Shown here: in pieces, positions 1 through 64,000 of the stretch
Position numbering within the stretch: the stretch's first letter is position 1
Layout of the letters: the number at the start of each line of letters is the position of its first letter
Notes under the pieces: generated by a model
What the model was told of the DNA's origin: nothing
Database searches by the model: none
The model's input: the letters and a program-made list of their open reading frames with translations, nothing else
Source of the DNA: an uncultured Phascolarctobacterium sp.
Lineage (GTDB): Bacteria > Bacillota > Negativicutes > Acidaminococcales > Acidaminococcaceae
Direction: 5' to 3'
DNA: 64,000 nt
Assembly: GCA_949299135.1 (NCBI GenBank)
Contig: CASFZG010000001.1
Location: 1-64,000 of the forward strand
Made by a program: the position numbers and the translations under genes

Positions 1-127
1 GCACTTTAAGCTCCCATGTCTGCATGCCGCTTTTGCTGCGCGGGTTATGCAGGCAAAACTCCACTTTGCCGTTGCCGATAGTTTCTTTCAGTGCAGCATT
101 ATCCAACGGTAAATCTTCCATCAGCAT
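1..127 (-). CDS. Hypothetical protein, 3' end beyond window
   Basis: A minus-strand reading frame opens with ATG at 127-125 after a good ribosome site (GAGGTG, about 7 nt upstream) and runs off the left edge, so only about 42 N-terminal residues are visible (MLMEDLPLDNAALKETIGNG...). A second Met at codon 3 is a possible start. I do not recognise a family. It lies downstream of the autotransporter pair in the same direction, separated by about 190 bp. Confidence 0.5.
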   Translation of the reverse strand, partial: MLMEDLPLDNAALKETIGNGKVEFCLHNPRSKSGMQTWELKV

Positions 128-204
128 TTTGTCACCTCATCCCTTAATTTTAAAATTTAAAACATTTTCACAAAAGATTGCACTGTTATGGCTTTGCAAA
201 AATG

Positions 205-279
205 CTGCGGCTCCTCCGATTCCGCTCGGGCTGCGCGCCAAGCTCCCGAAGATTAATACCTTAATTTTTGCCGCCGCAG
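205..279 (-). terminator. Possible branched terminator after autotransporter 1
   Basis: On the minus strand CTGCGG (279-274) can pair with CCGCAG (210-205), enclosing an inner TCGGG/CCCGA stem, and is followed by CATTTTTGC. It lies between the autotransporter stop at 319 and the next gene start at 127. The loop is large, so this is tentative. The rest of 128-318 shows nothing clear. Confidence 0.3.
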
Positions 280-318
280 TTTTTGTCTAAAGCCTTACAG
301 CACAATTCTTTTGTTTAA

Positions 319-3300
319 TCAGAAAGTCCACTGTACACCGGCATTAATCTGGTAGGTTTCATCATTGTCGTTGCCGAAGGATTTTTCAAAATCCATAAAG
401 GCATAACTGTCTTTGCCCAATGCCGTTGCAAAGCCGAAACCTACGTCATACCACGTGCCTTTGTTTTCAAAGGTTTCGCGCAGGCTGCCGGTTGCGTCCG
501 TTGCCGTTATCGTCTGGTTGCCTAAAAATTCGTGCAGCAGGTCTGCTTTAATGTACACAGTGCTGCGCTCGTCAACGTCACGACCAAGGCGGAAGCCCGC
601 GCGCCCGATTAAGCTGTTAATGCCGTCCACACTTACTTTGGTGTCCTGCGTGGTTGTGGTATATTCCGCACCTGTTACGCGCGCTAATTGCAGTTGTGCC
701 TGCGGTTCAATGTACCAGTCGTTGCCGATGTCCTTTTTGCGTCCATATTCTGCGCTTACGCTGAATACGTTGTTGCTGTAGTCGCCTGTTACTCGTTCAA
801 AGCTGTCTTTGTCGCGGATGTCAAAATCGTTGGAAAGATGTCCCCATTTAGCGACGTAATCGGCATAATGACCTTTGTCGCCCATCCATGTGTCGTACAA
901 CCATAAGCCGTAGCGTTTGGTTTCGCCTTTGCCTAAAATATCGCTGTAAGTTGTGTTGCCGCGCATGTAGTCAACAGCAAAACCTACTCTGCGTTCGCCG
1001 TTGTCACAGTCTTGTTTTTCGTCATAGCCAAGCTCATACATGGTATTCATGCTGCGGAAGTCGCCGCTCTGCCCAATTCGGTCATGGCGCAGGCGTACCC
1101 ACATGCCCTGTTCTTCTTCGTTGTTAATATAGCGTGCTTCGCCAAGACGTTTATTCAATCTATCCATGTAGATGGCGTTTTTATAGTTGGCGCGGCTCAT
1201 GTTGATAACCGTTTTACCGCTGTCGGTTAAATCTTCGTCAGGGTTAACAACAGGGGTGTCGTTTTCGTTGCGTACAAGGTAAATGTACTGACTGTTTTGC
1301 CCTTCATCTATTTTGTTATAGTTATCTTGTACATAATCTTCGCCCGGTTTTACTTCATCAAAATCTTTACCGCCATTATATTTTTTATTATCCTCACCGG
1401 ACGTTGTATCTTCGTCCATAGCAACGTATTTTATTTCATAATCTACATTACGCACGCCGCGCCCTTTAATGGTATAAGTATCACCAAAAGAACCGCCGTA
1501 ATCTGTATTAACATTTTCTGCACTGCCTAAAGCATTTGCTACAGTAGCAAAACGAATTTCATCCCAATCCGTATTGTCCAACAGGTCTCTTTCATTATTT
1601 AAAAGTATAGTTTGAGTTCCTTCGGTGCTATTTTGTACATAAATCATATCACTTGTTTCTAGTGCATCGGGCGTTAAATTAAGCACAAAAGTATTATCGC
1701 CTTTTAATTCACCGATATGTACTGCATAACCGCCTGTACCTTCTGTAATAGTACCATTTTCAGAACCTGAACCAACAAGTATAACTGTACCGTTGCCTTC
1801 AAGTTTTGTTACCCAGCTTTGGCCGGTTACATTCCATTTAGAACCTTCACCCAAATCAATATTTACAGTACCGCTATTTGAAACCTTACCATCAGTAAAA
1901 TGCGGGTCAAAAAATTCTAAATTACTGCTATCTTTCAAATCAGCGTCTTGGTAATCATCCACACGGCCTTCGAGATAACCATTCTTGCCCAAATCAAGAT
2001 TTACAGCGCCAACAGTTACATTATTGCCTTCATCATCTGTTCTTGTACCACCATTTCCTGCTAAAATATCGCCTTGAATAGTAAGGCTCCCGTTGTAATT
2101 ATCACTGTTAATATTTACAACACCGTCCCTTGCTCCGACGATATCACCGGTAATATAGCTGTTTTGTGTACCTTGTAAATTTACATTTACTTCACCGTAT
2201 CTGTCGTTACCAGCTGTAGTTTGTTTGCCAGCAACTATTGCAATTCCTGCATTTTCTTCATCAACAGTAAACGTAGTTGTTTCATCATTATATTTACCAT
2301 TAATTTTTACAGCACCATTAATATTTACTTGTCCACCATCACCACTTGCCCAAACAGATTTGTCCTTAGAATTAATTTCTATTAATCCATCTTTAACATT
2401 TAAAGTAACACTCCCTGTTACATCTTCTCCACTATTTGCATAGATGCCAGTATGACCGGATATTTTTATGTAATCACTATCAAAAGTTAACTCAACATTA
2501 TCATAATCCAATCCGGTATCAGCTTTTATACCATATCGTGCGTCTCTAAATTCATTAGGATCGGAAGTATCTACATAATCAAAGCTTCCTTTTATCTCTA
2601 TAAAATCTGCTTGAAAATCTGCACTGCCATAAAAAGCAGTTAAACCACTGGCATTTTCACTTTTAATTAATAATTTATTTGTATTTTCATCACCAACTTT
2701 TACATCATTTTTATAATGTTTATCATTGTAAGCACTAATTAAAAAAGCGCTGGCATCACTTGATTTTATTTCTATATCATTACCTTTGATTGTTGCATTT
2801 GTATTACCATTTATAACAAGTCCGGAAGTTTTTCCTTCTATAGTTATTTTTTCAGTATTTTGAGAACCTAAAAATACTGTATTTACTGTATCTTTCGCTT
2901 GATTAGAATCATTTTGAAAAATTACACCGCCGCCATTTTCTCCTTTAAACAATAAATTTTTTCCATCGAACTTATGCGTGCCATTTGAATTATGTATATT
3001 AACAGCACTATCACTTGCAATTATCCTTATGCTTTCAGTTTGTTCGCCGCCCATAGTAACATTTAAACCACAATCTTCAAAACCATTCTGTGCATTAGCA
3101 CCAACGCCCTCACCATCATTTGCATTAATAATAATATTTTTAGCATAAAAAGCAGCATTATATGTGTTTTTCCTATCATTGCCCATTAATATTATGCCAT
3201 TACAATTAGCATTTATTTCGATTTTTTCTAAATATTCATCAACTTTACCAATCGTTAAATTTGTTGAATGATTATCTTTGGAATCACTTGTATAACCATT

Positions 3301-3768
3301 AAATTTAATAGCAGCACCACTAGGATCTTCATTTTCACAGGTAATTTTGTCATTGATAACTAACGATGCATTATTCCCTGTAATTTTAAGATTAGAATCA
3401 TAAGATAAATCGATACCACCTGTAAAAATTGAAACATTATCGTTTCCAACATAACCTTCATTAACTAAAGTTAATGTTTTACCGTCAGCAATATTAATTT
3501 CTGCATTAACAGTAGCACCAACCTTAATATTAGAATTAGGAGCATAAGAAAATTGTGGATTGGGATCATCTTTAGTGTATATAGTCACATCTCCATTAAT
3601 CGTAAAATTATATTCTTTACCATATCCTGCTATTAAATATAAGCATCTATTATCATCACTATCATATAAAGGACCTGAAGTATGAATTTCTTCTACATCA
3701 GCCGCATACACACTCCCCTGCATTAAACTTAACATAACCAAACTTGCTAAAATTTTCTTCGTATTCAA
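319..3768 (-). CDS. Autotransporter with passenger and outer-membrane beta-barrel domain
   Basis: A 1149-residue type V secretion protein. Residues 1-22 form a signal peptide ending VYA. Residues 23 to about 860 are a Gly/Asn/Asp/Thr-rich passenger with many short beta-strand segments, as expected for a beta-helix. About 290 C-terminal residues form the autotransporter barrel, ending QINAGVQWTF with the terminal Phe used for BAM recognition. The start is TTG at 3768, six nt after GGGGAG. The passenger-coding DNA is visibly richer in A+T than the barrel-coding DNA. Its barrel and signal peptide are near-identical to those of the neighbour at 3848-7182, 79 bp upstream, so the two are tandem paralogues probably cotranscribed. 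Surface adhesion is a family inference; the passenger ligand is unknown. Confidence 0.88.
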   Translation of the reverse strand: MNTKKILASLVMLSLMQGSVYAADVEEIHTSGPLYDSDDNRCLYLIAGYGKEYNFTINGDVTIYTKDDPNPQFSYAPNSNIKVGATVNAEINIADGKTLTLVNEGYVGNDNVSIFTGGIDLSYDSNLKITGNNASLVINDKITCENEDPSGAAIKFNGYTSDSKDNHSTNLTIGKVDEYLEKIEINANCNGIILMGNDRKNTYNAAFYAKNIIINANDGEGVGANAQNGFEDCGLNVTMGGEQTESIRIIASDSAVNIHNSNGTHKFDGKNLLFKGENGGGVIFQNDSNQAKDTVNTVFLGSQNTEKITIEGKTSGLVINGNTNATIKGNDIEIKSSDASAFLISAYNDKHYKNDVKVGDENTNKLLIKSENASGLTAFYGSADFQADFIEIKGSFDYVDTSDPNEFRDARYGIKADTGLDYDNVELTFDSDYIKISGHTGIYANSGEDVTGSVTLNVKDGLIEINSKDKSVWASGDGGQVNINGAVKINGKYNDETTTFTVDEENAGIAIVAGKQTTAGNDRYGEVNVNLQGTQNSYITGDIVGARDGVVNINSDNYNGSLTIQGDILAGNGGTRTDDEGNNVTVGAVNLDLGKNGYLEGRVDDYQDADLKDSSNLEFFDPHFTDGKVSNSGTVNIDLGEGSKWNVTGQSWVTKLEGNGTVILVGSGSENGTITEGTGGYAVHIGELKGDNTFVLNLTPDALETSDMIYVQNSTEGTQTILLNNERDLLDNTDWDEIRFATVANALGSAENVNTDYGGSFGDTYTIKGRGVRNVDYEIKYVAMDEDTTSGEDNKKYNGGKDFDEVKPGEDYVQDNYNKIDEGQNSQYIYLVRNENDTPVVNPDEDLTDSGKTVINMSRANYKNAIYMDRLNKRLGEARYINNEEEQGMWVRLRHDRIGQSGDFRSMNTMYELGYDEKQDCDNGERRVGFAVDYMRGNTTYSDILGKGETKRYGLWLYDTWMGDKGHYADYVAKWGHLSNDFDIRDKDSFERVTGDYSNNVFSVSAEYGRKKDIGNDWYIEPQAQLQLARVTGAEYTTTTQDTKVSVDGINSLIGRAGFRLGRDVDERSTVYIKADLLHEFLGNQTITATDATGSLRETFENKGTWYDVGFGFATALGKDSYAFMDFEKSFGNDNDETYQINAGVQWTF

Positions 3769-3813
3769 AATAAACTCCCCTTTAACCTTGAATTTTATTT
3801 TTGCATAACTTTA

Positions 3814-3839
3814 AGCAGGGAGAGTTAACTCCCCCTGCT
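3814..3839. repeat. Inverted repeat between the two autotransporters
   Basis: AGCAGGG-GAG pairs with CTC-CCCTGCT around a TTAA loop. No U-run follows on the minus strand, so it may be a weak or processing hairpin in the 79-bp gap rather than a full terminator. Confidence 0.5.
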
Positions 3840-3847
3840 GTTTTAAA

Positions 3848-4783
3848 TCAGAACGTCCACTGAACACCTGCATTGATTTGATAAGTTTCGTCATTATCGT
3901 TGCCGAAGGATTTTTCAAAATCCATAAAGGCATAACTGCTCTTGCCAAGTGCCGTTGCAAAACCAAAGCCTACGTCATACCACGTGCCTTTGTTTTCAAA
4001 GGTTTCGCGGTAGGTGCCGTTGGTCGTGGTGTCCAGCGCGCTGATTGTCTGGTCGCCCAAAAATTCATGCAGTACGTCTGCTTTTACGTATACCGTGCTG
4101 CGTTCGCCCATGTCTTTGCCAAGACGGAAGCCTGCGCGCCCGATTAAGCTGTTAATGCCGTCAAGGCTTATTTTGGTGTTCTGGCTGGTTACATAGTCCG
4201 CGCCGGTTACGCGCGCAAGCTGTAACTGTGCCTGCGGTTCAAAGTACCAGTCGTTGCCCATGTCGTTCTTTTTGCCGTATTCCGCGCTTACGCTGAATAC
4301 GTTGTTGCTGTAGTCGCCGTTTACTTTGCAGCGGCTGTTGTAAATGTCAAAGTCGTTTTCGAGGTGTCCCCATTTTAATACGTAGTCCGCATAGTGCCCT
4401 TTGTCGCCCATCCATGTGTCGTACAGCCACAAGCCGTAGCGTTTGATATCGCCGTCACCTGCTACGTTGCGGTATTCGGTTTTGCCGTCCATGTAGTCGA
4501 TAGCAAAGCCTACGCGGCGGTCGCCGTTGTCGCAGTCCTGTTTAACGTCATAGCCCATTTCGTACATGGTGTTCTGGCTGCGGAAGGCGTCTTCTTTGCC
4601 GATTCTATCGTGGCGCAGGCGTACCCACATGCCCTGTTCGTCCTCGGGGTTAATATAGCGTGCTTCGCCCATGCGTTTGTTTAATCTGTCCATGTAGATG
4701 GCGTTGCTGTAGTTAGCACGGCTCATGTTGATAATGGTCTGACCAGCGTCGCTGACGGTTTGTTTTTCAATACCGCCAATCAT
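3848..4783 (-). CDS. Autotransporter beta-barrel half, out of frame with its passenger
   Basis: The frame encodes a 311-residue autotransporter barrel ending in the same QINAGVQWTF as the downstream paralogue. It has no signal peptide and no convincing ribosome site at 4783, so it is not a sensible gene alone. The frame stays open upstream to 4945, where it meets the passenger frame of 4906-7182 at a run of six T. A -1 shift there joins both into one protein of about 1111 residues, close to the 1149 of the paralogue. Options are a true frameshift mutation, a phase-variable tract, a programmed frameshift, or a base-calling error. Confidence 0.7.
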   Translation of the reverse strand: MIGGIEKQTVSDAGQTIINMSRANYSNAIYMDRLNKRMGEARYINPEDEQGMWVRLRHDRIGKEDAFRSQNTMYEMGYDVKQDCDNGDRRVGFAIDYMDGKTEYRNVAGDGDIKRYGLWLYDTWMGDKGHYADYVLKWGHLENDFDIYNSRCKVNGDYSNNVFSVSAEYGKKNDMGNDWYFEPQAQLQLARVTGADYVTSQNTKISLDGINSLIGRAGFRLGKDMGERSTVYVKADVLHEFLGDQTISALDTTTNGTYRETFENKGTWYDVGFGFATALGKSSYAFMDFEKSFGNDNDETYQINAGVQWTF

Positions 4784-4905
4784 AAGATTTGTATCATCAT
4801 TGTCAAATGTGGTTTCAGCAAAGCCATTACCCGGTTTATAATCCGCTGCATGGTCGTCATTTCCTTCAACGCCGCTGTTATTATAAACTTTATTATCTTC
4901 GTCAC

Positions 4906-7182
4906 CTACAACAAAATCTTCTGTAAAAATTTTATAATCAGTATCAAAAAACCTACATCAACAGAACGGGCATTAATACCACTAATATCTACATCACCTT
5001 TTACAGTTGCAAAACGCAGCGGGTCAATTTCGGTTTCAGATGCATCAAAATTCGTTTCATCTATAATTAACTGATAATTACCTGACATACTGCCACTTAC
5101 ATAAAGCATGTCACTTTGAGTACGGTCATTTGTATTAAGTTTCATTTTTAATACGCCATTGTTACTGCTAAGTTTATCAACCGTAACTGATGAATTATCA
5201 TTCTGACTCATGTCGATAATGCCGCCATCAAGGCTTATGGTATCTATAAAGCTCTGACCGCGTGCTATCCATTTTCCGCCGTCATTGATGTTTAAAGTTG
5301 CCGCGCCTGCTGAAACAACATCAATTTCTTTTCCTTCACTATCTACAAAAGCTGAGTTATGAAAAACTTTATCTTTCATATCATCGTTTGCTAATTCGTG
5401 ATAGTCATCTACCTGCCCCTCTAAAACTGAATTAGTACCACTTAAAGTAATTTCAACATTACCGCCGTTACCTGCAAAAACATCGCCGTAAATTTGAGTT
5501 GTTGCGCCATCTGCACCAATTTTAATATTTCCAGCAGTAGTTTCATTATTACTATACAAAGAAAGTCCAGTCGGAGGACCAGACGGAGGATTAATTGAAC
5601 CACCGGTGCCTGGACCTTCTACACCAGGTATATCCCCTTCGTCACTGCCCCATCCGGCTACTATCGCACCATGTATAATGTAATTTCCTTCGCTGTCCGT
5701 CCAATCAATTTTGCCACCTTCATTGGCACGCAAAGCTATTTGAGTAAGTATTTCTTCGTTTGCTGATGACTCACCATCATAATTACCATGGTAGCCTTCA
5801 ACGCTCATGTTATTAACTACATCATTAGCATTAATATATACGCTATTAACATCAGCACTTTCGGCTTTTTTTATATCAAAACCAACAACATACTTATCAG
5901 CTTGAATTTTATCAATATATAAATTTTGTACTTCAAAGTTTTTGCTGCCTGCAACAACTACACCAGAGGCTAAATCTTTACCTTTAATATTAGTTACTTG
6001 AAGCAATCCGCCAATATTTGTTTTGTCGTTTTCAAACCATGCACCCACGCCTTTACCTGTTTCAGAAGTAATATCTGTAACAAACAAATTATTAGTAACA
6101 TCTAAATCTGAACTTTGAAGATTTAAGACTCCAACAGTATCTAAATATCCTTGTACTTTAGAAATATCAACTGTATCGTGAACAATAGTAGATAAATTAC
6201 CATTATCTTCTGAATATCCCATTGAGTTTAAACCATAAGCTTCACTTGCCACAGATTTAATATCACAAATGGTTAAATTATTTGTTTCCAATTTGGTTTC
6301 TGTAAAACGCGAAGGATTATCTCCCTCCTGCAATATGCCGACACTATAACTTCCAGCATCATTTTTATTACTATAAATTTGCGAAACCGTTATATTTTTG
6401 CTAGTTATAGTATTTTGTCCACAATTGTAAATAGCCATAGCAGACTTACCATTATTATTATCAATATTTTCAATAATAATTTTATCTGCGTAAGTATTAG
6501 ATGTATTACCATAAATACCAGTAATTAAAGAAGTTGTATTATTTTCTATATTACTAATTTTTAACTCTGCATTCCCTTGGTCATTTTTTATATTAATTCG
6601 GGCACTGCTATTTAAAAAAATTACGCCACCAAAATCACTTTTATTTAAAGAACTATTCTTTACTTCTAATCCTTTTGATTCTACATTCGTTCCATAAAAC
6701 GCGAAAATAGCTCCATCTGCACCACTTTTAACATTAACATTATCAGCTGTAATTTTTCCATCAACAACTAAACCTGTACCTTCTGCACTTGCACCATTTT
6801 GACCTTTAACAGCACTTACACTCATATTTTCAAAATCTAAATTACCATTAATTTTAACAATTTGTTCATCACCAGTATTAAAATTGATTCCATCCCAAGT
6901 TTGATTAGTAAATACAACGTTAGCATTAATTGTTACTTCAGGCTTATTGCTACTCATATCTATGCCGCGGCTACCACCATCAAATGTAAGTGTACCTGTA
7001 CCATCTTTAACTGTTATTATCGTTTGTTTTTCACCAGTTAAACTTAAACCAGCTTTTAGAGTAGTATCTTCATTATAGATAAATGTACCTTCTCCAAGCG
7101 TTGTATTAACAGTTTCTGCATACACGCTTCCCTGCATTAAGCTAAGCATTACCAGCGTCGCTAATAATTGCTTTTTCTTCAT
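4906..7182 (-). CDS. Autotransporter passenger half with signal peptide
   Basis: A 758-residue frame. Residues 1-22 are a signal peptide (MKKKQLLATLVMLSLMQGSV...) almost identical to the downstream paralogue, followed by a Ser/Asn/Gly-rich passenger with repetitive short strands. The last 12 residues (hydrophobic LILIIKFLQKIL tail) are not autotransporter-like and result from reading past the expected shift at residues 745-746. ATG at 7182 follows AGGGAG by about 10 nt. Without frame change the product would be secreted to the periplasm but have no barrel to export it. Confidence 0.75.
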   Translation of the reverse strand: MKKKQLLATLVMLSLMQGSVYAETVNTTLGEGTFIYNEDTTLKAGLSLTGEKQTIITVKDGTGTLTFDGGSRGIDMSSNKPEVTINANVVFTNQTWDGINFNTGDEQIVKINGNLDFENMSVSAVKGQNGASAEGTGLVVDGKITADNVNVKSGADGAIFAFYGTNVESKGLEVKNSSLNKSDFGGVIFLNSSARINIKNDQGNAELKISNIENNTTSLITGIYGNTSNTYADKIIIENIDNNNGKSAMAIYNCGQNTITSKNITVSQIYSNKNDAGSYSVGILQEGDNPSRFTETKLETNNLTICDIKSVASEAYGLNSMGYSEDNGNLSTIVHDTVDISKVQGYLDTVGVLNLQSSDLDVTNNLFVTDITSETGKGVGAWFENDKTNIGGLLQVTNIKGKDLASGVVVAGSKNFEVQNLYIDKIQADKYVVGFDIKKAESADVNSVYINANDVVNNMSVEGYHGNYDGESSANEEILTQIALRANEGGKIDWTDSEGNYIIHGAIVAGWGSDEGDIPGVEGPGTGGSINPPSGPPTGLSLYSNNETTAGNIKIGADGATTQIYGDVFAGNGGNVEITLSGTNSVLEGQVDDYHELANDDMKDKVFHNSAFVDSEGKEIDVVSAGAATLNINDGGKWIARGQSFIDTISLDGGIIDMSQNDNSSVTVDKLSSNNGVLKMKLNTNDRTQSDMLYVSGSMSGNYQLIIDETNFDASETEIDPLRFATVKGDVDISGINARSVDVGFLILIIKFLQKILL
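4945..4951 (-). other. Slippery heptamer T TTT TTG at the autotransporter frame change
   Basis: In the passenger frame the codons are GGT TTT TTG. A -1 slip on T TTT TTG gives TTT TTT and then GAT ACT GAT, which is exactly the barrel frame: 4945 to 4783 is 162 nt, a multiple of three. The T6 tract is 4951-4946. Whether slippage is used is inference. Confidence 0.55.
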
Positions 7183-7217
7183 TTTTCATCTCTCCCTTAA
7201 TATTTTTGGCATATTGC

Positions 7218-7263
7218 GCTATGATTTAATATCAAAATTAGCTATGATTTAATATCAAAATTA
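7218..7263. repeat. Perfect 23-bp tandem duplication in the autotransporter leader
   Basis: Positions 7218-7240 and 7241-7263 are identical 23-mers (beginning GCTATGATTTAATATC) placed head to tail, 36 nt from the start codon at 7182. A minus-strand TATAAT (7265-7260) overlaps the end of the second copy, so the repeats probably lie between the -10 box and the ribosome site. The remainder of 7264-7440 contains a CCAC..ACAAGAC / GTCTTGTGG inverted pair and no gene I can support. Confidence 0.8.
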
Positions 7264-7448
7264 TACCACAGACTTCCCCACGACAAGACTACAACCATAG
7301 AAATGATAGTTACTTTTTCAGGTCTTGTGGTAACTTTATAACTACCGCAGTTGGGTTCTGCTCTCGCTGTCCGCAGTGGAACCAGTTCGCAATGCTATAC
7401 CACGTTTATTTAGTTTGGCCTGTGTAAAGAACAAGGAGAAAAAATAAG

Positions 7449-7469
7449 GGCGTACCCAAAGGGTACGCC
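7449..7469. terminator. Strong hairpin with flanking A/T tracts
   Basis: GGCGTACCC-AAA-GGGTACGCC is a perfect 9-bp stem followed by a T-rich tract on the plus side and preceded by A-rich sequence, so it could terminate on either strand. It lies between trpA and the autotransporters. Confidence 0.6.
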
Positions 7470-7590
7470 TTCTTATTTTTTCTTTATGCCAAGTTTTATC
7501 AGCCAAGGGCTTGTTTTACCCCAAAATTTACTTTTGTGCTTTGCCGTTTGTTTTATTTGGCAAGTTGCTTTTGCGTTTTAAGTAAAATAA

Positions 7591-7632
7591 AAAACCGAAC
7601 GCCCTCACTTTTTTGTGTTGACATTCGGTTTT
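7591..7632. repeat. Inverted repeat, possible secondary terminator
   Basis: AAAACCGAA (7591-7599) pairs with TTCGGTTTT (7624-7632) around a 24-nt loop, in the trpA-autotransporter gap. Its role is unclear. Confidence 0.35.
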
Positions 7633-7721
7633 ACTTTTGCTGTTTTATTTTTAATTACCGGGTTTTATGTTATTTGACTTTTTGGTTTTGTTTGTATTTT
7701 CAACAAATTACTTCTACGCAC

Positions 7722-7755
7722 AAAAGCCCCCGTACTTAATTGTACGGAGGCTTTT
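7722..7755 (-). terminator. trp operon terminator
   Basis: Just after the trpA stop, the minus strand reads AAAAGCCTCCGTAC, a 6-nt loop and GTACGGGGGCTTTT: a stable stem with a short T tail. Confidence 0.8.
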
Positions 7756-7761
7756 ATTTTT

Positions 7762-8544
7762 TCACTCCACCCCATGCACGGCGGCGGCCATTTGTTTTAC
7801 GTAGTCCGTTACCGGTTCAAGGCAGTTTTTGCCGTGTTCGCCTATTATTTGCACTACGGCACTGCCTACTATTGCACCGTCGCTGATTGCTGCCATTTCG
7901 CGTGCCTGCTGCGGCGTGGCGATGCCGAAGCCTACTGCTGCCGGCACGTCAGTCACTTCGCGTATTTTGCGCACAATAGCGGCAATATCCGTCGTTATGT
8001 CCTGCCGCACGCCGGTTACGCCCAGCGACGATACGATATACACATAGCCCTGCGCTTCACCGGCAATCATTTTAATACGCTCGTCGGAGGTCGGCGCTAC
8101 CAGCGGAATCAAATCCACGCCATACTGCCTGCACAAGCCTGCAAGCTCCGCCTTTTCTTCGTAGGGCACGTCCGGTACGATAATGCCGTCCACGCCGGTG
8201 CGTTGGCAGGCTGCCATAAATTTTTCCGTTCCGTAAGTAAAAATGGGGTTCACATAAGTTAAAAACACCAGCGGTACGTTAGTTTCTTTGCGTACTTCTG
8301 CCAGCATGGCAAAAATTTTATCAGTAGTCGCGCCCGCCGCCAAAGCGCGGATATTGGCCGCCTGTATTACTTCGCCCTCCGCCACAGGGTCGGAAAAAGG
8401 TATGCCTAATTCGATAATATCCACCCCGGCGTTTGCCATGGCAAGGATTAACCGGCGCGTTGTTTCAAGGTCAGGGTCGCCCGCCGTGATGAACGGGATA
8501 AAGCATTTGTGCTGTTTTTGAAAGGCTGCCGCTATTTTACTCAT
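7762..8544 (-). CDS. trpA: Tryptophan synthase alpha subunit
   Basis: Cleaves indole-3-glycerol phosphate to indole and glyceraldehyde-3-phosphate in the TrpA2B2 complex. It is 260 residues, normal for the family. Visible motifs are FITAGDPD, the catalytic Glu in [11 protein letters not shown], and the late TGVRQD and VGFGI segments of the TIM barrel. The start is the ATG at 8544, whose ATGAGTAA overlaps the trpB stop; longer starts lie inside trpB and are rejected. The loop that carries E. coli Asp60 (LADGP) reads VAEGE here, so the acid position is Glu. Last gene of trpDCFBA. Confidence 0.95.
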
Positions 8545-9730
8545 GCAAATCCACCCCCATGTATCTGGCAATGGCCGCCACGTCTTTATCGCCGCGGCCG
8601 GAAACATTTACTACGATGATTTTATCTTTCGGCAGTGTCGGCGCCAGCTTTTGCGCGTAGGCAATGGCGTGGGCGCTTTCGATTGCCGGGATAATACCCT
8701 CCGTGCGCGAAAGGTAGCTGAACGCCGCTACCGCTTCGTCGTCGGTGGCCGATACGTACTGCGCGCGCCCTGTATCGTACAGTTCGGCGTGTTCCGGCCC
8801 GATGCCGGGATAATCAAGCCCGGCGGAAATGCTGTACACCGGCGCAATCTGCCCGTATTCGTCCTGCAAAAAGTAGGATTTCATGCCGTGGAAGATACCG
8901 ATGCTGCCGCGCGCGATTGTCGCCGCCGTTTCCGCAGTATTTACACCGCGCCCTGCGGCTTCCACGCCGATGAGCTGCACCTCTTTGTCCGGGATAAAAT
9001 CGTAAAACAGGCCCATGGCGTTGCTGCCGCCGCCGACGCACGCCATTACGACGTCCGGCAGGCGTCCTTCTTTTTCCAGCATCTGCGCTTTCACTTCCCT
9101 GCCGATAACGCTCTGGAAATCGCGCACCATGGCGGGGTACGGGTGCGGGCCCATAACGCTGCCCAGCACGTAATAAGTGTCGTTGACATTTGCCGTCCAC
9201 TGGCGCATGGCTTCGTTAACGGCGTCCTTCAAGGTTTTGGTGCCGCTGTCCACAGCCACAACCTTCGCACCCAAAAGCTGCATGCGGAACACGTTCAGCG
9301 CCTGGCGTTCGGTATCCTCGCGCCCCATGTAAACAGTACATTCCATGTCCATCAGCGCGGCCGCCGTTGCCGTTGCAACGCCGTGCTGCCCTGCGCCGGT
9401 TTCTGCCAGCACGCGCTTTTTGCCCATTTTTTTAGCCAGCAGCACCTGCCCCAGCACGTTATTAATTTTGTGCGAGCCGGTGTGGTTCAAGTCCTCGCGT
9501 TTTAAATAAATCTTCGCACCGCCCAAGTCCTTCGTCATTTTTTCCGCATAGTAGAGTAGCGAAGGACGGTTGGCGTAATCGTGGTACAAGGCCTGCAATT
9601 CTTTGTTGAACTGCGGGTCGTTTTTATAATATTCGTAAGCCTGCTCCAGCTCCAGCACTGCGTTCATCAAAGTTTCGGGTATGTACTGTCCGCCGTGCAC
9701 GCCGTATCTTCCTTTAGTCATGTCGTTCAT
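8537..9730 (-). CDS. trpB: Tryptophan synthase beta subunit
   Basis: Condenses indole with L-serine in the PLP-dependent last step of tryptophan synthesis. It is 397 residues, with the PLP lysine Lys88 in HTGSHKIN, the ETGAGQHG catalytic loop and the phosphate-binding GGGSNA. The start ATG at 9730 overlaps the trpF stop as ATGA; codon 4 is an alternative ATG. A TrpB1-type enzyme by length and gene pairing. Confidence 0.96.
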
Positions 9731-10344
9731 CCTTTCACCTGTTTTATAAACGCTTTTATCTTCGCCGCATCCTTACCGCCGTCTGTTTCCACGCCGCCGC
9801 TTACATCTGCCGCAAACGGCTTTAAGCCTTTCAATGCATGGCGCACGTTTTCTGCGTTAAGCCCGCCGGCGATAAAGTATGGTTTATGTATTTTAACGCT
9901 CTTTAACAGCTGCGTATTAAATTGCCTGCCCGTGCCGCCGTAGGCGGATTGGCTGTAAGTGTCGAACAGCAGGTAATCGCAGTCGTAATAATCGGCGCGT
10001 TTGATGTCGTTTTCATCCTGCACGCGCACGGCTTTGATGATGGGCAGTTTGCAGATTTTTTTAAGCTCTGCGATGTAGGCGTTGCCCTCGTCGCCGTGCA
10101 GCTGTACCCAATCTATAATGCCAAGTTCCGCAGCGGCGGCAATTTCTTCCACCGGTGCGTTGACGAACACGCCCACGGTTTTGATGTGCCTGTTCAGCGC
10201 CGCTTTTAACCGCCGCGCTACGATGAGGCTGACGTACCTTTTGCTGAGCGGGTAGAACACAAAGCCTGCAAAATCCGGCTTGTGCCTATTAACCGCCTGC
10301 ACGTCCTGCAAGTTTTTAATGCCGCAAATTTTTACCTTAACCAT
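9727..10344 (-). CDS. trpF: Phosphoribosylanthranilate isomerase
   Basis: Isomerises phosphoribosylanthranilate to CdRP. It is 205 residues from ATG 10344 ([11 protein letters not shown]), preceded by AGGTGAG five nt upstream; an in-frame GTG at 10353 is less likely. Typical motifs are KICGIKN, the Asp in QLHGDE and the late AGGLNAENV phosphate-binding segment. It overlaps the end of trpC by 8 nt and the start of trpB by 4 nt, implying translational coupling. Confidence 0.94.
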
Positions 10345-11122
10345 GCCGCTCACCTGCCAGCTGCGCCAGCGTCGCCCTTACATTGCCGCTGCGCATTAAG
10401 GTTTCGCCAATCAGTACCGCGTCCGCGCCTGCGGCTTCAAGCTCTGCCACGTCGCTGCGGGTTTTAATGCCGCTTTCCGCCACAAAGGTTATGCCGGGCG
10501 GCACCAGCTTTTTCAGCCGTATGCTGGTTGTTAAATCCACCGTAAAATCACGCAGGTTGCGGTTGTTCACGCCGATAATTTCCGCACCGGCGTTCAGCGC
10601 TGCTGCCAGTTCCGCCTCGTCATGCACTTCGGTTAAAGCTTCAAGCCCAAGGCTTTGGGCTATGGCAAGGTATTCTTTCAGCTCGCCTGCGTCCAGCAGC
10701 GCCGTTATTAAAAGCACGGCGTCCGCGCCGATGATTTTTGCTTCGTAAAGCTGTGCCGGGCTGACGGTAAAATCCTTGCGCAGCACCGGCAGGCTGACGT
10801 TTTTGGCAATCTGCGTTAAGTATTCATTGCTGCCCAAAAAGCAGTTCGGTTCTGTCAGACAGCTTATCGCCGCTGCGCCTGCCGCTTCGTACTCCTTCGC
10901 ATGCTGCACGGGGTTAAACTCTTTGGCAATCAGCCCTTTGGAGGGCGACGCCTTTTTTACCTCGCAGATAAAGGAGATTCCCTTTTGCTTCAATGCTTTG
11001 GCAAAGCCCCGGTTCGTTTTTGGCATGGCTTCCGCCTCGCGCCTTAAAGCGTTTAAACCGTATTTATTTACCAGTTCCACGGCGCGCTCCTTACTTGCTG
11101 CCGCCAAAGTATCCAGAATCAT
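10337..11122 (-). CDS. trpC: Indole-3-glycerol phosphate synthase
   Basis: Closes the indole ring from CdRP. It is 261 residues. Motifs include ICEVKKASPSKG with the catalytic lysines, LRKDF, EVHDEAEL, GVNNRNL and the C-terminal AESGI and LIGETLM segments. Not fused to trpF, unlike enterobacteria. Four nt downstream of trpD. Confidence 0.95.
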   Translation of the reverse strand: MILDTLAAASKERAVELVNKYGLNALRREAEAMPKTNRGFAKALKQKGISFICEVKKASPSKGLIAKEFNPVQHAKEYEAAGAAAISCLTEPNCFLGSNEYLTQIAKNVSLPVLRKDFTVSPAQLYEAKIIGADAVLLITALLDAGELKEYLAIAQSLGLEALTEVHDEAELAAALNAGAEIIGVNNRNLRDFTVDLTTSIRLKKLVPPGITFVAESGIKTRSDVAELEAAGADAVLIGETLMRSGNVRATLAQLAGERHG

Positions 11123-11126
11123 GCTC

Positions 11127-12134
11127 TCACCCGTTGCTTAATTCAATCAGCTGCTGTAATTTCTGGTAAGCCCTGCCGCTGTCAATCGTCGCTTTGGCAA
11201 GCTCCACACATTCCGGCAGCGTGCCTTTGCCGCCGATGTAGAGGCTCATCGCGCTGTTTAAAACAACGGCGTCGCGTTTTGCCCCGCGCTCCTTACCGCT
11301 TAAAATGTCTATGGTAATCTGCGCGTTTTCGTAAGCATCGCCGCCCACAAGGTCTGCCTTACGGCAGCGTTTAAAGCCCAAATCGCAGGGGTCAAAAGTG
11401 TATTGCGTAACCCTGCCGCCGTCAATTTCAGCAATCGTGTTGGTTGCCGAAACCGTTACTTCGTCCAGCCCATCGTCGCCGTACACCACAATGCCGCGTT
11501 TAACGCCAAGGTTGGCCAGCACCCGCGCCAGTGGCATTACCAGTTCCTTCTGATACACGCCCAAAAGCTGTAAGCTGGCAAAGGCCGGGTTGGCCAAAGG
11601 GCCGATGATATTGAACACCGTCCTGATGCCGATTTCCTTACGAACCGGTCCTGCATAGCGCATGGAAGCGTGGCAGGACTGCGCAAACAAAAAGCACAGG
11701 TTTATTTTTTGCAGCAGCTCCTCGTTTTTTGCCGCCGGTAAATCTATTTTTACGCCCAGCGCCTCCAAAACATCGGCCGCGCCGCTTTTGCTGCTGACGC
11801 TGCGGTTGCCGTGCTTGGCAACGGGCTGTCCCGCCGCGCTGATGACAAACGCGCTGGTGGTTGAAATGTTAAAGGTGTTGGCACAGTCGCCGCCCGTACC
11901 GACGATATCAAGCACGTCGCCCTGTGCGTGGATGCGCGTGCATTTTTCGCGCAGCACTTCGGCGCAGGCGGTAATCTCGTCAATGGTTTCGCCCTTCATC
12001 CGCATGGCGGTGATAAAAGCCGCTATCTGCGCACTTGTCGCACCGCCGCTCATAATCTGCCCAAAGGCGTCGCGTGTTTCGGCAGCCTGTAAATTTTGCC
12101 CTGCCGCAAGTTTGGCAATTGCTGTGTTAATCAT
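11127..12134 (-). CDS. trpD: Anthranilate phosphoribosyltransferase
   Basis: Transfers phosphoribose from PRPP to anthranilate. It is 335 residues, a stand-alone TrpD without a glutaminase domain. The family GTGGD motif is present as DIVGTGGDCANTFNIST, followed by KHGNRSVSSKSGAADVLEALG. The start ATG 12134 is seven nt after GGGAGG; the longer in-frame ATG at 12158 has no ribosome site. It is the first gene of the operon, directly behind the T-box. No trpE or trpG is present between leader and trpD or elsewhere in the window. Confidence 0.95.
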   Translation of the reverse strand: MINTAIAKLAAGQNLQAAETRDAFGQIMSGGATSAQIAAFITAMRMKGETIDEITACAEVLREKCTRIHAQGDVLDIVGTGGDCANTFNISTTSAFVISAAGQPVAKHGNRSVSSKSGAADVLEALGVKIDLPAAKNEELLQKINLCFLFAQSCHASMRYAGPVRKEIGIRTVFNIIGPLANPAFASLQLLGVYQKELVMPLARVLANLGVKRGIVVYGDDGLDEVTVSATNTIAEIDGGRVTQYTFDPCDLGFKRCRKADLVGGDAYENAQITIDILSGKERGAKRDAVVLNSAMSLYIGGKGTLPECVELAKATIDSGRAYQKLQQLIELSNG

Positions 12135-12189
12135 TGTTATTTCCTCCCGATGTTGCATTTGTTGGAAATGGCTGCCGCTAATAAAAAAG

Positions 12190-12468
12190 CCCGTCCCTGT
12201 AAAATTACAAGGACAGGCGTAAAATCAAAACCTGCGGTACCACCTTGATTCGCGGACTGGCCGCGCACTTTTGCAGGGTGCCAACACACCCCTCGTCCTT
12301 AACGCAGGCGCTGCGTTGCAGAATACTAACGGCAAAGCCGCTTTGGCTGCACCCTCAACGGTCCATTTATCAGACTGCATTTCTATCCGTTCCCAGCAAC
12401 CGGACTCTCTGTGAGCGCATATTCTGACTTGATCTCCGTCTCAACGGTTTAGTGGTAAATATTAACTT
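12190..12468 (-). promoter_or_regulatory. T-box leader, probable tRNA-Trp sensor
   Basis: The minus strand carries the T-box signature AAGGTGGTACCGCAGG (12246-12231), preceded by Stem I-like sequence with TGG at 12365-12363 followed by ACC, a plausible Trp specifier codon. After the antiterminator comes a terminator: GCCTGTCC, loop, GGACGGGC, TTTTTT. Uncharged tRNA-Trp would stabilise the antiterminator and turn on trpDCFBA. The specifier assignment is by eye; the T-box class is firm. Confidence 0.92.
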
Positions 12469-12474
12469 GTGTAT

Positions 12475-12503
12475 AGTTTAAACAGCGCGCGCCGTTTAGT
12501 CAA
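12475..12503 (-). promoter_or_regulatory. trp operon promoter
   Basis: TTGACT (12503-12498), 17-nt spacer, TAAACT (12480-12475), with the start expected near 12468, just ahead of the T-box. Confidence 0.65.
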
Positions 12504-12532
12504 CAAAAATTTATAAAAATCTCAAAAAAATT

Positions 12533-12582
12533 AAAAGTGCCGCTATTTATGTAAAGCAGTTTACACAAATAACAGCACTTTT
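12533..12582 (-). terminator. Terminator after the SH3-domain gene
   Basis: AAAAGTGCTG..TTTGTGTAAA pairs across a 4-nt loop with TTTACATAAA..GCGGCACTTTT and runs into T-rich sequence. It separates the cell-envelope operon from the trp leader. Confidence 0.8.
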
Positions 12583-12588
12583 TGGTTA

Positions 12589-13326
12589 TCAGTCATCTTT
12601 ACGCAGTACAATTTTTGTTACAACGTCGTTAGCGTCAATGTAAAAATCAAGCCCGCCGTCGTCGTATTTGCCTTCAAAATCGTAGCCCAGCATCATCGTC
12701 TGCTTCAGGCTTTCGTCGTCCTTATCCGGTGTAAAATACACCACGCGGTTCGGCATGCCGTACTGCCCAATTACGCGCGCAGCCTCGTCGCCCGTGCTGA
12801 CGCCGCGCATCGTGGCAAACACCGGCGTTTTGCCTTCCATCGCCGTAATGGTGTGCTTACCGCGCTTAACGCTGATTTTTACGTCCTTATATTCGTAAAC
12901 GTAATCGCCGTGTTCTTTGCCTTCTTTAAGCAGCTTGCCCAGTTTGGCGTTTTCCGGCGTAAACACGTCGTCCAGCTTCCACTCGCCAAAATTAATGTCC
13001 TCGTCGTTCAAAAGCGGCTCTGCTTCCGCAGGAGTTAAATATTCTGTCGCAATGTAGCCCTTCTGTCCGTTCCACACCGCCTCTGCCCACGGCTGACCGT
13101 CGTCGGTGATGCGCAGCAGCGAATGGCGCGGCAGGCAGCTGATAATATTATTGCTCAACGCCGGTTTGCTGCGGAAATTAACGTCGTCTTCGGCAAGAAT
13201 CCTAAACTCGCCGCTTTTATATCCGCGCACGCGCTCGGTTGAATAAAATTTCGTCAAATCCTCTGCCGAAGCAGAATTAACAAAAGCCACGCAGCAAATT
13301 GCCGCCAAAGCCAGAAACTTCTTCAA
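12589..13326 (-). CDS. Secreted SH3-domain protein of unknown function
   Basis: From TTG 13326 (about 10 nt after GGGAG) the protein has 245 residues, beginning LKKFLALAAICCVAF, a clear signal peptide ending SASA. The next about 65 residues (FRILAEDDVNFRSKPALSNN..GYIATEYL) match a bacterial SH3 domain, a module that often binds peptidoglycan. The C-terminal half is not recognised. A TTG at 13353 is open but overlaps ctp and would bury the signal peptide. Last gene of the ftsE-ftsX-envC-ctp block, which supports an envelope role. Confidence 0.75.
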   Translation of the reverse strand: MKKFLALAAICCVAFVNSASAEDLTKFYSTERVRGYKSGEFRILAEDDVNFRSKPALSNNIISCLPRHSLLRITDDGQPWAEAVWNGQKGYIATEYLTPAEAEPLLNDEDINFGEWKLDDVFTPENAKLGKLLKEGKEHGDYVYEYKDVKISVKRGKHTITAMEGKTPVFATMRGVSTGDEAARVIGQYGMPNRVVYFTPDKDDESLKQTMMLGYDFEGKYDDGGLDFYIDANDVVTKIVLRKDD

Positions 13327-13342
13327 AACCCCTGCTCCCTTC

Positions 13343-14497
13343 TTACTTTGCAAGTTCTTCCTTCAAATAATTTTCCGCTGCCGCCAGCTGGTTATCCGTC
13401 ATGCCGGTAAGGTCAAGCTCTACCTCAACATCGGGCTTAATGCCCGTGCCGTGGATAGAGCGGCCGCTCGGCGTATAATATTTGGCAGTCGTCAGTTTAA
13501 GGCCGGTGTTGTCACTTAATTTATACACCGACTGCACCGAGCCCTTGCCAAAGGTCTGCACGCCAAACAGTTTGCCCGCTCCGGTATCCTGCACCGCACC
13601 GGCGACAATTTCTGCCGCACTGGCGCTGCCGTGGTCAACCAGAACGGCCAGCGGGTATTTTACTTTTTCAAGGTTTGATTCTTCCACAAAGGTATTGCCG
13701 TTGCGGTCTTTAATGCTTACCACCGTGCCTTTGGGCACAATGTACTGCGCAACCTTCACGCATTCGCCCAAAATACCGCCGGGGTTGTGGCGCAGGTCAA
13801 GCACAAGCGCCTGCATGCCCTGTTTTTCCAGCTCCATGTATTTTTTGGCAAAATCGTTGCCGGTCTGCTCGTTAAACACGCTTATGCGGATATAGCCGAT
13901 ATTCGTGCCCTCCAGCATTTCGCCGCCGACGGATTCAACTTTGATATCGCCGCGGATTACGCGCACCGTACGCTCATTGCCGCTTGCGTCCGCCAGCTTC
14001 AGTTCCACTTCCGTGCCCTGCTTGCCGCGGATTTTGCCGACAACGTCCTCCAGCTGCATGCCGTCAACGCTGGTGCCGTCAACCGCTAAAATTTTATCGC
14101 CGGCTTTAATGCCCGCTTCGTCTCCCGGCGTGCCTTCCATGGGCGCAACAACGACAAAATCGTTATCCTTTTTGCCCAGCACCACGCCGATGCCGCCAAA
14201 CACGCCGTCAGTCAAATCGGTAATTTCGCTGAAGCTTTTTTTATCAAGGTAAGCGGAATACGGGTCGCCCAGCGCTTTAACCATGCCGGTGGTAGCGCCG
14301 TCAAAAAGTTTTTCGCTGTCCACGGGCTCAACGTAATTATCGCGCACCGTTACCAGCGTTTTTAAAAACACCATGCCGCTGACGGAATTGCCCGCCGCGT
14401 GCTGAATAAGCGCCATAATGCCCGCAAAGGTAACAATAACGGCGCAGGCGCACGCCAGCAAAAGTGTCAGTAAACTGAATCTTGGTTTAAACATCAA
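13343..14497 (-). CDS. C-terminal processing peptidase, S41 family
   Basis: A CtpA/CtpB-like serine protease of 384 residues. One N-terminal membrane segment (about 8-30) is followed by the S41 cap, a PDZ domain (about 97-185, with DKILAVDGTSV) and the protease fold. The Ser-Lys pair lies in HGSASAAEI (289-297) and TFGKGSVQ (Lys318). Exported; it probably trims envelope or division proteins. It sits 21 nt after the EnvC-like gene, a pairing that suggests it helps control peptidoglycan hydrolysis at division. Confidence 0.92.
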   Translation of the reverse strand: MMFKPRFSLLTLLLACACAVIVTFAGIMALIQHAAGNSVSGMVFLKTLVTVRDNYVEPVDSEKLFDGATTGMVKALGDPYSAYLDKKSFSEITDLTDGVFGGIGVVLGKKDNDFVVVAPMEGTPGDEAGIKAGDKILAVDGTSVDGMQLEDVVGKIRGKQGTEVELKLADASGNERTVRVIRGDIKVESVGGEMLEGTNIGYIRISVFNEQTGNDFAKKYMELEKQGMQALVLDLRHNPGGILGECVKVAQYIVPKGTVVSIKDRNGNTFVEESNLEKVKYPLAVLVDHGSASAAEIVAGAVQDTGAGKLFGVQTFGKGSVQSVYKLSDNTGLKLTTAKYYTPSGRSIHGTGIKPDVEVELDLTGMTDNQLAAAENYLKEELAK

Positions 14498-14518
14498 TGC
14501 CCCTCCAGCTTAATTGCC

Positions 14519-15610
14519 TTACGGCAGATAATTCATCGGGTCGGTCAGCTCGCCGTTAAGGCGTGCTTCAAAGTGGCAGTGCGGGCCGGTGGACCAGCCG
14601 GTGCTGCCTGCCAGCGCGATGGTTTCGCCCTGCTGAACGTACTGGCCTTCGTATACCCACAGCTCGCTGTTGTGCCCGTACAGGCTGACAAGCCCGCCGC
14701 CGTGGTCAATCATTACGCAGTAGCCATAACCGCCCAGCCAGCCGGAATATACAACCGTGCCGCTGTCGGCAGCAACAATCGGCGTACCGGTATCGCAGGC
14801 AATATCATAGCCGCTGTGGTAACGCGTCGTGCCAAAAATCGGGTGCGTGCGCCAGCCGTAGTACGAAGTAATTTCGCCCTGTACCGGCCAGATAAATGCG
14901 CCCGTACCGCCTGCACCCGGCATACCGCCGGCGTTTTGCAGGCTGCGCAACATGCTGGCGATGTTTTCGCTGATAGCCATTAAGCGGTCGTACTCGCCTT
15001 CAACGGCGCTGCGTTCTTCTTCAGCGGCGTACAAAAGCTGTGCCCTTTCTTCGCGGCGCGCTTCGGCATCGGCACGTTTTTCTTCCAGCTCTGCTACCTG
15101 TTCGTCAAGCTCTGCCTGGCGCTGTTCGATTTCCTGCATCGACTTGTTGATGGCTTCCAGCATCGCTATATCGTGGCTGATGATTTTCTGCAGCAAAAAC
15201 ATACGGCTCGAAAAATCCGAAAAATCCTTCGCGCCCAAAAGCACGTCCAGATAGTTAATCTGTCCGTTCATGTAAATATCGCGCAGGCGCTTTTTAAAAA
15301 TATTCATCCTGCGTTCAAGGTTTGCTTTTTCTTCGGCAAGTTTGGTCCGGTTTTCCTCAACGGCAGCGTTCAGCTCGTCAAGGCGTACCTGCAAATCGCG
15401 CAGCTCGCTGATAACTTCTTCCATACGGCTGCTGGCAGCGTCGGCAGCGGCTCGTGCTTCGTCGCGCTGCGCTTCCATTTCGCGCATCTGCTGCTGCACC
15501 TGTTCGTATTCCGCCTGCTTTTCGCTAAGCTCGTCCGCGTAGCCGTGCAGCGCCGGCAAACCGGCAACGCACGCCGCAAGGGCAACCGCCAGAACTTTAG
15601 TCCTTAACAT
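14519..15610 (-). CDS. EnvC-like murein hydrolase activator, M23 domain
   Basis: A 363-residue exported protein. A signal peptide (about 1-25) is followed by two long Glu/Ala/Arg-rich coiled coils (about 27-235) and a C-terminal LytM/M23 domain. The metal-site residues look intact: H-x3-D in YHSGYDIA and HCH in GPHCHFEA. It could therefore be an active endopeptidase rather than a degenerate EnvC. It lies 12 nt after ftsX, which fits regulation of the coiled coil by FtsEX. Confidence 0.9.
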   Translation of the reverse strand: MLRTKVLAVALAACVAGLPALHGYADELSEKQAEYEQVQQQMREMEAQRDEARAAADAASSRMEEVISELRDLQVRLDELNAAVEENRTKLAEEKANLERRMNIFKKRLRDIYMNGQINYLDVLLGAKDFSDFSSRMFLLQKIISHDIAMLEAINKSMQEIEQRQAELDEQVAELEEKRADAEARREERAQLLYAAEEERSAVEGEYDRLMAISENIASMLRSLQNAGGMPGAGGTGAFIWPVQGEITSYYGWRTHPIFGTTRYHSGYDIACDTGTPIVAADSGTVVYSGWLGGYGYCVMIDHGGGLVSLYGHNSELWVYEGQYVQQGETIALAGSTGWSTGPHCHFEARLNGELTDPMNYLP

Positions 15611-15622
15611 AGGCCGTCCCCC

Positions 15623-16510
15623 TTACACGCGCAGGAACTTGCGCAGCGATACGTAACTGCCCGCAGCACCAATCGCGGTGCCGCTGATGATGATGAACAA
15701 ATCAACGTAAAGCAGCATCGGGTACGGCGGCAGCATCGGCAAAAACGCCAGCGTGGAATAAATGCGCGACAGCAGCGCCGAATAGGAAATGTTGATTACG
15801 AGTATCGAAATCAGCGAACCGAAAAAGCCCAGCGTCATGCCTTCCAGCATAAACGGCCAGCGGATAAACCAGTCGGTTGCGCCGACGTATTTCATAATGT
15901 TAACTTCGCGCCTGCGGGCGAAAACCGTAAGGCGGATGGTGTTGGCAATGATGAACAGCGTGGCAAATGCCAGAAGCACTACCAGCACAACGCCGCCCAC
16001 GCGCAGGATTTTGGTAATCTGGAACAGCTGTTCCACAACCTCCTGCCCGAATTTGGCGGTTTCAACGCCTTCCATATCGCCAATCTGCGGGGTAAGTTCC
16101 GCAATGCGTTCCGGCGCGTCCACTTCCACCTCAAAAGAATACGGGAACGGGTTATCCGTGCCGAGCGCGTTTAATAAATTCTGCTGTTCGCCAAGGCGTT
16201 CCTTAAAACGCTCCAGCGCTTCGTCCTTAGTTACGGCAGTAACCTTTTTAACGCCGGGCATGCCTTCAAGCTGCACGCGCGTATTTTCCAGCACGCTGTC
16301 ATCGGCTTCGTCCTGCATGTAAACGGTTATCTGCACCTGGCTTTCAAGGTACTGCGCCAGGTTATTGGTATTTAAAAACAACAAAAGAAACATACCCAAA
16401 ACCAACAGCGAAAGGGCGACCGTGGACACGGAGGCCACGCTCATCAGCCCGTTGCGCCGGATGGATTTATATGTTTCCCTGACAAAATATTCTTTGGTAC
16501 TAAGACTCAT
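15623..16510 (-). CDS. ftsX: Cell division permease FtsX
   Basis: It has 295 residues from ATG 16510 (MSLSTKEYFVRET), with the ribosome site GGAG about 9 nt upstream and overlap of the ftsE stop. Topology is as expected: one N-terminal membrane helix (about 20-45), an extracytoplasmic domain (about 50-165) and three C-terminal helices. With FtsE it couples ATP hydrolysis to the activator encoded next. Confidence 0.94.
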   Translation of the reverse strand: MSLSTKEYFVRETYKSIRRNGLMSVASVSTVALSLLVLGMFLLLFLNTNNLAQYLESQVQITVYMQDEADDSVLENTRVQLEGMPGVKKVTAVTKDEALERFKERLGEQQNLLNALGTDNPFPYSFEVEVDAPERIAELTPQIGDMEGVETAKFGQEVVEQLFQITKILRVGGVVLVVLLAFATLFIIANTIRLTVFARRREVNIMKYVGATDWFIRWPFMLEGMTLGFFGSLISILVINISYSALLSRIYSTLAFLPMLPPYPMLLYVDLFIIISGTAIGAAGSYVSLRKFLRV

Positions 16511-17186
16511 AGCCGTATACTCCTTTGGCATCATCGCGCACTATATGCCCATGCTCGATGGCAATAACCCTTTTTTCCATCTGGTCAACAATTTCGCGGT
16601 CATGCGTTGCCATAACAATGGTAGTGCCGCTTTTGTTTACCTCGCGGAAAATATCCATAATCTCCCAGCTGGTTTCCGGGTCAAGGTTGCCGGTAGGTTC
16701 ATCGGCAATTAAAAGGATGGGGTCGTTGACGATAGCGCGCGCAATGGCAATGCGCTGCTGTTCGCCGCCGCTAAGCTCCGTCGGGTAAGCGTGCGCACGT
16801 TTGCGCAGCCCTACCAAATCCAAAACATCGTTTACGCGGCGTTTGATTTTGCGGTACGGCGTTTCGATAACCTGCATCGCAAAAGCTACGTTATCATATA
16901 CGGTACGGTCGGGCAGCAGGCGGTAATCCTGAAAGACAATGCCAAGCTGCCTGCGGAAATACGGAATTTCATTATCGGTCATTTTTACAAGGTCGTGCCC
17001 GTTGACAATTACCTTGCCGCTTGAAGGCAGAACCTCGCGGAACAACATTTTAAAAAAGGTTGATTTGCCTGCGCCGCTCGGCCCTACAACAAACACAAAC
17101 TCGCCCTGCTCAATGCGGACGTTGATATCCTGCAAAGCTACCGAACCGCCCGGATATGTTTTGGTAACATTTATCATTTCCAGCAT
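16500..17186 (-). CDS. ftsE: Cell division ATP-binding protein FtsE
   Basis: An ABC ATPase of 228 residues from ATG 17186 (MLEMINVTKTYPGG), seven nt after AAAGGAG. It shows Walker A GPSGAGKST, signature LSGGEQQR and Walker B LLIADEPTG, with the H-loop ATHDRE. It works with FtsX in divisome control. The upstream in-frame codons overlap csaB and lack a ribosome site. Confidence 0.94.
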   Translation of the reverse strand: MLEMINVTKTYPGGSVALQDINVRIEQGEFVFVVGPSGAGKSTFFKMLFREVLPSSGKVIVNGHDLVKMTDNEIPYFRRQLGIVFQDYRLLPDRTVYDNVAFAMQVIETPYRKIKRRVNDVLDLVGLRKRAHAYPTELSGGEQQRIAIARAIVNDPILLIADEPTGNLDPETSWEIMDIFREVNKSGTTIVMATHDREIVDQMEKRVIAIEHGHIVRDDAKGVYGYES

Positions 17187-17199
17187 ACGGCCACTCCTT

Positions 17200-18294
17200 T
17201 CATTTTGCACTGCGCAGCAATGCAAAGGTTTCCTCTAAATTAAGCCGGGCTTTACGCCGCAGCTGTTCCATCTTTTCGTTCTGCACCAAAGGCGGTTTAT
17301 CCCACGCTGCTTCCAAAACGCCAAGCAGCCTGCTTGCGCTGATGTCCTCCACGCTGCCTGCCAGCACGCCGCCCGCGGTGTTTACAAAAGCGTCCACCTT
17401 CGGGTCGTAGGATATCGCCAGAAGCGGCACCTTCATGACGGCGGCAAACACAAGCGCGTGCAGGCGCATGCCCAACAGCAGCTTAAAATTGCCTATCAGC
17501 GATAAAAATTCTTCCGTGGTAAACGGCTTATCCAAAAAGAAAATGCCGCTTTCCATTTTTAAAAAGTCCGCCAGAGCGGCGCAGCTTTTTAAATCTGCCG
17601 GATACTGCAAGGGCAGCAGCACAATTTGCGCGTCATGCTGCTGTTTAAACTGTTTTAAGGCTGCGGCAATTACCTTAAAACAATTTATGTCGTCAGCCCA
17701 CGGGCGCACGGAAATACCCAGCACCGGTTTGTTTAAATCAACACCGGCGTCTGCCAGTATCTTCTGCCCGATTGCTTTATCCGCCACCGGCAAGGCCAGT
17801 ACGGAATCGGCAGTAACCATGATATTGCTGCCGTCAAAGCCCATTTTTAAAAGCTCCGCTTCGGAATCGGCGTCCCTGACCGTAATTAAATCCGCTTTGC
17901 CGCAGACAAATTTTGTTAAGCGCCTTGCCAGCGCATTACGGATAGGCCCGATGCCGTGCGAATACAGCAGCACCTTTTTGCCCGCCATTTTGCCCATTGA
18001 GATGATGAACAGATAATAAAACAGGCTGCGCAGGCTGGTAACGTCCTGCAAAAGGCTGCCGCCGCCGCTTAAAAGCATATCGGCATTTTTAACGGCATTA
18101 TATATCTCGCAAAAATTAAAACGGTAAATGCTTTTTACCTTATGTTTGGCGGCCGTTTCGGCAGGGTTGCCGGAGATGACCGTCAAATCAATATCCGGCT
18201 GCACCCCGCGCAAAGCCCTTACTATTGAAGTAAGCATGGCTTCGTCGCCGGCATTGGCAAATCCGTAATATCCGGAAATGACAATTTTATTCAT
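17200..18294 (-). CDS. csaB: Polysaccharide pyruvyl transferase CsaB
   Basis: It has 364 residues and the pyruvyl-transferase family pattern: GYYGFANAGDEAML at the N-terminus, LLSGGGSLLQD, LYSHGIGP and the late GMRLHALVFA with PLLAISYDPKV. CsaB adds ketal pyruvate to cell-wall polymers so that SLH domains can bind. The window encodes two SLH-porins, so a substrate for this system is nearby. It overlaps the upstream DUF5693-like gene by 8 nt. Confidence 0.9.
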   Translation of the reverse strand: MNKIVISGYYGFANAGDEAMLTSIVRALRGVQPDIDLTVISGNPAETAAKHKVKSIYRFNFCEIYNAVKNADMLLSGGGSLLQDVTSLRSLFYYLFIISMGKMAGKKVLLYSHGIGPIRNALARRLTKFVCGKADLITVRDADSEAELLKMGFDGSNIMVTADSVLALPVADKAIGQKILADAGVDLNKPVLGISVRPWADDINCFKVIAAALKQFKQQHDAQIVLLPLQYPADLKSCAALADFLKMESGIFFLDKPFTTEEFLSLIGNFKLLLGMRLHALVFAAVMKVPLLAISYDPKVDAFVNTAGGVLAGSVEDISASRLLGVLEAAWDKPPLVQNEKMEQLRRKARLNLEETFALLRSAK

Positions 18295-20374
18295 TACCCA
18301 AATATCTCCTCTGCCATTTCTGTAAATAAGGCATTAACAAATTAAGTACAATAACGGCACAAATGCCGATTAACGCGCCCAGCCAGTAGCCGTCCAGCGC
18401 GCGGATATAGCTCATAATCACGGGCGTGCGCATATGCGCGAAGGTCTGCACAAGGCTGCCCTGCCCGATTACTGCGCCTGCCACTAAAATCATCTGCCAC
18501 AGGCGCGGCGCTTTGTAATAGGCGGCATAAGCCGCTACGAAAAAGGCCGGATGGCCAATCATAAATTCCTTGGTACGCGGGCGTGCGTACATCAGCTGCT
18601 CCAGCATGGCGCGCATTTTAAGCTCGATGCCCAAAACAGGCACGCCGGAAGTATGGCCGCTGCGCCCTACAAAAATATATGCCACAAACGCCAGCACACC
18701 CAAAATAAACAGGTGCTCCAGGCGGATATGCGTAGATAACAGATAGCGGATGTCGTCGATAATACCGCCGCCGGTTTTGCCGCCAAACACGTTGAAGCGT
18801 TTGACATACCACAAAAGCATTAACAGCACCGGCATGATAAAGGTAAGCTTAACGCCGCGGTAAATATCAATTTCCAAAAAGAAGCGTACATCGCCCAAAA
18901 GCGCGGAAATCATCGCCGCGCCGCACAGCGACATCAGCACGGCAAGGCCAAGCTGCACGGTGGTACGCATAATAAACTGCACCAGGCATTTGCAGCGCAC
19001 TTTAACACTGTCCCACCACTCCACAATCACAATCATGGAAAGCACGGGGAACACGCAGGCCGAAGCAAACGCAAGAGCCTGACGCAGCAGCGGCGACTGC
19101 GCTTTAAGCAGCAGGCATGCCACGCACAAACCGGAAGCAGCCATGATGATGTTCTGCCATTTGAACGGCAAAAAGCCAAAAGTCAGGCTGATGTACATCA
19201 GGCAGGCCGCCACAACGGCCAGCGCCGGTAAAATCAGCAGCTTTTTATCCGGGAAGTAACCCGTATTACTGCCGTCCGGGTTGGCAAACACATCGCTGGT
19301 GCCCAGCTTAAAGCCGCGCGCCTGCACATCGCTTGCAATGCTGCTTACATAATCAAGGTTCAGTTCTAAAATATCCTGCCCGTTCTGCGGCAGCATAAAG
19401 GGTTTAATATAGTTAATGCGGATGTTGCGTTCTTCGTCCGTCAGTGCCCAGCGGCGCAAAGCCTCGGGCATTTTCAGCTTGCGCTGTTCGTCCTGGCCAA
19501 TAATGTAGGAACGCGCAACCTGATAATCCATTTTTTCCGCCAGCGGGATTAAGCCTTCCATCGGCGCAAACTGTAACTGGGTATAATGTTCAACCATGCC
19601 GAACACCATATCGCGTTCCAGCAGCTTTTCAGCCATGTAATCCAGCTTATCCGGGAAGCCGACAACTTCTTTGCCGCAGCCGATGTAGGAAACTACGTTC
19701 GCACCGGATTTGTCAATACGGTCAAAAACGCTGTCAATCTGCGCTTCCGTAACAGGCAGATAGTTTTGCGGGCGCACGATAACGTTAAAGCCTGCGTTCG
19801 CCACCATCTGCATTTCTTCCGTGGAAAGCCCCAGCGGCGCCTGCATCAGCGGCTGCTTGGTATCGTAATTGTCTTTTTCGATAATGCGCGGGTCGCCCAG
19901 AACGCGGATAATGCGCGGGCTTTCGCTGACAACGGCAATGCGGTTATCTGCATAACGCAGGTGCAAGTCCTGTTCCACTTCTTTAAAAGCGACAGGCGAG
20001 CTGCCTTCCGTAATGTAAACGGCGTCTGACACAAGCTGCTGCGGCGGCACGGCGCTGAACCTGCTTCCGGCAGTGCCATTCTGCATAAGCTCACGCCCCG
20101 GCGTTGCATAAACAATGCCTTTGTCGTTCAGCTTCTGCAAGGTAGTATCAAACACAATCAGCGAAGTAACCCCGGCGTCCTTAAAATCCTTCAGCACGGT
20201 TTCAAAGGGCAGCCCTTCCCAATCGGCAAGGTGCTGCAAGCCTTCGTACTCCATTGCCATTTCCACGGTTTTATTCTGTTCTTCAATCTGATACCTGGTG
20301 TAATTAAGCCACACCGCGCCGCTAAGCCCGATGAGCATAACTATAATCAGGACAGGATTAAAACGGCTTTTCAT
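18287..20374 (-). CDS. Membrane protein resembling DUF5693 family
   Basis: It has 695 residues from ATG 20374 (MKSRFNPVLIIVML), after GGTGGAG. There is one N-terminal membrane anchor (about 5-24), an exported domain of about 340 residues (ADWEGLPFETVLKDFKDAGVTSLIVFD...), then a stretch of about eight hydrophobic helices. Family assignment is from memory of its usual place before csaB. Coupling to csaB suggests a role in making or exporting the pyruvylated wall polymer; this is inference. Confidence 0.75.
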   Translation of the reverse strand: MKSRFNPVLIIVMLIGLSGAVWLNYTRYQIEEQNKTVEMAMEYEGLQHLADWEGLPFETVLKDFKDAGVTSLIVFDTTLQKLNDKGIVYATPGRELMQNGTAGSRFSAVPPQQLVSDAVYITEGSSPVAFKEVEQDLHLRYADNRIAVVSESPRIIRVLGDPRIIEKDNYDTKQPLMQAPLGLSTEEMQMVANAGFNVIVRPQNYLPVTEAQIDSVFDRIDKSGANVVSYIGCGKEVVGFPDKLDYMAEKLLERDMVFGMVEHYTQLQFAPMEGLIPLAEKMDYQVARSYIIGQDEQRKLKMPEALRRWALTDEERNIRINYIKPFMLPQNGQDILELNLDYVSSIASDVQARGFKLGTSDVFANPDGSNTGYFPDKKLLILPALAVVAACLMYISLTFGFLPFKWQNIIMAASGLCVACLLLKAQSPLLRQALAFASACVFPVLSMIVIVEWWDSVKVRCKCLVQFIMRTTVQLGLAVLMSLCGAAMISALLGDVRFFLEIDIYRGVKLTFIMPVLLMLLWYVKRFNVFGGKTGGGIIDDIRYLLSTHIRLEHLFILGVLAFVAYIFVGRSGHTSGVPVLGIELKMRAMLEQLMYARPRTKEFMIGHPAFFVAAYAAYYKAPRLWQMILVAGAVIGQGSLVQTFAHMRTPVIMSYIRALDGYWLGALIGICAVIVLNLLMPYLQKWQRRYLGNE

Positions 20375-20397
20375 CGCTATCTCCACCAATCAGCAAA

Positions 20398-21508
20398 TCA
20401 CAGTTTCTTTTGCTGCGAACGTAAATATGCTTCAATAAACAGGTCGATGCCGCCGTCCATTACGGCCTGCACATTGCCTGTTTCCGCACCGGTGCGGTGG
20501 TCCTTAACCAGCTTGTACGGCTGGAAAACATAGGAGCGGATCTGGCTGCCCCATTCGATTTCCTGATAATCACCGGCGATATCGTTTTTCAGCGCTTCCT
20601 GTTTAGCGCGTTCAAATTCATATAATTTGGCGCGTAACAGCTGCATGCAGCGTTCGCGGTTCTGAATCTGCGAGCGTTCGTTCTGGCATTGTACGATAAT
20701 GCCCGTCGGAATATGCGTCATGCGCACGGCGGAACTTGTTTTGTTGACGTGCTGTCCGCCCGCGCCGCTGGCACGGTAGGTGTCAACTTTCAAATCGGAC
20801 GGGTCGATTTTGATATCGACGCTGTCGTCCAGCTCCGGCATAACGTCAACCGCCGCAAAAGATGTATGGCGGCGTGCGTTGGCGTCAAACGGGGAAATGC
20901 GCACCAGGCGGTGTACGCCCTTTTCGCTGCGCAGATAGCCGTAAGCGTTGTGCCCGTTGATTTGCAGCGTAGCGCTTTTTACGCCCGCTTCATCGCCCGG
21001 CAGATAGTCCAGCATTTCAATCTGGAATCCTTCACGCTCGGCATAACGGGTAAACATGCGCAAAAGCATGCTCGTCCAGTCCTGCGCTTCCGTACCGCCA
21101 GCACCTGCGTGCAGGGTTAAAATAGCGTTGTTGGCGTCGTATTCGCCGTTAAGCAGCATGCCAAGCTCTAAATGCTCAATCTCGGCTTTAGCAGCTTCCA
21201 GTCCGCTCGCCAGCTCGTCCTCCATGCCGGAATCCGGTTCTTCCAGAGCCAGTTCCACCATTACTTCCAGATCGTCAAGACGCTGTTCAAGGTTATATAC
21301 GGTTTCAACCTCAGCTTTAAGCTGGGTAACTGCCTGCGCGGTTTTCTGCGCGGCTTCCGGGTCGTCCCAGAAATCGGGCGCGCCCATTTTATGTTCTAAT
21401 TCGGCAATGCGGTCCTCTTTGACAGCGACGTCAAAGAGATCCCCTCATTTCCTCTAATTTTTGCTTTAATGCGGATATTTCCGGTTTGTATTCCTCTATC
21501 AGCACCAA
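20398..21508 (-). CDS. prfB: Peptide chain release factor 2, programmed +1 frameshift
   Basis: RF2 reads UAA and UGA stops. The 329-residue frame (20398-21387) is only part of the gene. A short upstream frame (..EEYKPEISALKQKLEEMRGSL, TGA) ends in the classical site AGGGGATCTCTTTGAC: CTT TGA C at 21436-21430. A +1 slip gives CTT GAC and continues in the main frame (VAVKEDRIAELEHKMGAPDF), for about 369 residues. The GGQ loop (SGAGGQHVNKT) and the stop-recognition SPF (ISPFDAN) are present. The initiator is uncertain: TTG 21508 or GTG 21505/21514. It follows secA, as in most Firmicutes. Confidence 0.93.
21428..21448 (-). other. RF2 autoregulatory +1 frameshift site
   Basis: An internal Shine-Dalgarno-like AGGGGA lies just upstream of CTT TGA C, the arrangement by which low RF2 promotes slippage past the in-frame UGA (21433-21431). 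Confidence 0.93.
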
Positions 21509-21549
21509 ATTCACATCCCTTCGTAGGTAAATTTATTTATAAGCTGTGC

Positions 21550-24066
21550 TTATTTATCTTTGCCGCAGCAGTTTTTATATTTTTTGCCGCTGCCGCAGGG
21601 GCACGGGTCGTTGCGGCCCGGTTCTTCCTTTTTAACGACAGGCTGTTTCGTGCCTTCGTCCTGTGCGTTGGTCGATGCATTTTCAAGGCGGTCCTCAACC
21701 TTCGGCTGGGTAACTACGTTTACTCGGTAAATGTAACGTACAACGTCGTCCTGAATAGCGTCAATCATAGCCTGGAACATATCGTAGGCTTCAAATTTAT
21801 ATTCAACCAGCGGGTCTTTCTGGCCGTATGCGCGCAGGCCCACGCCTTCACGCAGCATGTCCATGGCGTCCAGATGTTCCATCCAGTGGTTGTCCACAAC
21901 CTTCAGCATTACAAGGTTTTCCAGTTCGCGCATCAGCTCAGGCGTAATGGCGGCTTCGCGTTCAGCGTAATGCTCGTCGGCTACTTTATGCAGGTATTCC
22001 TCCAGTTCCTCACGGCTGAGGTTCTGCAAATATTCAACAGTCAGCAGTCCGCGCGGAGCGTAGAATTCTTCGGCGTAATTGATGAGCGCCTGTAAATCCC
22101 AGTCTTCGGAATAAACTTCCGGCGGAGCGTACATTGCCATGGTGCGGTCAACAACCTTATGCACCATTTCCATAATGGTATCGCGCAGGTTGGCCTGCTG
22201 CAAAATTTTGCGGCGCTGGCTGTAAATAACCTCGCGCTGCTGGTTCATTACGTTGTCGTATTCCAGAACCTGCTTACGGATGGTGAAGTTGCGTGCTTCT
22301 ACCTTCTTCTGCGCAGATTCGATGGATTTGGTTACCAGCTTGTGTTCAATCGGCTCGTCTTCTTCCATGCCCAGCTTGTCCATAATGCCGGAGATGTTGT
22401 CGCTGCCGAACAGACGCATCAAATCGTCTTCCAAAGACAGGAAAAATTTGGAAGAACCCGGGTCACCCTGACGGGCGCAGCGTCCGCGCAGCTGGTTATC
22501 AATACGGCGGCTTTCGTGGCGTTCCGTGCCGAGGATATGGAGGCCGCCCAGTTCAGGCACGCCCTCGCCCAGCACGATATCGGTACCGCGGCCTGCCATG
22601 TTGGTGGCAATGGTTACAGCGCCATACTGGCCTGCATGGGAGATAATCTCCGCTTCTTTTTCGTGGTATTTGGCGTTCAGTACATTATGAGGAATGCCGC
22701 GGCGTTTCAGCATGGCGGAAAGCTCCTCAGACTGCGCGATAGAGGTTGTACCAACCAGTACCGGACGGCCGGATTTATGGCATTCTTCAATTTCCGCAAC
22801 GGCGGCTTTGTACTTGGCGCGTTTGGTTTTATAAATAACGTCCGGATAGTCGATACGGATCATCGGTTTGTTGGTCGGGATAACGATAACGTCCAGACCG
22901 TAAATCTTCTGGAACTCCTGTTCCTCCGTTTTGGCCGTACCGGTCATGCCGCTCAGCTTGTTGTACATACGGAAGTAGTTCTGGAAGGTAATCGTTGCCA
23001 GCGTCTGGCTTTCGCGTTCAACCTTAACGCCTTCCTTGGCTTCAATAGCCTGATGCAGGCCTTCGGAGAAGCGGCGGCCGAACATTAAGCGGCCGGTAAA
23101 TTCATCGACGATGATAACCTGGCCGTCTTTAACAACGTAGTCCTTGTCGCGGTGCATGATGGCTTTGGCTTTTAAAGCGCACATCAGGTGATGTGAGAAG
23201 TCCACGCCGTGTTCAGCATCGTACAAATTGGAAATGCCCAGCATTTTTTCCGCTTTGGCGATACCGGCTTCCGTCGGCGCAACGGTTTTCTGTTTTTCAT
23301 CAACGGTGTAATCTTCGCCCTCGCTCATGTTGGAAACAACGTGTGCCAGCACGCGGTACAGGTCGGTGGATTTTTCGCCCGGGCCGGATATAATCAGCGG
23401 GGTACGCGCTTCGTCGATTAAGATACTGTCAACCTCATCGACGATACAGAAGTTCAGCTCGCGCTGTACCATCTGGTTTTCGTCAACAACCATGTTGTCG
23501 CGCAGATAGTCGAAGCCGAATTCGTTGTTGGTGCCGTAAGTAATATCGGCAGCGTAAGCGGCTTTGCGGTCGGGGTAATCCATGTCGTGCACAATAAGGC
23601 CTACGTTAAGGCCCAGCGCTTTATAAATGCGGCCCATGTCCACACTGTCGCGGCGGGCCAGGTAATCGTTGACGGTAACAACGTGCACGCCCTTGCCGGT
23701 AAGCGCGTTTAAGTACGCAGGCAGGGTTGCAACAAGCGTTTTGCCTTCGCCGGTACGCATCTCGGCAATTTTGCCGCGGTGCAGCACCACGCCGCCAATC
23801 AGCTGTACATCAAAATGGCGCATGCCGGTAACGCGCTTGCTGGTTTCGCGCACAACGGCAAAAGCCTCCGGCAGAATATCATCAAGGGTTTCGCCCTTGG
23901 CAAGGCGCAGCTTGAACTCGCCGGTTTTGGCGGCAAGGTTGGCCGAGCTTAATGCCTGCATTTCGGGTTCCAACGCGTTGATTTTATCGACAATGCCCTG
24001 AATGTCTTTCAATTCCTTGGCATTCGGGTCACCAAAAATCTTTTTCAATAAACCTTCGAGCAACAC
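21550..24066 (-). CDS. secA: Preprotein translocase ATPase SecA
   Basis: The motor of Sec export, about 838 residues. DEAD motor motifs include Walker A MRTGEGKT and [11 protein letters not shown]; also seen are NMAGRGTDI and the C-terminal zinc finger [15 protein letters not shown]. Start choice is between GTG 24072 (overlaps AAGGA), GTG 24066 (6 nt after it, preferred) and TTG 24063. It supplies export for the many secreted proteins in the window. Confidence 0.96.
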
Positions 24067-24141
24067 TCTCACTCCTTAAATTTCCGTGTTTTATAAACAC
24101 TATACTAATGTATAATTTTATCAAAATCGTACCAAAAAGTC

Positions 24142-24171
24142 AAAAGCCCGGGAGCTTTGTCCCGGGCTTTT
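24142..24171 (-). terminator. Terminator after hpf
   Basis: AAAAGCCCGGG, 8-nt loop, CCCGGGCTTTT: perfect 11-bp stem with T tail on the minus strand, between hpf and secA. Confidence 0.85.
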
Positions 24172-24190
24172 TTGTGAAATCAATGTAAAG

Positions 24191-24721
24191 TTATTTTAAT
24201 TCCGGCTGAAGCAGGCCATAGTTGCCGTCTTTGCGGCGGTATACAACATTTACTCCGCCATAGTCGGGGTCGAAGTATACGAAGAAGTCATGGTCCAGAA
24301 GGTTCATTTGCAGGATTGCTTCTTCAGCCGTCATCGGGTTCATCGAGAACTTCTTGTTCTTGATAATCTTGAATTCTTCATCCGGTGCTGCTTCCACCTC
24401 GGTTACAGGTACCGGTTCTACAAAGTTGCTGTATTTACGTTTAGCGAGGCGTGTTTTATATTTATGTACCTGGCGTTCGATTTTTTCCACTACCAAATCA
24501 ATGGATGAGTACATGTCTTTCGTGGTTTCCTGGGCTCTGATTAAAATGCCGCTGGCAGGAACGGTAATTTCTACGATGTGGTTGCCTTTTTCAACTTTCA
24601 GCACTGCGCTGATATCGCCAACGGTTTTAAACTGCCTGGTGATTTTCGTGATTTTCTTTTCAACATACTCTTTGAGCGCCGGTGTTACAACAATGTTCTT
24701 TCCTCTTACGTTAACGTTCAT
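24191..24721 (-). CDS. hpf: Long-form ribosome hibernation promoting factor
   Basis: It has 176 residues: the N-terminal S30AE domain (1 to about 100, MNVNVRGKNIVVTPAL) and the C-terminal dimerisation domain (about 120-176, ending VNVVYRRKDGNYGLLQP). The long form makes 100S ribosome dimers in stationary phase. ATG follows AGGAGG. An AACAAA/TTTGTT inverted repeat lies about 40 nt upstream. Confidence 0.94.
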   Translation of the reverse strand: MNVNVRGKNIVVTPALKEYVEKKITKITRQFKTVGDISAVLKVEKGNHIVEITVPASGILIRAQETTKDMYSSIDLVVEKIERQVHKYKTRLAKRKYSNFVEPVPVTEVEAAPDEEFKIIKNKKFSMNPMTAEEAILQMNLLDHDFFVYFDPDYGGVNVVYRRKDGNYGLLQPELK

Positions 24722-24821
24722 AAATTATCCCTCCTTAATCCCGAGGTCCGGGATAACAAACTCTTTGTTTGTTATTATTAGTATTCGCCGCAATAATTAA
24801 AACTCCTGCAAAAAATTACAA

Positions 24822-24858
24822 AAACTCGTGCAAAAAAGTCTTTTTTCTGCACGAGTTT
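24822..24858 (-). terminator. Terminator after the amino acid ABC operon
   Basis: AAACTCGTGCAAAAAAG pairs with TTTTTTCTGCACGAGTTT over a 2-nt loop, 29 nt below the ATPase stop. Confidence 0.8.
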
Positions 24859-24886
24859 ACAGTCTGATAAAATTGTAACAGTTTGC

Positions 24887-25618
24887 TTATAAAATTTTGG
24901 AGAGGAAGCTGCGTGTGCGTTCTTCCTTAGCATGCAAAAAGATATCGTCGGGCGCGCCCTGCTCTAAAATTTTGCCTTCGTCAACAAACAGCACCCTGTC
25001 GCCCACTTCGCGCGCAAAGCCCATTTCGTGCGTAACGACAACCATCGTCATGCCTTCGTTGGCCAGCGTTTTCATAACGTCCAGAACTTCTTTAATCATT
25101 TCCGGATCAAGCGCGGAGGTCGGTTCATCAAACAAAAGCGCTTTCGGCTTCATCGCCAGCGCGCGGGCAATGGCAACGCGCTGCTGCTGGCCGCCGCTTA
25201 ACTGGTCTGGGTAGGAAGACGCCTTATCCGAAAGGCCTACCTTGCCCAACAGTTCCATCGCGGTAGCTTCGGCGTCCTTACGGCTGATGCCGCGCACCTT
25301 CATCGGCGCAAGCACAAGGTTGTCCAGAACAGTCATGTGCGGAAACAGGTTAAAACGCTGGAACACCATGCCTACTTCCTTGCGCACTTCGTTGATGTTT
25401 GCTTCGCCGTCCAGCTTGATGCCGTCCACAACAATCGTGCCCTCGGTAGGTTCTTCAAGGTAGTTCATGCAGCGCAGCAGCGTACTTTTGCCGCTGCCGC
25501 TGGGGCCGATGATTACCACAACTTCTTTTTCGGCAATCGTCAGGTCAATGCCCTTCAAAACTTCAAGGCTGCCGTAATTTTTCTTCAGCCCGGTAATTTT
25601 AATCATTTCAGTCGTCAT
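24887..25618 (-). CDS. Polar amino acid ABC transporter, ATP-binding protein
   Basis: A GlnQ/ArtP-class ATPase of 243 residues. Walker A is GPSGSGKST, signature LSGGQQQR, Walker [13 protein letters not shown]-loop VTHEMGFA. It overlaps the permease stop by 4 nt (ATGA). Substrate cannot be read from the ATPase; glutamine/glutamate-type is usual for this family. Confidence 0.93.
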
Positions 25619-26271
25619 TTCGTTTCAAACCTCCGCTCCATCAGCCCAACAAGGCGTGCAACCGTAAAGGTCATAATAAGGTAAATTACGGCAACCGCCA
25701 GCCAGATTTCAAAAGAAGCGTAGGTGCGGGCAATAATCAGCTGGCCGCGCCTTGTCAGTTCTTCAAAGCCGATAACGGAAACCAGCGAGGAATCCTTCAG
25801 CATGGCGATAAATTCGTTGCCGAGCGGCGGAATAATGCGTTTAAATGCCTGCGGCATGATAACATAGCGCATCGTCTGGTACCAGGTCATGCCCAGCGAG
25901 CGGCCCGCTTCCATCTGGCCCTTGTCGATGGACTGGATGCCGGCGCGGAAAATTTCGGCAATGTAAGCGCCGCTGTTGATGGAACATGCGCAGATTGCCG
26001 CAAAAAACGGGTCAATACGCTGGCCGATAATAGTCGGCAGCGCAAAATAAACCAGAAAGATTTGTACCAGAAGCGGCGTACCGCGGATAAAATCTACATA
26101 AAAATTAGCAGCATAACGCACCGGTTTAACGCTTGCAAGGCGTGCCACGCCGATAATCATGCCAATCAGAAGGCCAAAGCCAACGCTCATGGCGGTAATT
26201 TCCAGCGTAATGCCCGCGCCTGCCAGCAAAAGCGGTATAGCGCCCTGAATAAGTTCAAAATTCAATTCCAT
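25615..26271 (-). CDS. Polar amino acid ABC transporter, permease
   Basis: A 218-residue His/Glu/Gln/Arg/opine-type (HisM/GlnP) permease with about five membrane helices and the EAA loop around [27 protein letters not shown] 26271 follows GGAACG weakly. It lies downstream of the receptor gene across a hairpin-containing 93-bp gap. Confidence 0.92.
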
Positions 26272-26314
26272 AGAAGTTTTCGTTCCTTCCCGTCAGCCTG
26301 CAATAAATAAAATA

Positions 26315-26348
26315 CGGGGCCCACCTTCGTCGCCGCCAGTGTACCCCG
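26315..26348 (-). terminator. Attenuating hairpin between receptor and permease genes
   Basis: CGGGG and CCCCG pair around a 24-nt loop, followed by TATTTTATTT. Such partial terminators often keep binding-protein levels above those of the permease. Confidence 0.45.
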
Positions 26349-26364
26349 CATTCAGGCTCAATGC

Positions 26365-27144
26365 TTATTTCTTCACTTCACCGAACCAGGTTTTGTAAAT
26401 CTTGTCGTATTCGCCGTCTTTTTTCAGCTCAGCAAGGGCTTTGTTAATGTCCTCAAGCAGTTTGGTGTTGTCTTTTTTAACGGCAATGCCATACTGTTCA
26501 GCTTCCATAACGTCGCCAACGGTTTTCGCAACTTCGCTGCCGCCCTGTGCCAGATAATAACCGATAACCGGGCTGTCGTTGATAACAGCGTCAACGCCGC
26601 CGTTGGTCAGTTCCATAGCGGATTCGGTGTTGGTGTTGAATTCGGTAACAACTGCGCCTTCAACGCTGTGTGCTTTAGCAGCGCCGGTGGTGCCGATTTG
26701 TGCGGCAATGCGTTTGCCTTTCAAATCTTCAATGCTCTTGATATCGTTGTTGTCTTTCTGAACCATAACGATAAGGCCGGAAGTATAGTACGGGTCGGAC
26801 ATGCCTACAGCCTGTTTTCTTTCATCGGTAATGCTCATGCCGGCAATGGCAACATCTATGTTGCCGGTGTTCAGAGCCGGGATAAGAGCGTCAAAGCCCA
26901 TGTTGGCAATTTCTACTTTATAGCCCATTTTAGCGCCGATAGCACGGATTAAATCCATATCGAAGCCGGAGAGCTTATCGCTGCCTTCTTCCTGGAACTC
27001 AAACGGAGCAAAAGTCGGTTCGGTAGCAACGCGCAGAACCTTTTCCGGAGCTTCCGCGGCTTTCTTTTCTTCGCCGCCGCAGCCGGTAACCGCTAAAGCC
27101 ACAAGCATCAGTGCAGCCATCATAAACACTAATAATTTTTTCAT
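26365..27144 (-). CDS. Amino acid ABC transporter substrate-binding lipoprotein
   Basis: It has 259 residues from ATG 27144, eight nt after GGAGG. A lipoprotein signal (MKKLLVFMMAALMLVALAVTGC) is followed by a family 3 solute-binding fold: RVATEPTFAPFEF, GFDMDLIRAIG, IAGMSITDERK, GKRIAAQIGTTGA. First gene of the transporter, with its own promoter. Closely related to the next gene upstream. Confidence 0.93.
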   Translation of the reverse strand: MKKLLVFMMAALMLVALAVTGCGGEEKKAAEAPEKVLRVATEPTFAPFEFQEEGSDKLSGFDMDLIRAIGAKMGYKVEIANMGFDALIPALNTGNIDVAIAGMSITDERKQAVGMSDPYYTSGLIVMVQKDNNDIKSIEDLKGKRIAAQIGTTGAAKAHSVEGAVVTEFNTNTESAMELTNGGVDAVINDSPVIGYYLAQGGSEVAKTVGDVMEAEQYGIAVKKDNTKLLEDINKALAELKKDGEYDKIYKTWFGEVKK

Positions 27145-27194
27145 AAACATAACCTCCACACGCATAAATTTACAAAACTTTCATCTGTTAAAAT

Positions 27195-27223
27195 ATTATA
27201 GCTCTAAACAGCAGGTTAAGCAA
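27195..27223 (-). promoter_or_regulatory. Promoter of the amino acid transporter operon
   Basis: TTGCTT (27223-27218), 17 nt, TATAAT (27200-27195), in the gap between the two receptor genes. Confidence 0.75.
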
Positions 27224-27267
27224 GTGTTAAATGATAAAAAACTTACAAAAAGCTGCATAAAAAATCA

Positions 27268-28041
27268 TTATTTCGCTTCGCCGAACCACTTATCGTAAAT
27301 CTTGTCAAATTCGCCGTTTGCTTTCAGGTCGTTCAGCGCCTTGTTAATCTCTGCCGCCAGCTTGTCGTTGCCTTTTTTTACGGCAATGCCGTAATCTTCG
27401 GCGTTCAGCACTTCACCAACGGTTTTGGCATATTCGCTGCCGCCCTGCGCCAAAAAGTATTTTAATACAGGCGCGTCGTTAATAACGGCGTCGGCCGCAC
27501 CGTTTTTCATCTCCAGCACCGCGCTGCCGTTATCGTTAAACGCGGTAACCTTTGCACCCTCAACCTTTTCCGCACGGAAAGCGCCGGTAGTGCCAATCTG
27601 CACGGCAATGCGCTTGCCTTTCAGGTCGTCGATGCTCTTAATGTCGTTGTTATCCTTCGGCACCATTACAAGTAAACCGGATTTATAATACGGGTCGGAA
27701 AAAATTACCTGCTGCTTGCGCTCCTCGGTAATGCTCATGCCTGCCAGTGCAACGTCAATGTTATCCGCCTGCAAAGCAGGGATTAAAGCGTCAAAGCCCA
27801 TAGCGCTGATTTCCACCTTATAGCCAAGGTGCTTGCCGATAGCGCGGATTAAATCCATGTCAAAGCCGGTCAGCTCCTCGCTGCCCTCCGCCTGCATCTC
27901 AAACGGTGCAAACGAAGGCTCGGTGCCGACGCGCATAATTTTTTCGCCGCCTGCTTCTTTCTCATCGCTGCCGCCGCAGCCTGCTACTGCCAAAGCTGCC
28001 AGCATCAAAACAGCCATCATAAACACTAAAACTTTTTTCAT
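27268..28041 (-). CDS. Second amino acid substrate-binding lipoprotein, paralogue
   Basis: It has 257 residues from ATG 28041, after GGAGGGG. The signal peptide and domain order match the neighbour (AVAGC lipobox, RVGTEPSFAPFEM, GKRIAVQIGTTGA), indicating tandem duplication. It may feed the same permease with another ligand. A longer open frame to 28119 overlaps its own promoter and is rejected. Confidence 0.93.
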   Translation of the reverse strand: MKKVLVFMMAVLMLAALAVAGCGGSDEKEAGGEKIMRVGTEPSFAPFEMQAEGSEELTGFDMDLIRAIGKHLGYKVEISAMGFDALIPALQADNIDVALAGMSITEERKQQVIFSDPYYKSGLLVMVPKDNNDIKSIDDLKGKRIAVQIGTTGAFRAEKVEGAKVTAFNDNGSAVLEMKNGAADAVINDAPVLKYFLAQGGSEYAKTVGEVLNAEDYGIAVKKGNDKLAAEINKALNDLKANGEFDKIYDKWFGEAK

Positions 28042-28091
28042 CAGGTTATCCCCCTCCAGTATCTGCCGTAAGGCATTGTTGTAATAAACTA

Positions 28092-28124
28092 TATTATAAA
28101 ACCAAAAGCCCTTCTGCACAAGTA
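28092..28124 (-). promoter_or_regulatory. Candidate promoter of the second receptor gene
   Basis: TTGTGC and TATAAT with 17-nt spacing on the minus strand, overlapping the upstream terminator hairpin. Confidence 0.5.
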
Positions 28125-28150
28125 AAAATATGCAAAAAGGGCTAATTTTT
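28104..28150 (-). terminator. Terminator of the 28161-28365 RNA
   Basis: AGCCCTTTTTGCA and TGCAGAAGGGCT pair across a short loop, followed by TTTGGTTTT on the minus strand. It directly follows the structured RNA. Confidence 0.7.
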
Positions 28151-28160
28151 ATAAATTAAA

Positions 28161-28365
28161 GCAACTCAGCTGACCTGGTCTTCGCCCCCACACCCGCCTG
28201 CCGGAGGGTTCGCTCCTAAGCCTTGCGCTCCCCACTACTACCCCTCTCGCTTTTCGCGGCAGGACTTACCTCTAAGCTGCGCCGTGCTCACAGTTAATTT
28301 TAACTGCTTACGTGGATCGTTTTGCCCGCAACTGGCATCGACTTGCAACCACAGACCTGAGCTGC
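28161..28365 (-). ncRNA. Structured non-coding RNA of about 205 nt, class unassigned
   Basis: No ORF accounts for this stretch. It has a near-consensus promoter and a terminator of its own. The 5' end GCAGCTCAG pairs with the 3' end CTGAGTTGC (nine pairs), and GGTCT with AGACC inside it. Internal hairpins include CAGTTAA-AA-TTAACTG, CGC-GAAA-AGCG, GGAG..CTCC and CCTGCC/GGCAGG. A closed terminal stem of this size fits 6S-like or raiA-motif-like RNAs, but I cannot confirm either. SRP, tmRNA and RNase P signatures are absent. Confidence 0.6.
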
Positions 28366-28371
28366 ATTATA

Positions 28372-28399
28372 ATTATATCCGCTGGTAAAAAAATTGCAA
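28372..28399 (-). promoter_or_regulatory. Promoter of the structured RNA
   Basis: TTGCAA (28399-28394), 16-nt spacer, TATAAT (28377-28372) followed by a second TATAAT; a start near 28365 fits the paired 5' end of the RNA. Confidence 0.75.
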
Positions 28400-28435
28400 G
28401 CCCCCCGGCGATAAAAATTTTTCTTAAAATCCCCT

Positions 28436-28463
28436 TTGATATTTTGCCGCGTTGTAGTATACT
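28436..28463 (+). promoter_or_regulatory. Promoter of the HD-GYP gene
   Basis: TTGATA, 16-nt spacer, TATACT on the plus strand, 50 nt before the ATG; divergent from the RNA promoter. Confidence 0.65.
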
Positions 28464-28512
28464 ATTATTTGCAAGATTTGATTGGACGGATTTTTGACAG
28501 GATGGTTGTTTT

Positions 28513-29118
28513 ATGATCGCTTTACCCCAGGTACTGGACTTTCCAAAAGAAAACAACATACGTGAGATATGCAACTCGCTGCTGACGCTGCTGCAAAAAA
28601 AGGACACGGCATTGTACATGCACAGCCAGCAGGTTGCCAACTATTCGGCGTGCATAGCGGCAAAACTGGGCCTGCCCCCGGCAGAAATCGCCTCTATTAA
28701 AAGTGCCGCGCTTTTGCATGACATCGGGCATCTTTCCGTGCCTAACGCGATATTAAAAAAATCGCCGTATTTAAGCACGCGCGAGCTTGCCACCTACAAA
28801 CGCCATTGCCAGGCCGGGGCGAGCATTCTGGAAAACATTCCGGAATTTACCCATATTATTGATATCATTTACAGCCACCACGAAAAATGGGACGGTACCG
28901 GTTACCCCAAACGCTTAAAAGGCGTAAACATCCCCCTTGGTGCGCGCATAATTGCCGTAGCAAACTACTACGACCGCATTGTTAACCCTTGCACCCATTA
29001 CTGGCAAAAAACGCCGCTGGAAGCAATTAAAGAGATGAAAGACAAATCCGGCACCGACTTCGACCCCAATGTCGTAAGGGCATTTTTAGAATCTATAATC
29101 CCGTGTAAAATAAAATGA
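28513..29118 (+). CDS. HD-GYP domain phosphohydrolase
   Basis: It has 201 residues and is almost wholly an HD-GYP domain: His37, HD at 69-70 (LLHDIGHL), His98, HHEKWDGTGYP (122-132) with the GYP triad, and the trailing ARIIAVANYYD. Such proteins degrade cyclic di-GMP or related dinucleotides. No receiver or sensor domain is present, so input may come from a partner. The cdaA gene elsewhere in the window makes another cyclic dinucleotide, c-di-AMP. Confidence 0.9.
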   Translation: MIALPQVLDFPKENNIREICNSLLTLLQKKDTALYMHSQQVANYSACIAAKLGLPPAEIASIKSAALLHDIGHLSVPNAILKKSPYLSTRELATYKRHCQAGASILENIPEFTHIIDIIYSHHEKWDGTGYPKRLKGVNIPLGARIIAVANYYDRIVNPCTHYWQKTPLEAIKEMKDKSGTDFDPNVVRAFLESIIPCKIK

Positions 29119-29134
29119 GATAAAATGGTTATAA

Positions 29135-29172
29135 AAAAGAGCGGTATCGTCTAAACGGTACTGCTCTTTTTT
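29135..29172 (+). terminator. Terminator of the HD-GYP gene
   Basis: AAGAGC.GTATCGT and ACGGTAC.GCTCTT with TTTTTT after it on the plus strand. Confidence 0.75.
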
Positions 29173-29200
29173 GTCATCCCAACACTCCCCCTCAACGCAC

Positions 29201-29230
29201 AAAACCCCGGCACAAAAGTACCGGGGTTTT
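29201..29230 (-). terminator. Terminator of sepF
   Basis: AAAACCCCGG, 10-nt loop, CCGGGGTTTT: perfect stem with T tail on the minus strand. Confidence 0.8.
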
Positions 29231-29249
29231 AGTTTTAATTTATAAAAAT

Positions 29250-29609
29250 TTATCTGCCAAGCCAGGAACGGGAGGATTTTTTGCCTGCTTCTTTGTCAAC
29301 TTCCACGGAAGAAGGAGCATACAAAAGCATATCGTCTTGCACTTTGGATACGCGCGCACCGATAATATAGCTTACACCGTTGAGGTAATCGAAAATACGG
29401 TTGCGCATTACGCAGTCCACAGCCTCAAACGAAACCATCAGCGTGCAGCCGCTCATCAAAGCGTCGGCGTATTCGCGTACGTCGCTGAACTGGCGCGGGG
29501 TACGCACCAAAATATCCATATGCTCTGATTTTACAAGGCAGGGTCCGCCGTAGCCGGATTCTTCCTCCTCAGTATGCCAAAACTTCAAAGCAGTGTTTTT
29601 CAAATCCAT
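29250..29609 (-). CDS. sepF: Cell division protein SepF
   Basis: It has 119 residues from ATG 29609, eight nt after GGAGG. The SepF core is recognisable: ILVRTPRQFSDVREYADAL, ..VSFEAVD..NRIFDYLNGVSYIIGARVSKVQDDMLLYAPSSVEV. SepF anchors FtsZ filaments to the membrane. The usual N-terminal amphipathic helix and linker are shorter than in Bacillus. Stand-alone, with its own terminator. Confidence 0.85.
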   Translation of the reverse strand: MDLKNTALKFWHTEEEESGYGGPCLVKSEHMDILVRTPRQFSDVREYADALMSGCTLMVSFEAVDCVMRNRIFDYLNGVSYIIGARVSKVQDDMLLYAPSSVEVDKEAGKKSSRSWLGR

Positions 29610-29700
29610 CTCCTGTGCCTCCATCCCAAATCAAAATCGGTTAATGTAATAAGTAGACTTCTACAAAAGTTTTTAAAATCCTGCTTGTGCTGAAAAAATT

Positions 29701-31518
29701 TTATTGTTTATTGCGTGCGCGCATTCTGCCGCGTTCAACACGGTCCAAAATCTTCTTGCGCATGCGGATGCTTTTCGGCGTAACTTCAACCAGCTCGTCC
29801 TCGTTGATATGCTCCAAAGCCTGCTCCAGAGAGAAGGTCTTGGGCGGAATCAGGCGGATAGCCTCGTCGCTGCCGGAAGCACGCATGTTGCTGACGTGTT
29901 TCTTCTTGCAGGGGTTAACGTCCATGTCGTCCTCGCGGCTGTTTTCGCCGATAATCTGACCTTCGTAAACCTGTTCGCCCGGCACGATGAACATAGTGCC
30001 GCGTTCCTGCGCGTTGCTGATGCCGTAAGAAGTGGTTTCGCCCGCTTCAAACGCAACAAGGCTGCCGCGGGTACGTCCCGGGATATCGCCTTTATAAGGC
30101 GCATAGCCTGCAAAAACGTGGTTCATAACGCCGTTGCCCTTGGTATCGGTAAGGAACTGGTTGCGGAAACCGATAAGGCCGCGCGCCGGAATCAAAAATT
30201 CCATACGCAGGTAGCCTGCCATCTCGGTCATGTTCTGAAGCTCTGCCTTGCGCAGGCCCAAGCCTTCCATAACAGCGCCCATAAAATCCTGCGGCACGTC
30301 AATCGTCAGCGCTTCCATAGGCTCAAGCAGCTGGCCGTTCTCGTCGCGGTGCATAATAACCTTCGGCTTGCCAACCTGCAATTCATAACCCTCGCGGCGC
30401 ATCGTTTCAATCAAAATGGAAATATGCAGTTCGCCACGGCCCTTAACAATGTAGGAATCCGGGCTTTCGGTTTCTTCAAGGCGCATGGCCACATTGGTTT
30501 TTACTTCTTTAAACAGGCGCTCACGCAGATGGCGGCTGGTAACAAACTCGCCCTCGCGGCCTGCAAACGGGCTGGTATTAACGGAAAAAGTCATGGACAG
30601 CGTCGGCTCGTCGATGCTGATGCCTTCCAGCTGTTCCGGATTTTCCGCATCGGCAATGGTGTCGCCGATATTCGCATCAGTCAGGCCCATCAGTGCAACG
30701 ATATCGCCGGCGGCAACCTCGTCCACCTCAACGCGCTTCAGGCCCTGATAAGTGTACAGGCGGCCGATTTTAGCCTTGCGCTGGCCTTCTTTATCCATCA
30801 AAGTAACATTTTCACCGTTGTGGATAGTACCGCGAACCACACGGCCAACCACGATACGGCCAACATAATCATCATAGTCAAGGGTGTTGACAAGCATTTG
30901 CAGCGGAGCGTCAACTTCAACGTCCGGCGCCGGAATGTTCTCCAAAATTACGCGGAACAGCGGCTCAAGGTTATCGCTCTCCTCATCCATGGAAAGCTTG
31001 GCAATACCGTTACGCGCGGAAGTAAGCACAACCGGGAACTCCAGCTGCTCATCGTTCGCGTCAAGCTCGATAAACAAATCCAGAACCTCGTCGATAACCT
31101 CCTCAACGCGCTGGTCCGGACGGTCAATTTTATTGATAACAACAATCGGTTTCAGGTTGCGTTCCAATGCTTTGCGCAAAACATATTTGGTCTGCGGCAT
31201 CGGGCCTTCGTAAGCATCGACAAGCAGCAAAACGCCGTCAACCATCGTCAGCACGCGCTCAACCTCGCCGCCGAAATCGGCATGGCCCGGGGTGTCCAGA
31301 ATATTGATTTTAGTGCCGTTGTGCATTACAGCAGTGTTTTTGGCCAAAATCGTAATGCCGCGTTCACGTTCCAGAGCGTTGGAGTCCATAACGCGCTCCT
31401 CAACGCGCTCGTTAGCCCTGAAAACGCCGCTCTGCTTCAGCATAGCGTCCACAAGGGTAGTTTTGCCGTGGTCAACGTGGGCAATAATTGCAATGTTGCG
31501 CAAATCATTTCTTATCAT
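29701..31518 (-). CDS. typA: GTP-binding protein TypA/BipA
   Basis: A ribosome-associated translational GTPase of 605 residues. G1 [10 protein letters not shown]2 RGITI, G3 [12 protein letters not shown] and G4 NKIDRP are present, followed by the EF-G-like domains and the TypA-specific C-terminus ([27 protein letters not shown]). Involved in ribosome assembly and stress adaptation. Confidence 0.96.
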
Positions 31519-31609
31519 AAAAGTCTTTCTTCCTCTCTTGCTGGCTGCTCACGGCAGCGGGGTAAATCTTAAAAAATCAAAACGCCGCATCTTCTTATGC
31601 GACTAATCT

Positions 31610-31638
31610 ATTATATTATTTTTAAAAAGCAATGTCAA
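31610..31638 (-). promoter_or_regulatory. Consensus promoter of typA
   Basis: Perfect TTGACA (31638-31633), 17 nt, perfect TATAAT (31615-31610); leader of about 85 nt to the ATG. Confidence 0.9.
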
Positions 31639-31765
31639 CAAAACGCCGTAAATATGCAGTAAAAAGGTTGTAAAACCCCTTTCCGCCAAAACGGGATAAA
31701 AGAAAAGGCTTTGCTTTTTTACCATTATTAATTTTTGCTACTTTTCCTGATTGCTGATTTTAGGT

Positions 31766-31771
31766 TATAAT
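31766..31771 (+). promoter_or_regulatory. Candidate -10 box for the unknown gene at 31944
   Basis: TATAAT with only a weak -35 (TTTCCT at 17 nt). The 31640-31943 gap is AT-rich and holds a short AAAAGGC-TTT-GCTTTT hairpin; I see no gene in it. Confidence 0.35.
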
Positions 31772-31943
31772 ATTTTTAAAGACATAGAAATTAAAACCTA
31801 TTTGACATGTTCAAAATTTACATATACTGCCACCAAAGTTTATTAAACTTACTCTTAATAAAGATAATAAAAATATAAGACTTATTAGCCAAAATACTTG
31901 CTTCTTAAAAATATAATTTGAAATTTAGAAAGGCATAAATAAA

Positions 31944-33029
31944 ATGCTCAATTTAAACGTTTATGTAGGCAGGGCAAAATTTAAAGAAACCAATCGTATG
32001 CGCAAGGTAATGTGTTATGGAACAACCAAGTGGGACGCTATTGCCAATTTGCGCAAATTAGGTTATACCGCCCCTATTGAAATAACATTTACTATGCCTG
32101 AAAAACCATCGGATGACCAACTCGAAACATGCCAAGACTATAATATTCCGGTTCCGCCCGATGCTTGCAAGCAAGATGTTTCGGCTTTAATTGCTGCACA
32201 CTTTGGTGATAAAAGCCCACCTTCGGAAGGCTTAAAAGAATTTGCAACTAATCATCAAATTGTATTTTCTTCTTACATTGGCAAAAAACTACTTTATGAT
32301 AAAGTTTTTCAAGGGCTTGATATTGAAGACAAAATCGCCTTTTTTATTTTTTGCGTATATAGGTACTTGTCAGATGATAGGCGCAGCAATTTAGATACTC
32401 ACCCCTACCGTAATATATTTTACGATTTTGCCAGAGAAAAAGTCGGCAGCAAGCGATATATAAACTCACTGATAAAATACGAAGGTAGAAATTTAAGGTT
32501 CTTTGGTTCGCTAACATTCGATGACAATATGCAGCATAACTATAAAGGCGGACGCACTGATTTACTGGCATATCGTGAAGCAAAACAGTATTTGATTGAC
32601 GCTGGCGCAATTCCCCCTAACGCAGTAGATGATAAAATTTTACCAGGTACTCCTGATAACAAAACTGTATTTGTAGCATTGGAAAATTATAACGCCAACG
32701 CTCTACCTGAAGTAATTACCAGTTCATATGAGGGATTAGAACAAGAAACCGAAAATTTTATAAATCCCTATGCTGTTAAGACTACGATTAGGAACATTGT
32801 TGATAAAGAAGCGTCTCAAAGCAAGAAGCCTAAAAACGATATAGTATATAATGATAGCACAAAAATTAAACATCCGTGTTTAACCATTTTTATTATGTTT
32901 GCTGTAATAATCGTTATTTGCACATTATTCAAAAGTAAACCATTGCTGTATTTTTTAGGTACTATTGGCGCTATCATAGCTTTCTTTATAGCAGAAGAAT
33001 ATGATAAAGAAGAAAATAACCAACGCTAA
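31944..33029 (+). CDS. Unknown membrane-anchored protein
   Basis: It has 361 residues and no family I recognise. Residues about 54-85 (PSDDQLETCQDYNIPVPPDA..DVSALI) look like a short SAP-like helical element of the ATxxQxxYLxxLGI type. The middle is soluble and rich in Asp, Lys and Asn. Two hydrophobic helices lie near the C-terminus (about 313-331 and 335-351), ending in a charged tail, so it is probably tail-anchored to the membrane. AT-rich codons and plus strand set it apart from its neighbours. A perfect 10-bp hairpin overlaps the stop. Confidence 0.7.
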   Translation: MLNLNVYVGRAKFKETNRMRKVMCYGTTKWDAIANLRKLGYTAPIEITFTMPEKPSDDQLETCQDYNIPVPPDACKQDVSALIAAHFGDKSPPSEGLKEFATNHQIVFSSYIGKKLLYDKVFQGLDIEDKIAFFIFCVYRYLSDDRRSNLDTHPYRNIFYDFAREKVGSKRYINSLIKYEGRNLRFFGSLTFDDNMQHNYKGGRTDLLAYREAKQYLIDAGAIPPNAVDDKILPGTPDNKTVFVALENYNANALPEVITSSYEGLEQETENFINPYAVKTTIRNIVDKEASQSKKPKNDIVYNDSTKIKHPCLTIFIMFAVIIVICTLFKSKPLLYFLGTIGAIIAFFIAEEYDKEENNQR

Positions 33030-33042
33030 AATGCGTTGGTTA
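33017..33042 (+). terminator. Hairpin overlapping the stop of the unknown gene
   Basis: TAACCAACGC, 6-nt loop, GCGTTGGTTA: perfect, but without a strong T-run. Confidence 0.45.
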
Positions 33043-33084
33043 GATTAAATCTATTAGGATTACTTAAATGTTCTGCTTCTTTAG

Positions 33085-33223
33085 CTATAAATTATTAAAC
33101 ACTTTATGGAGTTTGTTATAAACATCGGTTATTCCCTTCAGTTCTTTTTCGGGAATAATATCCGTTTAAGCCTTCCATAAGCAACCGTTTGTAGCGCATC
33201 AATGTTTCATCTGCAATCAGCAT
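33085..33223 (-). pseudogene. Possible gene remnant with a frameshift
   Basis: The minus strand reads MLIADETLMRYKRLLMEGLN from 33223, then one frame over continues DIIPEKELKGITDVYKLHKV and stops at 33087-33085. Both halves look protein-like and join if one base is removed near the boundary. No family is recognised. It may simply be chance. Confidence 0.3.
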
Positions 33224-33314
33224 AGACAACGCATTTCTTATAATCAATTTTAATATTAATCGCTTTTTTGATAATTATATCATATCACTAAATTTTGTAG
33301 AAAGGACTGATACC

Positions 33315-33869
33315 ATGAAAAAGACTTTACTGCTCGCACTTGCAACTACATTTTTATTATCATCGTCGGCTTTTGCCCGCATTGTTGTTGAATGTGATAA
33401 TTACACCGACCATGTAAATTACCGCAGCTATAAAGCAATAGGTATGCACGGCGTAGCCGAATATGCTTTTATTAAAAGTACAGCCGAAAGCAGCAACGAA
33501 AACTACTACCTTCGCTTAACGACAGTGTACCGCAACCATTCATCAATGGCACCGCGTTACCTTATGGACAAAACTGCGGACATTGTTGTTGATGGCGTAA
33601 CCTATAAAATACCGAAAGTGGTAAACGATTATTTCCCTCACCCATTCGATACAAACGCTTACACAATGCCGTTTACTTTTTATAAATTTACCGATGAAAG
33701 CATCGCGGCAATGAAAACCGGCAAGGAAATTTCTTTCGTTGTAAATGCCCCCGGCAAAGAAACTACAACCATAGTTCCCAACGAAAGCAACCGCAGGGAA
33801 TTTCAACGTATGTATGAATTGACTTTCGCCGACTACAAGGCAGATAAAAATATCAACGAAGGCTTATAA
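33315..33869 (+). CDS. Secreted protein of unknown function
   Basis: It has 184 residues with a signal peptide (1-21, ending AFA) and a mature beta-rich domain (IVVDGVTYKIPKV, ISFVVNAPG). ATG follows AAAGGACTGATACC. It is a paralogue of the next gene: both share the leader, signal peptide, an N-terminal VxYRSYK element, an (I/V)DGVTY motif and a final F-x-x-YK/TDF element. Exported soluble protein; function unknown. Confidence 0.75.
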   Translation: MKKTLLLALATTFLLSSSAFARIVVECDNYTDHVNYRSYKAIGMHGVAEYAFIKSTAESSNENYYLRLTTVYRNHSSMAPRYLMDKTADIVVDGVTYKIPKVVNDYFPHPFDTNAYTMPFTFYKFTDESIAAMKTGKEISFVVNAPGKETTTIVPNESNRREFQRMYELTFADYKADKNINEGL

Positions 33870-33886
33870 CGCAAAGGACTGATAAC

Positions 33887-34507
33887 ATGAAAAAGACTAT
33901 AGCAATGGCACTGGCCGCAACGATGCTGTTCTGCACTCCAGCTTTTGCAAAAATTGAATGTGCGGTAGATAATAACCAAAATGCTGTTATTTACCGTTCT
34001 TACAAAAAGATAATGCACTGGATGCACGTTTCAAACATTGATTTTATGAAAACCGTGTATGCCGATGAAAATTCATTTTGCCATGTGCAGATTATGTATC
34101 AAGGTATTGGCTGGCATAAGCGCATTATAGAAAATAAAGCAGAAGTCATTATTGACGGCGTCACCTACCCCATAGAAAAAATTGTAGCGGCACCCACGTT
34201 TACCATTAAGCCCGCTAAAAATGTCGCCTATGCAGATTTTTTAATACCGCCAGAAGTAGTTGATAAAATCAAAAACTTTAAATCACAGCTATGGTTCCAA
34301 TTTTATGTAAAAGATAAGGAACAAGGCCCTATGAAATTACCCGCCGAAGAATTAGAAGAAATACGCCTGATTACCCAGCTTAAATACACCGATTTTGAAG
34401 CAGTCGAAAGCGGCGAATTAAAACCGGTTGACCCTAACGCACCAAAGCCAGAGCCATCCTTTAAAGAACGTATTGCTAAAATAATGGCAGAAGAAAAAAC
34501 AAAATAA
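33887..34507 (+). CDS. Secreted protein of unknown function, paralogue of upstream gene
   Basis: It has 206 residues, with signal peptide MKKTIAMALAATMLFCTPAFA and the same fold cues as the upstream gene (VIYRSYK, IDGVTYPIEK, LKYTDFEA), plus a Pro/Lys-rich C-terminal tail (about 185-206). Only 17 nt separate the genes and the leader AAAGGACTGATA.C is repeated, so this is a tandem duplication in one operon. Confidence 0.75.
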   Translation: MKKTIAMALAATMLFCTPAFAKIECAVDNNQNAVIYRSYKKIMHWMHVSNIDFMKTVYADENSFCHVQIMYQGIGWHKRIIENKAEVIIDGVTYPIEKIVAAPTFTIKPAKNVAYADFLIPPEVVDKIKNFKSQLWFQFYVKDKEQGPMKLPAEELEEIRLITQLKYTDFEAVESGELKPVDPNAPKPEPSFKERIAKIMAEEKTK

Positions 34508-34511
34508 CGAT

Positions 34512-34546
34512 AAAGCTCCCAAAACAACTAATGTTTTGGGAGCTTT
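34512..34546. terminator. Bidirectional terminator
   Basis: AAAGCTCCCAAAAC, 7-nt loop, GTTTTGGGAGCTTT: perfect 14-bp stem between convergent genes; T tail on the plus side, weaker on the minus. Confidence 0.8.
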
Positions 34547-34550
34547 TATT

Positions 34551-34916
34551 TTACGCTGTATGTTTTTCTTCAAGCGGCGTGCTGTTGATATAGCATGAAT
34601 CTGAACACAGGTCTATTTTATTATTCCAGAGAACTTTGCTGTCTACATTAGGGTCTATATCCCACGATACACAGCCGTTGTCATCCAGATAAACCCGTTT
34701 AAAATCTGCTAAAGCCATGATATGCTCAAAAATTGTCCCTTTTTTCAATAAACGTTGCATATCATACATGCGCTTTTCGCCGTTGTCGAAAGTCAATGTC
34801 AACGTAAAATCATCGTTTGGCGTAACAGAAACTATTTTTTTACGTCCACTTACAAAATATTCAGCTGTCTTTTGGTCCATGCCCATGGAAAGATAATAAT
34901 TTATATCTTTCTTCAT
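34551..34916 (-). CDS. DUF2442 domain protein
   Basis: It has 121 residues. The C-terminal two-thirds match the DUF2442 pattern: TPNDDFTLTLTFDNGEKRMYDM, FKRVYLDDNGCVSWDIDP, IDLCSDSCY. The function of the family is unproven. It is usually found, as here, next to DUF4160, in an arrangement reminiscent of toxin-antitoxin pairs. Twelve nt downstream of its partner. Confidence 0.85.
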   Translation of the reverse strand: MKKDINYYLSMGMDQKTAEYFVSGRKKIVSVTPNDDFTLTLTFDNGEKRMYDMQRLLKKGTIFEHIMALADFKRVYLDDNGCVSWDIDPNVDSKVLWNNKIDLCSDSCYINSTPLEEKHTA

Positions 34917-34928
34917 AACACAAGCCCC

Positions 34929-35189
34929 CTATCTTAACGGCTCAATACTAAAAAGTTCCTGATTTCTTTGCGCCAGTTCCCAGTTTTCCATTAATTCTTC
35001 CTGATGAAACGCCGCCCAGCCTAACAGCATTTTTAACTGTTTTGAAGGCATTTCACCGTCAATCACTTCAATATCTTTAATGGAAACAATAACATCTTCT
35101 CCGCCATAAACAGCATGAAAATGCGGCGGCATATGATCATGCCAGTTAATATAAACCTTAATTCCTCTAAATGTTGAAACAGTAGGCAT
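34929..35189 (-). CDS. DUF4160 domain protein
   Basis: It has 86 residues and the clear DUF4160 pattern: F.GIKVYINWHDHMPPHFHAVYGG, ...GEMPSKQLKMLLGWAAFHQEELMENWE. The His-rich loop could bind metal. ATG follows AGGAG by about 6 nt. First gene of a two-gene unit with DUF2442. Confidence 0.87.
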   Translation of the reverse strand: MPTVSTFRGIKVYINWHDHMPPHFHAVYGGEDVIVSIKDIEVIDGEMPSKQLKMLLGWAAFHQEELMENWELAQRNQELFSIEPLR

Positions 35190-35268
35190 TTCTTTTCTCC
35201 TTCTACCTATTGTTTCCGCTCTTTCTATTTACATTATACAGATTAAACTTTATTTTATCAACACAATC

Positions 35269-35300
35269 AAAAAAGCAGTGCTACCGTTGTAACACTGCTT
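35269..35300 (-). terminator. Terminator of the tRNA cluster
   Basis: AGCAGTGTTACAA and TAGCACTGCT pair and run into TTTTTT on the minus strand, just below tRNA-Leu. Confidence 0.85.
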
Positions 35301-35311
35301 GTATTTACCGT

Positions 35312-35400
35312 TGGTGCCGAAGACCGGACTTGAACCGGTACGGGGATCACTCCCCGAGGGATTTTAAGTCCCTTGCGTCTGCCAATTCCGCCACTCCGGC
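35312..35400 (-). tRNA. tRNA-Leu (UAA)
   Basis: Acceptor GCCGGAG pairs with CTTCGGC; anticodon loop CTTAAAA; long variable arm GGGGAGTGATCCCC; CCA is encoded. Reads UUA/UUG. Confidence 0.96.
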
Positions 35401-35407
35401 AAAATTA

Positions 35408-35481
35408 TGGAGGCGACACCCGGAATCGAACCGGGGATAAAGGTTTTGCAGACCTCTGCCTTACCGCTTGGCTATGTCGCC
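35408..35481 (-). tRNA. tRNA-Cys (GCA)
   Basis: Acceptor GGCGACA/TGTCGCC, discriminator T, anticodon loop CTGCAAA, encoded CCA. Confidence 0.96.
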
Positions 35482-35487
35482 GTGATA

Positions 35488-35562
<75 letters not shown>

Positions 35563-35567
35563 AAAAA

Positions 35568-35643
35568 TGGTGCCTCAGCACAGAATCGAACTGTGGACAC
35601 AAGGATTTTCAGTCCTTTGCTCTACCAACTGAGCTACCGAGGC
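35568..35643 (-). tRNA. tRNA-Phe (GAA)
   Basis: Acceptor GCCTCGG/CTGAGGC, anticodon loop CTGAAAA, encoded CCA. Confidence 0.96.
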
Positions 35644-35647
35644 ATAA

Positions 35648-35666
35648 TGGCGACCCGGATGGGACT
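35648..35666 (-). pseudogene. Truncated tRNA: 3' end only
   Basis: The minus strand reads AGTCCCATCCGGGTCGCCA. This parses as the end of a T-loop, T-stem strand, seven-nt acceptor strand, discriminator G and CCA. It begins 4 nt beyond tRNA-Phe, following the 7-, 6- and 5-nt gaps of the cluster, exactly where a fifth tRNA would end. The rest of the tRNA is replaced by AT-rich sequence leading into the next gene. Confidence 0.65.
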
Positions 35667-35676
35667 TTATTACAGT

Positions 35677-36342
35677 TTATTTAAAATTAAGTAAAAAGCT
35701 TTCCAGCTTCTCGTCAAGCAAACCCTCCAGCTGCGGCAGGCTCCTGGCGTCAAAATCCGTAATGTTGTCCGGCTTTAAGGCGTGCTTGGTTTCGGCAAAA
35801 AATTCATCGCGGAAGCGGTTATACAAAAACACCAGCTGGTCGCCCGTGGCAAAATCCGTATAATCCAAAAAAATCACGCTGCCGTTAATGTATTCTATCG
35901 CCTGCTCCGGGCGGATAAAAAGTTTAAAGCGCCCTATTTTCTCCGGCAGCTTCTCGCCGTAACGCCATTCCGGCAGCCCAGTTTCTTCGATAATCACGCC
36001 CAAATTATGGCTTGTGCGGATGTCGATATCATGCACCAGCGCGGGCAGTTTATCCTTAACATGCTCGGCAAAACGGTCGCGGCTGCGGAAGAAATACCTG
36101 ATGTCGCGGTACTGGTGCAGCCCCGCCACCTTCACCGGCACATAGTCAAAAGTTTCGGACGTGTATGTTATATCCAGGCGGCAGCGGATAGCGTCGTTGC
36201 GGTAAGACGCAATGTTCAGCACCAGCCCGTCGATGTCCCTGTCCTGATGCAGCGTAAAGCCGTTAATCTCCGGCGGCAGCTCCTTCAAAAAGTCCCAGCC
36301 GTCCAGCGCCTCGCGGATTTCTTCTATACTCGGTTCGCTCAT
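35677..36342 (-). CDS. Unknown cytoplasmic protein
   Basis: It has 221 residues, no signal peptide or membrane helix, and charged and mixed alpha/beta composition (FTLHQDRDIDGLVLNIASY, RFKLFIRPEQAIEYINGSVIF). I do not recognise a family. Its stop lies 10 nt from the broken tRNA end. Start ATG 36342. Base composition is ordinary for the window. Confidence 0.7.
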   Translation of the reverse strand: MSEPSIEEIREALDGWDFLKELPPEINGFTLHQDRDIDGLVLNIASYRNDAIRCRLDITYTSETFDYVPVKVAGLHQYRDIRYFFRSRDRFAEHVKDKLPALVHDIDIRTSHNLGVIIEETGLPEWRYGEKLPEKIGRFKLFIRPEQAIEYINGSVIFLDYTDFATGDQLVFLYNRFRDEFFAETKHALKPDNITDFDARSLPQLEGLLDEKLESFLLNFK

Positions 36343-36379
36343 AAAATCCTCCGTAAAAATAGTCTGCCATTATTATACA

Positions 36380-36970
36380 CTATTTTGCCGCTTTGGTTAA
36401 GTCATAATCGCGGCGGCCGATAAACTGCCTGTACCACAGCGCCTTGCCGCGGATAACATTGCCGCCCGGCATAAGCCCGCCAAAAAGCGGCCTGTCCGGC
36501 AGAAACCACAAATCCCAGCGCGTGTCCGGGTCGCCGCTGTGCGGCCCGTAACCGTCAAACAGCGCCGCCTCGCAGTGCGTCGTAACGGTCAAAAGCTTAA
36601 TTTCAAGCCCCAGCACATGGGTCAGCACCGCAACTGTTTTGGCCATCGCCTCAATTTGCAGCTGCGTCGGCGGTTCCTTGCCAAAATCCGTGTCGCTTCC
36701 GCGGATGGCGCTGGCGCCATAAGCACAGCACATGGCAATGCCGATGCTGCCGGTGTTGCGCCGCCAGGTATGCGCCTTCTGTTCCGTAAAATCTTCGCAG
36801 GTAATGTACAGCTCGCCGTCACGGCCGATGTTGATGTGGTAGTCATCGTACACATCGGCGTAATGCCCCGCCGTCCAGTGCAGGTAGATGCGGTTTATTT
36901 TGCCGCAGCTGCGCGCCGCCACCTCCGCCAGGCGCTTGTAGTCAATTTCAATCGGGTTTACAACAATCAC
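36380..36970 (-). CDS. N-acetylmuramoyl-L-alanine amidase (Amidase_2/PGRP fold)
   Basis: It has 196 residues from GTG 36970, nine nt after GGAG. The amidase fold is visible: IYLHWTAG with a zinc His, YHINIGRDG, HTWRRNTGSIGIAMCC, and THCEAALFDGYGPHSGDPDTRWD near the C-terminus with later ligands. No signal peptide is present, so it may act after lysis, on internalised muropeptides, or be phage-derived. Not linked to phage genes here. Confidence 0.82.
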   Translation of the reverse strand: MIVVNPIEIDYKRLAEVAARSCGKINRIYLHWTAGHYADVYDDYHINIGRDGELYITCEDFTEQKAHTWRRNTGSIGIAMCCAYGASAIRGSDTDFGKEPPTQLQIEAMAKTVAVLTHVLGLEIKLLTVTTHCEAALFDGYGPHSGDPDTRWDLWFLPDRPLFGGLMPGGNVIRGKALWYRQFIGRRDYDLTKAAK

Positions 36971-37093
36971 TTTAACAACTCCTCTCAGCCATATAAACGC
37001 CGCCGTGATGAAAAAATTAACCGCCGCCGGAATTTTTTGCGCATAATTTTTTAAGCCGGGTTAATTTTATCCGCAGTTAACCGTTTATGTGGA

Positions 37094-37205
37094 TGAGAGT
37101 TTCTTTTCTTTTCTCTTTTTTGCCTGTTTTTTCTCTTTATCTTTTCTTTGCCGCCTTACCTTCTAACCTTGTTCAGCATAAGTTAAAAGATTATATATAT
37201 AATCT
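37094..37205. other. Pyrimidine-rich tract and AT palindrome, no gene
   Basis: The 36971-37317 gap holds a plus-strand C/T-rich run (about 37094-37150, mostly TTTCT repeats), an 18-bp palindrome AGATTATATATATAATCT (37188-37205) and the OmpM terminator. No coding frame is supported. Confidence 0.5.
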
Positions 37206-37267
37206 ACCTTGTTCCCTAAACTGCTACCGTACAATAGCAGTAGTACCAAAGCTGCCCCGCAAAAAAC

Positions 37268-37300
37268 AAAGAGAGCAGCCCGAAAGCCGCTCTCTTTTTT
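37268..37300 (-). terminator. Terminator of the first OmpM gene
   Basis: AGAGAGCGGC and GCTGCTCTCT flank a short loop, 18 nt below the stop at 37318. Confidence 0.8.
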
Positions 37301-37317
37301 GTAAAACTGTTTTGTTA

Positions 37318-38502
37318 TCAGAACATGAAGTACAGTTCGGAGAAGATGGTCTGTGCATCTTCGTTAGTGGTCTGTGCTTCCATATCCCAGTAGTTCACCA
37401 TGCCGACGATGTTCTTGGCAAAGGTGTAGCTTACGCCCACGTTCCAGCCTTTGTAGCCGTCAGCAAAGTATTCGGCATCGGTGGTCGGGTTGATGTAAGC
37501 GCTCGGGCTCTGGTCATAGTAGCCTGCGTGGATGCCGTAGCTGCCCGGAGTATCCGCTTCAGCGCCTTTCCATGCCAGGTCTGCCCACCAGCCGTCTTTA
37601 CCGGCGTTAAAGTATTCTTTATCGCCGCGCATGTATTCGGTAGCAAGGGTAAAATCGCCAAAGCCATAGCTTGCGCCGACGTTCCAAATCTCTTTATCCA
37701 TGTTGGAATTGGTTTTAAAATAGCCAACGTAAGCGTCAACGTCGCCCAAAGCTGCTTCCAAAGTGCCGATGTAAATTCTGTCGTCGCTGTCCAGCAAATT
37801 GGTTTCGTCAACTTCTACGCTGTCGTAAGCCTTACCCGCTGCCGCGGATACTTTAATCTTGTCACCATAGGAAACTTTTGCCATATCCAAATTAGCATCA
37901 AGAATGTTGCCGCTGAAAGTTACTTCGTTATAACGGCCTGCAACAACGTCCAGCCCACCAACGCGGCCTTCTACATAAGCACGGGCAAAGTCGATTTTGT
38001 CATCGCCGGTTTCGTTGGTAAACTCCTGATTGTTTTCAAACATGCCGGTGTAAGCCCAGTCTTCGTTAATCTGGCCGTTTACCCACAGACGGGAACGCAA
38101 AAGACCTTCGTGTCCGTCATGACCAGCAGCATCAGTGTCAACATCACGGTAGGACGCGCGTACTTCGCCGGTAATTTTTACGTTGTCGGCTTTCTTTTCA
38201 AGGTTTGCTACGCGCACACCAAGGCTGTCCAGTTCGTCTGCAAATTCAGCAGCCAGTTTATCAACATTAGCGCCTTTCGCCATTGCTTTGGCAACAATCT
38301 GTGCCATTTCGTAGCGGGTCATCAGCTTATCGCCGCCGTAAGTGCCGTCGGGGTAACCGTCAACCACGCCTTCCGCCGCTAATTTGTTAACAGCGTCGTA
38401 AGCCCAGTGCCCTGCCGGCACATCGCTGAACGGGTTTGCGGCATATGCGCTGGCGGTTACGCCAAGCGCCATAGCCATTGCCAAAACTAAAGATTTTTTC
38501 AT
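37318..38502 (-). CDS. OmpM-type porin with SLH domain (first copy)
   Basis: It has 394 residues from ATG 38502 after AGGAGG. Signal peptide MKKSLVLAMAMALGVTASAYA; one SLH domain (about 22-80: NPFSDVPAGHWAYDAVNKLA.EGVVDGYPDGTYG..LMTRYEMAQ); a coiled-coil stalk (about 80-105, LDSLGVRVANLEKK); then a beta-barrel ending ELYFMF. This is the Negativicutes tether: the SLH binds polyamine-modified peptidoglycan while the barrel spans the outer membrane. Highly similar at the N-terminus to the copy at 57297. Confidence 0.93.
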   Translation of the reverse strand: MKKSLVLAMAMALGVTASAYAANPFSDVPAGHWAYDAVNKLAAEGVVDGYPDGTYGGDKLMTRYEMAQIVAKAMAKGANVDKLAAEFADELDSLGVRVANLEKKADNVKITGEVRASYRDVDTDAAGHDGHEGLLRSRLWVNGQINEDWAYTGMFENNQEFTNETGDDKIDFARAYVEGRVGGLDVVAGRYNEVTFSGNILDANLDMAKVSYGDKIKVSAAAGKAYDSVEVDETNLLDSDDRIYIGTLEAALGDVDAYVGYFKTNSNMDKEIWNVGASYGFGDFTLATEYMRGDKEYFNAGKDGWWADLAWKGAEADTPGSYGIHAGYYDQSPSAYINPTTDAEYFADGYKGWNVGVSYTFAKNIVGMVNYWDMEAQTTNEDAQTIFSELYFMF

Positions 38503-38606
38503 CATGATACCTCCTAAACTTTCGCCGCCTGCCAAACTTCCAACGCGAGTTGCCTTGTTTCCTCCGTTATCCGTTTGGTAGTTGCAGCTTATTTAATACA
38601 TTAGTT

Positions 38607-38635
38607 AGTATACGCTAACTTTTATATTTTGGCAA
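38607..38635 (-). promoter_or_regulatory. Promoter of the first OmpM gene
   Basis: TTGCCA (38635-38630), 17 nt, TATACT (38612-38607); leader of about 98 nt. Confidence 0.8.
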
Positions 38636-38665
38636 GCACTTTTTCAAAAATAATAGCGGCATAAA

Positions 38666-38697
38666 AAATTAAAGCCGGATTTTTACGTCCGGCTTTG
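38666..38697 (-). terminator. Terminator of glmS
   Basis: AAAGCCGGA, 8-nt loop, TCCGGCTTT then AATTTTTTAT on the minus strand. Confidence 0.85.
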
Positions 38698-38708
38698 GTA
38701 AATACTAA

Positions 38709-40538
38709 TTATTCAACTGTTACGGATTTGGCAAGGTTGCGCGGTTTGTCCACGTCGCAGCCGCGGGTAAGCGCTGCGTAGTAAGCGAGTAACTGCAAAG
38801 GCAGTACCGCCAAAAGCGGTGCCAGTTCCTTGCCCGCACGCGGAATGTAAATAACATGGTCGGCGTATTTGGCAATGCTGTCGTCGCCTTCCAGCGCAAT
38901 GGCAATAACCATCGCTTCACGCGCTTTTACTTCCTGCAAATTGCTTACGGTCTTATCGTAAACGTCTTCCTGCGTTGCCAGCACAATTACGGGCACGCCT
39001 TCAACAATCAGTGCCAGCGTGCCGTGTTTCAGCTCGCCTGCTGCATACGCTTCAGCGTGGATGTAGCTGATTTCCTTCAGCTTCAGCGCGCCTTCAAGGG
39101 CAACGGCATAGTCAAGGCTGCGTCCGAGGAAGAACGCATCAAGGCAGCTGCCATAGTTGCGGGCAAACACTTTAATCTGGTCAACATTTTCCAGCATATC
39201 GTGCAGGTGTTCAGGCACTTTGTGCAGGCCTTCCGCCAGTTCTGCGGCTTTCGCATCGCTAAGCGTCCCGCGTAAGCGGCCAACATAAACAGCAAGCATA
39301 AGCATTACCAAAAGCTGCGTGGTGTAAGCCTTGGTGGAAGCTACTGCAATTTCAGGGCCTGCATAGGTGTAAACAACCTGGTCCGCCTCGCGCGCGATGG
39401 AAGAACCAACAACATTGGTAACGGCCAAAGTGCGGCTGCCAAGGCGTTTTGCTTCTTTCAAAGCTGCCAGTGTATCAATGGTTTCGCCGCTCTGGCTGAT
39501 AACGATGGTCAGGCAGTTGGCGTCAACAATCGGGTTGCGGTAACGGAATTCGCTGGCGATGTCCACTTCAACAGGGATGCGCGCCAGATTTTCCAGATAA
39601 TATTTGCCGACGATACCGGCATGGTAAGCCGTGCCGCAGGCTACGATAAAGATTTTGCTGATGCCGGTAAAGTCCTCGGCAGTCCAGCCAAGCTCGGCAA
39701 AGTTGATTTCAGTGCCGTTTTCTGCGAGGCGGCCGCGCATGGTGTCTTTAATGGCTTTCGGCTGTTCGTAAATTTCTTTCAGCATAAAATGCTCAAACCC
39801 GCCTTTTTCGGCAGCTTCAGCATTCCAGTTAACTTCAAATACTTTTTTGGTAATCGGCGTGCCGTTAATGTCCTGCACCCAAACGCCTTCTTTGGTAACG
39901 GTGGCAATTTCACCGTCGCTCATAATGTAGGTGCGGCGCGTTTTGGCAATAATCGCCGGAATATCGGACGCGATAAAGTTTTCGCCCTCGCCCAGGCCGA
40001 TGATGAGCGGGTTGTCCTTTTTGGTGCAGATGAGTTTATCAGGCTCGGCCTTGCACATAAATACCAGGCTGTAAGAGCCTTCGATTACCCTTAAAACTTT
40101 TTTAACGGCTTCTTCCATGTCGCCGTCGTAAAAATCAGCAAACAGATGAGCCACAATTTCCGTATCGGTGTCGGAAGCAAACTTCTGCCCTTTGGCGATA
40201 AGCTGCTCCTTCAGCATCAGATAGTTTTCGATAATGCCGTTGTGTACGACAACAAAATCGCCGCTTTCGTCCGTATGCGGATGCGAATTGCGGTCGCTCG
40301 GGCGGCCGTGCGTAGCCCAGCGCGTATGGCCGATGCCCATGCAGCCTTCCGGCATTCTGCCTTCCAGCTTCTGGCGCAGCGCGTCAAGGCGTCCAACGCA
40401 TTTTTCCACGCGGATGCCGTCTTTTTCGTAAACGGCGATACCGGCGGAATCATAACCGCGGTACTCCAGCTTGCTCATGCCGTGCAGCAAAAAGGGCGCT
40501 GCCTGTGCGTTGCCTACGTAACCAACAATACCACACAT
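38709..40538 (-). CDS. glmS: Glutamine-fructose-6-phosphate aminotransferase
   Basis: Makes glucosamine-6-phosphate for cell-wall precursors. It has 609 residues: N-terminal glutaminase starting MCGIVGYVG with the catalytic Cys2, then two SIS isomerase domains (SQSGETIDTLAAL, ASTKAYTTQL) and the C-terminal DKPRNLAKSVTVE. AGGAGG ribosome site. Controlled by the ribozyme upstream; next to glmM, which uses its product. Confidence 0.97.
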   Translation of the reverse strand: MCGIVGYVGNAQAAPFLLHGMSKLEYRGYDSAGIAVYEKDGIRVEKCVGRLDALRQKLEGRMPEGCMGIGHTRWATHGRPSDRNSHPHTDESGDFVVVHNGIIENYLMLKEQLIAKGQKFASDTDTEIVAHLFADFYDGDMEEAVKKVLRVIEGSYSLVFMCKAEPDKLICTKKDNPLIIGLGEGENFIASDIPAIIAKTRRTYIMSDGEIATVTKEGVWVQDINGTPITKKVFEVNWNAEAAEKGGFEHFMLKEIYEQPKAIKDTMRGRLAENGTEINFAELGWTAEDFTGISKIFIVACGTAYHAGIVGKYYLENLARIPVEVDIASEFRYRNPIVDANCLTIVISQSGETIDTLAALKEAKRLGSRTLAVTNVVGSSIAREADQVVYTYAGPEIAVASTKAYTTQLLVMLMLAVYVGRLRGTLSDAKAAELAEGLHKVPEHLHDMLENVDQIKVFARNYGSCLDAFFLGRSLDYAVALEGALKLKEISYIHAEAYAAGELKHGTLALIVEGVPVIVLATQEDVYDKTVSNLQEVKAREAMVIAIALEGDDSIAKYADHVIYIPRAGKELAPLLAVLPLQLLAYYAALTRGCDVDKPRNLAKSVTVE

Positions 40539-40569
40539 ATATAAATCCTCCTAAAGGTTATTTGCCAGT

Positions 40570-40705
40570 TCTGCCGCAGCTGTTTTATCCCCCATGTTGC
40601 CACGGGGCTTTGTCAGTCTGCTTACGGCCTGCAGCCGGCCGGGAGGCACCCGCTGACTACTCGATAAACCTCCGCCTCGTCTGCCGCTTTGGCGGCACAT
40701 GCGCT
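40570..40705 (-). promoter_or_regulatory. glmS ribozyme
   Basis: The minus strand matches the ribozyme core: AA|GCGC at the cleavage site (between 40705 and 40704), then GACGAGGCGGAGGTTTATCG, then TCAGCGGGTGCCTCCCGGCCG and GGCCGTAAGC. P1 is the hairpin TGCCGCC-AAAG-CGGCA. Glucosamine-6-phosphate acts as cofactor, so glmS mRNA is cut when product is plentiful. Confidence 0.93.
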
Positions 40706-40720
40706 TGAAATATACATTTT

Positions 40721-40753
40721 GTGCCGCACAGGCCTGGCTGTCCCATGCGGCAC
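40721..40753 (-). promoter_or_regulatory. Hairpin just 5' of the ribozyme cleavage site
   Basis: GTGCCGCA (40753-40746) pairs with TGCGGCAC (40728-40721). The downstream arm GCGGCAC is also complementary to the ribozyme P1 strand GTGCCGC (40698-40692), so two folds are possible. Confidence 0.65.
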
Positions 40754-40767
40754 CATTGCATCAATTT

Positions 40768-40796
40768 ATTTTACTATATTTTTAGAATGCGGTCAA
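40768..40796 (-). promoter_or_regulatory. Promoter of glmS
   Basis: TTGACC (40796-40791), 17 nt, TAAAAT (40773-40768). Confidence 0.75.
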
Positions 40797-40803
40797 TGTT
40801 AAA

Positions 40804-42144
40804 TCAGCCTAACTCGCGGGTAACAACCTCGCCAATAGCGCCGACGATGTTCTCCAGACGCTCCTGCACGGGGCCTTCCGCCATAATGCGGATTAACGGC
40901 TCGGTGCCGGACGCGCGCACAAGGATTTGCCCGTTGTCGCCCAGCTCGTCCTGATATTTTTTGATGATTTCTTTAATGGCTTCGTTGTCTTCCCAGCCGT
41001 ATTTATCCTTAACGCGCACGTTAAGTAAAATCTGCGGGAATTTTGTCATCAGCGCGCCCAGCTCGGACAGGCGTTTGTTGTTTTTAACCATTGCGCCGAG
41101 TAACTGAACCGCCGTCAAAATGCCGTCGCCGGTTTTGGCGTATTTACTGAAAATAATGTGCCCGCTCTGCTCGCCGCCGATGCTGTAACCGCCGCGCAAC
41201 ATTTCTTCCAGCACGTAACGGTCGCCGACGTTGGTTTTTACGCAGCGCCCGCCGTGTTCAGCCATCGCCTTATGCAGGCCCACATTGCTCATAACGGTCG
41301 TTACCAGCACATTGTCGTGCAGCTCTTTCTTCTTCATCAGCTCCAAAGCGCAGATAAGCATAATCTGGTCGCCGTCCAGCGCTTTGCCGTTTTCGTCTAC
41401 AGCTAAGCAGCGGTCGGCGTCGCCGTCGTTGGCAATACCCACGTCAGCGCCTTCTTCCAGCACTTTGGCCTGCAAAGCCTCAAGGTGTGTGCTGCCGCAG
41501 CCGTTGTTAATGTTAATCCCGTTAGGGTTATTAAAAATGGTAATAACCTGCGCGCCCAAAGTACGCAGAATTACCGGCGCAATCAGGCTGTTCGCGCCGT
41601 TGGAGCAGTCCATGACAACCTTTAAGCCGTTCAGCTTGGTCGGTGCGCTGGCAATGATGTGGTCAATGTAAAGCTTGTCCATTTCTCCTTCGTTAATCAC
41701 ACGTCCGACGGAAGAACCGCGCGGGTTTTTGCTGCTGTCGTGTTCGGCGGCAACCATGGCTTCAATCTCGTCCTCAACGGCGTCAGGCAGCTTGTGCCCC
41801 GTCTGCGAAAAGAATTTAATGCCGTTGTCCTCAAACGGGTTATGCGAAGCAGAAATTACCGCACCCGCATTGGCGTGCAGTTTGCTGGTTAAGTACGAAA
41901 CAGCCGGCGTCGGAATAACGCCCAAAAGATGCGCATCGCCGCCCGCAGAGCAGATGCCAGCAGCCAGAGCAGCCTCCAGCATCGTGCCGCTTAAACGTGT
42001 GTCGCGCCCGATGATGATTTTAGGGTTGCGCGTTTCCCTGCCGAAGTAGGAAGCAGCCGCGCGCCCCAGCTTAAACGCCAGCTCCGGGGTCAGCTCCACG
42101 TTAGCCACGCCGCGGACGCCGTCAGTACCAAATAAACGAGCCAT
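40804..42144 (-). CDS. glmM: Phosphoglucosamine mutase
   Basis: Converts glucosamine-6-P to glucosamine-1-P. It has 446 residues, with the phosphoserine loop VISASHNPFEDNG, the metal loop DGDADRC, the sugar loop GGEQSGH and the phosphate-binding RASGTEPLIRIM. ATG after GGAGG. Lies in the conserved cdaA-cdaR-glmM order with one gene inserted. Confidence 0.96.
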   Translation of the reverse strand: MARLFGTDGVRGVANVELTPELAFKLGRAAASYFGRETRNPKIIIGRDTRLSGTMLEAALAAGICSAGGDAHLLGVIPTPAVSYLTSKLHANAGAVISASHNPFEDNGIKFFSQTGHKLPDAVEDEIEAMVAAEHDSSKNPRGSSVGRVINEGEMDKLYIDHIIASAPTKLNGLKVVMDCSNGANSLIAPVILRTLGAQVITIFNNPNGININNGCGSTHLEALQAKVLEEGADVGIANDGDADRCLAVDENGKALDGDQIMLICALELMKKKELHDNVLVTTVMSNVGLHKAMAEHGGRCVKTNVGDRYVLEEMLRGGYSIGGEQSGHIIFSKYAKTGDGILTAVQLLGAMVKNNKRLSELGALMTKFPQILLNVRVKDKYGWEDNEAIKEIIKKYQDELGDNGQILVRASGTEPLIRIMAEGPVQERLENIVGAIGEVVTRELG

Positions 42145-42192
42145 TATAAAAACCTCCAGTATATGTAAAGTTTAAATCAATTTGCCGCAAGT

Positions 42193-42221
42193 ATTATAGC
42201 AGGCTTTCGCCGATTTAGCAA
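42193..42221 (-). promoter_or_regulatory. Internal promoter of glmM
   Basis: TTGCTA (42221-42216), 17 nt, TATAAT (42198-42193), so glmM can be expressed without the genes upstream. Confidence 0.7.
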
Positions 42222-42223
42222 TA

Positions 42224-43822
42224 TCAAAAGGGTGCAAAGCGCGCCATAACCGCACGCGCCACGTGATAACCGTCCAGCGCCGCACTCATGATGCCGCCCG
42301 CGTAGCCCGCGCCTTCGCCGCAGGGGTACAGCCCCTTGTGCGATACGGACTGTTTATCGTCGCCGCGCATAATACGCAGAGGCGCGCTGGTGCGTGTTTC
42401 AACGCCTGTTAAAAGTGCGCCGCCGTCGTCAAAACCGGTTAAACGCTGCCCAAAAGCCTGTATGCCGCCGCGCAGGGTTGATGTTACGTATTCCGGCAGC
42501 ACGACGTTTAAATCGCATGCTTTTATACCGGGGCGGCAGCTTGGGTTCACAAGGCTTTCCACGCTCGGCGCTGTGCCGTCCAGAAAGGTTTTAAAATTCT
42601 GCGCCGGTGCGTAATAATTACCGCCGCCTGCTTTAAACGCCAAACGCTCCCATTTGCGCTGAAACTCCACGCCGTCGAGCGCGTTATGCCCAAAATCGTC
42701 CGGCGTTACGTTAACTACTAAAGCGCTGTTGGCAATGCCGCTGTCGCGCTTGTACATGCTCATGCCGTTAACAACCACGCCGCCCGTTTCGCTGGCAGCG
42801 CCAACCACCTGCCCGCCGGGGCACATGCAAAACGAATACGCCGTGCGGCTGCTGTCCGGGCGGTGCCACACAACGGCATAATCCGCCGCGCCAAGTTTGG
42901 CATGCCCTGCAAAACTGCCGTACTGTGCACGGTCAATCAGCTCCTGCGGGTGTTCAATGCGCACGCCAATGGCAAAAGCCTTCGCCTCCACGGCGATTTT
43001 ATGCTGCGCCAGCACTTCGTAAGTATCGCGCGCGCTATGCCCGCACGCCAAAATCACAGCCGGTGCGTAAATCTTTTCGCCCGTCTGCGTAATTACGCCC
43101 TTAACGGCGTTGTCTTCAACAATAAAGTCAGCGGCGCGCGTTTCAAAATGGATTTCGCCGCCCAGCTCACAAATCATTTTATTTAAACCGGCCACCATGG
43201 CACGCAGCTTGTCCGTACCGACGTGAGGCTTCTGCTCCCACAGGATTTCCTCCGGCGCGCCGGCCTGTACAAACAGTTTTAAAATATTGTTCATCACGGG
43301 GTCGTTAACGCGCGTCGTCAGCTTGCCGTCGCTGAAGGTGCCTGCGCCGCCCTCGCCAAACTGCACATTGCTGTCGGGGTTAAACTCACCCTTTTGCCAA
43401 AAACGCTGCACGTCATCAACGCGTGCGGCTATTTTTTTGCCGCGTTCCAATAAAAGCGGCTTGTAGCCGTAGCGTGCCAGCTCCAAAGCGGCAACCAAAC
43501 CGGCAGGCCCCGCGCCGATAACAACCGGGCGCTCGGTAATCTTCTCCTCGCCCATCAGCGGCGGCGCTGCTTTTTCTTCCTTAAAGCGCGTAACGTCCTT
43601 ATCGAGCAGCAGGCGGTTTACAAGGCGTGCCGGTGCGTCTAGCTCCGCCAGCAGGTGGTAGTTGATAACGATGTTGCTTTTGCGCCTGGCATCCACCGCG
43701 CGGCGCAAAACACGCACCTTGCCCAAATCCTGCTTTTTAACGCCCAGCTTGCGGGCAGCGGCCTCTTTCAGCGTCTGCTCGCCCGTCAGGCTAATCCTTA
43801 CATTATTTATCCTTAAAAGCAT
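42224..43822 (-). CDS. FAD-dependent dehydrogenase of the COG2509 type
   Basis: It has 532 residues. An N-terminal domain of about 95 residues (LKEAAARKLGVKKQDLGKVRVLRRAVDARRK) precedes a FAD-binding Rossmann motif VIGAGPAGLVAALELA at about 99; also seen are ERGKK, the conserved QFGEGGAGTFSDGKLTTR and a late YPCGEGAGYAGGI FAD-contact motif. Widespread but poorly characterised. Here it separates cdaR from glmM, 11 nt after cdaR, so it is expressed with c-di-AMP synthesis genes. Confidence 0.88.
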   Translation of the reverse strand: MLLRINNVRISLTGEQTLKEAAARKLGVKKQDLGKVRVLRRAVDARRKSNIVINYHLLAELDAPARLVNRLLLDKDVTRFKEEKAAPPLMGEEKITERPVVIGAGPAGLVAALELARYGYKPLLLERGKKIAARVDDVQRFWQKGEFNPDSNVQFGEGGAGTFSDGKLTTRVNDPVMNNILKLFVQAGAPEEILWEQKPHVGTDKLRAMVAGLNKMICELGGEIHFETRAADFIVEDNAVKGVITQTGEKIYAPAVILACGHSARDTYEVLAQHKIAVEAKAFAIGVRIEHPQELIDRAQYGSFAGHAKLGAADYAVVWHRPDSSRTAYSFCMCPGGQVVGAASETGGVVVNGMSMYKRDSGIANSALVVNVTPDDFGHNALDGVEFQRKWERLAFKAGGGNYYAPAQNFKTFLDGTAPSVESLVNPSCRPGIKACDLNVVLPEYVTSTLRGGIQAFGQRLTGFDDGGALLTGVETRTSAPLRIMRGDDKQSVSHKGLYPCGEGAGYAGGIMSAALDGYHVARAVMARFAPF

Positions 43823-43833
43823 TTATCTCTCCG

Positions 43834-44745
43834 TTATTCGGTTACAAAACTTACCCTTACCCTTTTAGTGTCGCTCATTACCTTATCGGGCAAATCAAGC
43901 TCTACTTCAATCGTTCCGTCCGAGCGCATTCTGCTCAAATCCACTTCTTTGGTGTGGATGGAAACCATGCTGTGCGCCACGGAAGGCTCTGCCAGAATGC
44001 TTACCTTTTCAGGGTCGCTCACGGCTTTCACCAGTTTTCTGCCGTCGGCAAGCTCGCCCGTCATGCTTACAACCACCGGCAGCTCCGTGCTTATCATCTG
44101 GCGCACCAGGCTTGCCTTAATGCTTACGTCGCCCGGCTCAATCACCAAATCGTGCATTTCCGCGCCCGTATCACTAATGGCAACCAGATGGCTCTGCATT
44201 TCAAAATCGCGCTGCTTTTCGCTTACGTCAACCGGCGCGACAACTTTCACCATGGAATCAAGCCTGTGCCCCGCACCGCGCACCGTAACCGTTTCCGGCT
44301 CGATGGACTGCCTGCTCAGGGCATAATCGTTGGAAGGCAGGCCGATAACAACCGTTTCTACCGGCATCGTCCTTTCGCCTATTTTATCAAGATACAGGTA
44401 AATGTTGTTGGGGTTAACCTCTACAACCTGCCCTTCAGGGAACTCGGCATTAACATGCACATTCTGCTGGCCTACTTCAAGCCCCGCGCAGTCGATATAA
44501 GCCGTTACCTCTTTATCGGTAACGCCGCCGACAACGCTGCGCTGCCCGGTAACTTTAACCTTTACGTTATCCGGAGCGTTCAGCACAACCATGTCCTCCG
44601 CAACATTGCGCTGCTGTAATTTAACCACAAAATCGCGCTCAATCACGGGGTTCTGCTCGCTCATAACATAAAGCCACAATCCGCAGGCAACAAACAAGGT
44701 GACGATACGCGGAATTAAATTCTCACGCTCGAAAAACTGCTTCAT
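43834..44745 (-). CDS. cdaR: CdaA regulatory protein CdaR (YbbR domains)
   Basis: It has 303 residues: one N-terminal membrane helix (about 12-30, RIVTLFVACGLWLYVMSEQNPV) followed by about three YbbR repeats with the recurring pattern P(D/E)xVxVxGxxxxV. Extracytoplasmic regulator of CdaA. Start overlaps the cdaA stop as ATGA. Confidence 0.92.
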   Translation of the reverse strand: MKQFFERENLIPRIVTLFVACGLWLYVMSEQNPVIERDFVVKLQQRNVAEDMVVLNAPDNVKVKVTGQRSVVGGVTDKEVTAYIDCAGLEVGQQNVHVNAEFPEGQVVEVNPNNIYLYLDKIGERTMPVETVVIGLPSNDYALSRQSIEPETVTVRGAGHRLDSMVKVVAPVDVSEKQRDFEMQSHLVAISDTGAEMHDLVIEPGDVSIKASLVRQMISTELPVVVSMTGELADGRKLVKAVSDPEKVSILAEPSVAHSMVSIHTKEVDLSRMRSDGTIEVELDLPDKVMSDTKRVRVSFVTE

Positions 44746-45584
44746 TTTTTGTCACCTCTTAATTCGTCTATTTTTTCACGGATAACCTGTTTAAAATCTG
44801 CCTTGGGGCGCGTAATGGAAGCCTTTAAAAACTCCTTCACGTCGTCCGCCGTTAAATAACGCTGCAGAGTGCCGTTGCGCGCAAGGGAAATCGTGCCCGT
44901 TTCCTCGCTGACAACAAGGATAACGGCGTCGGACTGCTCCGAAATGCCCAGCGCGGCACGGTGGCGCGTGCCAAGCTCCTGGCTTAAATTGCGCATCTCC
45001 GTCAGCGGAAGTAAGCAGCTTGCTGCAGCAATGCGGTTGCCGCGGATTATTACCGCGCCGTCATGCAGCGGCGTGTCTTTTTCAAAAATGTTCAGCAAAA
45101 GGCTGTCGCTGATGATACCGTCAATAGCGACGCCCGTTTCGATGCGTTCTTCAAGGCCGATTTCGCGCTCGATAACAATCAAAGCGCCCAGCTTGCGGCG
45201 GCCCATAACAACGGCGGCAGAAGTAATGGAGTTAACCATTTCGTCAACCTCGTACTCATCCAGTTCGCCGTGCTTGCGGAACAAACGCCCGCGGCCAATC
45301 TGCTCCAGCGCGCGGCGCAGCTCCGGCTGGAATACAATCGGCAGCGCAACTATCAGCACCGTCATGCTTTTTTCCAGCACCCAGCTGATAACATGCAAAT
45401 TAAGCCAGCGGCTGATAAACATAATCGCGCCCAGCGTTAAGAGGCCTTTAACAAGCACCGCGGCCCTGGTGTTTTTCAGCATTAAGTATATTCTGAAAAG
45501 AAAATACGCCACCACCAAAATATCTATCACATCAAGGATGCCGATGGTTTTGATGAGGCTGTTAATATTCGTCAGCAAAAACAT
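44742..45584 (-). CDS. cdaA: Diadenylate cyclase CdaA
   Basis: Makes c-di-AMP from two ATP. It has 280 residues: three N-terminal membrane helices (about 10-80) and a DAC domain with the catalytic DGA in PLHDGAVIIRGNRI and RHR in LGTRHRAALGISE. The start is ATG 45584, one codon inside a GTG. c-di-AMP controls turgor and potassium, and in Bacillus CdaA is inhibited by GlmM, encoded downstream here. Confidence 0.95.
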   Translation of the reverse strand: MFLLTNINSLIKTIGILDVIDILVVAYFLFRIYLMLKNTRAAVLVKGLLTLGAIMFISRWLNLHVISWVLEKSMTVLIVALPIVFQPELRRALEQIGRGRLFRKHGELDEYEVDEMVNSITSAAVVMGRRKLGALIVIEREIGLEERIETGVAIDGIISDSLLLNIFEKDTPLHDGAVIIRGNRIAAASCLLPLTEMRNLSQELGTRHRAALGISEQSDAVILVVSEETGTISLARNGTLQRYLTADDVKEFLKASITRPKADFKQVIREKIDELRGDKK

Positions 45585-45721
45585 CACCCATTTCGTAAAA
45601 ATACTACCATTATTATATCAAACATAACATTTATATTCCACGCCGTGGGGATATATTTTTAAAATTTTTCGCAAAGTTAAAATCTGGGCTGCTCAAAAGC
45701 GCAAAAAACTTTTTTACAAAC

Positions 45722-45750
45722 TTGCCATTTGCAGCAAAAAACATTAAAAT
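45722..45750 (+). promoter_or_regulatory. Promoter of uraA
   Basis: TTGCCA, 17 nt, TAAAAT; 37 nt before the ATG. The 45588-45720 side is AT-rich and also holds a cdaA-directed TATAAT near 45618. Confidence 0.65.
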
Positions 45751-45786
45751 ATTATAGGTTTAAAAAACAGAAAAGAGGTTATGTGC

Positions 45787-47037
45787 ATGGAAAAAAGAAT
45801 CATCCAAGTTGAAGAACGCCCTCCCCTTGCGCTGAACATCCCGCTCAGTATCCAGCATCTGTTTGCAATGTTCGGCTCTACGGTGCTCGTTCCGTTTTTG
45901 TTTAACGTAAGCCCGACGACCTGCCTGTTTATGAACGGTATCGGCACGCTGCTGTATCTGTTCATCACCAAAGGGCGCATCCCGTCGTACCTCGGCTCCA
46001 GCTTCGCGTTCATCTCGCCGGTGCTGGCCATTATGGCAACCAGCAGCTACCACGACGCGCAGTCCGGCTTTATCGTGTTCGGCATTATCTTTATTTTGTT
46101 TTCCGCACTTATTAAAGCCACCGGCACGGGCTGGATTGACGTTATCTTCCCGCCTGCGTGCATGGGCGCCATTATCGCCGTTATCGGCCTTGAGCTTGCG
46201 CCGACCGCTGCCGGCATGGCAGGTTTGACGGGCGAAAACATCAACCCCGACCACATTATTGTTTCCATGTTTACGCTTGCCGTAGCAATTATCGGCTCGG
46301 TTGCCTTCCGCGGCTTCCTCGGCATCATTCCGGTGCTGTTCGCCGTTATCTGCGGCTATATAATGGCGCTGTTTATGGGCCTTGTCGATTTAACGCCCGT
46401 CATCAACGCGCCCTGGTTCCAGATTCCGCACTTCTACAGCCCGGTATTCAATCTGGACGCCATCTTAATCATCGCGCCTGCGGCGCTGGTTGTACTGGCT
46501 GAACACATCGGCCATTTGGTTGTAACCGGCAACATTGTTGAGCGCGACCTGATTAAAGACCCGGGGCTGTCCCGCTCGCTGTTTGCGGACGGCTGCTCCA
46601 ACATTCTGTCCGGCTTCTTCGGCGCAACGCCTAACACCACTTACGGTGAAAACATCGGCGTTATGGCCATCACCAAAGTTTACAGCGTGTGGGTTATCGG
46701 CGGCGCGGCAGTACTTGCCATTCTGCTCAGCTTCATCGGCAAGCTGTCCGAACTCATCCACAGCATCCCCGTGCCGGTAATGGGCGGCGTGTGCATCCTG
46801 CTGTTCGGCGTTATCGCTGCCAGCGGCCTGCGCGTACTGGTTGAAAGCAAGGTTGATTACAGCAAATCCTCTAACCTTGTTATGACCGCCGTTATCATGA
46901 TTATCGGCCTGTCCGGCGCAAAACTTACCTTCGGCACCATCAGCGTGCAGGGCATGGTTCTGGCAACGCTCGTCGCCATCGTGCTCAGCGTAACCTTCAA
47001 AATCCTCGACCGCCTCGGATTTTTGAACCACATCTAA
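45787..47037 (+). CDS. uraA: Uracil permease, NCS2 family
   Basis: It has 416 residues and about 14 membrane segments. Family motifs are GSTVLVPFL near the N-terminus, the substrate-site Glu in VVLAEHIGHL and the GATPNTTYGENIGVMAITKVYS stretch. ATG 45787 is eight nt after GAGG; ATG 45781 is too close. Takes up uracil with protons. Confidence 0.93.
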   Translation: MEKRIIQVEERPPLALNIPLSIQHLFAMFGSTVLVPFLFNVSPTTCLFMNGIGTLLYLFITKGRIPSYLGSSFAFISPVLAIMATSSYHDAQSGFIVFGIIFILFSALIKATGTGWIDVIFPPACMGAIIAVIGLELAPTAAGMAGLTGENINPDHIIVSMFTLAVAIIGSVAFRGFLGIIPVLFAVICGYIMALFMGLVDLTPVINAPWFQIPHFYSPVFNLDAILIIAPAALVVLAEHIGHLVVTGNIVERDLIKDPGLSRSLFADGCSNILSGFFGATPNTTYGENIGVMAITKVYSVWVIGGAAVLAILLSFIGKLSELIHSIPVPVMGGVCILLFGVIAASGLRVLVESKVDYSKSSNLVMTAVIMIIGLSGAKLTFGTISVQGMVLATLVAIVLSVTFKILDRLGFLNHI

Positions 47038-47045
47038 AAAACTAA

Positions 47046-47086
47046 AAGCAGGTTAACTTTTCGGTTAGCCTGCTTTTTTTATGCGT
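47046..47086 (+). terminator. Terminator of uraA
   Basis: AGCAGGTTAAC, TTTTC loop, GGTTAGCCTGCT, then TTTTTTT. Confidence 0.85.
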
Positions 47087-47141
47087 GCGTATTGTTTTTA
47101 TCCCGCTTGGGCGGATATAATTATAATAAGGAGGCGGTTTT

Positions 47142-47657
47142 ATGGTTAACGAAACTTTAAAGGATTACAGCAAGGAACAGCTGATTGAACTGATAGAAAA
47201 CTACTGCAAAAACTGGCTGGCGATGGACGGCGTGTGGTTTCAGTCCGTAGAACAAAAATACGGCATGGACGAAGCCATGGAGCACGACTGCGCCATTTGG
47301 GAGAAGTTTACCGTTATCGAAGCCAAACGTATTAAAGCTTTTTTGAACCTGCCGGATAACGCCGGTATCGAAGGCCTGAAGCAGGCGTTAAAGCTGCGTT
47401 TGTACGCCAACATCAACCGTGATGTGATTATTGTTGATGGCAATACGCTGACCTACCGCACTACGGAATGCCGCGTGCAGCACGCCCGCACAAGCAAGGG
47501 CATGGAACTGCACCCGTGCAAAAGCGTGGGCATTATTGAATACGGCCTGTTTGCCAAAACGATTGACAGCCGCTTTACCTGCGAATGCGTAAGCTGCTAC
47601 CCCGATATTACCGACAGCACCTGCCACTGCGCGTGGAAGTTTACTCTTGCGGATTAG
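47142..47657 (+). CDS. DUF6125-like cytosolic protein
   Basis: It has 171 residues from ATG after AAGGAGG. The pattern WLAMDGVWFQSVEQKYGMDEAM..D..IWEKFTVIEA..IKAFL, followed by CRVQHART.KGMELHPCKSVGIIEY..FA and a Cys-rich end (CECVSCYPD..CHCAW), fits a family I recall as DUF6125. The Cys/His residues could form a metal or cofactor site. Function unknown. Its last 17 nt overlap the end of the convergent gene. Confidence 0.75.
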   Translation: MVNETLKDYSKEQLIELIENYCKNWLAMDGVWFQSVEQKYGMDEAMEHDCAIWEKFTVIEAKRIKAFLNLPDNAGIEGLKQALKLRLYANINRDVIIVDGNTLTYRTTECRVQHARTSKGMELHPCKSVGIIEYGLFAKTIDSRFTCECVSCYPDITDSTCHCAWKFTLAD

Positions 47658-48417
47658 ACGGCGTTTTTTCCGCGCCGCTTTCCGTAAATTTATATTCCGT
47701 TTTTTCTTCAAGCGTCGTTACTGCGCCGCCCGTTTTCCACGGTGCGGCCTTTTTTATTGTGCCTGCGGTTACGTTGCCGGCTTCGTCAAAATACACGCAG
47801 GTTTCCTTTTTAAACTCCACAAAACCGGCGTTGGTGTTGTCCGCCATGTTCTGCTGCCAAAAGGCCGGGCGCAGCGCCGTATCCTCCGCCAGCATGCCTG
47901 TTTTAACGGCGCCGCTGTCGTAAAACTCCAGAATGCTGCTGTCATCAAAAGTTACAAAGCCGTACTGCCCGTCGCCCAGCGCAATGGTCGCCTTGCCCGC
48001 AACCGTGCCGCTTAAAACCGTGCCCTGCGTGCTGAACGTAACGGCGGTGTTATCCTTGTAACGCAAATGCCCGTAGCTTGAAAGCGCAATATTGTACACA
48101 CCGCCCGGCCAGTAGCGGTGGTGGCGCGGAAACCATCCCCCGCCCGTGTAGGCAGAAACAAAATAATGGTCGTTAATAATGCGCTGCCATCCGTGTGGGC
48201 GCAGGTAAGTATCATCCGCCAGCGTTCCGCTGATAACCTCGCCGTTATCGTTTAAACGCACGGCAGTGTTCTTTTTAAACTTTATCGTTTCACCGACGCT
48301 CCACCCCTGCGGATGCAGCTCGGTGTTCTTATCCAGCGTGCGGCTCGTTGCGGCAAACACTGTGCCCGCTAACGCAAAACACAACAGCATAACAAATATA
48401 ATCAACCTTTTCAGCAT
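47641..48417 (-). CDS. Secreted repeat protein of unknown function
   Basis: It has 258 residues from ATG 48417, eight nt after AGAGG. Signal peptide MLKRLIIFVMLLCFALAGTVFA. The mature part carries about four repeats of the type (I/V)xFxxxxxVxFxxxGxVxxGTLxxxTxLRPxxWQ, similar to MORN-like or beta-meander repeats. Probably exported and bound at the cell surface. Tail-to-tail overlap of 17 nt with the gene at 47142. Confidence 0.75.
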   Translation of the reverse strand: MLKRLIIFVMLLCFALAGTVFAATSRTLDKNTELHPQGWSVGETIKFKKNTAVRLNDNGEVISGTLADDTYLRPHGWQRIINDHYFVSAYTGGGWFPRHHRYWPGGVYNIALSSYGHLRYKDNTAVTFSTQGTVLSGTVAGKATIALGDGQYGFVTFDDSSILEFYDSGAVKTGMLAEDTALRPAFWQQNMADNTNAGFVEFKKETCVYFDEAGNVTAGTIKKAAPWKTGGAVTTLEEKTEYKFTESGAEKTPSNPQE

Positions 48418-48500
48418 TATCATCACCTCTTGTTTTTATTGTACAATTTTGGAGATGAAAATGTTGTGAAAAAATTTTTAAAAATTTTAGCAAAAAGGGC

Positions 48501-48529
48501 TTGCAATTTAGATAAAATGCCGCTATAAT
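48501..48529 (+). promoter_or_regulatory. Promoter of the tRNA-Gln/Glu unit
   Basis: TTGCAA, 17 nt, TATAAT; 31 nt before tRNA-Gln. Confidence 0.8.
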
Positions 48530-48560
48530 ATATCTTGTGTTCAAGAGAACACAAAGTAAC

Positions 48561-48634
48561 TCCGGGATAGTGTAATGGTAGCACAAATGACTCTGGATCA
48601 TTTTGTCTGGGTTCGAGTCCTAGTCCCGGAGCCA
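48561..48634 (+). tRNA. tRNA-Gln (CUG)
   Basis: Acceptor TCCGGGA/TCCCGGA, anticodon loop CTCTGGA, encoded CCA. Reads CAG. Confidence 0.94.
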
Positions 48635-48643
48635 TTTTTTTAC

Positions 48644-48718
48644 GGCGCTATGGTCAAGAGGCTAAGACGTCGCCCTCTCAAGGCGAAATCACGGGTTCGA
48701 TTCCCGTTAGCGCTACCA
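48644..48718 (+). tRNA. tRNA-Glu (CUC)
   Basis: Acceptor GGCGCTA/TAGCGCT, anticodon loop CTCTCAA, encoded CCA. Reads GAG. Confidence 0.94.
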
Positions 48719-48726
48719 AATGGTTC

Positions 48727-48760
48727 TTAACTGCTTCGGCATGATGCCGGAGTTTTTTTA
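48727..48760 (+). terminator. Terminator of the tRNA unit
   Basis: AACT..CGGCA, TGA loop, TGCCG.AGTT followed by TTTTTT. Confidence 0.7.
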
Positions 48761-48796
48761 TTTTGCAAAACAAATCAAATGTTGCTTCAAATACAT

Positions 48797-48832
48797 CAAA
48801 AGCCCTGCGGTACATTGTACCACAGGGCTTTG
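48797..48832 (-). terminator. Terminator of the metal ATPase gene
   Basis: AAGCCCTGTGGTACA and TGTACCGCAGGGCTT form a near-perfect stem with a T tail on the minus strand. Confidence 0.85.
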
Positions 48833-48842
48833 TTTCTTGTTT

Positions 48843-51545
48843 TTACTTCTTTTCATACAAAATGCGGATGGAGTTTAAGACGCACAGCATGGCAACGCCG
48901 GTATCGGCAAACACTGCCGCCCACATGCTGGCATAGCCCATAAGGCCTGCCACCATAATTACGGCTTTAACACCCAGCGCGAAAATTACGTTCTGCCACG
49001 CAATTTTATTTGTACGGCGTGCAATGCCCAATGCCTGCGGAATGGCGTTCATTTCAGACTTCATAAATACAACGTCCGCTGCTTCCAGCGCTGCGTCCGC
49101 ACCGCTGCCCATAGCCGCGCCGACATCTGCGCCCGCCAGCACCGGCGCGTCGTTAATGCCGTCACCGACAAACATGACGCTGCCGTACTTACTGCGCAGG
49201 CGTCCAAGCTCGTTCAGCTTATCCTGCGGAAGCAGTTTGGCACGCACGTCATCGATGCCCGCAGCCGCAGCAACTGCATTGGCGCTTGCTTCAGCGTCGC
49301 CCGTCAGCATGGCAGTGGTCAGCCCCATGGCTTTAATGCGTTTAACAGCTTCCACAGCGTCAGCCTTAATGGTATCGGCAATAATCAGCTGCCCCAGGTA
49401 TTTGCCGTTTTGGGCAACCAGCACTTCCGTTCCGTAATCTGCGGTTTCGGCCTCGTTAAACTTCACGCCGCAGCGTTTTAAAAGTTTGCGGCTACCGCAA
49501 AGTACAGCGCCTGCTTCCGTTTGCGCGGCAATACCCTCGCCTGCCGTTTCTTCAAAGCTCTGCGGACGCTCAGGCTCCAGCCCGCGCTCTTTGGCGGCGT
49601 TAACAATGCTTACGGCAATCGGGTGTGCGCTGACAAGTTCCGCACCGGCAGCAGCTAAAAGTACGTCGTTTTCAGCCACGCCCTGCGCCGGCAGGATTTT
49701 CTGCACCACAAAATTGCCCTGCGTTACCGTGCCGGTCTTATCCATAACAACGGCGTGCACATTTTTCAGCGCCTCCATGGCACTGCCGCCCTTAAACAAA
49801 ATACCGTCGCGCGAGCCCGCCCCGATGCCGGAGAAGAACGCCAGCGGCACGCTGAGCACCAAAGCGCACGGACAGCTGATAACAAGGAAGGTCAGCGCCG
49901 TATAACCCCAGTGCTGCCAATCGCCGGTAATGTAGCCCGGCACCAGCGCCGTCAGCAGCGCCACCACAACAACAAACGGCGTATACACGCGTGCAAAACG
50001 GGTAATAAAACGGTCAATCTGCGGCTTGTTGGCAGCAGCGTTTTCCACGCTGTCCAGAATGCGCGTAACCATGGATTCCGCCAGCACCTTTTCCACACGG
50101 ATTTTAAGCATGCCGCTGGTGTTAATGCAGCCGCTGGTAATTTCGTCGCCGTAATGCTTGCTCACCGGCACCGGCTCGCCCGTCACCGGGGATGTATCAA
50201 CAAGGCTGTCGCCGTCTATAACCACGCCGTCCAGCGGGATTCTGTCGCCCGCACGCACCAGCAGGATATCGCCCACATGCGCATCCCCCGCAGGGATGAC
50301 TTTAACATCGTCGCCGACCAAAAGGTTGACGGTTTCAGGGCGCATATCCACGGCGTCCATAATCTGGCTGCGGCTTTTTTCCACCGCGCGGTGTTCAAAA
50401 TATTCGCCCACGCGGTAAAAGAACATAACACCGACAGCTTCTTCGTAAGCGGCAATGGCAAACGCACCGACGGTAGCAATCGTCATCAAAAAGTTTTCGT
50501 CAAAAACATTGCCGCGCAGCATGTTTTTAAGCGCTGTCAGCACAATGCGCCCGCCCAGCAGCACATAAGCCACACCCAAAACGTAAATGTGGTATGCTTC
50601 CGGCACAATGCCCAGCCATTCGGCAGCTATAAACAGCACGCCGCCGATGATGATTTCAGCAAGCGACAGTGTTTCCGAAGACACGCTCAAGCCACCGCTG
50701 CGTTTGCGCTCCTCCACATGCGCAGCCAGCACAGGCCCGCCGTCACGTTCTTTAACAACAACCTCGCTTTCAATACCGGCGCAGATTTTCTGCAATTCCG
50801 GCAGCAGGTCGCTTTCTGCTTTGGCAGTTACTTTAAGCTGTTTGGTCGCAAAAGTAATCGTTGCTTCTGTAACCTCCGGCAGGTTGTTAATGGCGCGTTC
50901 CATTTTAGCCGCACAGTTGGCGCAGCCAAGGTTCTGCAAAACATAAACTTTGGTTGCAAATTTAAACGGCCCTTCGCCCTCACGCGGCACTACTTCAACA
51001 TCACTTTCAATGCTTGCGCAGATTTCGCGGATAGCAGGCAGCACTGCGGCGTGGTCCTTCGCCGAAAGGCGCAGCTGCTTGGTAACATAGCTGATGCTGG
51101 CATACTGAACGCCCGGCAGCTCTTTGATAAGATGTTCCATTTTGGCGGCGCAGTTGGCACAGCCCAGATTTTTTAAAATGTACACCTTTTTTACGCAGTC
51201 GGCGTCAGGCATTTTGCAGGTGCAGTTTTCCAAACTTTCGCCGCACACGTCGCAGTATTCTTCATGCGGGTGGCAAATTTCGCACTGGCAGTCCGCCGGA
51301 TGCCCCGGCACATGGTGGTCATGCCCGTGATGATGGTCATGCCCGCATCCACATTCTTCTCCGTGTTCGTGGTGGTGTTCTTCACCACAGCCGCACGCGT
51401 CGTCGTGATTATGCTGATGCCCGTGGTCATGTCCGCAACCGCAGGCATCGCCGTGGCTGTGTGCGTGTTCATGACTATGGTTATGGTCATACCCGCAGCA
51501 GCAGCCGTCATGTTTATGTTCGTGCAGTACTTCCCTTACTGTCAT
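48843..51545 (-). CDS. Zn/Cd-type P1B ATPase with long His/Cys-rich N-terminus
   Basis: It has 900 residues from ATG 51545 (MTVREVLHEHKHDG), seven nt after AGGAGG. The first about 115 residues are dense in His and Cys (repeated CGCGHDHxH blocks). Two HMA domains follow, each with LGCANCAAKME. Then come the P-type core: TGEPVPVSK, SCPCALVLS in the transport helix, phosphorylation site DKTGT, HP in LVSAHPIAV and GDGINDAPVL. CPC plus the His-rich end suggest Zn2+/Cd2+/Pb2+ or Co2+ export. Two ArsR/SmtB-like operators lie upstream; no regulator gene is adjacent. Confidence 0.93.
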   Translation of the reverse strand: MTVREVLHEHKHDGCCCGYDHNHSHEHAHSHGDACGCGHDHGHQHNHDDACGCGEEHHHEHGEECGCGHDHHHGHDHHVPGHPADCQCEICHPHEEYCDVCGESLENCTCKMPDADCVKKVYILKNLGCANCAAKMEHLIKELPGVQYASISYVTKQLRLSAKDHAAVLPAIREICASIESDVEVVPREGEGPFKFATKVYVLQNLGCANCAAKMERAINNLPEVTEATITFATKQLKVTAKAESDLLPELQKICAGIESEVVVKERDGGPVLAAHVEERKRSGGLSVSSETLSLAEIIIGGVLFIAAEWLGIVPEAYHIYVLGVAYVLLGGRIVLTALKNMLRGNVFDENFLMTIATVGAFAIAAYEEAVGVMFFYRVGEYFEHRAVEKSRSQIMDAVDMRPETVNLLVGDDVKVIPAGDAHVGDILLVRAGDRIPLDGVVIDGDSLVDTSPVTGEPVPVSKHYGDEITSGCINTSGMLKIRVEKVLAESMVTRILDSVENAAANKPQIDRFITRFARVYTPFVVVVALLTALVPGYITGDWQHWGYTALTFLVISCPCALVLSVPLAFFSGIGAGSRDGILFKGGSAMEALKNVHAVVMDKTGTVTQGNFVVQKILPAQGVAENDVLLAAAGAELVSAHPIAVSIVNAAKERGLEPERPQSFEETAGEGIAAQTEAGAVLCGSRKLLKRCGVKFNEAETADYGTEVLVAQNGKYLGQLIIADTIKADAVEAVKRIKAMGLTTAMLTGDAEASANAVAAAAGIDDVRAKLLPQDKLNELGRLRSKYGSVMFVGDGINDAPVLAGADVGAAMGSGADAALEAADVVFMKSEMNAIPQALGIARRTNKIAWQNVIFALGVKAVIMVAGLMGYASMWAAVFADTGVAMLCVLNSIRILYEKK

Positions 51546-51565
51546 CGTTAAGCCTCCTTTTATAA

Positions 51566-51581
51566 ATGAGCAATCGTTCAT
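51566..51581. promoter_or_regulatory. ArsR/SmtB-like operator, leader copy
   Basis: ATGAGCAATCGTTCAT, an imperfect palindrome with ATGARC half-sites, just upstream of the ribosome site. Confidence 0.8.
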
Positions 51582-51625
51582 ATGTAACTTAAAAATATAT
51601 AGCCAAAGTTTCCTTTGACATTTTT

Positions 51626-51654
51626 AGTATAACATATGAGCAATCATTCATCAA
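51626..51654 (-). promoter_or_regulatory. Promoter of the metal ATPase with embedded operator
   Basis: TTGATG (51654-51649), 17 nt, TATACT (51631-51626). A second operator copy, ATGAGCAATCATTCAT (51636-51651), fills the spacer and the -35 edge, the usual place for metal-released repression. Confidence 0.82.
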
Positions 51655-51672
51655 TAGTTTTTTTAAAAAATT

Positions 51673-51705
51673 TTTACCCCAAAAGTTTTTCACCTTTGGG
51701 GTAAA
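51673..51705 (-). terminator. Terminator of the Nik/Dpp-type operon
   Basis: TTTACCCCAAAG, 8-nt loop, CTTTTGGGGTAAA, then TTTTTT on the minus strand. Confidence 0.85.
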
Positions 51706-51717
51706 CTCATCAATTTA

Positions 51718-52683
51718 TTATTTTACAATGTGGCACGCAACAAAATGCCCCGGTGCAACTTCTTTAAGCGCAGGTTTCTGCTCGCGGCAAATGTCCGTAC
51801 AAAATTCGCAGCGGCTGGCAAACGGGCAGCCCTGCGGCAAATCCAGCGGACTTGGCACTTCGCTCTCCAGCGGCTCAATGCGCTCGCCCGGTTTAAAATC
51901 AACCTTAAACACAGCCTTCAGCAGCGCTTTGGTGTACGGGTGCATGCCTTCGGTGCTTATCCTGCGCCCGCCGCCAATATATTCCACCACGTTGCCCAGA
52001 TACATAACGGCAACCTGATGGCACATCAAATCCACAAGCCCGATATCGTGGCAGATAAAAAGGTACGTTATCTCCTTTTCCTTCTGCAAACGCACCAACA
52101 GTTCGCATATTTTTTCCTGCACGGAAACGTCCAGCGCGCTCGTTGCCTCGTCACACACAACAATTTTCGGCTCCAGCGAAAGCGCACGTGCAATACCCAG
52201 ACGCTGACGCTGCCCGCCGCTCATGTTATGCGGGTAACGGTCCATAAATTCCACCGGCAGCTCCACCATTTGCAAAAGCTCTGCCGCCTTGGCGTCCACT
52301 TCGCTCTTTTTAATCAAACCAAAGTTTAAAAGCGGCTCCGTCACAATCTCCTTAACCTTCATTTTGGGATTAAACGCTGCCGCCGGGTCCTGAAACACCA
52401 TCTGTATTTTACGGCGGTTCTGGCGTGCTGCCTCGCCGCGCAGTTTTAAAATATCCTGCCCTTCAAAAATAACCTCGCCGCTTGTGACGGGATGTATTTG
52501 CAGAACAGTGCGCACCAGCGTGCTTTTTCCGCATCCCGATTCGCCGATAATGCCCAGCGTCTGCCCTGCGTAAGCCTTCAGGCTGATGTTGTCGCAGGCG
52601 GTTAAAAACCTACCGCCGTCAACTTCAAACTTTTTGGTTAAATTTTTAATTTCCAATACAACAGGGGGCTGATTAGCGGTCAT
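51718..52683 (-). CDS. Nickel/peptide-type ABC transporter ATPase (NikE/DppF-like)
   Basis: It has 321 residues. Walker A GESGCGKST, signature MSGGQRQRLGIARAL, Walker B IVVCDEATSALD, and the C-terminal oligopeptide-transporter extension with Cys (CPFASRCEFCTDIC..ACHIVK). It overlaps the partner ATPase gene by 11 nt. Last gene of the riboswitch-controlled operon. Confidence 0.92.
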   Translation of the reverse strand: MTANQPPVVLEIKNLTKKFEVDGGRFLTACDNISLKAYAGQTLGIIGESGCGKSTLVRTVLQIHPVTSGEVIFEGQDILKLRGEAARQNRRKIQMVFQDPAAAFNPKMKVKEIVTEPLLNFGLIKKSEVDAKAAELLQMVELPVEFMDRYPHNMSGGQRQRLGIARALSLEPKIVVCDEATSALDVSVQEKICELLVRLQKEKEITYLFICHDIGLVDLMCHQVAVMYLGNVVEYIGGGRRISTEGMHPYTKALLKAVFKVDFKPGERIEPLESEVPSPLDLPQGCPFASRCEFCTDICREQKPALKEVAPGHFVACHIVK

Positions 52684-53464
52684 AATATTTTACCTCCCCC
52701 ACTACCGGCACGGCTGCCAGCAATTCTTTGGTGTAAGCGTCCTGCGGGTCGCTGATAACCTCGCGTTTGCCGCTTTCCACCACGCGCCCGTTTTTCATAA
52801 CAACCAGTTTGTTGGATACATACGACGCCACACCCAAATTATGTGTAACCAGAATTACCGCCACGCCAAACTCGTTGCGGATATCGACAATCTGGCGGAT
52901 AATCTGCGCCTGCGTCGTTACGTCCAACGCGCTTGTAGGTTCATCTGCCAGAAGCAGCTTGGGGCGGAACACCATAGCCATGGCAATGCCCGCGCGCTGG
53001 CGCATGCCGCCCGAAAGCTCAAACGGATAGCTTTGCATAATGCTTTCCGGGTTCGGCAGGCGTACTTTGTTCAGCATGTCTTTCGCCATTTCTGCGGCTT
53101 CGTCCTTTGTTTTTTCCGGCGCATGCGTGCGGATATAATCAACAAACTGCTCGCCTATGCGGCGGATAGGGTTAATCATGTTGCCGCTGTCCTGAAAAAT
53201 CATCGACATCTCTCGCCCGCACAACAGCCGCCACTCTTTCGGCGTATTTTTCAGCATATCACGCCCTTCAAAAATTATGCTGCCGCCGCTTACACGCCCG
53301 CGTCCCGGCAGGCAGCCCATAATGGCACGGATAACCGTGGTTTTGCCGCTGCCGGATTCGCCTACAATCGACATGATTTCGCCGGTATTCAGTTCCAAAT
53401 TCACACCACTTACGGTCAGCTTATCGCCGTAGCTGATGTTTAAATCCTTAACTTCCAGAAGCAT
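52673..53464 (-). CDS. Nickel/peptide-type ABC transporter ATPase (NikD/DppD-like)
   Basis: It has 263 residues. Walker [10 protein letters not shown], signature [15 protein letters not shown], Walker [13 protein letters not shown]. It lacks the long C-terminal extension of typical OppD, as NikD does. Ten nt after the receptor gene. Confidence 0.92.
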
Positions 53465-53474
53465 TGCTTACTCC

Positions 53475-55055
53475 TTATTTGGCAGGTTTAACGTCCTTTG
53501 TCAGCCAGTAATAATCGCACGGCATAATTTTGGCGTTAGCCACTGCCTTACTGCTTATCATGTTGGTTTCCGGGTAGCCGAACACCAGCGAAGCAGCATC
53601 CTCCATAATAATCTTCTGCATATCAATAATCAGCGCACGGCGTTTGGCAGGGTCAAATTCCATTGCCAGCCTGTCGCTTAACGCGTCAAACGCAGGGTTG
53701 CTGTAACCGCTGCCGTTCTGCGGATTGCTGCCGTTAACATTAGTTTTAAGATACTGGTTGATAAATACCTCCGGGTCGCCCGCCGCAAGCGTTAAAATGT
53801 TGGAAATCAACAGGTCATATTCGCCGCGCGTGCCGATACCGTCCAGCACGTTGTAATCCACGTTTTTAAGGTTTATTTTAATGCCAGCCTTCTTGGCGTC
53901 AGCCTGAGTTGCTTCGGCAAACAACGGCAACTCGGCACGTCCGCTGTAAAAGATAAAGTCCAGCTCAAGGTTCTTGCCGTCCTTATCCACATAGCCGTCA
54001 TTATTGGTGTCCTTCCAGCCGGCTTCCGCCAGAAGCTGTTTAGCGCGCTCCACATCGTACTGGTTTTTATCCAGCGCCTTAATTTCATCAAAGCCGTAAT
54101 CTACGGAAGGCGGCAGATACGGGCCGCCCGGCACAAATGTATCTTTAAGCAGCACCTTGCAGTAGGTTTCGCGGTCCAGCGAGCTTAAAAGTGCTTCGCG
54201 CAGACGTTTGTCAGCCATCGGCTTGCCGTCTGCCACGTTAATGCGCGCTAAAACGTCACGCAGGGACGCAATGGTGCTGATGTTGAATTTATCCTTATCC
54301 TCAAAAAGCTGCAAATCGCCCGGCGCGATATTGACAGCCATGTCAATTTCGCCGCTCTGCAAAGCCATGGCGCGGGTGTTCGGGTCGTCGATAGTCGGAA
54401 TTTCCACATGTTTATAAGGCACTTCGCCGTCCCAGTATTTTGGGTTAGCGTCCATAACCGCTTTGGCCTTGCTGTATTCCTTAACAACATACGGGCCGGT
54501 GCAGATAGGACCTTGTGACGCATAGTCGCGGTCAGTCACGCTGGTATCAACAATAATGAACAGCGGGTCGCCCAGCATGCCCGGCAGAGTTGCTACCGGC
54601 GTTTGGGTTTTAATCATTACGTTCTGCCCGTCGGCGGTGATGCTTGCAGGCTCAAACATGGCATGCGCGCGTGCAGCCTTTTCAAAAGTACGTTCAATGG
54701 ATTTTTTAACAGCTTCGCCCGTTACTTTGTTGCCGTTGCTGAACACGGCTTTATCGTTAATTTTAAAAGTCCATGTCAGTTTATCGTCGCTGACGCTCCA
54801 GCTTTCTGCCAGCCAGGGCACGGCGTTCATCTTCTCGTCAAACTTTACAAGGCACTCGCCAAGGCCGTAACGCATTACCACCCAGCCAAAATAATTATCG
54901 GTCGGTTCAAGGCTGTCGGCAAAATTGGTAACACCAAATTTTAATGTGTCGCCGCTTGCCGCCGCGCTTTTATCGTCGCCGCCGCAGCCTGCCGCCGCAA
55001 ACGCCAAAAGCCCCATCATTGCCAGTGCCGCCGTAAGTTTAGCCGCTTTATTCAT
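53475..55055 (-). CDS. Nickel/peptide-type solute-binding lipoprotein (family 5)
   Basis: It has 526 residues: lipoprotein signal (..GLLAFAAAGCGG) and an SBP family 5 fold: GLGECLVKFDEKMNAVPWLAESWSVSDDKLTWTFKI near the N-terminus and RLREALLSSLDRETYC mid-protein. Family members bind peptides, nickel-chelates or heme. The cobalamin riboswitch ahead of the operon argues for cobalt, nickel-type metal chelate or a corrinoid precursor; the ligand cannot be read directly. Confidence 0.88.
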   Translation of the reverse strand: MNKAAKLTAALAMMGLLAFAAAGCGGDDKSAAASGDTLKFGVTNFADSLEPTDNYFGWVVMRYGLGECLVKFDEKMNAVPWLAESWSVSDDKLTWTFKINDKAVFSNGNKVTGEAVKKSIERTFEKAARAHAMFEPASITADGQNVMIKTQTPVATLPGMLGDPLFIIVDTSVTDRDYASQGPICTGPYVVKEYSKAKAVMDANPKYWDGEVPYKHVEIPTIDDPNTRAMALQSGEIDMAVNIAPGDLQLFEDKDKFNISTIASLRDVLARINVADGKPMADKRLREALLSSLDRETYCKVLLKDTFVPGGPYLPPSVDYGFDEIKALDKNQYDVERAKQLLAEAGWKDTNNDGYVDKDGKNLELDFIFYSGRAELPLFAEATQADAKKAGIKINLKNVDYNVLDGIGTRGEYDLLISNILTLAAGDPEVFINQYLKTNVNGSNPQNGSGYSNPAFDALSDRLAMEFDPAKRRALIIDMQKIIMEDAASLVFGYPETNMISSKAVANAKIMPCDYYWLTKDVKPAK

Positions 55056-55079
55056 AAATCCATCTTCCTCTCTAAAACC

Positions 55080-55910
55080 CTATTCTTCCTGCCGCGGGTC
55101 CAGCACATCGCGCAGTGCGTCGCCCCACAGGTTAAAAATTACAACCGTTATAAAAATGGCAAGCCCCGGGAAAATCATCAGCCAAGGCGCAGTTTGCAGC
55201 TGCTGCCTGCCTTCGTTAAGCATTAAGCCCCATTCGGGCGCAGGCGGCTGCGAGCCAAAGCCCAGAAACGAAAGCCCTGCCAGTTCCATCATCATCGCAC
55301 CGATATCGGACGCCGCCGTAATAACCATCAGCGGCAAAATATTCGGCAAAATATGTTTCCATAATATATGTGTTGAAGTGCCGCCGTTAACGATGGCTGC
55401 TTCGACAAAATCACGTTTTTTAACTTTTAAAACCATGCTGCGTGCCAGGCGCGCGTACTTCGTCCACGTTACAACCGTCAGCGCAATAATAGCGTTAATC
55501 AGGCTGCCGCCGAGTATGCCCGCAATGGCAATCGCTAAAATCATGCCCGGGAAGGAAATCATCATATCCGCCACGCGCATGATAACAACATCAACCTTGC
55601 CGCCAAAGTAACCGGCAAGCACGCCCAGCGTAGTGCCGATAACAAAAATTACCACTACCAACAGCAGTACGCTGCTTAAAGAATACGCCGCGCCATACAA
55701 AACACGGCTGAAATTATCGCGCCCCAGCTTATCCGTACCAAACCAGTGGTCGGCATTGGGCGCAAGGTAAGCGTTCTGCATCGTTGCCTCCAGCGGGTCA
55801 TAAGGCGCAATTAACGGCGCTGCCAGCGCGACGGCAATTAGCAGCAGCACAAAAAAGCTGGTTACGGCAAAGGCACGGTTGGTTTTAAGCCCATTGATAA
55901 GTGTCTGCAT
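55080..55910 (-). CDS. Nickel/peptide-type ABC permease (NikC/DppC-like)
   Basis: It has 276 residues and about six membrane helices. Typical LAPYDP and HWFGTDKLGRDNFSRVLYGA near the N-terminus and an EAA loop around FVEAAIVNGGTSTHILWKHILPNI. One nt after the partner permease. Confidence 0.93.
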   Translation of the reverse strand: MQTLINGLKTNRAFAVTSFFVLLLIAVALAAPLIAPYDPLEATMQNAYLAPNADHWFGTDKLGRDNFSRVLYGAAYSLSSVLLLVVVIFVIGTTLGVLAGYFGGKVDVVIMRVADMMISFPGMILAIAIAGILGGSLINAIIALTVVTWTKYARLARSMVLKVKKRDFVEAAIVNGGTSTHILWKHILPNILPLMVITAASDIGAMMMELAGLSFLGFGSQPPAPEWGLMLNEGRQQLQTAPWLMIFPGLAIFITVVIFNLWGDALRDVLDPRQEE

Positions 55911-55911
55911 G

Positions 55912-56856
55912 TTACCTGCCTGCCTTTCTTAAGCGCGGGTCAAGATGGTTGTAGGAAGCGTCGATGATAAGGTTAATTACCATGTACATCAGCGCAATCC
56001 ACAGCACAATGCCCTGCACCAGCTGAAAATCGCGGTAAATAATGCTTTGCACCGCAAGGTAACCCAGCCCCGGCCATGAAAATACAATTTCCACAACGGC
56101 CGCACCGCCCAGCAGATTGCCGAAGGAAAGTCCGAGCAGCGTAATCAGCGGCAGCATAGCGTTGGGCAGAACTTCTTTCCATAAAATATGGCTTTCGCTC
56201 ATGCCGCGCGCACGCGCACCAACAACATAATCCTGGTTCAGTTCTTCCAGCACGGCGGTACGCACCTGCCGCGTAAATTTGGACGCCATAACAATACCCA
56301 GCGTCAGCGCCGGTAAAATTAAAGTTTCAAGGCTTACGCGCCCGCCGACAATCGGCAGAAGCCGCAGTTTTAAACCGAAAATCCACAAAAGCATTAAGCC
56401 CATCCAAAAGTTAGGGACGGAAACGCCGACGAAGGTTAAGCCGCGCACAACGTAATCGAACACGCTGCCATGCTTAACGGCGCTGTAAATGCCAGCCGGT
56501 ATGGAAACCACCAGCATGAACACCGTCGAAGCCATCGCCAGTATCACCGTAGCTGGCAGGCTTTCCATAAGCTGCTCCACCACAGGCTTTTTAACCATAT
56601 AGGAAAAGCCAAAATCGCCCTGTACGGCACGCCCCAGCCAGTCCAGATACTGGAAAATAAACGGTTTATCCAGCCCCAGCTCATGGCGCAGCGCGTCAAT
56701 TTCCTGCTGGCTGACGATAATATCCTCGTTGCCAGCAATCATCTGGCGCACCGGGTCGCCCGGCGACAGCATAACCAGCGCAAAGGTTATAAAGCTGATG
56801 CCCAGAAGGACAACCACTATCTGCGCTATGCGGCTTAATAATTGCTTATTAGTCAC
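55912..56856 (-). CDS. Nickel/peptide-type ABC permease (NikB/DppB-like)
   Basis: It has 314 residues from GTG 56856 (TTG 56862 is possible). N-terminal LLGISFITFALVMLSPGDPV and the EAA loop QDYVVGARARGMSESHILWKEVLPNAMLP are family marks; about six membrane helices. First gene behind cobalamin riboswitch 1. Confidence 0.92.
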   Translation of the reverse strand: MTNKQLLSRIAQIVVVLLGISFITFALVMLSPGDPVRQMIAGNEDIIVSQQEIDALRHELGLDKPFIFQYLDWLGRAVQGDFGFSYMVKKPVVEQLMESLPATVILAMASTVFMLVVSIPAGIYSAVKHGSVFDYVVRGLTFVGVSVPNFWMGLMLLWIFGLKLRLLPIVGGRVSLETLILPALTLGIVMASKFTRQVRTAVLEELNQDYVVGARARGMSESHILWKEVLPNAMLPLITLLGLSFGNLLGGAAVVEIVFSWPGLGYLAVQSIIYRDFQLVQGIVLWIALMYMVINLIIDASYNHLDPRLRKAGR

Positions 56857-56897
56857 AACCAAACATCTCCATCACAAACAAGTCCGTAAACACAAAA

Positions 56898-56924
56898 TCT
56901 CCGCCGCGGTTCTGGCAGCGGAGA
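56898..56924 (-). terminator. Expression-platform hairpin of cobalamin riboswitch 1
   Basis: TCTCCGC, 12-nt loop, GGCGGAGA followed by TTTTG on the minus strand, between the aptamer and the first permease gene. Confidence 0.6.
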
Positions 56925-56959
56925 GTAAAAGCAAATTAAAGCATCTTCTGCTCTCGCCA

Positions 56960-57109
56960 CCTCGCCGTCACCCGCAGCACCGGAAAGCGTTAAAGGCTGC
57001 GCTCTGACTTACACCTGCGTGCTTACAGTGGCGTGACCGTGCCGGATTTGCACCGGCTTCCCTAATTTACCCCTCGCGGGCACCTTTAACAACGTTCTTC
57101 AGTTATCAT
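56960..57109 (-). promoter_or_regulatory. Cobalamin riboswitch 1 (ABC operon)
   Basis: The minus strand carries the core GGGAAGCCGGTGCAAATCCG, then GCACGGTCACGCCACTGTAAGC and AGGTGTAAGTCAG: the GGGAA..GGTG.AAATCC, GCCACTG and late B12-box elements in order. Expected to shut the downstream transporter when adenosylcobalamin or another corrinoid is abundant. Confidence 0.93.
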
Positions 57110-57115
57110 AGACTT

Positions 57116-57144
57116 ATTGTAGCACTAATTCCTATTAAAGTAAA
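57116..57144 (-). promoter_or_regulatory. Promoter ahead of riboswitch 1
   Basis: TTTACT (57144-57139), 17 nt, TACAAT (57121-57116). Shares an AGTGCTA segment ahead of the -10 with the promoter of riboswitch 2. Confidence 0.7.
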
Positions 57145-57175
57145 TAATTTTCTTGTAAAATATTTCAATTAGTAA

Positions 57176-57202
57176 TTTATACGGTATACCCGTATGGGTA
57201 TA
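57176..57202. promoter_or_regulatory. Shared 27-bp upstream element, copy 1
   Basis: Plus strand: TTTATAC, 2 nt, TATAC, 2 nt, GTATGGGTATA; 23 of 27 positions match copy 2 at 58984-59010. It sits 31 nt above the -35 box. In this copy GGTATACCC-GTAT-GGGTATACC is also a perfect inverted repeat (57183-57204). Confidence 0.75.
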
Positions 57203-57218
57203 CCTGCCGTAAAATGCA

Positions 57219-57248
57219 AAAAGCCGCCGCGGGCATGCGGGGCTTTCT
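57219..57248 (-). terminator. Terminator of the second OmpM gene
   Basis: AGCC.CGC and GCG.GGCT with a short loop, followed by TTTTTGC on the minus strand. Confidence 0.65.
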
Positions 57249-57296
57249 GCAACAGTAGTAAGAAATTAAGCAGTAATCAAAATTAAACATTAAATT

Positions 57297-58544
57297 TTAG
57301 AACATAAACTGTAAACGGCTCCAGATAACTCTGTCATCAAGGCCGCTTTCCTTGCCTTCAAGGTCGTAGTAATGCAGCTGGTAAACCATGTTTTTGGCAA
57401 CTGTTATACCGCCGCCGACCATGTAGCCTTTAAAGCCTTCTTTGGCAAACAAATCCCAGTCGCCGGTAAACATGGTGTGCGCAACCGTTGTACCCACACC
57501 CTGATTGTAATAATTAGCAAACAAACCATAGCTGCCGGGCTTGTTTTTATCAGCACCCTTGTAGTTAAGGCCGATAACATAACCGTCATCATCCGCACCG
57601 GGCGCAACACCCACAGCTTTATCGTTGTCGGAATTTAAATAAGTTGCTGCCAGCTGAACATCGCCAAAATTATATTTAGCGCTTACGTTCCATACGGAAT
57701 TATTGCCGCCTTCCGCCGTCGGCACAAATTGGGTTAAAGTCATGGCGTTATCAGCAGCGGCGTCTTTAAATTCATCATAACCTGCCGAAAGGCTTAAATC
57801 ACCAAGCCTGCCGCTGACTTCCGCACCCCACATTTTATCGTAACCGTAATTGGTCGGCTTGCCGTAATAAGCGCTTACTTTTACATCCTTGCCATAGCTT
57901 GCGCGGATAAACTCCGCGGTGTCATCATACAAATAACCGTTGGCAAGGTAATGGTCGCTCTTACCGGCGATAACTTTTAAACCGCCCAGCTTACCGGATA
58001 CATAAGCCTGATTCAGGCTCAAATCATCGTTACCTTTGACATCGGCAAGGTTCTGGTCGTTCTGCAAACGCCCGGTGTAGCTCCAGTCCTCGTTAATCTG
58101 CCCGTTAACGAACAAACGGGTACGCAAGCGGTGTTTGGCAACCTTGCCCTGTTTCGGTGCCAATTTTTTGTAATCACCGCTGCGGTCGCCATATTCGTAA
58201 CGTACCTGCCCGGTAATTTTTACATTATCGTCTTTGTTTTCGAGCTGTGCTACACGCACGCCAAGGCTGTCCAGCTCACCGGCAAATTCTGCTGCCAGCT
58301 TGTCAACATTTGCACCCTTCGCCATTGCTTTGGCAACAATCTGCGCCACTTCATAGCGGGTCATCAGCCTGTCGCCGCCGTAAGTGCCGTCAGGGTAACC
58401 GTCCACCACGCCCTCTGCCGCAAGCTTGCTGACAGCGTCATACGCCCAGTGTCCTTGCGGCACATCACTGAACGGATTGGCTGCATACGCCGACGCCGTC
58501 ACGCCCAGCGCTATCACCGCCGCAAGCACTAAAGATTTTTTCAT
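57297..58544 (-). CDS. OmpM-type porin with SLH domain, cobalamin-riboswitch controlled
   Basis: It has 415 residues from ATG 58544, nine nt after AGGAGG. Signal peptide (MKKSLVLAAVIALGVTASAYA), SLH domain and coiled stalk are nearly identical to the copy at 37318. The barrel (about 110-415) has diverged and ends RLQFMF. Unlike the first copy, it lies behind a cobalamin riboswitch and terminator. This points to selective corrinoid or cobalt passage across the outer membrane, the job done by BtuB in proteobacteria; no plug domain or TonB box is visible. Function is inference from control. Confidence 0.92.
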   Translation of the reverse strand: MKKSLVLAAVIALGVTASAYAANPFSDVPQGHWAYDAVSKLAAEGVVDGYPDGTYGGDRLMTRYEVAQIVAKAMAKGANVDKLAAEFAGELDSLGVRVAQLENKDDNVKITGQVRYEYGDRSGDYKKLAPKQGKVAKHRLRTRLFVNGQINEDWSYTGRLQNDQNLADVKGNDDLSLNQAYVSGKLGGLKVIAGKSDHYLANGYLYDDTAEFIRASYGKDVKVSAYYGKPTNYGYDKMWGAEVSGRLGDLSLSAGYDEFKDAAADNAMTLTQFVPTAEGGNNSVWNVSAKYNFGDVQLAATYLNSDNDKAVGVAPGADDDGYVIGLNYKGADKNKPGSYGLFANYYNQGVGTTVAHTMFTGDWDLFAKEGFKGYMVGGGITVAKNMVYQLHYYDLEGKESGLDDRVIWSRLQFMF

Positions 58545-58676
58545 TTTACCATGCCTCCTGTCACAAATAAACGGCTGTGCCATTTAAAAGTAAAATCCGC
58601 GGCAGGCGGCTTAAACCTGCCGCAATTAAACAGCGCGCACTGCAAACTGCGGGCACCGGCAAAATGAACAAACCTA

Positions 58677-58711
58677 ATAAAAAACCGCTTCGGTTATACT
58701 CCGAAACGGTA
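58677..58711 (-). terminator. Riboswitch 2 terminator
   Basis: ACCGTTTCGG, 7-nt loop, CCGAAGCGGT, TTTTTT on the minus strand: ten pairs, well placed as the off-state of the riboswitch. Confidence 0.85.
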
Positions 58712-58740
58712 AAAAACATATATATCCGGCCTTATGCCGG

Positions 58741-58917
58741 AATGTCAATTACCCGTCTCCCGCAGGTTAAGCTGCAATGCTTATGTACAGCAACTTGCTG
58801 GCTTTGGGCTTTACAGGGGTAAAAGACTTGCAAAGAATAAGTTAAGCGCCCTTACAGCGGCGGGACCGCACCGGACTTGCACCGGTTAACATTACTGTAC
58901 ATGCTGTATTAAGTTAT
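58741..58917 (-). promoter_or_regulatory. Cobalamin riboswitch 2 (OmpM porin)
   Basis: Minus strand core: AACCGGTGCAAGTCCGGTGC, GGTCCCGCCGCTGTAAGGG, and a later CAGCTTAACCTGCGGGAGAC segment. The GCCACTG box reads GCCGCTG and GGGAA is degraded, otherwise the order is as expected. Followed by an intrinsic terminator, then the OmpM leader. Confidence 0.87.
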
Positions 58918-58923
58918 GCCATT

Positions 58924-58952
58924 ATATTAGCACTTTTTATTATTAGTGTCAA
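58924..58952 (-). promoter_or_regulatory. Promoter ahead of riboswitch 2
   Basis: Perfect TTGACA (58952-58947), 17 nt, TAATAT (58929-58924). Confidence 0.8.
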
Positions 58953-58983
58953 TAATTATTTATTTTTAATTCTTATTTAAATT

Positions 58984-59010
58984 TTTATACTATATACAGG
59001 TATGGGTATA
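58984..59010. promoter_or_regulatory. Shared 27-bp upstream element, copy 2
   Basis: Same TTTATAC-n2-TATAC-n2-GTATGGGTATA pattern as copy 1, again exactly 31 nt above the -35 box (about -67 to -93). Probably a transcription factor site. Confidence 0.75.
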
Positions 59011-59062
59011 AAATGCTACTAAAATTTACCTATGGTATAGCTGCATTACCAAACACAAAAGC

Positions 59063-59087
59063 CTGCATGTTTAACATGCAGGCTTTT
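59063..59087 (-). terminator. Terminator of the GT2 operon
   Basis: GCCTGCATG, short loop, CATGCAGGC then TTTTGTG on the minus strand, 40 nt after the stop. Confidence 0.8.
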
Positions 59088-59127
59088 TATTACTTCTTCT
59101 CTTTTTCATCGCCGCCGGGCGGCGTAA

Positions 59128-60408
59128 CTACTTTTTTGGGAATACCACCTGTTTGGGGCCGAATTCCGCATTTTTAGGTATCATTACCTCGTCAAATTTA
59201 ATGCTGCGGGTATGCAGGGTATGGCTCCATTCGTGGTCGTGCCTGTGCAGGAAGCCTAGGAAGGTAATGGGAATCCAGCTGTAAATAAACAGCGGGTACA
59301 ACAGCAAATACAGCCACGATTTAAGCGACGCGCGGATTTTCCACAGCACAATAACCGGGAACACATACTGCCCGATACCGATAAGCGTCCACACTTCAAT
59401 CGGCAGAATGGAATACAGCACGTTGGTGTAGAACGGATAGTACATATAAATATAGCTGCAAATTACGTAGAAAGTGGAAAGCAGCAGGAAATACGGCTGA
59501 AACAGATGCAGGATAGCATCCAGCATAATGGGGTTATGTTCCTTAATGCCGCGTTTAAGCAGCGTGCCGATATAACGGCTGCCGACGTCAAACTGCCCTT
59601 GTGCCCAGCGCTTGCGCTGATTCCACGACTGCATGAAGGTCAGCGGCTTTTCGTCGTAAACAATAGCGTCATGCGCCCACGTTGTGGGGATGCCTTCAAG
59701 AATAGCCTTCATAGTAAATTCCATATCTTCCGTCAGGCAGGTTGCGCCCCAGCCATAGCGGCGCAAAATATCGGTAGAAATGCACATGCCCGTGCCGCCG
59801 AGGCAGCTGGACAGACCGATATTGTATTTTGCCAGATGGTAAACATGGTTGATTACCCAGAAAGCAATGGAGAAAGTACCGGAAATCCAAGTATCGTTCG
59901 GGTTCTTGGAATCAAGGTAGCCCTGAATCAAACGCTCGCCGTTGCAAAGGCGGCTGTTCATCTCTTTTAAAAAGTCCGGATGGACAAGGTTATCAGCGTC
60001 AAACACGCACACAGCGTCGTACTGGCGTTCCATTTTAAAAATGCGGTTGAACATCCAGTCCATGGCATAGCCCTTGCCCTTTTCGGTATCGTTAAAGCGC
60101 TCATGCACCTGCGCACCGGCTGCACGCGCCACTTCCGCGGTTTTATCCGTGCAGTTGTCGGCAACGACGAAAATATCAAACAGCTTGTCGGAATAATTTA
60201 AAAGGTGCAGGTTTTCAACCAGCGCACCGATAACGCGCTCCTCGTTGTGCGCGCAGACTACCATGGCAAAGGTGTGCTTTTCTTCATAAACCTTTTTGTC
60301 TTTTTTGCGGTAAACCAGCCCGAAAAACGAAAGCGTAAAATAATAAATGGTAAAAAATACGATTAACAGCTGGAGAGGAATCATAATTATATCGAAATAC
60401 GTTGTCAT
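59128..60408 (-). CDS. Membrane glycosyltransferase, family 2
   Basis: It has 426 residues. An N-terminal membrane helix (about 10-33) precedes a GT-A domain with CAHNEERVIG, DNCTDKT, the DxD-type FDADNLV, TEDMEF and QRKRWAQG (the QxxRW processive motif), then about four C-terminal helices. Resembles poly-N-acetylglucosamine or cellulose synthase-type enzymes. Placed after pssA, so it might glycosylate a lipid or make a surface polymer; product unknown. Confidence 0.87.
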   Translation of the reverse strand: MTTYFDIIMIPLQLLIVFFTIYYFTLSFFGLVYRKKDKKVYEEKHTFAMVVCAHNEERVIGALVENLHLLNYSDKLFDIFVVADNCTDKTAEVARAAGAQVHERFNDTEKGKGYAMDWMFNRIFKMERQYDAVCVFDADNLVHPDFLKEMNSRLCNGERLIQGYLDSKNPNDTWISGTFSIAFWVINHVYHLAKYNIGLSSCLGGTGMCISTDILRRYGWGATCLTEDMEFTMKAILEGIPTTWAHDAIVYDEKPLTFMQSWNQRKRWAQGQFDVGSRYIGTLLKRGIKEHNPIMLDAILHLFQPYFLLLSTFYVICSYIYMYYPFYTNVLYSILPIEVWTLIGIGQYVFPVIVLWKIRASLKSWLYLLLYPLFIYSWIPITFLGFLHRHDHEWSHTLHTRSIKFDEVMIPKNAEFGPKQVVFPKK

Positions 60409-60427
60409 ATAAGCTCCTCGCTTTGCA

Positions 60428-61108
60428 TTAATACTGCTTGTTAAACAGTTTTACATAAACCGCATTGATAATACCGATAATTGTGTAGGTAAACATAATT
60501 ACAAACGGCCAGCCTTCAGGGCGCAGGTACAAAATATAAGCGCCAATGGCAAAACCGATAATAACAGGAACTTTAAACAGCGGGTTACCCTTGCCTTTAA
60601 AATCCGGATAACGGATGGTGCTGTACAGCAGGCAGCCGACAGCAAAAGTCAGCACTGCAATATAAGTTTGCGGCACATCGTAGCCCGCCAGCACAAAGGC
60701 GCACAAAACGCAGGCACCGCCCGGGATAGGCATGCCCTGAAAATAACCGTGGATAACGTCGGCGTTGATGTTAAAACGCGCCAGTCGCATAGCGCCCCAC
60801 ACCGGGAACAGCGCCGCAATCAGCTGGCCCCAAATGCCGAAATCCGTAAGGCCGTAATAATACATCATTACCGCAGGCGCAACGCCGAAGGAGCAAACAT
60901 CGCACAGAGAATCAAGCTCAACGCCGAACTTGCCGGCAACGCCCAAAGCCCTTGCCGCACGTCCGTCGCAGGCATCAACGGCAACGGAAACAATAATGTA
61001 AATTGCCGCTAAATCAAAATTACCGGCAACCGATTCAAAAATGGAAAGCACGCCTAAAATAAGGTTGGTGCCGCTGATACTGTTAGGAATTATACGACGG
61101 TAGTCCAT
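60428..61108 (-). CDS. pssA: CDP-diacylglycerol-serine O-phosphatidyltransferase
   Basis: Makes phosphatidylserine. It has 226 residues, about seven membrane helices, and the CDP-alcohol motif DGRAARALGVAGKFGVELD with the trailing D (DGx2ARx8Gx3Dx3D). The start shares one nt with the psd stop (TGATG). Confidence 0.93.
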   Translation of the reverse strand: MDYRRIIPNSISGTNLILGVLSIFESVAGNFDLAAIYIIVSVAVDACDGRAARALGVAGKFGVELDSLCDVCSFGVAPAVMMYYYGLTDFGIWGQLIAALFPVWGAMRLARFNINADVIHGYFQGMPIPGGACVLCAFVLAGYDVPQTYIAVLTFAVGCLLYSTIRYPDFKGKGNPLFKVPVIIGFAIGAYILYLRPEGWPFVIMFTYTIIGIINAVYVKLFNKQY

Positions 61109-61737
61109 CAGTCCAAAACCCTCCCGATAATGGATTTACCGCCGGTGACGGCATCTCCTTTTTTAACAAGAATTTCAACATTTTTAGGCAGCACCAGCTC
61201 AGTGCTGGACCCGAATTTAATCATGCCGTAGCATTCGCCCTGGCTGAGGTTATGCCCCAGCGTAACCCACGATACGATGCGGCGCGCAAGTAAACCAGCC
61301 ACCTGAATGACAAGCACCTTCATTTTATCGTTCTGCACGCCGATGGCATGGCGCTCGTTTTCAAACGAAGCGTTTTTTTCATACGCAGGCACAAACTGGC
61401 CGCAGGTGTAACGCTGATATTTAATCTCGCCTGCCACAGGGCTGCGGTTGACATGCACATTAAAAACAGAAAGGAAAATGGTAACCTTAACGGCGTCTTC
61501 GTTAAGGTATTCCTCGTCGTAAAAATCCTCCACCGCCATAACAGTGCCGTCAGCCGGAGAATAAATTATGGAATTATCCTGCTCGGTCGGACGGTTGGGA
61601 TTGCGGAAAAAGTACGCAAAATACGCCGAAAGAACAAGGAACGGAATACACCAAACGATACCGGCCCAAAACCAGACAGCTAAAGCCACAGCCAAAGCTC
61701 CCAGTATGAACGGGTAACCATCTTTTACAATCGTCAT
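61108..61737 (-). CDS. psd: Phosphatidylserine decarboxylase
   Basis: Converts phosphatidylserine to phosphatidylethanolamine. It has 209 residues, the short Psd-B/archaetidylserine type, with an N-terminal membrane segment, VFNVHVNRSPVAG and the self-cleavage site FGSST, whose Ser becomes the pyruvoyl cofactor. ATG after AAGGAG. Gives phosphatidylethanolamine, as expected for a diderm. Confidence 0.94.
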   Translation of the reverse strand: MTIVKDGYPFILGALAVALAVWFWAGIVWCIPFLVLSAYFAYFFRNPNRPTEQDNSIIYSPADGTVMAVEDFYDEEYLNEDAVKVTIFLSVFNVHVNRSPVAGEIKYQRYTCGQFVPAYEKNASFENERHAIGVQNDKMKVLVIQVAGLLARRIVSWVTLGHNLSQGECYGMIKFGSSTELVLPKNVEILVKKGDAVTGGKSIIGRVLD

Positions 61738-61765
61738 TGCTGCTCCTTTCTGTACATCTGCAAAA

Positions 61766-61802
61766 AATAATATGATGAACCTTATTTATTCATCATATTA
61801 TT
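61766..61802 (-). terminator. AT-rich terminator between tagA-like gene and psd
   Basis: AATAATATGATGAA, 9-nt loop, TTCATCATATTATT: perfect 14 bp, then TTTTGC on the minus strand. Its perfect symmetry would also suit an operator. Confidence 0.65.
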
Positions 61803-61833
61803 ATAGTATAGGCAGACCTTTTTGTCCACTTAA

Positions 61834-62565
61834 TTATTTACTTTGTAACACTTTAATCACAAACTGCGGCAGCACCATCATCCTGCCGATGCGGCTCGGC
61901 TGCTTGTATAAACGGAACAGCCATTCCAGCGAAGCCTTCTGCATCCACAAAGGTGCGCGGTCCATTTTGCCTGCCAAAACGTCAAAGCTGCCGCCAACCC
62001 CCATTAAAACTGCGGGTTTAAGCTGCTCACGGTATTTTGCCAGCCAGTTTTCCTGCTTCGGCGCGCCCAGCGCGATAAAAAGCATATCGGCGCCGCTTTC
62101 GTTGATTTCGGCAACGATGTCTTCGTTTTCTTCATCCTTAAAATAGCCGTTGCGGCAGCCTGCAACCTTCAAGCCCGGCGCCACAGCAAGCATCTTGTCA
62201 CGTGCGGCTTCGGCAATGCCCGGCGCTGCCCCGAAGAAAAATACTTTGTAATCCTTTTTTGCAGCCAGCTTGCACAGCTCCACAAACAAATCGCAGCCTG
62301 CCACGCGCTCCGGCACATTGTGCCCCAGCTTGCGCCCTGCCCAAACCGTGCCCGCGCCGTCTGCCAGCACCAAATCAGCGTCGCCGCAGACAATTTTTTT
62401 ATATTCTGCGTCCTTCTGGCACATCATAATAATCTCCGCGTTGGCGGTTACAACAAAGGTTTGCTTTTTGTTTTTTACCTGTGAATTTAAAAAGTTAACG
62501 GCTCCGTCCATGGTATAGGGGTATACCGGCACATCGAGCACATAAAACGGTTTAATTTTTTCCAT
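61834..62565 (-). CDS. WecG/TagA/CpsF family glycosyltransferase
   Basis: It has 243 residues, with family motifs VVTANAEIIMM, LVLADGAGTVWA, VFFFGAAPGIAEAA, NGYFKDEE, IALGAPKQENW and VGVGGSFDVLAG (as MGVGGSFD). Transfers N-acetylmannosamine (or related) to a lipid-linked sugar in surface polymer synthesis. Eleven nt after prfC. Confidence 0.91.
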   Translation of the reverse strand: MEKIKPFYVLDVPVYPYTMDGAVNFLNSQVKNKKQTFVVTANAEIIMMCQKDAEYKKIVCGDADLVLADGAGTVWAGRKLGHNVPERVAGCDLFVELCKLAAKKDYKVFFFGAAPGIAEAARDKMLAVAPGLKVAGCRNGYFKDEENEDIVAEINESGADMLFIALGAPKQENWLAKYREQLKPAVLMGVGGSFDVLAGKMDRAPLWMQKASLEWLFRLYKQPSRIGRMMVLPQFVIKVLQSK

Positions 62566-62576
62566 GGCGTTATCCT

Positions 62577-64000
62577 TTAAATCTTCGCTACGTCAGAAGG
62601 AACGGTTAAGAACTGCAAATTCGGGTTGCGGTCCAAAATCCAGTTCAGTGCCCATTCGTTGTTAACCAAAATAACCGGGCGGTCTTTTTTATCGTAAACC
62701 AGCATGCCGTTGTCAAGGCCTTTCAGGTTTTCAATGTCTTTTTCTTTTTCGGCGTAAACCCAGCGCGCCACGCTGTAGCCAAGCTGGTTCATCAAAAGCT
62801 GGGCGCTGTATTCGTTCAGCAGGCGGTATTCCAGCACCTCAAGCTGCAAAGAACCTACCACGCCGACGATAAAGCTTTCAATGCCCAGGTCCTTCTGGCG
62901 GAATACCTGAATTGCACCTTCCTGCGCCAGCTGGATAATACCCTTTTCAAACTGCTTGCGTTTTAAGGAATCCTTCGGCTGCACGCGGGCAAAAATTTCC
63001 GGCGGGAATACCGGGAAATCCTCAAACTGGATTTTCAGCTTCTCGTCGCTTAACGAATCGCCGATGCCGAAGATGCCGGGGTCAAAAATACCGATAATGT
63101 CGCCCGGGTACGCTTCTTCAACAATCGTACGCTCCTGCGCAAGGAATTGCTGCGGCTGCGCCAGTTTAACCGGCTTGCCGCCCTGCATATGATAAACCTG
63201 CATGCCCTTTTTGAACACACCGCTGCAAATGCGCATAAACGCAATGCGGTCGCGGTGCGCGGGGTTCATGTTGGCCTGAATTTTAAACACAAACGCGCTG
63301 AACAGTTCGTTTTCCGGGTTCAGCAAATCGCCGTTCTGCAAAATGCGCGGCTGCGGCTGCGGCGACAGCTCCAAAAACTTCTCAAGGAAGCTGCGCACGC
63401 CAAAGTTGGTCATGGCACTGCCGAAGAACATCGGCGTCAGCTCGCCGCTGTTTACCTTGTCCATGTCAAACTCATCGCCCGCAAGGTCCAGAAGTTCAAT
63501 ATCGTCGCAAAGTTTTTTGTACAAATCTTCGCCGATAGCGTTAACAATTTCCGGGTCGTCAAGGCTGCCCGTGGTGGATTTTAAAATTTTAGAACCGTGG
63601 CTGCTGTCGTTTTCAAACAGCTCAATCTGGTTTTTAACGCGGTCGTACACGCCGATGTAGTTGCCATCGATACCGATAGGCCAGTTAATCGGGTACGCGC
63701 GGATGCCCAGCACCTGCTCAATTTCGTCCATCAAATCAAACGGGTCGCGTCCGTAGCGGTCCAGCTTGTTGACAAACGTAAACACCGGCAAACGGCGGCG
63801 GTGGCAAACCCAGAACAGCTTTTTCGTCTGCGGCTCCACGCCCTTGGCGCAGTCAATCAGCATTACAGCGCTGTCTGCCGCCATCAAAGTACGGTAAGTA
63901 TCTTCAGAGAAGTCCTGATGGCCCGGCGTATCCAGAATGTTTACGCGGTAGCCGTCGTAATCAAACTGCAAAACAGAGCTGGTAACGGAAATACCGCGCT
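62577..64000 (-). CDS. prfC: Peptide chain release factor 3, 5' end beyond window
   Basis: A GTPase that recycles RF1/RF2. About 474 C-terminal residues are present; the G1 loop lies outside the window. GISVTSSVLQF (G2 region), DTPGHQDFSEDTY (G3) and NKLDR (G4) are visible, then the RF3 domains through EFDMD..., QFEDFPVFPPEIFARV and the end DVAKI. RF3 with this insertion pattern separates it from EF-G and TypA. Confidence 0.95.
   Translation of the reverse strand, partial: RGISVTSSVLQFDYDGYRVNILDTPGHQDFSEDTYRTLMAADSAVMLIDCAKGVEPQTKKLFWVCHRRRLPVFTFVNKLDRYGRDPFDLMDEIEQVLGIRAYPINWPIGIDGNYIGVYDRVKNQIELFENDSSHGSKILKSTTGSLDDPEIVNAIGEDLYKKLCDDIELLDLAGDEFDMDKVNSGELTPMFFGSAMTNFGVRSFLEKFLELSPQPQPRILQNGDLLNPENELFSAFVFKIQANMNPAHRDRIAFMRICSGVFKKGMQVYHMQGGKPVKLAQPQQFLAQERTIVEEAYPGDIIGIFDPGIFGIGDSLSDEKLKIQFEDFPVFPPEIFARVQPKDSLKRKQFEKGIIQLAQEGAIQVFRQKDLGIESFIVGVVGSLQLEVLEYRLLNEYSAQLLMNQLGYSVARWVYAEKEKDIENLKGLDNGMLVYDKKDRPVILVNNEWALNWILDRNPNLQFLTVPSDVAKI

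Follow-up and report, generated by a model that had tools for sequence, protein, structure and literature searches.

A putative CsoR-family operator at a fixed distance upstream of cobalamin-riboswitch promoters in Phascolarctobacterium

Two 27-bp elements lie upstream of the cobalamin-riboswitch promoters of a nik-type importer operon and an outer membrane porin gene in an uncultured Phascolarctobacterium sp., a gut bacterium. We consider it probable that they are operators of the single CsoR/RcnR-family sensor encoded by this genome, that the apoprotein activates uptake genes from this upstream position, and that the riboswitch serves as a second brake. Cobalt uptake and B12 genes are usually regarded as being governed chiefly by cobalamin riboswitches, and it is for inducing metal export that the CsoR family is best known. 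The whole stretch of DNA that was analyzed, 64 kb in length, is referred to here as the window, and G000 denotes the genome from which it comes.

Table 1. Coordinates of the promoter elements, genes, and predicted regulator (positions are those of the window unless a contig is given)
Feature	Position	Strand	Remarks
CsoR-type operator (putative), nik promoter	57176..57202	(-)	sense TATACCCATACGGGTATACCGTATAAA; centre ~ -84.5
Core of the nik element, ATACCCATACGGGTAT	57186-57201	(-)	
AT-rich gap, 31 nt, nik promoter	57145..57175	(-)	length conserved, sequence unlike porin gap
nik core promoter, TTTACT-17-TACAAT	57116..57144	(-)	-35 TTTACT 57144-57139, -10 TACAAT 57121-57116
nik cobalamin riboswitch (RF00174)	56978..57102	(-)	50.2 bits
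nik-type (Ni/Co) ABC importer operon	51718..56862	(-)	
nik operon permeases	55912-56862 and 55080-55910	(-)	
nik operon substrate-binding lipoprotein	53475-55055	(-)	
nik operon ATPases	52673-53464 and 51718-52683	(-)	
Second CsoR-type operator (putative), SLH-porin promoter	58984..59010	(-)	sense TATACCCATACCTGTATATAGTATAAA
AT-rich gap, 31 nt, porin promoter	58953..58983	(-)	
Porin core promoter, TTGACA-17-TAATAT	58924..58952	(-)	-35 TTGACA 58952-58947, -10 TAATAT 58929-58924
Porin cobalamin riboswitch (RF00174)	58772..58914	(-)	32.3 bits
Outer membrane porin, one SLH domain	57297..58583	(-)	Pfam SLH + Porin_4
CsoR of the window's genome	G000:C5:12348-12584		outside the window

In pairwise comparison the two elements are identical at 23 of 27 bases, and their pattern occurs exactly twice in the window, compared with 0 occurrences expected from 100 dinucleotide shuffles. 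On the sense (minus) strand, 31 nt separate the element from the -35 box at both promoters, and both have a 17-nt spacer between the -35 and -10 boxes; the match, the gap, and the spacers described in an earlier note on this DNA are all borne out by the sequence. The core has the form of a type 2 operator of the CsoR/RcnR family, a palindrome, ATACC(C)-N4-(G)GGTAT, whose AT-rich arms enclose short G/C tracts; ATACCCATACGGGTAT is a full match to it, and the porin copy has two mismatches relative to the nik core. Both riboswitches score above the Rfam gathering cut-off for RF00174 (31.5 bits); the window also carries a raiA RNA (28161-28365, 198 bits) and a glmS ribozyme (40566-40716, 81 bits). 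The nik operon includes an Opp2B nickel permease above the NCBIfam cut-off and a NikA-type binding protein below it, and the true start of the porin is probably the ATG of MKKSLV. The promoter spacers themselves (57122-57138 and 58930-58946, and also those at L304, L348, L349, L351, L361, and L362) have a common motif, approximately TTAWTAGKAATNAGTGC, the core of which, TTA[AT]TAG[GT]AAT, is exact in 6 of 55 cobalamin-riboswitch promoters, some of which may be related, versus 0.1 in shuffles; this motif occurs also in genera without a CsoR-type site and may be the site of a second factor.

The element is present in all six Phascolarctobacterium-type genomes, each from a different species, that made up our genus set. 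It stands at every nik-type cobalamin-riboswitch promoter found in these species and at nearly every one found for SLH porins, and the gap to the -35 box is 31 nt in 14 of the 15 riboswitch-promoter copies and 30 nt in the remaining one. This genus-wide retention supports the earlier proposal that selection acts on an operator lying at about -67 to -93; the element was neither unconserved in close relatives nor scattered at random through the genomes, the outcomes that the earlier note had named as counting against such a site. A whole-genome search of G000 revealed a third copy, again 31 nt above the -35 box of a cobalamin-riboswitch promoter, which heads cbiK together with a B12/heme/siderophore-type ABC transporter, and a fourth, inverted copy above an AstE/aspartoacylase-like gene without a riboswitch. 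The core ATACCCATACGGGTAT is found upstream of this riboswitch-less gene in all six genomes, 38 nt above the -35 box in the five promoters measured. The full 25-mer had no convincing copy in 55 other genomes of the class, and weak genomic matches (three mismatches, or single hits in other genera) were dropped, as most lay inside coding sequence. A further imperfect CsoR-like palindrome, ATACCCATACCCGTAT, lies at G000:C2:86187-86202, approximately 50 bp upstream of the cbiK element, and is also present in G002.

The equal placing of the elements is neither chance nor the product of simple whole-promoter duplication. Within the window's genome, the nik and porin gaps are identical at 15 of 31 positions, against 13.6 expected (p = 0.35; one genome), in keeping with their earlier description as AT-rich but different, and the leaders just past the -10 box are at chance identity; the porin promoter of another genome of the genus, G001, has yet another, unrelated gap sequence that is again 31 nt in length. 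The length of the gap is therefore kept while its sequence differs. The blocks from the -35 to the -10 box, a likeness missed by the earlier note, are identical at 20 of 29 positions. Duplication of the whole promoter, which that note had set against selection, is, given the chance identity of gap and leader, not supported for nik and porin, but it holds for the porin and the cbiK of G000, which have in common both the gap (23 of 31 positions, p = 0.0008) and the leader and so constitute a real duplication. It could be supposed from this pair, and from the core promoters of paralogues, which are identical at 20 to 28 of 29 positions, that element and promoter form one duplicated regulatory cassette whose equal spacing reflects common descent and not selection; such a history is improbable, as nik and porin are alike in element and core promoter but at chance in gap and leader, and as, at the AstE-like gene, the operator is combined with a different promoter and a riboswitch is lacking. 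Beside a MATE gene common to these genomes, the element and its riboswitch are followed by cbiK in G000 (L006 6234-6412; G000:C2:86233) but by a small MAEDF gene and a porin in G002 and G004 (L048, L129), as if a deletion had put the cbiK of G000 under the control unit of the porin.

Each of the six genomes encodes exactly one member of the CsoR/RcnR family (PF02583); in G000 the gene lies at G000:C5:12348-12584, and the earlier note was correct in placing the regulator outside the window. We searched 84,980 species genomes for the palindrome class TATACCCMTABGGGTATA and found no fewer than 120 sites in at least 118 stretches. Among the matches listed, 40 of 120 18-mers were situated within 500 bp of a CsoR-family gene, compared with 7.5% of random positions in the same stretches, 43 of 120 were within 500 bp of a P-type ATPase, and 58 of 120 were near one or the other. 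Among the matches listed, most operator-adjacent CsoRs belong to a single type, NLHRRLKKIIGQ...DEDVPCEDIL...EGHIxHCV, which differs little from the genus protein, and some have the exact TATACCCATACGGGTATA. In a phylogenetic tree, the genus CsoR falls into a clade of 38 rows (support 100/99) that contains 25 operator-adjacent CsoRs from other bacteria; this C-H-C clade is apart both from the clade with Bacillus subtilis CsoR and from a sulfur-sensor-like group, likewise found beside such sites, which from its neighboring genes we read as CstR-like. By its match to the operators of the genus CsoR's clade, the 27-bp element is a predicted operator of the CsoR family, and we infer that it is bound by the genus's own CsoR. 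The earlier suggestion of a metal-sensor-like palindrome therefore holds for CsoR and fails for NikR, the sensor that had been named: the NikR_C domain (PF08753) was detected in none of the six genus genomes, whereas the same search was positive in five control genomes. NikR would likewise control nik genes, and the TATAC and GTATA half sites loosely recall its operator, GTATGA-N16-TCATAC (PMC7055735), but the operator differs and the 18-mer class is, among the matches listed, tied to CsoR genes in public genomes. We have rejected NikR on these grounds and regard it, or another unrelated factor, as very improbable.

Two further arrangements bear on the identity of the regulator. Between csoR and a P1B-ATPase gene of G001, just after the ATPase promoter, is TATACCCATAGGGGTATA, which departs from the core by one base, and in four genomes of g13, another genus of the same family, two tandem copies 36 to 38 bp apart, including the exact ATACCCATACGGGTAT, flank the orthologous csoR, with the first copy filling the spacer of a TTGACA-17-TATAAT promoter. 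These are standard repressor positions and tie the sequence of the element to the genus CsoR. The g13 tandem sites (L300 6691-6890, L301, L302, and L303) lead to a reading frame of 25 to 27 amino acids, MKMSFSKKYGFEYDNSFMFWGFLWLMK and relatives, that is conserved in the four genomes.

The shape of the operator is established: published CsoR operators, such as ATATACCCCTNAGGGGTATAT, look alike (PMC3902906), and the type 2 operators of Streptomyces lividans CsoR (PMC3902906) likewise comprise a ATATACCCC...GGGGTATAT palindrome, a TAC/GTA inverted repeat, and two short G/C tracts, although their spacing is TAC-N9-GTA instead of the TAC-N8-GTA seen here and the extra GTATA half site on the right is peculiar, in this comparison, to the Phascolarctobacterium elements. 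A meta-regulon of csoR and P-type ATPases with dual sites has been described for gut Firmicutes and read as copper homeostasis (PMC4938975); it has in common with our data a C-H-C CsoR, a P-type ATPase neighbor, CsoR-type palindromes, and tandem sites 36 to 38 bp apart, as in g13. Cobalt and nickel are nowhere mentioned in the text of that paper, whereas here the operator stands on cobalt and B12 acquisition genes. Our literature search found no paper linking CsoR to cobalamin-riboswitch promoters.

With the start site assumed from the -10 box, the center of the element lies at -84.5 in the riboswitch promoters and at -81.5 in those of the AstE-like gene. InrS, a member of the CsoR/RcnR family, binds upstream of the nik operon and enhances nik expression, according to a review (PMC7055735). 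Upstream positions favor activation and, together with this precedent, make upstream activation by apo-CsoR the best reading; by analogy with the cyanobacterial protein, activation of uptake from about -84 is likely. The site, its spacing, its conservation, the putative regulon, and the match to operators of the CsoR clade are all matters of sequence, and the mechanism that we suggest is built upon them. The genus CsoR belongs to a distinct C-H-C clade whose members elsewhere are usually partnered by the gene for a P1B-type metal-exporting ATPase, and in this genus the same operator appears to have been placed also on genes for the acquisition of cobalt (or nickel), namely, the nik-type importer, the SLH porins, and the AstE-like hydrolase and, in the window's genome, on cbiK. 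When its ligand is scarce, apo-CsoR would bind and, from its upstream position, assist RNA polymerase in initiation; with ample ligand, CsoR would dissociate and uptake would fall; and when B12 is already sufficient, the cobalamin riboswitch would stop the nik and porin transcripts. Metal supply would in this way probably set transcription before B12 checks the RNA, and the data support the earlier contention that a DNA-level layer is superimposed on riboswitch control.

In favor of this scheme, the sites occur only at uptake-type genes and are absent from the cobU, cbiD, and permease cobalamin riboswitches of the same genus genomes. Against it stand the AstE sites, which are 3 bp out of phase with the riboswitch promoters, the cbiK riboswitch promoter of G001, which is without the element, and a locus of Veillonella rogosae in which the variant TATACCCATAGGGGTATA (L179 4775-4792) occupies a repressing position just below the promoter of a nik-type substrate-binding protein gene; no cobalamin riboswitch was found at this locus. 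The activator site of the earlier note is plausible by position and precedent, although related sites elsewhere are in repressor positions. CsoR-family proteins are generally repressors, and the same CsoR could repress from upstream, for example, by covering the very AT-rich 31-nt gap as a UP-like region, until a ligand, either a toxic metal or a reactive sulfur species, displaces it, whereupon cobalt uptake would increase to counter mismetallation or sulfide trapping. The repressor-position sites of G001, the g13 genomes, and Veillonella would accord with such a scheme, but a position kept exactly, 49 nt above the -35 box, in two promoter classes with unrelated gaps is more typical of an activator, and InrS, a known relative, enhances nik expression; we consider upstream repression rather unlikely. 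It is scarcely credible that the element instead overlaps a second, upstream promoter, with GTATAAA as its -10 box, and that the palindrome represses only that promoter: most nik and porin copies retain this right end, but no good -35 box is in register by eye, the sequence is degenerate in the G001 porin and G000 cbiK copies, and the AstE copies have their extra half site on the far side, or, in G001 and G005, none.

The C-H-C ligands of the genus CsoR, C34, H59, and C63, would be compatible with Cu(I) or with Ni, the latter as in InrS; in alignments, the positions of Tyr35 and Glu81, which belong to the second shell in Cu-sensing CsoR, are occupied instead by Pro33 or Ala33 and by Asn, so the metal is not readable from the protein sequence. 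CstR-type sulfur sensors use similar operators, and the ligand therefore need not be a metal. The Ni sensor InrS of Synechocystis has the C-H-C metal-site residues in common with the genus CsoR, and NikR is absent from its genome as it is from that of the window; the candidate operator is, moreover, found both at nik (six species) and at an exporter gene (the P1B-ATPase, within the genus only in G001), a dual-sensor layout resembling that of InrS. The genus CsoR is nevertheless closer to the Geobacillus-type CsoR 4m1p (63.5 bits) than to InrS (49.9 bits), and, unlike those of InrS, its predicted target promoters also include ones with cobalamin riboswitches, and porins and the AstE-like hydrolase are among the putative targets.

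In G025 (genus g8), a variant CsoR-type operator centered at -42.5 lies directly against the -35 box of the nik riboswitch promoter; the completeness of this assembly is 73%, and it was only in the sister species, G012, that the clade's CsoR was observed. A CsoR-type operator is missing from six nik riboswitch promoters of genera g10, g16, and g17, and five of these six genomes are without a CsoR gene, the sixth (G021) having only one from outside the clade. In g8, g10, g16, and g17 (L372-L399), the AstE-like gene lies close to the nik riboswitch or operon or is divergent from it, so the operator common to both in the window's genus links genes that are associated elsewhere; among the AstE-like promoters scanned, including those of sister genera, the operator was found only in the window's genus. 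The hydrolase (L007 6255-7220) possibly acts on a metal carrier.

A broader scheme, which we advance tentatively and rate as somewhat short of probable, is that one CsoR-family sensor, acting at a fixed upstream site, activates a whole cobalt acquisition regulon (importer, outer membrane porins, hydrolase, and, in one genome, cobalt chelatase) and represses export, so that cobalt status would gate transcription and B12 would gate the RNA, together forming an AND gate. The elements offer a concrete and testable instance in which a CsoR-family protein may serve metal acquisition; they would enlarge the cobalt supply set of gut bacteria by porins and an AstE-like hydrolase, and they call into question the habit of naming every C-H-C CsoR a copper sensor.
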